Below are positions 1 to 22,345 of a stretch of 22,345 bases of DNA, piece after piece. The translations under genes were made by a program, and so were the position numbers. Source of the stretch: a virus; the IMG/VR virus record IMGVR_UViG_3300021365_000131, positions 1-22,345 of that record; one strand, written 5' to 3'. How positions within the stretch are numbered: the first letter of the stretch is position 1; every line of letters starts with the position of its first letter. The notes below the pieces were generated by a model, which saw nothing but the letters and a program-made list of their open reading frames with translations, made no database searches and was not told the origin of the DNA.

Positions 1-23
1 AAAGCAAATATCAATTTTTTCAT
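1..23 (-). CDS. 5' end of an exported protein (partial)
   Basis: Only the first seven codons and part of the eighth lie in the window; they read MKKLIFA, the basic then hydrophobic opening of a signal peptide. An AGGAG ribosome binding site (32-36) lies 8 bases before the ATG at 23. Upstream are both a near-consensus sigma70 promoter (56-84) and a T4-type late octamer (43-50). Product beyond the export signal cannot be judged. Confidence 0.7.
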
Positions 24-42
24 AATGTAATCTCCTATATTA

Positions 43-50
43 TATTTATA
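43..50 (-). promoter_or_regulatory. T4-type late promoter octamer
   Basis: Minus strand reads TATAAATA exactly, the octamer recognised by the T4 late sigma factor (gp55) in T4-like phages. It ends 19 bases before the ATG at 23, so a transcript starting about 6 bases downstream would begin at the edge of the AGGAG ribosome binding site. It lies just downstream of a sigma70 promoter, suggesting expression both early and late. In AT-rich DNA an octamer can occur by chance, but the intergenic position and spacing favour function. Confidence 0.6.
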
Positions 51-55
51 GGTAT

Positions 56-84
56 ACTATACACCACCGGTGCTATAAAGTCAA
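56..84 (-). promoter_or_regulatory. sigma70-type promoter with palindromic spacer
   Basis: Minus strand: TTGACT (79-84), 17-base spacer, TATAGT (56-61). Upstream is an A/T-rich tract that could act as an UP element. The spacer holds the perfect palindrome CACCGGTG (65-72), the most GC-rich spot in this intergenic region and a possible operator. The promoter reads into the exported-protein gene starting at 23. Confidence 0.8.
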
Positions 85-95
85 GCACTTTTTTT
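73..95. repeat. promoter-associated repeat, copy 1
   Basis: Plus strand CTATAAAGTCAAGCACTTTT plus further T's. It matches 8195-8216 except for a two-base deletion there that removes the TTGACT core. On the minus strand this is the -35 region and A-tract of the promoter at 56-84, so the repeat is probably a duplicated promoter segment. Confidence 0.6.
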
Positions 96-137
96 AAAAA
101 AAAGCAAGAAAAATCAGTATTTTTTGTGAAATTTGTT

Positions 138-680
138 CTATTTTTGTTCTGGTTTATAGAATTCATCATTCCAACCAAAAGCTTCTTTCACTACCGATTC
201 GCTTAAACCTTTGTAAACCTTATTCAGTTTCTTATCTTTCATATTCAATAAGACCTCTGCTTCTGATTTATGAAGACCCTCTAATATTTGAATAAACATT
301 GTCTCTTTTTGTGTCTTTGTAGTTTCGGCGTCAGCGCCTTCCACAAAATGCCACAATCTTTTAGACTCTTGACTCAACATTGTATGCTCAGTACCAAGAG
401 GTGCTTCGTTAGCTATGAAAGGTGGTGTACCTGATGGTAATGACCACTTGATTTTAGGGTCAAATGAACCTTTTAAAATCATTCTTAAGCCGTCTGAATT
501 ATACTCTTGTAATACTTTAATCTTCTTTGTTTTATCTTTAGCGTTATTAACTTTAGTTAGAATTTCAGCAATCGTTGGTTCAGCTGAGCTGACCATACCT
601 TGACCAGCATCCATTGACGCTTTAGGCATAATACCTAATTTTGATTGATGTTCCATAATTTGTTTATCGTTTTCTGCCAT
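138..680 (-). CDS. conserved uncharacterised T4-like phage protein (DUF6433-like)
   Basis: 180 aa, soluble, no signal peptide or membrane segment. A central stretch (about residues 55-100) with YNSDGLR, ILKGSFDPKIKW, LPSGTPPF and APLGTEHTML, and a C-terminal part with MKDKKLNKVYKGL and VKEAFGWNDEF, look like a family I associate with T4-like cyanophages and pelagiphages (DUF6433, from memory); its function is unknown. The start chosen is the ATG at 680, with GGAG 6-7 bases upstream; an in-frame TTG at 692 lies on that ribosome binding site and is unlikely. An exact late octamer (703-710) precedes it, suggesting late expression. It ends 54 bases upstream of the next promoter. Confidence 0.75.
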   Translation of the reverse strand: MAENDKQIMEHQSKLGIMPKASMDAGQGMVSSAEPTIAEILTKVNNAKDKTKKIKVLQEYNSDGLRMILKGSFDPKIKWSLPSGTPPFIANEAPLGTEHTMLSQESKRLWHFVEGADAETTKTQKETMFIQILEGLHKSEAEVLLNMKDKKLNKVYKGLSESVVKEAFGWNDEFYKPEQK

Positions 681-701
681 AATTTTCTCCAATTCGTAAT
701 A

Positions 702-923
702 CTATTTATACTGCCCCAAATACTTCTTTTTGTACCACTTATAAAATGTCTTGTCTGTAAATATCTCTGCAACCTCACTTGCTGGTACTTGGTCACTTCT
801 TATACAATCAGCTAGAGATTGATACTCATATGTATCCACTTTTCTGGTCATTTTTTTACCTTTACTTGCCTCTGCTAATGTCATTACAAACCTATCATTC
901 TTTTCTTTAATATTTTCTGACAA
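702..923 (-). CDS. small uncharacterised basic protein
   Basis: 73 aa if the TTG at 923 is used, which overlaps the upstream gene by 17 bases behind only a weak GAGAA. An alternative ATG at 884 (60 aa) has AGG 7 bases upstream. The protein is Lys-rich with a Tyr/Trp-rich end (FYKWYKKKYLGQYK) and a central YQSLADCIRSDQVPASEVAEIF that reads like a folded helical domain, possibly DNA-binding. I do not recognise the family. Its stop codon is built into a late promoter octamer. Confidence 0.6.
   Translation of the reverse strand: MSENIKEKNDRFVMTLAEASKGKKMTRKVDTYEYQSLADCIRSDQVPASEVAEIFTDKTFYKWYKKKYLGQYK
703..710 (-). promoter_or_regulatory. T4-type late promoter octamer
   Basis: Minus strand reads TATAAATA, 22 bases before the ATG at 680, leaving room for a short leader that contains the GGAG ribosome binding site. 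The octamer lies in the last codons of the upstream 73-aa gene, whose final codons and stop (TAT AAA TAG) are part of it. The perfect match and position just before a conserved phage gene support it. Confidence 0.65.
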
Positions 924-1140
924 TGTGTTTTCTCAACGCTCTAGTCAATTCTTCTATCTTATCTATAACAGAAATCAAACTAGGGTCAGTTATATATTTA
1001 CCAGATTCTTTAGCCTGGTCTCTTAAATCATTATATTCTTTTAATGATACTCTCACCATAGGACTTAAATCTGCACTTGCTTCGTTTTCCCAAGTCTTAT
1101 CCGTTTCGTGTGTATCGTTATCAGTTTCGTTAGTTACCAT
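907..1140 (-). CDS. small uncharacterised protein
   Basis: 77 aa. The N-terminal 25 residues are Asp/Glu/Thr/Asn-rich and probably disordered; the rest (VRVSLKEYNDLRDQAK to the end) looks helical and ends in a basic tail. ATG at 1140 with AGGG just upstream. It lies directly after the terminator hairpin at 1161-1185 with no promoter of its own that I can see, so it probably depends on read-through or later antitermination. Function unknown. Confidence 0.6.
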   Translation of the reverse strand: MVTNETDNDTHETDKTWENEASADLSPMVRVSLKEYNDLRDQAKESGKYITDPSLISVIDKIEELTRALRKHIVRKY

Positions 1141-1160
1141 AAAACCCTTTTTGTTACCAA

Positions 1161-1185
1161 AAGAAAGGGGCCACCGAAGTGGCCC
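1161..1185 (-). terminator. rho-independent terminator with UUCG loop
   Basis: Minus strand: GGGCCAC-TTCG-GTGGCCC (1185-1168), a perfect 7-bp GC-rich stem closed by a stable UUCG tetraloop, followed by CTTTCTTTT. It lies 16 bases past the stop codon of the winged-helix-like gene. The T-tract is interrupted, so some read-through into the genes below is possible. Confidence 0.85.
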
Positions 1186-1201
1186 ACCTTCACTCGTTTA
1201 A

Positions 1202-1465
1202 TTATGCCGAGTAAGCTACTTGCTTACCGAATACTTTATTGATACCAGCAATAATAATTGCTTTTGATGGTGTACCAACTCTGTATGAAACGCCTTTTGA
1301 AGACCTATTTTCATAAATCATCATTCCTTCGTTTCTTAATTTACCAACCATTGCAGCTGGTGATTTAAGGTCGTAAGTGTTTCTCAATTGTTTCCAAGAA
1401 ACATCTGAACCTTTTGAGAAAAGATTTCTAATCTTTTCAGTTTTAGTTAGCTTTTTATTAGCCAT
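1202..1465 (-). CDS. small winged-helix-like protein, probable DNA binding
   Basis: 87 aa, basic, beginning MANKKLTKTEKIRNLF. The order fits a winged helix-turn-helix: helix (KIRNLFSKG), VSWKQLRNTYDL and PAAMVGKLRNEG as the turn and recognition helix, then IYENR...VSYRVG as the two wing strands. I believe similar small proteins occur in T4-like marine phages; no specific role is known to me. The start is set at ATG 1465 because AGGAG lies 8 bases upstream; an in-frame ATG at 1507 would add MFNFINNIFKGDKT. About 90 bases of hairpin-rich leader lie upstream and a strong terminator follows, as expected for a separately regulated, abundant transcript. Role as a regulator is inference. Confidence 0.75.
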   Translation of the reverse strand: MANKKLTKTEKIRNLFSKGSDVSWKQLRNTYDLKSPAAMVGKLRNEGMMIYENRSSKGVSYRVGTPSKAIIIAGINKVFGKQVAYSA

Positions 1466-1597
1466 AGTTTTATCTCCTTTAAAGATATTATTGATAAAGT
1501 TAAACATTATTGTTTACCTTTCCTTTCTCTTTGTGTTATGGTCACAACACCATTCAGAGTACACAGCGAATATATATTGTGTGCCCTCCAGAATTCT

Positions 1598-2065
1598 TTA
1601 ATCAAGGTCAATATCGGGGTCAAACATATCACCACCGTCCCTTAAATAGTCTAATTCTTTTTTTACATCTTTAGAAAACGGATTAGTTGCCGGTTTTGGT
1701 TTTTCTAAAAACATATCGTAAGTTATCTTGGCAGTTCTAAAGTTACCATCTTTGTTAACTTTTAACGATACCATTTTCTCACTTAATAATTGAGCCGGGT
1801 GTGCCATATCAAAATCTCTATATGCAAGACCACGTATTGCGTCTATTACTATCGCAAGGTCTTTTGTAAATGTGTGATTTTGTGTTCTCATACCAGCGTC
1901 AACAAATTTCTTTAATAAGTCAAATCCTATTTCATCAACTAAAGTCTCAACAAAGTCTTTAGTTTGTTTCTTTTTTAATTCCTCTGCAAACTTCGTATCT
2001 TGTTCTTGTCTAACTTCTCTCTTACGTTTATGCTCTGGAAAGAATATGATATTATCATTCGGCAA
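1598..2065 (-). CDS. uncharacterised phage protein (TTG start)
   Basis: 155 aa, soluble. N-terminus PNDNIIFFPEHKRKR, then a charged helix (about residues 18-40) and a helical core (FVETLVDEIGFDLLKKFVDAG, HTFTKDLAIVIDAIRGL), ending in a very acidic tail. The TTG at 2065 is favoured because GGGAG lies 6 bases upstream and no ATG occurs in frame until residue 59. The gene overlaps the end of the glutaredoxin gene by 11 bases. I do not recognise a function. Confidence 0.7.
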   Translation of the reverse strand: MPNDNIIFFPEHKRKREVRQEQDTKFAEELKKKQTKDFVETLVDEIGFDLLKKFVDAGMRTQNHTFTKDLAIVIDAIRGLAYRDFDMAHPAQLLSEKMVSLKVNKDGNFRTAKITYDMFLEKPKPATNPFSKDVKKELDYLRDGGDMFDPDIDLD

Positions 2066-2339
2066 TTATTTCTCCCTTGAAATTCACTTTGTTTTGTTTT
2101 TCAAAATACTCAACTAACTGATTATAACCACCAATTAGCTCACCATCTATTTTAATTTGAGGCATTGCTCTAACATTTTTACCAATGTCCTCAATTAGTT
2201 TACTAGGGTCACCACCAAAATCTTTCTCTAGTGATTTCTCTTCATATTCCAGACCAAGGCCTTTTATCAAGGCCTTTGCCTTTGAGCAATAAACACAATT
2301 GTTTTTACTATAAATTGTTATCGTCATTTTGTTTACCAT
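2055..2339 (-). CDS. glutaredoxin
   Basis: 94 aa with the thioredoxin-fold pattern of glutaredoxins: opening strand TITIYSK, redox motif CVYC (Cys15, Cys18), the conserved cis-proline in AMPQIKI (Pro60), and the glutathione-side GELIGGYNQL segment. It is expected to act in the cytoplasm as a dithiol reductant. T4-like phages commonly carry such proteins as electron donors for ribonucleotide reductase, and this phage encodes NrdA/NrdB at 15.5-19.5 kb; the pairing is inference. ATG 2339 (GGA 5 bases upstream) or ATG 2327 may be the start. It overlaps the lipoprotein gene by about 32 bases. Confidence 0.93.
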   Translation of the reverse strand: MVNKMTITIYSKNNCVYCSKAKALIKGLGLEYEEKSLEKDFGGDPSKLIEDIGKNVRAMPQIKIDGELIGGYNQLVEYFEKQNKVNFKGEIIAE

Positions 2340-2937
2340 CTTTTTCCAACATACTAGACCAAGCTTCTTTTGCTTTTTCTTTTATGTTATGAGCGTCAAC
2401 AGCTTGTTCAATAGTGTAGTTATACATCTTATTGTACTCACCTAATGGCAATCTTAAACCAATCCAAGCTCTGTAATAACCCTCTTTAGTTAAAGTGACA
2501 TCTTGTTTCCAGATTTCATAACCTCTAACTTTGGTATTTTTGATTACATTAATCAAAGTAGATTCTACCTCTGATACGGTAGTCTTCGTATTGGTTTTGC
2601 CAAGTTCAGTAATAAACTGCTTAGACTCTTTATTCATTTCACCTGCTACTACGTCAGCAATTTCTGACTTCGCATACATTTTAGCTTTCTCTATCGCTAA
2701 TTGTAAGTCTGGTGAAACACTAGTAGCAACACCGAATAAACAAAGTTTATCTTTGCCTTTACCAATTAAATCAGTATCACAGGCTTTTCTTTCAGAATAG
2801 TCTGCCATATACCAACTTGGTACTTTATTCATTGTCTTACCATTTTCAGACTTGATTTTGTAAGTACCACCAGCACAAGCATTTAATAACAATGCCGTAG
2901 CAAGTACACCTACTATTTTTAGTTTGTTTTTCATCAT
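2308..2937 (-). CDS. LPP20-like lipoprotein
   Basis: 209 aa. It opens with a lipoprotein signal peptide (MMKNKLKIVGVLATALL) and lipobox LLNAC, with Cys21 as the lipidation site. After VPSWY the mature part has the pattern of LPP20-type outer-membrane lipoproteins: LFGVATSVSPDLQLAIEKAK, a long helical segment, then YRAWIGLRLPLGEY. Expected location is the periplasmic face of the host envelope. LPP20-like proteins are cellular, so this is probably a host-derived gene used to alter the infected cell's envelope (inference). AGGAG lies upstream of tandem ATGs, and a sigma70-like promoter (2958-2986) lies just before it inside a small upstream gene. Confidence 0.8.
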   Translation of the reverse strand: MMKNKLKIVGVLATALLLNACAGGTYKIKSENGKTMNKVPSWYMADYSERKACDTDLIGKGKDKLCLFGVATSVSPDLQLAIEKAKMYAKSEIADVVAGEMNKESKQFITELGKTNTKTTVSEVESTLINVIKNTKVRGYEIWKQDVTLTKEGYYRAWIGLRLPLGEYNKMYNYTIEQAVDAHNIKEKAKEAWSSMLEKDGKQNDDNNL

Positions 2938-3077
2938 AAGTTTTTACTCTCCTTTACATCATATAACAAATCTTGTACAAAGTCAAGCGTGGTTTGAACG
3001 TATCCTAACGCCTGGTCACTTGATACATCATATATTATAACTAAAGCAAGGGAAAGTATGATTAAGTTTCTAATCAT
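2934..3077 (-). CDS. 47-aa single-helix membrane or exported peptide
   Basis: 47 codons plus stop. The N-terminus is one hydrophobic segment (IRNLIILSLALVIIY, residues 2-16) after a short basic start, followed by a soluble amphipathic part with TTLDFVQDLLYDVKE. It is supported by GGAGG 8 bases before the ATG, an ATGA overlap with the upstream 132-aa gene, and a stop codon that overlaps the ATG of the lipoprotein gene. It could be an inner-membrane peptide or a small secreted one; function unknown. A promoter-like sequence lies within it. Confidence 0.65.
   Translation of the reverse strand: MIRNLIILSLALVIIYDVSSDQALGYVQTTLDFVQDLLYDVKESKNL
2958..2986 (-). promoter_or_regulatory. sigma70-type promoter within a small gene
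   Basis: Minus strand: TTGACT (2981-2986), 17 bases, TATGAT (2958-2963), preceded by GC as in the other promoters of this window (GCTTGAC). It lies inside the 47-aa gene at 2934-3077 and would give the LPP20-like lipoprotein its own transcript with a leader of roughly 15 bases. Confidence 0.7.
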
Positions 3078-3472
3078 TGAACGACCTCCCATTTTCCGTC
3101 TGGTTGAAGACACAACTTCCCATATGATTTAAAAGCGTGTCCTTGTCGGCTATAATACCGACAATATTGAGGCATTTTGGTAGTATTGAAGTAGTAAAAT
3201 TGAGCAAACAAGTCCCAATAACCGAGACCGTCTTGTCTTCTTTTACCATCAGCACATTCCATCACCTCTTCTTTTATTATTTCATCACCTTTTTGTTTGA
3301 TGATTACTTTAATAAAGCAGTATTGCCCTCCTGTTTCTTCAGGATTGATAGGCAAAATCTTTGCGTAATAATTCTCATCTTTAGCATTAGCTATACCAGT
3401 AATTAGTAAAAATACTATTAATATAAATGACCAAGTCAAATATCTTTTTATTTTATTATCGGGGTCAAACAT
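3074..3472 (-). CDS. exported protein with 17-kDa-surface-antigen-like C-terminus
   Basis: 132 aa. Residues 12-30 (LTWSFILIVFLLITGIANA) form a hydrophobic signal or anchor with a possible cleavage site at ANA-KD. The mature part holds several cysteines and ends with CRYYSRQGHAFKSYGKLC followed by QPDGKWEVV. This resembles the C-terminal signature of the 17-kDa surface antigen family (C-R-E-Y ... Y-G-x-x-C-x-x-P-D-G-x-W), also seen in the lipoprotein at 3823-4326. Expected location is periplasmic or outer-membrane-associated. Overlaps with both neighbours suggest coupled translation. The family link is by motif only. Confidence 0.65.
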   Translation of the reverse strand: MFDPDNKIKRYLTWSFILIVFLLITGIANAKDENYYAKILPINPEETGGQYCFIKVIIKQKGDEIIKEEVMECADGKRRQDGLGYWDLFAQFYYFNTTKMPQYCRYYSRQGHAFKSYGKLCLQPDGKWEVVQ

Positions 3473-3623
3473 TTGCTACACCTAATTTCTTTAAACTATC
3501 ATTTACTTCATAAAGTTTATCTTCTATCTCTTGTATTTTAGAAGATGGTCCATTAAACTCATAAAGTTCTAATTCTTCTTTTAGTTCTTGTTTTTCTTTT
3601 TTAAGAATTTCTATTGTACTCAT
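3465..3623 (-). CDS. 52-aa coiled-coil protein
   Basis: 52 aa, strongly helical and charged: IEILKKEKQELKEELELYEF, then SSKIQEIEDKLYEVNDSLKKL, a probable antiparallel coiled-coil hairpin broken at NGPSS. The ATG at 3623 forms an ATGA overlap with the stop of the upstream gene, and its own stop overlaps the start of the next gene. These two overlaps and the absence of other coding in this gap support it. No function can be assigned. Confidence 0.7.
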   Translation of the reverse strand: MSTIEILKKEKQELKEELELYEFNGPSSKIQEIEDKLYEVNDSLKKLGVANV

Positions 3624-3823
3624 TTTACACTCTTTTTATTTTGTTCTAAATTGTTTACAAATACTCTTATCAACCTTGATACATCTACCTCTTGCTCTTT
3701 AAGAGTTTTTGGATTTTTAAATAAAACTTTACTATCATTTACTTTTAAAACGTGTTGACCATCTACAATCACAGCTTCGTCTGTGTTTTTTCGCCAATCG
3801 TGTGAGCTATATTCTTTTGACAT
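3620..3823 (-). CDS. 67-aa uncharacterised protein
   Basis: 67 aa from the ATG at 3823, which shares one base with the stop codon of the lipoprotein gene upstream (TAATG) and has GAGG 9 bases before it. The frame is open further upstream, but that would run inside the lipoprotein gene. The sequence EAVIVDGQHVLKVNDSKVLF followed by a Lys/Glu-rich helix suggests a small mixed beta/alpha fold. Soluble; unknown function. Confidence 0.65.
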   Translation of the reverse strand: MSKEYSSHDWRKNTDEAVIVDGQHVLKVNDSKVLFKNPKTLKEQEVDVSRLIRVFVNNLEQNKKSVK

Positions 3824-4326
3824 TAGTTTAACCTCGGTTTTTCTATCCATTGACCATCTGGTAACTGACAAGCAGTACCAAATACAACTTTTCTATTAAC
3901 ACCACCAATACCAATCAACGGCCAACTATTAGTAATATCAACCGTGTGGTCATACTCTGTACATTTTAATGGCCCCTGTGTATATGATTTTGTTGTATGA
4001 ATTATACCAGAATTACCAGTTTTAGAATTGTACCAATTTGTATAACTTGCACCGTTTGGCGCCGTGTTTAAATGGTCTACAAATACTGCGTTATGTACAT
4101 CTTTGTCTGAATTGTAAAGTAGTTCAGCACCTGTAAATGCACCAACAACGGCACAACCAGCAACAGCATAAGGGTCTGTAATACCAGACTCTACACATAA
4201 TGCTGTGGTAGAACCACCACCTGAAATAGCACCTAAATGTGTTCTATTTACGGTACTACAATTTGTCAACGTCAAGACCATTATAATCATAATGGTTGTC
4301 TTTTTCAATAGTTTTTTCATAATCAT
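3823..4326 (-). CDS. lipoprotein, 17-kDa surface antigen-like with glycine-rich segment
   Basis: 167 aa. Signal peptide MKKLLKKTTIMIIMVLTL with lipobox TLTNC (Cys23). Next comes a Gly/Ala-rich segment (GAISGGGSTTALC, VAGCAVVGAFTGAELLY, about residues 33-70) resembling the glycine zipper of 17-kDa surface antigens. The C-terminus has CTEYDHTVDI and then FGTACQLPDGQW, the conserved ending of that family. Predicted location is the outer membrane of the infected cell. These antigens are typical of Rickettsiales and other alphaproteobacteria, so host origin is plausible. It overlaps the upstream gene by about 70 bases, unusually long for this window. Starts at 4326 and 4320 are both possible. Confidence 0.75.
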   Translation of the reverse strand: MIMKKLLKKTTIMIIMVLTLTNCSTVNRTHLGAISGGGSTTALCVESGITDPYAVAGCAVVGAFTGAELLYNSDKDVHNAVFVDHLNTAPNGASYTNWYNSKTGNSGIIHTTKSYTQGPLKCTEYDHTVDITNSWPLIGIGGVNRKVVFGTACQLPDGQWIEKPRLN

Positions 4327-4504
4327 TTATATTCTCAAAAAATTCAGAGTCAACTTTAGTTTTAGCAACTAATAATGAATCTGCTTGTATAACTTCAATC
4401 TTGTTTCTAATTAATGGGTCAGATGGCGAAGTCTCTCTCAAATTATCCGCCATCTTCTTTATAGAATCAATCTTATCACAAAAAGATTTAATATTCTGTA
4501 CCAT
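4256..4504 (-). CDS. 82-aa uncharacterised protein
   Basis: 82 aa, soluble and charged, with helical segments (NIKSFCDKIDSIKKMADNL; RNKIEVIQADSLLVAKTKV) and an acidic end. The ATG at 4504 overlaps the upstream stop (TAATG), with no strong ribosome binding site, as expected for coupled translation. Its last 70 bases also encode the signal peptide of the next gene in another frame. Function unknown. Confidence 0.6.
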   Translation of the reverse strand: MVQNIKSFCDKIDSIKKMADNLRETSPSDPLIRNKIEVIQADSLLVAKTKVDSEFFENINDYEKTIEKDNHYDYNGLDVDKL

Positions 4505-4848
4505 TAGTTTTTAACAAAAAGATTAGTTATCTTTTCCTTTGTACTGATAAATTGTGCTTTCATATCAGCCCAAGACTCTGCTTGGTATTCTTTTGTTTTC
4601 TGCCATTCACTCTGAGCAAAGTCTTTTGCTTTCCCAGGTACAGCAACAACCGTTTCTACAAACTCCTGTGGAGTTATTGTAGTCACTTCATCAGCTTTCG
4701 CTTTATTAAGTTCTAAAGATACAATTACAAACGCAGCTATGACTACCATACCCCACATTGCAACTTTCTCCCAAACTTTTTTTATCACTTTATCCACGAT
4801 TTCCTCTATCTGTTGGTTTGTTAAATAATTAGACACCGACACCCTCAT
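4504..4848 (-). CDS. membrane-anchored or exported helical protein
   Basis: 114 aa from ATG 4848 (110 aa if the GTG at 4836, which has GAGGG just upstream, is used). A short cytoplasmic helix (QQIEEIVDKVIKKVWEKV) is followed by a hydrophobic segment (AMWGMVVIAAFVIVSLEL), then ADEVTTITPQEF and long amphipathic helices (KDFAQSEWQKTKEY, AQFISTKEKITNLF). It is either a type II membrane protein or, with a late cleavage after KAKA, an exported one. It overlaps the upstream gene by up to 20 bases. No known family recognised. Confidence 0.65.
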   Translation of the reverse strand: MRVSVSNYLTNQQIEEIVDKVIKKVWEKVAMWGMVVIAAFVIVSLELNKAKADEVTTITPQEFVETVVAVPGKAKDFAQSEWQKTKEYQAESWADMKAQFISTKEKITNLFVKN

Positions 4849-5170
4849 TAGCTCTTTTTTCCATAAGTTCAATCTCGGAGATTCTCATTTTTTCAGCATA
4901 TGACATACCAAAAACTTTGTTATAAAAATAGTCTAGTGGACTAACTGATTGATAAGCGAGCAATAAGTTATCAAACTTTATATCTAAACTATCATAATAT
5001 TCGGGGTGTTTATTTTTAAGTTCTATATGGTCTTTACAGAATTGTATTCTATTTGTGTAATAATCATTCAACTTGTCAAACATAGATTTCTTCTTACTCA
5101 ATTTGACATCTTTATCTTTTGCATTTTTAAACTCTGCAAATAGAGTTTCTTTTTCATACTTAAACGACAT
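4829..5170 (-). CDS. 113-aa uncharacterised protein
   Basis: 113 aa, Lys-rich and helical, with many aromatic residues (LNDYYTNRIQFCKDHIELK, PEYYDSLDIKFDNLLLAYQ, LDYFYNKVFG). It is the first gene after the promoter at 5210-5238, with GGGAGG upstream of the ATG and a leader of about 33 bases. It heads the unit of small envelope-related genes to its left. Function unknown. Confidence 0.7.
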   Translation of the reverse strand: MSFKYEKETLFAEFKNAKDKDVKLSKKKSMFDKLNDYYTNRIQFCKDHIELKNKHPEYYDSLDIKFDNLLLAYQSVSPLDYFYNKVFGMSYAEKMRISEIELMEKRANEGVGV

Positions 5171-5209
5171 ACTATATAACCTCCCAAGGTTGTTTATTAA
5201 TATTCACTT

Positions 5210-5238
5210 ACTATACCAGAAAACTCTCTAAATGTCAA
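5210..5238 (-). promoter_or_regulatory. sigma70-type promoter, near consensus
   Basis: Minus strand: TTGACA (5233-5238), 17 bases, TATAGT (5210-5215), again preceded by GC (GCTTGACA). The expected start near 5203 gives a leader of about 33 bases with GGGAGG before the gene at 5170. Hairpins of the upstream unit lie just before it. Confidence 0.85.
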
Positions 5239-5283
5239 GCCCCTAATAAATGACGTAATTACACGCTTTTTGTGCATATTTAA

Positions 5284-5336
5284 GCGTCTAGGACGCACCT
5301 GGATTGACGAATCAACCATATTACGTACTACCGTAC
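5284..5336 (-). other. cluster of three short inverted repeats
   Basis: Three stem-loops lie side by side at and just past the stop codon of the 72-aa gene: GTAC-loop-GTAC (5325-5336), a 6-7 bp stem around a TTCG loop (5301-5317), and the perfect GCGTC-CTA-GACGC (5284-5296). None has a run of T's after it, so this is not a normal terminator. They could stabilise the 3' end of the operon transcript, slow polymerase, or bind a protein. Confidence 0.5.
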
Positions 5337-5546
5337 CCCCTCTGGAAAGGGTAAGTTTATCTGTTCTTCAACCTGGACGTGTTCATCTTTATGTTCTTCT
5401 TCTAACCACGCCTCAAAGTTCTTGACTTCTTTTTCTTTATAGGCAACAACTTCGTCAATCAATTTGATTGCACCAGGGGTGTCACCACTCACCAATTTTG
5501 CTTTGACTTTTTTAAGGTCATCAATCATAGCTAATATTTCATTCAT
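5328..5546 (-). CDS. 72-aa helical acidic protein
   Basis: 72 aa: two helices (NEILAMIDDLKKVKAKLVSG, AIKLIDEVVAYKEKEVKNFE) then an acidic tail with EEEHKDEHVQVEEQ. ATG 5546 overlaps the upstream stop by one base (TAATG) and has AGGAAGG 8 bases before it. It is the last gene of the unit transcribed from 8084-8112. No function recognised. Confidence 0.65.
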   Translation of the reverse strand: MNEILAMIDDLKKVKAKLVSGDTPGAIKLIDEVVAYKEKEVKNFEAWLEEEHKDEHVQVEEQINLPFPEGVR

Positions 5547-5881
5547 TAGACTTTCCTTCCTGCTGTTTTCAGGTCTTTTCTATTCACCACCATATATGGT
5601 CCTTTGTTATATGCCGGCACGATTGTAAAATTCTTTGACTCTTCTATCTTCCAACTATTATCAGTTTTGATACCATTACCTATAACATTTGATAATTTAG
5701 GTTGTGGGTGTATATCTGATAAGTCAGTTGTGGGGTAATAGCCGTTATCATTGGTATTATAACTAGACTTGATAATATGTCCGTCATCACCAACGTTGAG
5801 ACCTAGTGACCTCATCCATTTGATATGCTTTTTTAAAGCAATAAGATATAATTCTTGTTTATTTAAGTTTCTTTTTGGCAT
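5546..5881 (-). CDS. uncharacterised protein
   Basis: 111 aa from ATG 5881; ATG 5890 and GTG 5896 are also in frame and no start has a clear ribosome binding site. N-terminal helical part (LNKQELYLIALKKHIKWMRSL), then a Gly/Asn/Tyr-rich low-complexity stretch (NTNDNGYYPTTDLSD), then a beta-like C-terminus (FTIVPAYNKGPYMVVNRKDL). It overlaps the DUF3310-type gene by 23 bases or more. Unknown function. Confidence 0.6.
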   Translation of the reverse strand: MPKRNLNKQELYLIALKKHIKWMRSLGLNVGDDGHIIKSSYNTNDNGYYPTTDLSDIHPQPKLSNVIGNGIKTDNSWKIEESKNFTIVPAYNKGPYMVVNRKDLKTAGRKV

Positions 5882-6140
5882 TAGATTCATCTTCACTTGA
5901 CATTAATAAAACAATATAATGGACAGCCTTTAATAAGTCTTTTCTATTACGACCATCTTTCTTACCAAACCTTGCAAGATATTTAATTGCATTGGCTTGA
6001 CAAAAATCTTTGTCTATACCACACGACCTTAATAGGTCTTGTACTTGTACGCCCTCTTTAACTTGAGCATAGTGTTGGCCATACGTTGATTGTATGTATG
6101 TACCTATTTCTTTTAGTATTTTATCTTCATTGTATTTCAT
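5859..6140 (-). CDS. DUF3310-type phage protein
   Basis: 93 aa. Residues 47-80 carry the signature of the DUF3310 family common in tailed phages: CQANAIKYLARFGKKDG followed by KDLLKAVHYIVLL. Members have sometimes been called nucleotide-kinase-like, but no activity is settled. The N-terminus has the usual tyrosine/histidine region (TYGQHYAQVKEGVQVQDLL). ATG 6140 overlaps the upstream stop by one base, with GGAG 10 bases before it. It sits in a run of small, probably early genes. Confidence 0.85.
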   Translation of the reverse strand: MKYNEDKILKEIGTYIQSTYGQHYAQVKEGVQVQDLLRSCGIDKDFCQANAIKYLARFGKKDGRNRKDLLKAVHYIVLLMSSEDESNAKKKLK

Positions 6141-6376
6141 TATATAACACTCCTTGCATAATCATATGCTGTTTCTTCGGCTTCATCATCTGTTGACACA
6201 AACTCATCTGATTGTAGATAATCGCCTTCATCTTCTCTATCATCATAATAAACTTCGTAAAGATTTTTACCATCTTTACCGTCTTCAAGTTTTCTCCAAT
6301 AACCAATCTTGTTATCATCTTCATCAAATATATCTTTATCAGCTTCTGAGCCTCTGAATTCATTAATAGTAATCAT
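6140..6376 (-). CDS. very acidic 78-aa protein
   Basis: 78 aa with a high share of Asp and Glu and several aromatics (DKDIFDEDDNKIGYW, LYEVYYDDREDEGDYL, STDDEAEETAYDYA). Acidic phage proteins of this size sometimes mimic DNA or inhibit DNA-binding proteins, but nothing here proves that. ATG 6376 overlaps the upstream stop (TAATG). Another frame over the same interval is open only as a shadow of this gene. Confidence 0.65.
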   Translation of the reverse strand: MITINEFRGSEADKDIFDEDDNKIGYWRKLEDGKDGKNLYEVYYDDREDEGDYLQSDEFVSTDDEAEETAYDYARSVI

Positions 6377-6591
6377 TAAATACCTAGTGCCTTTATAACA
6401 TCTTCCTCTGTTTTTGGCAAGCTTTTACCAGATTGTAACCAATCTACCATTTGTTCAAAGTTAAATGCTTCGTCTGTTTTGCCTTCTTTTTCTAACACCT
6501 GTTGTGCTATCTTAAAAAACTTTAAGGTACCCATTTCATTGGTCATACCATCAGGTTTGCTTTGATAATTACCTTTTCTTTGATTTGACAT
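6376..6591 (-). CDS. 71-aa uncharacterised protein
   Basis: 71 aa: a polar N-terminus (SNQRKGNYQSKPDGMTNEMG), then helices (LKFFKIAQQVLEKEGKTDEA, FNFEQMVDWLQSGK) and a C-terminal EEDVIKALGI. AGGAG lies 5 bases before the ATG, one of the clearest ribosome binding sites in this unit. It overlaps the upstream gene by 23 bases. Unknown function. Confidence 0.65.
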   Translation of the reverse strand: MSNQRKGNYQSKPDGMTNEMGTLKFFKIAQQVLEKEGKTDEAFNFEQMVDWLQSGKSLPKTEEDVIKALGI

Positions 6592-6829
6592 ATTTACTCC
6601 TATATTTAAATTCTGGTAAATGGTTTAAATTAGCGTGGCTACCATTCTTATCACAGGCATAGGCTAACGTAGCACTATGTTCTTTTATTGTTTTAGCAAA
6701 TAACTCTTTGGCCTCATCATACGTCTTAACAATGGTCTTTGTGGTCTTATTCAAAGGACGCCACTCAACAATAGAATACTCTATCGCATTGTCAATTATA
6801 TTTTGTTCCCAAGGATTAGCAAGTGTCAT
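6569..6829 (-). CDS. 86-aa uncharacterised protein
   Basis: Three ATGs stand in a row (6835, 6832, 6829); the last is best spaced from AAAGAG and gives 86 aa. The sequence has a beta-like opening (YSIVEWRPLNKTTKTIV), a helix (DEAKELFAKTIKEH), ATLAYACDKNGSHANLNHL and a basic C-terminal tail (SKYVKSKKR). It overlaps the end of the 58-aa membrane protein gene. Not recognised. Confidence 0.6.
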   Translation of the reverse strand: MTLANPWEQNIIDNAIEYSIVEWRPLNKTTKTIVKTYDEAKELFAKTIKEHSATLAYACDKNGSHANLNHLPEFKYRSKYVKSKKR

Positions 6830-6992
6830 CATCATACTCTTTAATTGATTTATCTAATTGTTTCATATATCTTTTACTTCTTTTTAACATTTTATTAGTA
6901 ATCTTTTTCATATCATTAACTAGAAATAAACAATATACTAATCCAGCCAAAATGGCAAGTGATAAAAATAACATTATATATTCATTCATCAT
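6816..6992 (-). CDS. 58-aa single-span membrane protein
   Basis: 58 aa. ATG 6992 shares one base with the stop of the gene upstream (TAATGATG), with AGG 7 bases before it. Residues 7-25 (MLFLSLAILAGLVYCLFLV) form one membrane span, followed by a basic cytoplasmic helix (KKITNKMLKRSKRYMKQL) and an acidic end. It fills the gap between two better-defined genes in frame with both junctions. It could be a small inner-membrane effector; unknown function. Confidence 0.65.
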   Translation of the reverse strand: MMNEYIMLFLSLAILAGLVYCLFLVNDMKKITNKMLKRSKRYMKQLDKSIKEYDDDTC

Positions 6993-7309
6993 TATTTACC
7001 TATTTGACTTTCTGCTTGTAAATTTAAAGCAACATCAATGTCTGATTCTTCTTTCATCCAAGAATCATCAGTATTTACTGCTGAAGCTTCAACTTTTTCT
7101 ATTTCATTAAAATAACACCAATGTGTACCTGTGTCGCCTGTATAAGTTATAGCGCCAACATAGTTCAAATCTGTGTCATAAGTTTTAGCGTTAAGTGAAT
7201 TGTCACTCTCGGCTGCTATATCGGTTTTTTCTGTTGCGATACCGATATTGATGATTGTACCACTTCTTCCGTGATTACATTCAACATAATCGCCTACATT
7301 TATTATCAT
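6992..7309 (-). CDS. 105-aa beta-rich protein
   Basis: 105 aa. The N-terminal 70 residues look like a small beta-barrel with a KOW/SH3-like opening (VGDYVECNHGRSGTIINIG) and strands YVGAITYTGD and HWCYFNEIEKVE; the last 30 are polar and probably flexible. It overlaps both neighbours by one base. No family named; a nucleic-acid or protein binding role is only a guess from the fold. Confidence 0.65.
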   Translation of the reverse strand: MIINVGDYVECNHGRSGTIINIGIATEKTDIAAESDNSLNAKTYDTDLNYVGAITYTGDTGTHWCYFNEIEKVEASAVNTDDSWMKEESDIDVALNLQAESQIGK

Positions 7310-7857
7310 TAGTGTGTCTCCTTAAATAAATATTCTTTGTCATAACTCAAACCTAGATTATAACAAATATAACCTACGTCTTTCTCATTCTCTAAATCTT
7401 CGGCAGTTAGAATCCAATTGATTGCTTGTTTTCTAGTTTCAGCACCAAGTTCCATATTCTTCTTTACTTGATTTTCAAACTTTTTATAAGCCTCATCTTT
7501 AGCATTATTCTCTCTTTCAATCTCTTCATCAGCCCAAACACCATAAGATTTCATTTCTTTTTGAAACTTCTCATCTGACCAGTATTTTGATTCTGCAATC
7601 ACCGTTCTTGCATAAGATTTTGATGTTGCTATTGAAACAACTTCGTATAGTGTTTGTTCATCTAAATATCTTGTCAATTGTTTAACGGTATAAACGCCAT
7701 ACTCTCTCCAATGAGCAGGATCCTCTACTAACATACCAATAAAACAATTAGGTGTTTCTAACATTTCTTTTTTAGAAGCTTCATTCATAGATTTGATATG
7801 AGCAACTAAATCTAGTTCGTCTTGTCTTGTTTGGTTATATTGAGCAGGTGTTATCAT
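7309..7857 (-). CDS. 182-aa uncharacterised helical protein
   Basis: 182 aa, the largest gene of this operon; soluble, mostly helical, rich in Glu, Lys and Tyr. Recognisable segments are YGVYTVKQLTRYLDEQTLYE, SKSYARTVIAESKYW and a C-terminal KDVGYICYNLGLSYDKEYL. ATG 7857 overlaps the stop of the 64-aa gene by one base and its stop overlaps the next start. I do not recognise the family. Confidence 0.7.
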   Translation of the reverse strand: MITPAQYNQTRQDELDLVAHIKSMNEASKKEMLETPNCFIGMLVEDPAHWREYGVYTVKQLTRYLDEQTLYEVVSIATSKSYARTVIAESKYWSDEKFQKEMKSYGVWADEEIERENNAKDEAYKKFENQVKKNMELGAETRKQAINWILTAEDLENEKDVGYICYNLGLSYDKEYLFKETH

Positions 7858-8051
7858 TAAGCATTCTCCAATTCGTTGGCAATTACTTCATCAACGTTGT
7901 CACTATCAATTCCAACCATATTCAGATTGTCAATGTCTAGTATATCTTTAATTGCTGAAGATTTTGTAATCAAGTTGTTTTTTAGATTAACAATAATCTT
8001 GTCAACTTGGTTTTCAACAGATGTCTCAATGTATTGTTTATATTTACTCAT
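7857..8051 (-). CDS. 64-aa uncharacterised protein, first gene of operon
   Basis: 64 aa, helical, acidic: KQYIETSVENQVDKIIVNLK, then SSAIKDILDIDNLNMVGIDS and DEVIANELENA. It is the first well-supported gene after the promoter at 8084-8112, with AAAGGA about 12 bases before the ATG. Function unknown; position suggests early expression. Confidence 0.65.
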   Translation of the reverse strand: MSKYKQYIETSVENQVDKIIVNLKNNLITKSSAIKDILDIDNLNMVGIDSDNVDEVIANELENA

Positions 8052-8169
8052 AGTGTGTTTGTCCTTTTGTTAGTGTTAATAATATAGTATCATACAAATC
8101 AAGTAAAGTCAAGCAGTTTTTTTTCTTGGCTTCTTTAATTCTTTCTTTTAATGTTTTCTTCTTTATCAT
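8044..8169 (-). CDS. possible 41-aa basic peptide
   Basis: Open frame from ATG 8169, with AGGA 9 bases upstream, starting MIKKKTLKERIKEAKKKN and ending at a stop that overlaps the start of the 64-aa gene. Translation-like features (ribosome binding site, overlap) favour it; against it, the frame contains the promoter at 8084-8112 and is short. The same arrangement, a promoter inside a tiny upstream gene, is seen at 2934-3077. Confidence 0.35.
   Translation of the reverse strand: MIKKKTLKERIKEAKKKNCLTLLDLYDTILLTLTKGQTHYE
8084..8112 (-). promoter_or_regulatory. sigma70-type promoter with A-tract
   Basis: Minus strand: TTGACT (8107-8112), 17 bases, TACTAT (8084-8089), preceded by GC and eight A's that could serve as an UP element. 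The expected start near 8077 gives a leader of about 26 bases to ATG 8051. It drives the small-gene operon reaching to about 5328. Confidence 0.85.
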
Positions 8170-8177
8170 ATACACAT

Positions 8178-8205
8178 ATCCTATCATACCTGGCCTATAA
8201 AGCAA
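8178..8205 (-). promoter_or_regulatory. possible weak promoter
   Basis: Minus strand: TTGCTT (8200-8205), 16 bases, TAGGAT (8178-8183). The -35 part lies in a copy of the repeat at 73-95, but a two-base deletion spoils the TTGACT core. It may be a decayed promoter, or drive the possible 41-aa peptide. Confidence 0.3.
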
Positions 8206-8216
8206 GCACTTTTTTC
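8195..8216. repeat. promoter-associated repeat, copy 2
   Basis: Plus strand CTATAAAGCAAGCACTTTTT; same as 73-95 with two bases missing. The rest of this 231-base intergenic region (8052-8282) holds the promoter at 8084-8112, the possible peptide, and an A/T-rich stretch next to the stop of the glycosyltransferase gene with no convincing minus-strand terminator. Confidence 0.55.
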
Positions 8217-8282
8217 ACTTTTTTTAAATTTTTTTTATGAGACCAGGTAAGGGTTACCGAGGTTGTATGTTCTGGTTATGTT

Positions 8283-8954
8283 CTATTTCCAGTTGTCCAG
8301 CACCCAATCAACGTCTGATTCGTGTGGATTAGGGTTTCCGTGAAACACGGCCACCAACGATTCGCTATCTTTTTCAAACGTCCAATCGTTCTTATGAAAT
8401 CTTGGCTCTTTTCTAGTAAACCACTTATATGAGAAAGACCACTCATTTGGCATATATTTTAATTCGGGGTGATTCTTCATAAATTCATAGGTCACATTCT
8501 GGTCACCTTGATATTTACGCCATCTTGGTCTGTCTTCGTAATACCTATCCCACACAGCCGGTGTCATAGTTATATTATTAAATTTCATAATAGAAGAATT
8601 AATACCAGTTGTACCTGTGAAGTCGTGCAATGCACCAAAGGTGTCCGTAAAACCAAATTTTGCCATCTTATCAATATTTTTTAGGATGACCACATCCAGG
8701 TCCATATAAAGATTTTCACCAATTAGACCACTTTCAGGATGAAATAGTTGTAGTTTGTTCCACCAACCTTGTTCATCATCAAGTGGAAACTTTCTATACT
8801 CTATATCACCTTTTACTATTCTATGTAATGAAGTGTTGTCCGTAAAGCAAATAAATTTGTGGTCTATCGTTAGATGTCGGTTGACCATATTGTACAATTT
8901 CTGTACATATTCTGGTCTGTATTTGTTTCCATAATAAACGCATACGAAATTCAT
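8283..8954 (-). CDS. GT-A glycosyltransferase
   Basis: 223 aa. GT-A pattern: nucleotide-sugar strand FVCVYYGN at the start, WWNKLQLF, and the metal-binding DxD motif in YMDLDVVIL (Asp85, Asp87), then GINSSIMKFN, GDQNVTYEFM and a C-terminal VFHGNPNPHE typical of GT8/GT32-like enzymes. It should transfer a sugar from a nucleotide donor to an unknown acceptor in the cytoplasm. ATG 8954 is chosen over an upstream GTG at 8957 that overlaps the previous stop. It is the last gene of the glycan cassette. Confidence 0.85.
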   Translation of the reverse strand: MNFVCVYYGNKYRPEYVQKLYNMVNRHLTIDHKFICFTDNTSLHRIVKGDIEYRKFPLDDEQGWWNKLQLFHPESGLIGENLYMDLDVVILKNIDKMAKFGFTDTFGALHDFTGTTGINSSIMKFNNITMTPAVWDRYYEDRPRWRKYQGDQNVTYEFMKNHPELKYMPNEWSFSYKWFTRKEPRFHKNDWTFEKDSESLVAVFHGNPNPHESDVDWVLDNWK

Positions 8955-8956
8955 CA

Positions 8957-9574
8957 CTACATCTTTTTAAAGTTAAATGCTACAGATATTCTTTTCTTTG
9001 TTTCATTTAGATTTGGTAATACACCGTGAGTTAAGAAACTAGGAAATAAATACATAACACCTGCCTCTGCTTTACAAGTACAATGTATATTGGTTCTAGG
9101 GTGGTTGTTTTTATCTTTTATATGTTCGTCCCAATATGCCTCTAATTCTGTAGCAGCTGGACTAGTAAACATTATATCGCCAGATTTTTCTGGTGTTTGT
9201 ATATAATATACACCTGAAAATATACAACCTGCGTGTCTATGGTCTTGGTTGTAATCTTTATAACCATTTATATTAAACCATAAGTTATCTAATATGACTT
9301 TAGGTAAACCTAAATTACTTGCAAACTCATCAGCTTGTTCTTGTAAAAATGCATACAAAGGTTTTAATCTTTTATGATATTCAAGGTCAATATCTTTTGA
9401 TTGAAAACCACCCTCGTTAGATACTAAACGACCTTTAGGGTTTTGTGTATTTAATCTACCCTCATTGTCTTTACAAAAATCTAAAATGTAATTAGCTAAA
9501 ACATCATTATCTAAAATAGATTTTGACACCTTTACAGGTGTTGTAAACATATCAAATTCACCAGTTTGTATCAT
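8957..9574 (-). CDS. 2OG-Fe(II) oxygenase (TIGR02466-like)
   Basis: 205 aa. It matches the phage-common putative 2-oxoglutarate/iron dioxygenase family: NLWFNINGYKDYNQDHRHAG with histidines 112/114, SGVYYIQTPEKSGDIMF, then YLFPSFLTHGVLPN (His183) and KRISVAFNF (Arg195, the likely 2OG anchor). Such enzymes hydroxylate proteins, sugars or small molecules using oxygen. Which acidic residue completes the iron site is not certain from sequence. It starts at ATG 9574, sharing one base with the stop of a GT-B-like gene, so it is made with the sugar enzymes; its substrate could be a glycan, a virion protein or the host surface. Confidence 0.85.
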   Translation of the reverse strand: MIQTGEFDMFTTPVKVSKSILDNDVLANYILDFCKDNEGRLNTQNPKGRLVSNEGGFQSKDIDLEYHKRLKPLYAFLQEQADEFASNLGLPKVILDNLWFNINGYKDYNQDHRHAGCIFSGVYYIQTPEKSGDIMFTSPAATELEAYWDEHIKDKNNHPRTNIHCTCKAEAGVMYLFPSFLTHGVLPNLNETKKRISVAFNFKKM

Positions 9575-10440
9575 TATTTTACTTGTTCCTGTATTTGATT
9601 TGGTTTTAATAAATTGTTTGGTTGTGCCATTAACATTTCATAAGCCGTACCATCAGCAATCTCTTTTAATTTAAACTGATTATCAACTACCATTTTCAAC
9701 CATTCATTTACCGTTTTATGACCAGGTCTTAAAGGTTTAATTACTTTACTAATATGTTGGCCTGCAATAAAACTTACAATGTTTCTTTTGTGTGCAAAGA
9801 CAGGTGTTCTATTTAAAATAGCGTCAACAGCTGATAATGACATATTAGTTATTAATGCTTGACAACCTTGTAAGTCAACTTTAATATCTGTATTCCACCA
9901 TTGGTTTCCAGGTCTTGGTTTCTGTCTTACTTTAATTGGCATATTTTCAAACTCTGTATCTTTGGTCATATTTGTAATTTGTGTTGTCGCCATTTCAATC
10001 CATTTTTCTACTGAACAACCATTAATATGAAAAGTTACCGTTGGTGATGATGGTGCTAATAAGAAGTGTGTCATCTTACCAGTATCCCAACCTTTAAATT
10101 GAACATCAATGCCTTCGTGTTCTAATTGACTTATTCTTTTACCGTCACCTATTTTACCTCTGATAGTATGTAAATTACCTTTACAAATTCTAATATAGAA
10201 TCTGTCCCAATCTACAATAGGTTCTGGATATCTTGTAAAAGGAGCATTTAAATAACCTACATCAACATACCACCATTCTTTATCAAGATGTACACACTCT
10301 CTAATTAATTCTGTATTTTTACCACCTAAACCCCAAAAGAAGTGTATCTCGTGGTCTGCGTCTTGCCAACCTTTTTCAATTGCTGGCCAAATCTTATGAG
10401 ATAAACATTTATCCCAACTCATTTTATGCGTTATAATCAT
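9574..10440 (-). CDS. GT-B-like surface-polysaccharide protein, paralog 3
   Basis: 288 aa. C-terminal half carries LQGCQALITNMSLSAVDAIL followed by NRTPVFAH, the acceptor-side signature seen in GT-B capsule and lipopolysaccharide enzymes (a conserved Ser/Ala-rich helix before a PVF strand). The N-terminal half shares W-Y-V-D-V-x-Y, a GW..G..HFLLAPSSPT segment and a C-terminal WLKMVVDNQFKLKEIADGTA with the 272-aa protein at 11428-12246. AGGAG 8 bases before ATG 10440 fixes the start, giving a 17-base overlap. Sugar donor and acceptor unknown. Confidence 0.7.
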   Translation of the reverse strand: MIITHKMSWDKCLSHKIWPAIEKGWQDADHEIHFFWGLGGKNTELIRECVHLDKEWWYVDVGYLNAPFTRYPEPIVDWDRFYIRICKGNLHTIRGKIGDGKRISQLEHEGIDVQFKGWDTGKMTHFLLAPSSPTVTFHINGCSVEKWIEMATTQITNMTKDTEFENMPIKVRQKPRPGNQWWNTDIKVDLQGCQALITNMSLSAVDAILNRTPVFAHKRNIVSFIAGQHISKVIKPLRPGHKTVNEWLKMVVDNQFKLKEIADGTAYEMLMAQPNNLLKPNQIQEQVK

Positions 10441-11431
10441 TTAATAATCTCCTATGAACATCACCGTTATTAATCTCTTCTTGTTTCCATTGTGTATAAG
10501 CACAATCATATAGCCATTGTGTTCTATCAAATTTACAATTGATAGTCTTATTTCTTATTACTTCTAAACTATGATAACTAACTGGCCAAGCGTGTGATGA
10601 TTTTGATAATGCCACCGTTGGTATACCCTCACAAACACTTTCTACTAGAGCATTGCTTGAATATGATACTACAACTCTTGCACCATCTAAATCTTTTTGA
10701 AATCCACTACCACCATTTGTTTCATTAAAATCATCATAGTTATTACTATATATAATTTTGTTTTTGATACCTGCTTCTCTAAATCTTGTAAAGAAACCAC
10801 CTTTTTGACCACCCTCTGGTTTTATATTACCATACTTACTTAAAAATCTAGGATGAAATCTTACTTTAATTGGCTCATCTGTATAACCACTTATGTCTCT
10901 CATTACCCAATACAAATAATTTAAATAATTCCAACTTATACCCTCACCTTTTGTATATCTAATTAATTTATCTTTCATTTCAGGTGTGTACAAATCGTTT
11001 AAACTTGTATCAGTAGGGTTTTGTAAACATAATAATATATAATTGCCTTTATTTCTCCAAGGTTTTATATCAATGTTTTGTTCTTTTTGTATCATCTGCC
11101 ATCTATCAGCTGGTGAATTATGATTTTTAAATATACCTTTATCGTATGTGTAATCATTTAAACCAACTCTATAATAATAATTAGGGTCACCTACTTTTAT
11201 GCCTCTTCTAAATGTAGCGCCTTCTAAAACTATTAATGGTTTTTTAGTGTCTGAAATATATTTGTATTGGTCTTTATAGTCTTTAAAATAACCTTTAACA
11301 CCTGTTGTGATATATGCCTTAGCGTGTTCAAGATGTTTACGGTCTTCAAACTTGGCATACTTGTAAATTTCGTGTGTAGGAAATTTAAAGAAATCGCCCT
11401 CTCTAAATGCACCCCAAAAACCGACTATCAT
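10424..11431 (-). CDS. GT-B-like surface-polysaccharide protein, paralog 2
   Basis: 335 aa, the longest and most divergent of three related neighbours. It has the same C-terminal signature, DLDGARVVVSYSSNALVESV followed by CEGIPTVAL, which fits the sugar-nucleotide binding region of GT-B enzymes, plus YILLCLQNP where the others have HILVCPPTP/HFLLAPSSP and IKVRFHPR where they have IVRKK or KVRQK. No signal peptide or membrane span, so probably cytoplasmic. ATGA overlap with the gene upstream. Likely a glycosyltransferase or related polysaccharide enzyme, substrate unknown. Confidence 0.65.
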   Translation of the reverse strand: MIVGFWGAFREGDFFKFPTHEIYKYAKFEDRKHLEHAKAYITTGVKGYFKDYKDQYKYISDTKKPLIVLEGATFRRGIKVGDPNYYYRVGLNDYTYDKGIFKNHNSPADRWQMIQKEQNIDIKPWRNKGNYILLCLQNPTDTSLNDLYTPEMKDKLIRYTKGEGISWNYLNYLYWVMRDISGYTDEPIKVRFHPRFLSKYGNIKPEGGQKGGFFTRFREAGIKNKIIYSNNYDDFNETNGGSGFQKDLDGARVVVSYSSNALVESVCEGIPTVALSKSSHAWPVSYHSLEVIRNKTINCKFDRTQWLYDCAYTQWKQEEINNGDVHRRLLNDYNA

Positions 11432-12246
11432 TGCAACCTCTTAACTGCCTCGTAGGCAACACCATTTTTAAACTCTTCTAAATTAAACTGACAACTTAAT
11501 AAACTATCTATCCATAAATCTATAAGTTCTTTGTCTGCATAAAAAGGGTTTTCTATATGTTCTAACTTTTCACTAACAGGATATGATTGAGATACACCAT
11601 TACAAAATACAGGCACACCAGCTAATACTGCTTCAATAGCAGCTGTTGATTGCATTGAAACTAAAGCGTGACAGCCTTCAAGTTGTTTAGTTAAAGGTTG
11701 TGTTTCATTCTTTTTTCTAACTATTATTTGTCTATCTGTAAATCTTCTTAACTCTGCGAGTGTTTCATCAATCCACATTTGTTCATCTATATGATATAAT
11801 CTACATATCGCTGGTGTTGGTGGACAAACTAATATATGTGTGCCAAACTTCCAACCATTAAATGTTATTGGTTTATATTTTTGAATTCTTTTTTTATCTT
11901 TATTTGTAAGTTCTACTATTTTATTAAGTTGCATTTGATTTTTTACAACTCTATATAACTGACCATATTTACCTGGCATATAGTCTCTAGTAGGATAAAA
12001 GTATGCGTGGTCCATATAATAAAATTCGTGGTTTCTTTTCTGACATTCCCATATAACTTTTTCTGAACCTCTTAATGTACCAACAACTGCAATAGGATTA
12101 GTAGTCCACTTTTGCCAATCAAACGTAGGCCAACTACCAACTTCAAAAGCAGGTATTTTTTCTCTGCTATTTTTATGTCTTATTTTGCTAAATGCATAGA
12201 TAAATCTATCTTTAGCACCTGCGTTTGTACAAAATCCTTCTATCAT
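11428..12246 (-). CDS. GT-B-like surface-polysaccharide protein, paralog 1
   Basis: 272 aa. Key segments are YYMDHAYFYPTRD, FNGWKFGTHILVCPPTPA, RQIIVRKKNETQPL, and LEGCHALVSMQSTAAIEAVL followed by AGVPVF, the GT-B-type C-terminal signature. The end (LLSCQFNLEEFKNGVAYEAV) aligns with the same region of the 288-aa paralog. ATGA overlaps at both ends give a strictly coupled run with a GT-A enzyme upstream and another paralog downstream. Resembles capsule polysaccharide enzymes in general layout; exact reaction unknown. Confidence 0.7.
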   Translation of the reverse strand: MIEGFCTNAGAKDRFIYAFSKIRHKNSREKIPAFEVGSWPTFDWQKWTTNPIAVVGTLRGSEKVIWECQKRNHEFYYMDHAYFYPTRDYMPGKYGQLYRVVKNQMQLNKIVELTNKDKKRIQKYKPITFNGWKFGTHILVCPPTPAICRLYHIDEQMWIDETLAELRRFTDRQIIVRKKNETQPLTKQLEGCHALVSMQSTAAIEAVLAGVPVFCNGVSQSYPVSEKLEHIENPFYADKELIDLWIDSLLSCQFNLEEFKNGVAYEAVKRLQ

Positions 12247-12911
12247 TCTATATCACAACATTCATCATATAATTTTAACCATTCTTTTGAGTAATCACAA
12301 TCTCTATATTCATTAAACCAAGGTCCACCCTCTGTAAAGTGAATATTTTTTACATCTTTTTTATACTCATACTCACCTGCTAACCAGTTCCACTCTAATG
12401 GTAATTCACCAATTAAATTATCATCTGACAACCATTTAAATTGATGTAGTTGTAAACCTGTGGCTGTATTAACATAATCTGGTGTCAATGATGTACACTT
12501 ATCACAATTCATAAGCATAAAACTAGACCAATTCTTTTTAGGATATTTTGTTTGTACTTGACCTAAAAATTTTGTTTCTGTTCTAGGTATATAATCGTGT
12601 TTACAAACTTGAACGGCATATTTCTCATCACGTAATCGCCATAATTCAGCAATATCACCGACCATTAATTGGTCACAATCCATAAAAACTGCCCAGCCTT
12701 TATAGTTTGTAAGATGAGGTACAATAAATCTACTAAAACTAAATTCAGTTGATTCTATATTACTTCTTTCTCTTGTAAAGTTATCTTTTATGTTAGGTAA
12801 ATATACTGGTGTAATAGATACAGGTCTTGTACTATTTTTTAATATACTATAAGCAAGAACATTAAACGCCACTTTTTCTTTACTATCATAACCGATAAAA
12901 ACTTTAATCAT
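12243..12911 (-). CDS. GT8-like glycosyltransferase (GT-A)
   Basis: 222 aa from ATG 12911 (a TTG at 12917 is less likely). Opens with KVFIGYDSKEKVAFNVLAYS, the donor-binding strand and helix of GT-A enzymes; the metal motif is FMDCDQLMVGDI (Asp78, Asp80). Further conserved blocks are CKHDYIPRTETKFLGQVQ, YPKKNWSSFMLMNCD, LSDDNLIGELPLEWN and IHFTEGGPWF, an arrangement I recognise from bacterial and phage GT8-like proteins. It should add a hexose or related sugar to an unknown acceptor. Part of the overlapping cassette. Confidence 0.88.
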   Translation of the reverse strand: MIKVFIGYDSKEKVAFNVLAYSILKNSTRPVSITPVYLPNIKDNFTRERSNIESTEFSFSRFIVPHLTNYKGWAVFMDCDQLMVGDIAELWRLRDEKYAVQVCKHDYIPRTETKFLGQVQTKYPKKNWSSFMLMNCDKCTSLTPDYVNTATGLQLHQFKWLSDDNLIGELPLEWNWLAGEYEYKKDVKNIHFTEGGPWFNEYRDCDYSKEWLKLYDECCDIE

Positions 12912-13392
12912 ATGCAATAATACCCATAACTGGTGTTTTAGTTTCTAAATCGTGTATCTCATCTAACTTCATTCTATACCATTTACCTGGTTCAGGTTTA
13001 AATTTAAACTTACACAATTCAGCTTCTTTATCCTGTACTCTTCTTGTTTCATTAATACGTTCATTTTCAAACCATTGGTTCCAAAAACGCCATTGATTAT
13101 CTTCAAACTTAACAGGATAAAAAAGTATTTCTTGTATTCTATTGTCTACAAACTTATCTGTATCTTGACCAATATAATAGAAAAACTTTTCCTTTTCTGG
13201 TAATAGTGTCATTCTCAATTCATTCTTTAACCATTCTCTTAATTCATCTGATACCTTATGATAACTAAATTCTTCTCTGTATTTTTCGTAAATACCATCT
13301 ATTGGTTTTTCTTTTACTACATCAAAGTCTTCTATCAGTTCTTCAGGTACAGGTTTTATGTTTTCTTCTTGTACATATGAATTGTATATCAT
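12904..13392 (-). CDS. uncharacterised protein in glycan cassette
   Basis: 162 aa, soluble, rich in Glu, Lys and aromatic residues. Distinct blocks: SYHKVSDELREWLKNELRM, EKFFYYIGQDTDKFVDNRIQ, NQWRFWNQWFENERINETRR and a C-terminal KPEPGKWYRMKLDEIHDLE. I recognise no family. It starts in an ATGA overlap with a GT-A gene and ends overlapping the next GT-A gene, so it may be a partner of these enzymes or supply a modification step; that is inference from position only. Confidence 0.65.
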   Translation of the reverse strand: MIYNSYVQEENIKPVPEELIEDFDVVKEKPIDGIYEKYREEFSYHKVSDELREWLKNELRMTLLPEKEKFFYYIGQDTDKFVDNRIQEILFYPVKFEDNQWRFWNQWFENERINETRRVQDKEAELCKFKFKPEPGKWYRMKLDEIHDLETKTPVMGIIAYD

Positions 13393-14105
13393 ACTCTAGC
13401 CTCCGGACTTTTCATTAACTTCTTTCTTTTAGGACCTTTTATATGGTCATAAACTGGTCCTAATATTGACCTTGCTTGAACGTGTCCTACTTTACCGTCA
13501 CCAATGTCTTTGTTTATAACACCATTTTTTTCAAATCTTTTTCTTACTAAATCCCATATATAACTATCGTGTTGTTCTTTTTCTTTATATATTAAATCTT
13601 CATTATACATCTTTTGCATTTCAATGCCATAGTTTACCACTTCAGGATGTTTCATATTAAAATATAAAAAACCACATTCACTATAATGATTGCCTCTACC
13701 TAGATAACTCATCATAGCATTATCACTATGTATATGTTTTTTAATAAAATCTTCATCTATCATTTTGTAGAATATACTATCTGCGTCTATACAAATTAAA
13801 CCATCATAGTCTTCATTGGTTATAATTTCATTTGTATAAGCATATACTTTATAACTAAATCTAACACCATCATTGATATAACCAGCAGGTGTATCTGCAA
13901 CAGGTCTTTGTTTGTTTCTATTAACAAACTCCTCGCATTGTGGTATTTCATCAAACGTACTTTTAGGAATTAAGTTAGTATGTGGTATATCTAACATATC
14001 TTCACTATATACAATCAAGTTAAATGGCCAGTTATAAGTTTCAAAAAACTTATGACCATATTGTTTGTATAACTTTTTGTTTAATGTGGTAACTACTGCA
14101 ATCAT
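13389..14105 (-). CDS. GT-A glycosyltransferase-like protein
   Basis: 238 aa. MIAVVTTLNKKLYKQYG opens like a GT-A Rossmann strand, FSYKVYAYTNEII precedes the DxD motif in DGLICIDADSIFY (Asp107, Asp109), and YSECGFLYFNMKHPEV and EQHDSYIWDLVRKRF follow as the acceptor-side blocks. The C-terminus (HVQARSILGPVYDHIKGPKR) holds a conserved-looking His and basic residues suitable for phosphate contact. Transfer of an unknown sugar is expected. ATGA overlaps with FkbM upstream and the 162-aa gene downstream. Confidence 0.8.
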   Translation of the reverse strand: MIAVVTTLNKKLYKQYGHKFFETYNWPFNLIVYSEDMLDIPHTNLIPKSTFDEIPQCEEFVNRNKQRPVADTPAGYINDGVRFSYKVYAYTNEIITNEDYDGLICIDADSIFYKMIDEDFIKKHIHSDNAMMSYLGRGNHYSECGFLYFNMKHPEVVNYGIEMQKMYNEDLIYKEKEQHDSYIWDLVRKRFEKNGVINKDIGDGKVGHVQARSILGPVYDHIKGPKRKKLMKSPEARV

Positions 14106-14797
14106 TTTGTAAATACGGTTTCTTTTCTCAAATTACCTCTACGGTGATATTTAATTGATAACATAATACTTGCTACATCTTCAGCATATTCTTTTTCTCT
14201 ATCGTTTCTTAATGGTAGTTCTAATACTACAACTGAATCATTCTTTGCCATCAGCTCTAAACCACCTAATACTATTTCTTTTTCGTGTTCTTGACAATCT
14301 ACTTTAATAAAATCCACATTCTGGTCAAACTTATTAACATAATCATCTAACACAACAACGTCTGTTGTGAGTTTCTTTAATGCACTTTCTTTTAATGTTC
14401 TTTTAGAATTACCATATTGTACACCGTGAGATAATAGACTTACGTTACCACTTTCATCTGGACTTTGAAATAGAGTTGCACCTTTTTGGTGTTTGTTAGA
14501 TAAGGCAACTTCTTCTAATTGCCAATTAGTATGGCCTTCCATATTCTTTTTATAACATTCTATATTATCTGGATGTGGTTCAAATGCAACTACCTTTTCA
14601 AACTTTAATGATAAGTCTTTAGACCAAAAACCAATATTACCACCTATGTCTAACGCTAGACCTAACTTCTTACAAAATGATGTTGAGAAATCTCTTTGTT
14701 CTTTTTGATATTGAAAATTACCATTATGGTCTTGATGTAAATGGTCTTTGTAATGTGTGTCCCATTCAGGTAACCACCACGTTTTTTCTAGTTTCAC
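14102..14797 (-). CDS. FkbM-family SAM-dependent methyltransferase
   Basis: 231 aa. The SAM site is clear: LALDIGGNIGFWSKDL (motif I, residues 47-62), VVAFEPHPDNIECY with acidic Glu73, and the FkbM hallmark VDFIKVDCQEHEKEIVLGG. FkbM enzymes O-methylate sugars and other small molecules and are frequent in polysaccharide gene clusters. The start is GTG 14797, with AGGAAG 7 bases upstream, forming a GTGA overlap with the resolvase stop. It opens the glycan cassette, so a sugar hydroxyl is the likely target (inference). Confidence 0.9.
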   Translation of the reverse strand: MKLEKTWWLPEWDTHYKDHLHQDHNGNFQYQKEQRDFSTSFCKKLGLALDIGGNIGFWSKDLSLKFEKVVAFEPHPDNIECYKKNMEGHTNWQLEEVALSNKHQKGATLFQSPDESGNVSLLSHGVQYGNSKRTLKESALKKLTTDVVVLDDYVNKFDQNVDFIKVDCQEHEKEIVLGGLELMAKNDSVVVLELPLRNDREKEYAEDVASIMLSIKYHRRGNLRKETVFTK

Positions 14798-15342
14798 TTT
14801 TCACTTCCTACTTTTTGTATAAAATAACTATCTGCAATATCTGATAATGGATTGCCTGCTTTATCAGTATCAAATATTTTTTTCAAGTCAATTTTAGTTT
14901 CTTTTATAAATGCATTTAACATCATATCTTTGTCTGCGTTACCTTTTCCTGTTGCACCTTTTTTAACAACACTCGGTACAACGGTATCGTAAGGTATATT
15001 TTCTTCTTGTAATCTATATTTGAGTATGCCACAATTTTCAGCGATTTGAAAAAGGCCTTGACCTTTTGAACCATAAGAGTAACCCTCAATATAAACCATA
15101 GGCTCAAGTAATGGTTCAATAATGTCCAATGCAAAATCTGAAATGTATTTGAATCTTTGAATAGGGTCAGTCCATTCTTTATGTTCATAACCAATAATTT
15201 CCTCACTCATCATACCAATATGTTTCTTTTTATTTGTCAAATAGAAAAACATTAAACTACCATTATCAATACAAATGGCAGGACTTGTTAAACTATAATC
15301 AATTCCAACTATCGTCTTCGGCTTTTTCAAAATCTGTGTCAT
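14794..15342 (-). CDS. RuvC-like Holliday junction resolvase
   Basis: 182 aa. RNase H-fold resolvase pattern: TIVGIDYSLTSPAI with catalytic Asp15, MVYIEGYSYGSKGQG with Glu86, then VVKKGATGKGNADKDMM, and the C-terminal acidic pair in LSDIADSYF (Asp168, Asp171). It should cut four-way and branched DNA made during phage recombination and before packaging; T4 itself uses the unrelated endonuclease VII for this. ATG 15342 is chosen because GAGG lies 6 bases upstream; a GTG at 15366 lies inside the zinc-ribbon gene. It overlaps that gene by 44 bases and FkbM by 4. Confidence 0.88.
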   Translation of the reverse strand: MTQILKKPKTIVGIDYSLTSPAICIDNGSLMFFYLTNKKKHIGMMSEEIIGYEHKEWTDPIQRFKYISDFALDIIEPLLEPMVYIEGYSYGSKGQGLFQIAENCGILKYRLQEENIPYDTVVPSVVKKGATGKGNADKDMMLNAFIKETKIDLKKIFDTDKAGNPLSDIADSYFIQKVGSEK

Positions 15343-15472
15343 CAATTTCCTCAACTTCCCATCCACAAAAAGGACAAGTAAGAGGTTCTAAATCTTGAAC
15401 CTCTGTATCCCATTCTATGGTATATTTAGTCTCGCAATTTGAACACGTTTTTTTAGCTTTTTCTAATGACAT
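15299..15472 (-). CDS. 57-aa zinc-ribbon protein
   Basis: 57 aa with two cysteine pairs, CSNC (10-13) and CPFC (33-36), separated by a short beta-like stretch (ETKYTIEWDTEV), the layout of a single zinc ribbon, then an acidic tail (EVEEIDDTDFEKAEDDSW). ATG 15472 shares one base with the nrdB stop (TAATG), and the 3' end overlaps the resolvase gene by 44 bases in another frame. Such small ribbons bind nucleic acid or proteins; here the neighbours suggest a role in DNA metabolism or transcription, but nothing more specific. Confidence 0.8.
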   Translation of the reverse strand: MSLEKAKKTCSNCETKYTIEWDTEVQDLEPLTCPFCGWEVEEIDDTDFEKAEDDSWN

Positions 15473-16575
15473 TATAGTTTGAATTTCTTAAATTGGTCTT
15501 TCTTAACATCTTGTTTAATACCACCGATTACATAACTTTCAATTTCTGTTTCCTGTGGAGCATTTTGTGTTGAACGACTATTTAACCAATGTTCTACCCA
15601 CGGAAGTGGATTTGCTTTCTGTTCGTATCTTGGCTCTAGGCCTATGCCTTTCATTCTTCGGTTCGCCATATACTCTACAAATTGGTGTAATAGTTTTTCT
15701 GATAAACCAATCATACTTCCTTTGGAAAATAGATAAGTTGCCCAACGTTTTTCCTCCTGTACAGCCTCATCATACATTTTATAAACTTCTTTTTCAGTAT
15801 CTTTAATAACCTTATTCATAACTTTGTCATTTTCGTGGTCTCTATAATTATTAATAATTCTTTGAGACATTGCTAAGTGTTGTGATTCATCACGAGCAAT
15901 AAATGAAATAATTTTAGCAGAGCCTTCTAGTAATTTTAATTCACCAAATGCAAACGAACAAGCAAACGATACATAAAATCTTAAACCCTCTAATATATTT
16001 ACCGTTACCAATGCTTTCCATAATTTACTCTTTAGTGTATATTCATCTACTGACTTTTTATCTAAATGCCATTTATAACCTGAATCAATCAAGTCATCAT
16101 AAGTTTCAGTAATAGTCTTTGCTCTTCTCTGTATTTTCTCATCACCAATAATAGTGTCAAACACATCACTAGGTTGTGAGTATAAATTCTTTATAATGTA
16201 GGTATAACTTCTACTATGAATAGTCTCTATGAAATCCCAGGTAACAATACAGCCTTCTATCTCCGGTAAAGATACAAATGGTAAAAATGCAAGACACGGA
16301 CCTCTGCCTTGTACAGAGTCTAACATTGTCTGATACTTTAGATTAGCAGTAAATATAAACTTTTGCTGTTCATTAAGTTCAGCATAATCGTTTCTATCTT
16401 TCTGTAAAGATACTTCTTCTGGTCTCCAAAAATAGCCTAGTTGTTGTTGGTTAAGTTTATCAAATATAGGATATTTCATATCACTATATTGTTGTACTTG
16501 TAAATCTTCACCAAAAAACATAGGTTGTTTTGTGAAATCTAAATTATTCTCTGTATTAAAAACGCTTCTTCCCAT
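15472..16575 (-). CDS. nrdB: class Ia ribonucleotide reductase, beta subunit
   Basis: 367 aa, full length and close to the Escherichia coli type. The diiron ligands are all present: Asp63 (KDRNDYAEL), Glu117 and His120 (FIETIHSRSY), Glu196 (NILEGLRFY), Glu230 and His233 (ARDESQHLA), and the radical tyrosine is Tyr124. The C-terminus KKFKL fits the tail that binds NrdA. It generates the tyrosyl radical used by NrdA to reduce ribonucleoside diphosphates to deoxy forms for phage DNA. ATG 16575 overlaps the upstream stop by one base. Confidence 0.98.
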   Translation of the reverse strand: MGRSVFNTENNLDFTKQPMFFGEDLQVQQYSDMKYPIFDKLNQQQLGYFWRPEEVSLQKDRNDYAELNEQQKFIFTANLKYQTMLDSVQGRGPCLAFLPFVSLPEIEGCIVTWDFIETIHSRSYTYIIKNLYSQPSDVFDTIIGDEKIQRRAKTITETYDDLIDSGYKWHLDKKSVDEYTLKSKLWKALVTVNILEGLRFYVSFACSFAFGELKLLEGSAKIISFIARDESQHLAMSQRIINNYRDHENDKVMNKVIKDTEKEVYKMYDEAVQEEKRWATYLFSKGSMIGLSEKLLHQFVEYMANRRMKGIGLEPRYEQKANPLPWVEHWLNSRSTQNAPQETEIESYVIGGIKQDVKKDQFKKFKL

Positions 16576-17219
16576 TATTCCTTATTCTCCTTTAGTTCAT
16601 AAAAAAACTTATCGTCATCACCTGCTGTCCATTTTTGTTCTCCCTCTACACTATACTCCTTGGTGGACACTTTGAAGTCGGGAAACTTCAACTCGCTTGG
16701 AGTATAACTCTTATCATAAAATATTACTCTATTATTAGGTTGAGCGGCAAAATGGCCATTCTCTAACTTTAGAATATTAAAACTCTTATGTTGACTTGGT
16801 ACTTCGCTATAGGTCACATTCCTCTCCAAGTTCGTAGAGTTCGCATTATCAATTGTAAACATATACCAACCTTTGTACCATTTTCTATTTGGCGACAAAT
16901 ACTTACATTGGTTGCCAGATAGCATTTGTTTTTCAACGATTGCAATATCATAACTGAAACAATCCCATAGCTGTAATTCTGTTAACGGTATACTTTCTTT
17001 TATATCTTTTTTCCATACAAACGCACTAATCGGTAATTTATCGTATAAGGCACCATACTCTGGTATATAAGTTTCAAAGTATAAAGCTCTGCCTTGAATA
17101 GACTTTGCCGATACCCAAACGCCTTCAACTAATTCACCGTGTCCTTTTTCATTATTATATAGATACTCTTTCTTAACATACACATCAATATGAGGTGTAT
17201 TGACACACAAATATGCCAT
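16575..17219 (-). CDS. uncharacterised protein between nrdA and nrdB
   Basis: 214 aa, soluble, beta-rich with many aromatic residues: AYLCVNTPHIDVYVKKEYLY, GHGELVEGVWVSAKSIQGRA, IPEYGALYDKLPISAFVWKK, and a central RKWYKGWYMFTIDNANST. No catalytic signature or zinc motif is visible. It starts 13 bases after nrdA (GAAAGG before the ATG) and shares one base with nrdB, so it is made with the reductase. It could assist or regulate the reductase, or simply be carried along; I do not recognise the family. Confidence 0.75.
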   Translation of the reverse strand: MAYLCVNTPHIDVYVKKEYLYNNEKGHGELVEGVWVSAKSIQGRALYFETYIPEYGALYDKLPISAFVWKKDIKESIPLTELQLWDCFSYDIAIVEKQMLSGNQCKYLSPNRKWYKGWYMFTIDNANSTNLERNVTYSEVPSQHKSFNILKLENGHFAAQPNNRVIFYDKSYTPSELKFPDFKVSTKEYSVEGEQKWTAGDDDKFFYELKENKE

Positions 17220-17232
17220 AAGTTACCTTTCT

Positions 17233-19548
17233 CTATATTGTACAACTATCGCAATCTTCTTCAGCCTGCAACGTTGCTGGTTCTGTTTCTTCTACCTTGT
17301 CTTTCCAACCAAGTGGATGACTAGGTTCATCTTCATCTTTCTTACTATCATATGTATTTTGATAATAAGAAGTCTTCCAACCTAATTTATATGTAGTCAA
17401 CAAGTCTTGAGCCATAACTGATATTGGCACTTGACCCTCTTCAAAGTGTTCGGGATTATATGACCAGTTACCAGAAATTGCTTGGTCAAAATATTTCTGC
17501 ATAACTGCAACGATATTTATATATCCTGTGTTCCCTTTCATATCCCATAATAGAGTATATGAGTTCTTTAATCGTTGATAATCTGGTACAATTTGTTTCA
17601 GCGTACCCTTTTTAGACTTTTTAACTGACAAATAGTCTCTAGGTGGTTCTATGCCATTTGTCGCATTAGAAACCACACTAGAAGATTCAGACGGCATTTG
17701 AGCAGATAAGGTGCTATGTCTTAGCCCAAACTCTTTGATGTCTTTTCTTAATTGTTCCCACTTCATAGATAGTTTACGATTTACAATCTCATCTACCTCT
17801 TTTTTGTAGGTATCAATTGGTAAGATACCGTCTGAATATTTTGTTTTATGAAAGTAATCACATTGACCTTTTTCTTTTGCAATCTCATTACTTGCTTTTA
17901 ATAGATAATATTGGAAAGCTTCTGTTAATTCATCAACTTCTTTCCACGCTTGTTTATCTTCATATGATAATTTTAGTTTTGCTAGATAGTGTGCAAGACC
18001 AATATAACCTATTCCTAAACTTCTTCTTGCCTTTGTAGATACTTCGGCAGCCTTAACTGGATATTGTTGATGGTCTATGATTTCATCTAAAGCTCTTACT
18101 GCTAAATCACAAAGACTATCTAAATCTTCAAGATAACTAATTTTACCTACATTGATTGCACTTAAAATACACAATGCAATTTCACCACCACCATCAATGT
18201 GTTGAATAGGGTCTGTTGGTAATGTAATCTCTTGACATAAGTTAGACATATAAATTCTGTCTTTAAAGCTAGAGTGTGTATTACAATGGTCAATATTCAT
18301 AATGTAAATACGACCTGTCTCCGCTCTTTCTTTTAACATATTTGTAAATAATTCTTGAGCACCTATTTTTTTCTTTTTAACACTTGTTTTTCTTTCTGCT
18401 TTAAGGTAAATGTCATCAAACGTCTCTGTACCCCACGCTTCATAGAGTTCAGGTACTTCGTGTGGTGAGAATAAAGTAATTTCTTCATCATTAATAAATC
18501 TTTCATAAAATAGTTTAGATATTTGTATAGAGTAATCTAATTTTCTAACTCTATTATCCTCTGTACCTTTATTATTTTTTAAAACAATAATGTCTTCTAT
18601 CTCTTGGTGCCAAATAGGGAAGTGAACCGTTGCACTACCACCTCTAACACCGTTTTGAGTACAACACTTAACCGTTGCTTCAAACTTTTTGAGGAACGGT
18701 ATAACTCCTGTGTGTTGGACTTCACCGCCTCTAATTCTGGCGTTAATACCTCTAATTCTCCCAGCGTTAATACCGATACCAGCCCTTTGTGCAACATAGT
18801 TACCAATAGCCATATCACTACTGAAAATACTAGGCAAAGTATCATCAACATCAACCAACACACAACTAGCATACTGGCGAATAGGTGTCCTAACACCGGC
18901 CATAACTGGTGTAGGAATATTGATTTTAAATTTTGAAATAGCGTCATAATATTTTTTAACATAACTCATCCTCTTTTGTTTTGGGTACTTTGCAAATAGT
19001 GTGGCACTAATCATCATATACATAAATTGAGGTGTTTCAAACAACTCGCCTGTACTTCTATCTTGTACCAGATATTTGTCAATTACCTGTCGTAGACCTG
19101 CATATGTAAAATCGTAATCTCTTTCGTGAGTAACCCAATTTTCCATTCGGTCAAAATCTTTTTTATCGTACCAATTTAATATTTCTGAATCATATACACC
19201 AATGTCAACACCTTTTTTAACGTGGTCAAAAATATGTGGGTGGTCCCAAAGTTTTCTGAAAATTTGTTTTCTTAATGAGAACAATAATAGTCTTGAAGCG
19301 ACAAATTGATAATTAGGATTATCTAAAGAAATTAAATCTGAAGCTGACTTGATTAATATTTTTTGAATTTCGTCTGTTGTAATACCATCATAAAATTGTA
19401 AACCACTATTCATTTCAACCTGTGATGAAGAAACACCTGATATATCTTCACAAGCATACTCAACCATTTCGTGTATCTTATCAATGTTAAGAGGTTCGTA
19501 TCCTCTGCCATTTCTTTTCTTCACTTTCAATACATTATTTTCTACCAT
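17233..19548 (-). CDS. nrdA: class Ia ribonucleotide reductase, alpha subunit
   Basis: 771 aa, intact, close to gammaproteobacterial NrdA throughout. An ATP-cone regulatory domain opens the protein (about residues 6-95, KKRNGRGYEPLNIDKIHEMV). Active-site residues are present: redox pair Cys229 (QYASCVLVD) and Cys460 (EIALCILSA), radical Cys438 with Asn436 and Glu440 (SNLCQEI), the radical-transfer tyrosines 728/729 (SYYQNT), and the C-terminal reducible pair CDSC (766/769). It reduces ribonucleoside diphosphates with NrdB, fed by glutaredoxin or thioredoxin. AGGAG lies just upstream of the ATG. No intron, intein or homing endonuclease is inserted, though these are common in phage reductase genes. 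Confidence 0.98.
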   Translation of the reverse strand: MVENNVLKVKKRNGRGYEPLNIDKIHEMVEYACEDISGVSSSQVEMNSGLQFYDGITTDEIQKILIKSASDLISLDNPNYQFVASRLLLFSLRKQIFRKLWDHPHIFDHVKKGVDIGVYDSEILNWYDKKDFDRMENWVTHERDYDFTYAGLRQVIDKYLVQDRSTGELFETPQFMYMMISATLFAKYPKQKRMSYVKKYYDAISKFKINIPTPVMAGVRTPIRQYASCVLVDVDDTLPSIFSSDMAIGNYVAQRAGIGINAGRIRGINARIRGGEVQHTGVIPFLKKFEATVKCCTQNGVRGGSATVHFPIWHQEIEDIIVLKNNKGTEDNRVRKLDYSIQISKLFYERFINDEEITLFSPHEVPELYEAWGTETFDDIYLKAERKTSVKKKKIGAQELFTNMLKERAETGRIYIMNIDHCNTHSSFKDRIYMSNLCQEITLPTDPIQHIDGGGEIALCILSAINVGKISYLEDLDSLCDLAVRALDEIIDHQQYPVKAAEVSTKARRSLGIGYIGLAHYLAKLKLSYEDKQAWKEVDELTEAFQYYLLKASNEIAKEKGQCDYFHKTKYSDGILPIDTYKKEVDEIVNRKLSMKWEQLRKDIKEFGLRHSTLSAQMPSESSSVVSNATNGIEPPRDYLSVKKSKKGTLKQIVPDYQRLKNSYTLLWDMKGNTGYINIVAVMQKYFDQAISGNWSYNPEHFEEGQVPISVMAQDLLTTYKLGWKTSYYQNTYDSKKDEDEPSHPLGWKDKVEETEPATLQAEEDCDSCTI

Positions 19549-19557
19549 ACTTCTCTC

Positions 19558-20556
19558 CTAACATTTCTTATAATCGGTTAATTTCGTCAAGGCACTTAAT
19601 TTAGAATACGTGTTATTACTTATAATATCTTTTATTTCACTTTTAGAGGTTCCTGACGTAATTAAATCATTTACATCTTTAGATTGTATGTGTTGTGGCC
19701 AAATAAAAATCTTATAATTTTTTTCAACAACATCATACATTCTTTTTATTATTTCTTTATTTCTTGGTTCATTATCAAATATATAAGTTACCTGTTCAGG
19801 TGGCACACGTAAAGTTAAGTCGGCGCCGCCAGCAGCCAAACAATTGTCAATAAACATACTATCAATTGGTCCTTCAACAATAAAAATATCATTCTGTAAA
19901 TTTACTTTATCAAGACCAAAAACTTTTTGTTTATTCTCATCAAGTTTTATTGTGAGATATTTTGGTTGTTCTTTACCAAAGGCACGGCCTTGAAAAGCAA
20001 ATGGTTTGCCATCAACACCGTAAAAAGGTATTAACAACCTAGGGTGTTCGCCTTTTGTGTGAGGGAAAGTATTTGGTTTAACCTCATTTACAAATGACAT
20101 AAATTTATTACAAAAATACAACTTGTCAAAGTATTCAATTGGTATTTGTCTTTTTATAATATATTGTCTCGCTGGGTGTTCATCATCTAATTCACTTATC
20201 TTCTTAAATTTACTAAAATGGTCTATGTCATTAAACTTTGTAGGTTTAAAGTCAAATTTAGGTGCTGGCGTGGAGGGTGCCGAACCTTTATATCGTTCTA
20301 GTAAATATTGTTCATACTTTTTAGGGTCTATGAATTTTAAAAAATTAGTGAGACTTTGGCCTTCGCCACAATTATGGCATTTAAAGAACATATCATTTTT
20401 AACTTGATAAAAATACGCTCTCGCTTTTGTTTTACTCTTTTTAGAATCACCACAATGAGGACACCTGAAGTTGAAAAGGTAGTCACCTTTTTTCTTGAAT
20501 TGTCCTAATCTGGAAGATAATTCGTTAATAAATTTTAAATCAATATAACTAGACAT
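19558..20556 (-). CDS. T4 gp61-like DNA primase
   Basis: 332 aa. An N-terminal zinc ribbon (CPHC at 32-35, CHNC at 60-63) is followed by a linker and a TOPRIM catalytic domain: DIFIVEGPIDSMF with Glu228, TYIFDNEPRN with Asp261, and SKDVNDLI with Asp294/Asp297. This is the layout of the T4 gp61 primase, which makes RNA primers for lagging-strand synthesis with the gp41 helicase. ATG 20556 is chosen although no ribosome binding site precedes it; a GTG at 20583 would lie inside the promoter at 20566-20594. It heads the nrdA/nrdB unit. Confidence 0.95.
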   Translation of the reverse strand: MSSYIDLKFINELSSRLGQFKKKGDYLFNFRCPHCGDSKKSKTKARAYFYQVKNDMFFKCHNCGEGQSLTNFLKFIDPKKYEQYLLERYKGSAPSTPAPKFDFKPTKFNDIDHFSKFKKISELDDEHPARQYIIKRQIPIEYFDKLYFCNKFMSFVNEVKPNTFPHTKGEHPRLLIPFYGVDGKPFAFQGRAFGKEQPKYLTIKLDENKQKVFGLDKVNLQNDIFIVEGPIDSMFIDNCLAAGGADLTLRVPPEQVTYIFDNEPRNKEIIKRMYDVVEKNYKIFIWPQHIQSKDVNDLITSGTSKSEIKDIISNNTYSKLSALTKLTDYKKC

Positions 20557-20565
20557 AGCAAATAC

Positions 20566-20594
20566 AATATACAATAATCTCACTCAATTGTCAA
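20566..20594 (-). promoter_or_regulatory. sigma70-type promoter giving a near-leaderless transcript
   Basis: Minus strand: TTGACA (20589-20594, perfect), 17 bases, TATATT (20566-20571). Only 9 bases separate the -10 box from ATG 20556, so a start 6-8 bases downstream leaves 1-3 bases before the primase start codon. No Shine-Dalgarno sequence is present. Confidence 0.85.
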
Positions 20595-20636
20595 TGGTGG
20601 AAAAACTTCCTAATCAAAAAAATACCAGAGAATTTT

Positions 20637-20644
20637 CAGCGCTG
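20637..20644. other. palindrome CAGCGCTG upstream of primase promoter
   Basis: Perfect 8-base palindrome, GC-rich within an AT-rich 69-base gap (20595-20663), about 45 bases upstream of the -35 box. An adjacent GTTTTT-GTTAG-AAAAAC hairpin and a run of seven T's lie near, so this could be part of a weak terminator for the upstream genes or a protein-binding site. Confidence 0.35.
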
Positions 20645-20663
20645 TTTTTCTAACAAAAACGCT

Positions 20664-21089
20664 TTAGTTCATCATAGCTAGAATAGTTTTGAAATTATTT
20701 GATAATATCCAACCTATTACGATAGAACCACCTAATACCAACCATTTATATTTCTCTAGTATACCAACTCTCCCACCAATGTCAAGCTTTAATTGCCTGA
20801 TTTCTAGTAAAAGTTTTTTTTCTACCTGTTGGATTTCTTTTGATAATTCTTTGTGAACATTATCTATCTCTCCAGCTCTTTCTCTTAATTTTTCAAAGAT
20901 AACTTCGTCTGTTTGTTCTTGTCTGGAGATTTTCTCTTCGTGTACGGCTAACATCTGTTTAATACAGGTAGATACATCTGTTAGTTTGTCTATTGCTGTG
21001 TCAAGTCTACCGTGGATTGTTTGTACGTTCTCCACGTCTTTTTTTAGACCAGCTATATCAACGATTACTTGTTTCTCTATGTCAGCCAT
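20664..21089 (-). CDS. tail-anchored coiled-coil membrane protein
   Basis: 141 aa. Residues 1-110 are almost all heptad-like helix (VDIAGLKKDVENVQTIHGRL, LREREA-like charged stretches, VEKKLLLEIRQLKLDIGGRV), followed by one C-terminal membrane span (WLVLGGSIVIGWIL, about 116-129) and a short tail. This places the coil in the cytoplasm with the C-terminus across the inner membrane. I believe similar proteins occur in T4-like marine phages, with no known function. It is 11 bases downstream of the 113-aa protein, which has the mirror layout. Confidence 0.75.
   Translation of the reverse strand: MADIEKQVIVDIAGLKKDVENVQTIHGRLDTAIDKLTDVSTCIKQMLAVHEEKISRQEQTDEVIFEKLRERAGEIDNVHKELSKEIQQVEKKLLLEIRQLKLDIGGRVGILEKYKWLVLGGSIVIGWILSNNFKTILAMMN
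20758..20785 (-). promoter_or_regulatory. possible internal sigma70 promoter
   Basis: Minus strand: TTGACA (20780-20785), 16 bases, TATACT (20758-20763), with the GC before the -35 shared by other promoters here. It lies inside the coding sequence of the 141-aa protein. If active it would give the primase unit a second transcript with a leader of about 195 bases. Confidence 0.4.
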
Positions 21090-21100
21090 TGATACACTTT

Positions 21101-21442
21101 CTAATTAGCTAATGGGTTTTGTGCTTTTAGTTTTAATTCTTGTATTTGTAATTTTAAAACTTCTACTTCTTTTTCTAATACTGCGACATTAGTTTCATTC
21201 TTTTTGATACCTGATACATCTGGTGCTTCTGCTTCAGATTTTTCAAGTAAAGAAATTCTTTCATTTGATTTAGCAATTTCAGCCGTATTTTTTGTGATAC
21301 CTGATACGTCTATGCTAGAACCTTCTATTGCTGATAGTCTTGTATTAAATTCGCCCCAAGCATAAAAACCACCACCTATGGTAGCGATTACACCTATCAA
21401 GGCTGCGTATGTAGATAGTTTATCTACTATTCCATTTTTCAT
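21101..21442 (-). CDS. N-anchored membrane protein with 30-residue repeats
   Basis: 113 aa. A membrane span near the start (YAALIGVIATIGGGFYAWG, about residues 12-30) is followed by two 30-residue repeats, each with DVSGI (45-49, 75-79), KN and an L-x-LEK-like helix end, and a leucine-zipper-like C-terminus (VLEKEVEVLKLQIQELKLK). A short cytoplasmic N-terminus would put the coil in the periplasm; reverse topology cannot be excluded. AAGGGA lies 7 bases before the ATG. Unknown function; may pair with the next protein. Confidence 0.75.
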   Translation of the reverse strand: MKNGIVDKLSTYAALIGVIATIGGGFYAWGEFNTRLSAIEGSSIDVSGITKNTAEIAKSNERISLLEKSEAEAPDVSGIKKNETNVAVLEKEVEVLKLQIQELKLKAQNPLAN

Positions 21443-21453
21443 TTTTATCCCTT

Positions 21454-22233
21454 TTATTGTAATGATTTCAAAGCAGCTATTTCTGCCTGTAAAGTATTTA
21501 TTCGTGTTGACACCCTAGCTAGAGCATTCATTTGAACAGCAATTGGGTCATTACTTATATAGACATTTAAGGATGCCTCTTTATATATTTGTTGCTGTTC
21601 TAATATATTTAGTTTTTCAAATAACTCTAGGTTACCATCAGGAATTGTTCCACCGTTTAATCTTTTGTTCTTATATGCCGTTAAATCTGGTGCATTTGAA
21701 GATAACCCTGCTGATATTACTAAAGAAGTTGCTTGTAGTTTTTGGTCAACTCTTTTTAATTTAGAATTTATTTTTGCAATAATTCTTTCTACTTTTTTAC
21801 CTATGCTGTCAATGTCGGTAGTGGCAATCTTCCTGTCCGAGACAGATACATCTGTCTCATCTTCCACAACTTCGCCATCACTCTCCGTCTCCTTTTGTCC
21901 TTCTGTTTCCTTATCTTCAACCACCTCTGGTTCATTAGATACAACATCACTCTCTTGTCCTTCCGGCTTTGTTGTTTTTTCATCTGTTGATAAAGTTTCC
22001 TCTGTCTTAACGGTTTCTGTTGTAAGTTCTTCATTAGTAGCATTTGGTTCTTCCTTTATGTTAGATTCTTCGGTTGTTTTTGACTCTATCATATCGTTAT
22101 TTTCTACTTCAAAATTACTCGTCATTGTCTCTTCTTCTTTAAATTCTTCCATCTTCGGTTCTTCCATCATAATTTCTGGTTCATTTAAACTAGCAATTTC
22201 ATTCATCATATCACCACCTAATTCTTTCATCAT
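21454..22233 (-). CDS. acidic uncharacterised protein with disordered N-terminal half
   Basis: 259 aa from ATG 22233 (GAGGAG 12 bases upstream; ATG 22230 and ATG 22209 also possible). About residues 20-125 are Glu/Thr/Ser-rich and probably disordered. The C-terminal 120 residues look folded: a helix VERIIAKINSKLKRVDQKL, SLVISAGLSSNAPDLTAYKN, then LELFEKLNILEQQQIYKEA and a final coil STRINTLQAEIAALKSL. The frame stays open 36 codons upstream of the ATG with plausible protein sequence but no normal start, so the true N-terminus is uncertain. No family recognised. Confidence 0.65.
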   Translation of the reverse strand: MMKELGGDMMNEIASLNEPEIMMEEPKMEEFKEEETMTSNFEVENNDMIESKTTEESNIKEEPNATNEELTTETVKTEETLSTDEKTTKPEGQESDVVSNEPEVVEDKETEGQKETESDGEVVEDETDVSVSDRKIATTDIDSIGKKVERIIAKINSKLKRVDQKLQATSLVISAGLSSNAPDLTAYKNKRLNGGTIPDGNLELFEKLNILEQQQIYKEASLNVYISNDPIAVQMNALARVSTRINTLQAEIAALKSLQ

Positions 22234-22312
22234 ACTATCGCCTAACTCCTCAAAAAATTGTTGTTCAGTAATACCTTCAACTTTTAATTCTTGTTTAAAA
22301 TCTTGTACTAGA

Positions 22313-22345
22313 TTATTGGTTTCTATAAAATCTGTAAATTACATT
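22313..22345 (-). CDS. possible 3' end of an upstream gene
   Basis: Reading from the window edge, NVIYRFYRNQ then TAA (22313-22315). It may be the end of a gene whose body lies outside; an alternative frame over the same bases gives the upward extension of the 259-aa gene. Too short to decide. Confidence 0.25.
   Translation of the reverse strand, partial: NVIYRFYRNQ

Follow-up and report, generated by a model that had tools for sequence, protein, structure and literature searches.

Layout and transcription of the cassette

The stretch of DNA analyzed here (the window) is a 22,345-base virus record (IMG/VR IMGVR_UViG_3300021365_000131), which encodes phage-type genes such as those for ribonucleotide reductase and glutaredoxin. 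It is close to Pelagibacter phage Mosig EXVC030M, with 73.6% identity over 1.2 kb. One end of the window holds a cassette of small genes in the order p113-p122-p82-p167-...-p132-tm47-LPP20-glutaredoxin-p155, an order conserved in pelagimyophages (Table 1). Relatives of both p167 and p132 are found among named phages only in Mosig and HTVC008M. The host of both is Ca. Pelagibacter ubique HTCC1062, a member of SAR11, the most abundant bacteria of the ocean. This agrees with a preliminary description of the window, which took the ends of the two proteins as a hint of an alphaproteobacterial host. The counterparts of p167 within the same cassette are Mosig_00171 and HTVC008M gp173, the latter already annotated as "putative outer membrane protein; surface antigen protein". 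The one contig of apparently cellular origin carrying a 98% identical gene was set aside: it is a MAG contig that looks like the phage itself, and the order of that MAG lacks the SAR11 16S signature. Elsewhere in the window, a run of glycosyltransferase- and methyltransferase-like genes (8283-14105, named from the Mosig annotation at the matching place) matches the hypervariable host-recognition island described for pelagimyophages.

Table 1 Features of the cassette, with positions in the window
Feature	Description	Position	Strand
Promoter	Conserved, sigma70-type, TTGACA-17-TATAGT, upstream of p113	5210..5238	-
p113	First gene of the putative operon	4829..5170	-
p122	Predicted membrane-anchored helical protein; counterpart in a SAR11-order chromosomal operon	4504..4872	-
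p82	Small cassette gene, overlaps p167	4256..4504	-
p167	17-kDa-family lipoprotein, 167 aa: signal peptide and lipobox LTNC, Gly/Ala-rich hairpin, C-terminal 17kDa_Anti_2-type beta domain	3823..4326	-
p167 hairpin	Residues 28-70, predicted helical hairpin with invariant extra Cys44/Cys58	4117..4245	-
p167 beta domain	Residues 85-163, conserved Cys122/Cys153, FGTACQ-PDG-W end	3838..4074	-
p132	132 aa, predicted exported (signal peptide, AxA site), four conserved cysteines; own family	3074..3472	-
tm47	47-aa single-TM protein with short amphipathic tail; overlaps p132 and LPP20	2934..3077	-
LPP20	LPP20-type lipoprotein; homologues in SAR11-order chromosomes and phage Melnitz	2308..2937	-
Glutaredoxin	Overlaps LPP20	2055..2339	-
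p155	Conserved cassette gene	1598..2065	-
Terminator	Intrinsic terminator-like hairpin with T-rich tail; downstream end of the putative transcription unit	1168..1185	-

In 59 of 60 distinct loci p167 and p132 are colinear; p132, tm47 and LPP20 overlap or abut in all informative loci, and most of the LPP20-glutaredoxin-p155 neighbours overlap as well. The sigma70-type promoter is matched at 10 or more of 12 positions in 43 of 52 distinct homologous upstream regions, compared with about 10% of 160-mers drawn at random from those contigs, and its spacer is 17 bp among the matches listed. The gene overlaps and the consensus promoters together point to transcription of the cassette as one operon. 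In HTVC008M, the T4-type late motif ATAAATA stands no more than 110 bp upstream of 10 of 24 structural genes and of 1 of 13 other genes. No copy was found within 110 bp of the leading cassette genes of this phage; one copy stands 75 bp before gp179, inside the LPP20 gene. As a conserved sigma70-type promoter precedes the cassette and the late motif was not found there, expression is probably early.

The LPP20 product scores 19.8 bits against PF02169 (E 0.0011; cut-off 25.9). Its gene is regularly overlapped by that of the glutaredoxin, and the exported products of the operon are rich in conserved cysteines. In phage Melnitz, which infects OM43, an LPP20 homologue (L120 7087-8657) is preceded by a similar 45-aa TM ORF and by genes for an exported protein with cysteines and for a tiny lipoprotein, and the group stands directly ahead of a cell wall hydrolase; no homologue of p167 or the 17-kDa family was found in Melnitz.

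Relationship of p167 and p132 to the 17-kDa family

Many Alphaproteobacteria carry lipoproteins of the 17-kDa family, which in rickettsiae are known antigens. The preliminary description, correct in its coordinates, signal sequences and C-termini for both proteins, had likened the last residues of p167 to the conserved end of that family. The resemblance runs over the full length of the protein, far beyond the end motif. Alignment of the p167 family with 27 bacterial members, taken from those extracted in a class-wide genome search, gives an hhalign score of 140 over 152 columns, against 20.4 for the best of 100 column-shuffles, with lipobox, glycine-rich hairpin and C-terminal domain all colinear. 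We rely on the score relative to the shuffles and not on the single-pair E-values of hhalign. The C-terminal domain alone, free of the signal peptide, scores 74 compared with 17 when shuffled. PF16998 (17kDa_Anti_2), the Pfam family matched by most members of the p167 family, is matched by 23 of 23 diverse relatives including the window protein, with a best E of 4.5e-5. None was seen above the gathering cut-off of 26.6 bits (window p167, 17.4; gp173, 21.4). PF05433 (glycine-zipper 2TM) is matched weakly, in 3 of the 23 members (E 0.33).

The motifs of the bacterial proteins run lipobox, glycine-zipper, W-N-N-P-x-S-G-N-S-G, Y-C-R-E-Y and Y-G-T-A-C-R-Q-P-D-G-S-W, and those of the phage proteins lipobox, Gly/Ala hairpin, W-Y-N-x-K-T-G-N-S-G, K-C-x-x-Y and F-G-T-A-C-Q-x-P-D-G-Q-W. 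Common to phage p167 and to the bacterial and rickettsial family (PF05433 glycine zipper plus PF16998) are the lipobox, the glycine-rich hairpin, the W-N-x(n)-TGNSG segment and the C..Y / GTAC--PDG-W end with its two cysteines; the domain holds exactly two in 23 of 23 phage and 27 of 27 bacterial members. The lipobox Cys23 of p167 is invariant across the alignment, and the +2 residue that follows it is non-Asp in all members, which is compatible with sorting to the outer membrane. On this evidence, membership of p167 in the alphaproteobacterial 17-kDa surface-antigen lineage, as a genuine full-length member, is well supported. The earlier claim that the phage encodes a bacterial-type 17-kDa outer-membrane lipoprotein near one of the LPP20 type is supported as well.

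The phage proteins differ from the bacterial ones in having fewer glycine repeats, an insertion of about 10 residues in the domain (WPLIGIGGVN) and two additional cysteines in the hairpin. The pair, Cys44/Cys58, is present in 23 of 23 phage members and in 0 of 27 bacterial members, and it probably forms a disulfide that could staple the membrane hairpin. HTVC008M gp173 (L119 9944-10294) is a natural variant in this respect: it retains lipobox and domain and is missing the hairpin entirely. Formation of a membrane ring therefore cannot be the essential part, which suggests that the indispensable portion of p167 is the periplasmic domain. In a tree of the domain, all phage proteins, that of HTVC008M included, form one clade (99/95) apart from the bacterial proteins, which fall on one side of a branch (96/89). 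The tree has 91 columns and long branches that meet, and we use it solely for the single phage grouping. These phages apparently acquired the gene once, from bacteria.

Profile searches of the PDB with the p167 and p132 families returned nothing significant, and searches of PHROGs and NCBIfam returned no useful family. The AlphaFold models of the two phage proteins are poor (mean pLDDT 55 and 67), with two helices predicted at low confidence in the hairpin of p167. The best Foldseek hit of the p167 model has an E of 0.34, and a match of the hairpin to SlyB was the one noteworthy outcome of Foldseek/VIA.

The preliminary description had paired p132 with p167 as a second 17-kDa-like protein. The short C-terminal likeness is real, but family membership is not borne out. 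Mature p132, with its signal peptide removed, aligns to the 17-kDa domain over 33 C-terminal columns with a score of 34, compared with 21 for the best of 150 shuffles; six unrelated cassette families reach 14.7 at most. A score of 38 for the full-length protein is uninformative, since the LPP20 control reaches 37 through its signal peptide. PF16998 is touched weakly by 11 of 27 members of the p132 family (best E 0.0044), and the mature profile alignment does not extend the PF16998 domain beyond the last 33 or so residues. Across 385 genomes the p132 profile has a single match, to the C-terminal end of a true 17-kDa protein (E 3.3e-4). The AxA-type signal peptide of p132 is not accompanied by a lipobox cysteine. 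Profile comparison thus places p167 in the family over its full length, though under the Pfam cut-off, and relates p132 to it by the C-terminus only; p132 is best described as a separate family that shares its last 33 or so residues with 17-kDa proteins.

Counterparts on SAR11-order chromosomes

The two proteins had also been called host-like. To place the SAR11 order among the genomes we used the SAR11 16S signature probe site, which we take to mark it; the exact signature is present in genomes G233 and G322, and these anchor the order. PF16998 is matched in 1 of 197 genomes of the order, below threshold, compared with 83 of 142 in the class. The explanation that the host simply has the same gene is thus rejected for most of the order. 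A more sensitive mixed profile gave clear matches in six genomes of the order and marginal, partial ones in six more, and an empty genome search does not prove that a gene is absent.

The single sub-threshold match led to a chromosomal operon, found in 5 of the 197 genomes (G416, G487, G543, G544 and G596; loci L193, L194, L195, L192 and L196, respectively). It encodes counterparts of p122 and p132, an LPP20 lipoprotein and two divergent lipoproteins of the 17-kDa family, mostly in overlapping ORFs. In three of the five genomes a pseudopilin-like gene (GFTLIELLVVVAIIG) stands beside or between the two 17-kDa paralogues. In the operon flanks that were inspected, the neighbours look by eye like ordinary chromosomal and not phage genes; in G487 they include isocitrate dehydrogenase and phospholipid-synthesis-like genes. 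The operon was not detected in G233 or G322, and its host base is narrow.

Comparison of phage and chromosomal proteins gives scores of 117 for LPP20 (19.7 shuffled), 55.6 for p122 (15.7 shuffled) and 36.8 for p132 (18.5 shuffled), the last over 69 columns that include both cysteine pairs. The p167 domain scores 29.0 against one chromosomal 17-kDa paralogue (14.7 shuffled) and, not significantly, 18.6 against the other (17.0 shuffled); the corresponding scores of the bacterial 17-kDa family are 51 and 39. The four common genes stand in a different order in phage and chromosome. The same content in a different order suggests that p122, LPP20, p132 and the 17-kDa lipoprotein function jointly. 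The term host-like holds in part: a canonical family member was found in one of the 197 genomes, below threshold, and the phage clade stands apart, but a small lineage carries an operon with counterparts of all four proteins.

LPP20-like lipoproteins occur in another setting in the same order. On five SAR11-order genomic islands (L202 1013-1941, L203 1483-3123, L204 1486-3127, L206 1435-3243 and L207 1435-2465) such a gene adjoins one for a small exported protein with the motif NG-x-(V/I)-x-S-x-K-x-I-x-x-C, and four of the five adjoin a resolvase-type recombinase. The island LPP20 scores 49 against that of the phage (21 shuffled); the score of the small exported protein is not significant. These pairs are possible lysogenic-conversion or exclusion genes. 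No recombinase-linked LPP20 pair was found in the phage collection and IMG/VR.

Proposed function and comparison with known systems

The preliminary description had offered receptor masking or envelope stability as possible roles for these proteins. Four cassette genes have counterparts that form a single operon on some SAR11-order chromosomes, and this suggests remodelling by the virus: the outer envelope of the infected cell would be rebuilt with a borrowed bacterial module. The reading that we tentatively prefer, while holding it at somewhat less than an even chance, is a co-transcribed early envelope module taken from bacteria, most likely for superinfection exclusion and perhaps for membrane protection. 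Soon after infection, phage lipoproteins would be set on the inner side of the outer membrane and could there bind or ring outer-membrane proteins or lipids. p167 would act there with p132 (periplasmic and cysteine-rich), the membrane-anchored p122 and the LPP20 lipoprotein, and the extra cysteine pair could staple its hairpin in the membrane. Most likely this would close the infected cell to phage competitors, much as T5 Llp acts from the periplasm and TraT acts against plasmids, and the weakened membrane of the cell may also be protected during the infection. Exclusion fits best, and protection second, because the promoter is of an early type, the proteins carry envelope localisation signals and the module is a borrowed bacterial one.

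A bolder form of this proposal, which we regard as doubtful, is that one multi-protein envelope machine, made up of the 17-kDa lipoprotein, p132, p122 and LPP20 and not described in the papers searched, is common to pelagimyophages and the SAR11-order lineage. The phages would have co-opted it once and would express it early, closing the outer membrane to competitors, and the disulfide-stapled hairpin would be a phage innovation.

Among the alternatives, the one that survives best is a SlyB-like guard of the outer membrane. Here the lipoproteins would keep outer-membrane proteins and patches of lipid stable as the phage empties the small SAR11 cell, so that it does not rupture prematurely, and exclusion of other phages would be incidental. 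SlyB rings and encapsulates outer-membrane proteins under stress (reviewed in PMC13067283), and the bacterial 17-kDa profile matches it (7ojf) over the glycine zipper with an E of 8.7e-5. In a comparison with the SlyB-BamA structure, the hairpin of p167 aligns weakly with SlyB (52 residues, Z 4.2), but this value comes from a low-confidence model and may reflect merely a common arrangement. With a hairpin missing from HTVC008M and no sequence match of the phage profile to SlyB, we consider this account unlikely, if worth keeping in view.

The pseudopilin-like gene of the chromosomal operon raises the prospect of a host role in a type IV pilus or a type II-like secretion apparatus, which the phage copy would modify or block, for example where pili are phage receptors. 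This seems improbable, as the phage cassette has no pilin, two of the five chromosomal operons lack the pseudopilin at that position, and neither genome with the exact 16S signature has a detectable operon. Still less probable is a lysis module, in which p167 or LPP20 would pair with p122 or tm47 as a spanin-like link between outer and inner membranes for the last step of lysis. Predicted outer-membrane lipoproteins do adjoin small single-TM proteins here, and both Mosig and HTVC008M have genes for peptidoglycan hydrolases a few kilobases further downstream; yet the conserved promoter is sigma70-type and not late, p122, LPP20, p132 and p167 have cellular homologues, and tm47 has merely about 25 residues outside its membrane segment. 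The least probable reading makes the products virion components, or the genes mere passengers that have no envelope role themselves, given an operon conserved in most examined pelagimyophages over large divergence, invariant cysteines, and leading genes before which the late promoter motif was not found.

In the literature searched we found no described function for the 17-kDa lipoproteins and, in what was not a complete check, no paper on the cassette or its chromosomal counterpart. The phage operon, with three partners that also stand together on host-order chromosomes, names likely partners for the 17-kDa lipoprotein, and function becomes testable in a cultured pair, HTVC008M or Mosig on Ca. 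Pelagibacter ubique HTCC1062. Should superinfection exclusion prove true, it would reveal how SAR11 phages of large size and small burst hold their own against fast podophages in these bacteria, the most abundant in the sea.

Several known systems resemble the cassette in part. SlyB, an outer-membrane lipoprotein of E. coli, has a lipid anchor, a glycine-zipper hairpin and a beta domain in common with p167, but its domain order and C-terminal sequence are unlike, and the phage family gives no profile match to it. Pelagimyophages have already been proposed to change the host surface against co-infection, and they carry curli-like CsgG/CsgF genes, which are again bacterial outer-membrane genes on a phage and were not detected in SAR11 (PMC7029224). 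That is another gene cluster with another protein family, and we rejected it as the identity of the present one; the Mosig genes tested near thyX have no curli match in Pfam. TraT of F-like plasmids belongs to a chromosomal outer-membrane lipoprotein family that mobile elements have repeatedly co-opted for surface exclusion (PMC11733297). It is larger than p167 and forms a surface-exposed ring; Pfam TraT is matched weakly by two members of a mixed alignment (A4), and a shared ancestry with p167 would be speculative. T5 Llp, with Cor, is unrelated to p167 in sequence and is a single gene, not an operon. The likeness lies in the kind of protein, a small phage-encoded periplasmic outer-membrane lipoprotein with a disulfide, and Llp, acting from the periplasm, binds its receptor and thereby prevents superinfection (PMC9586334).
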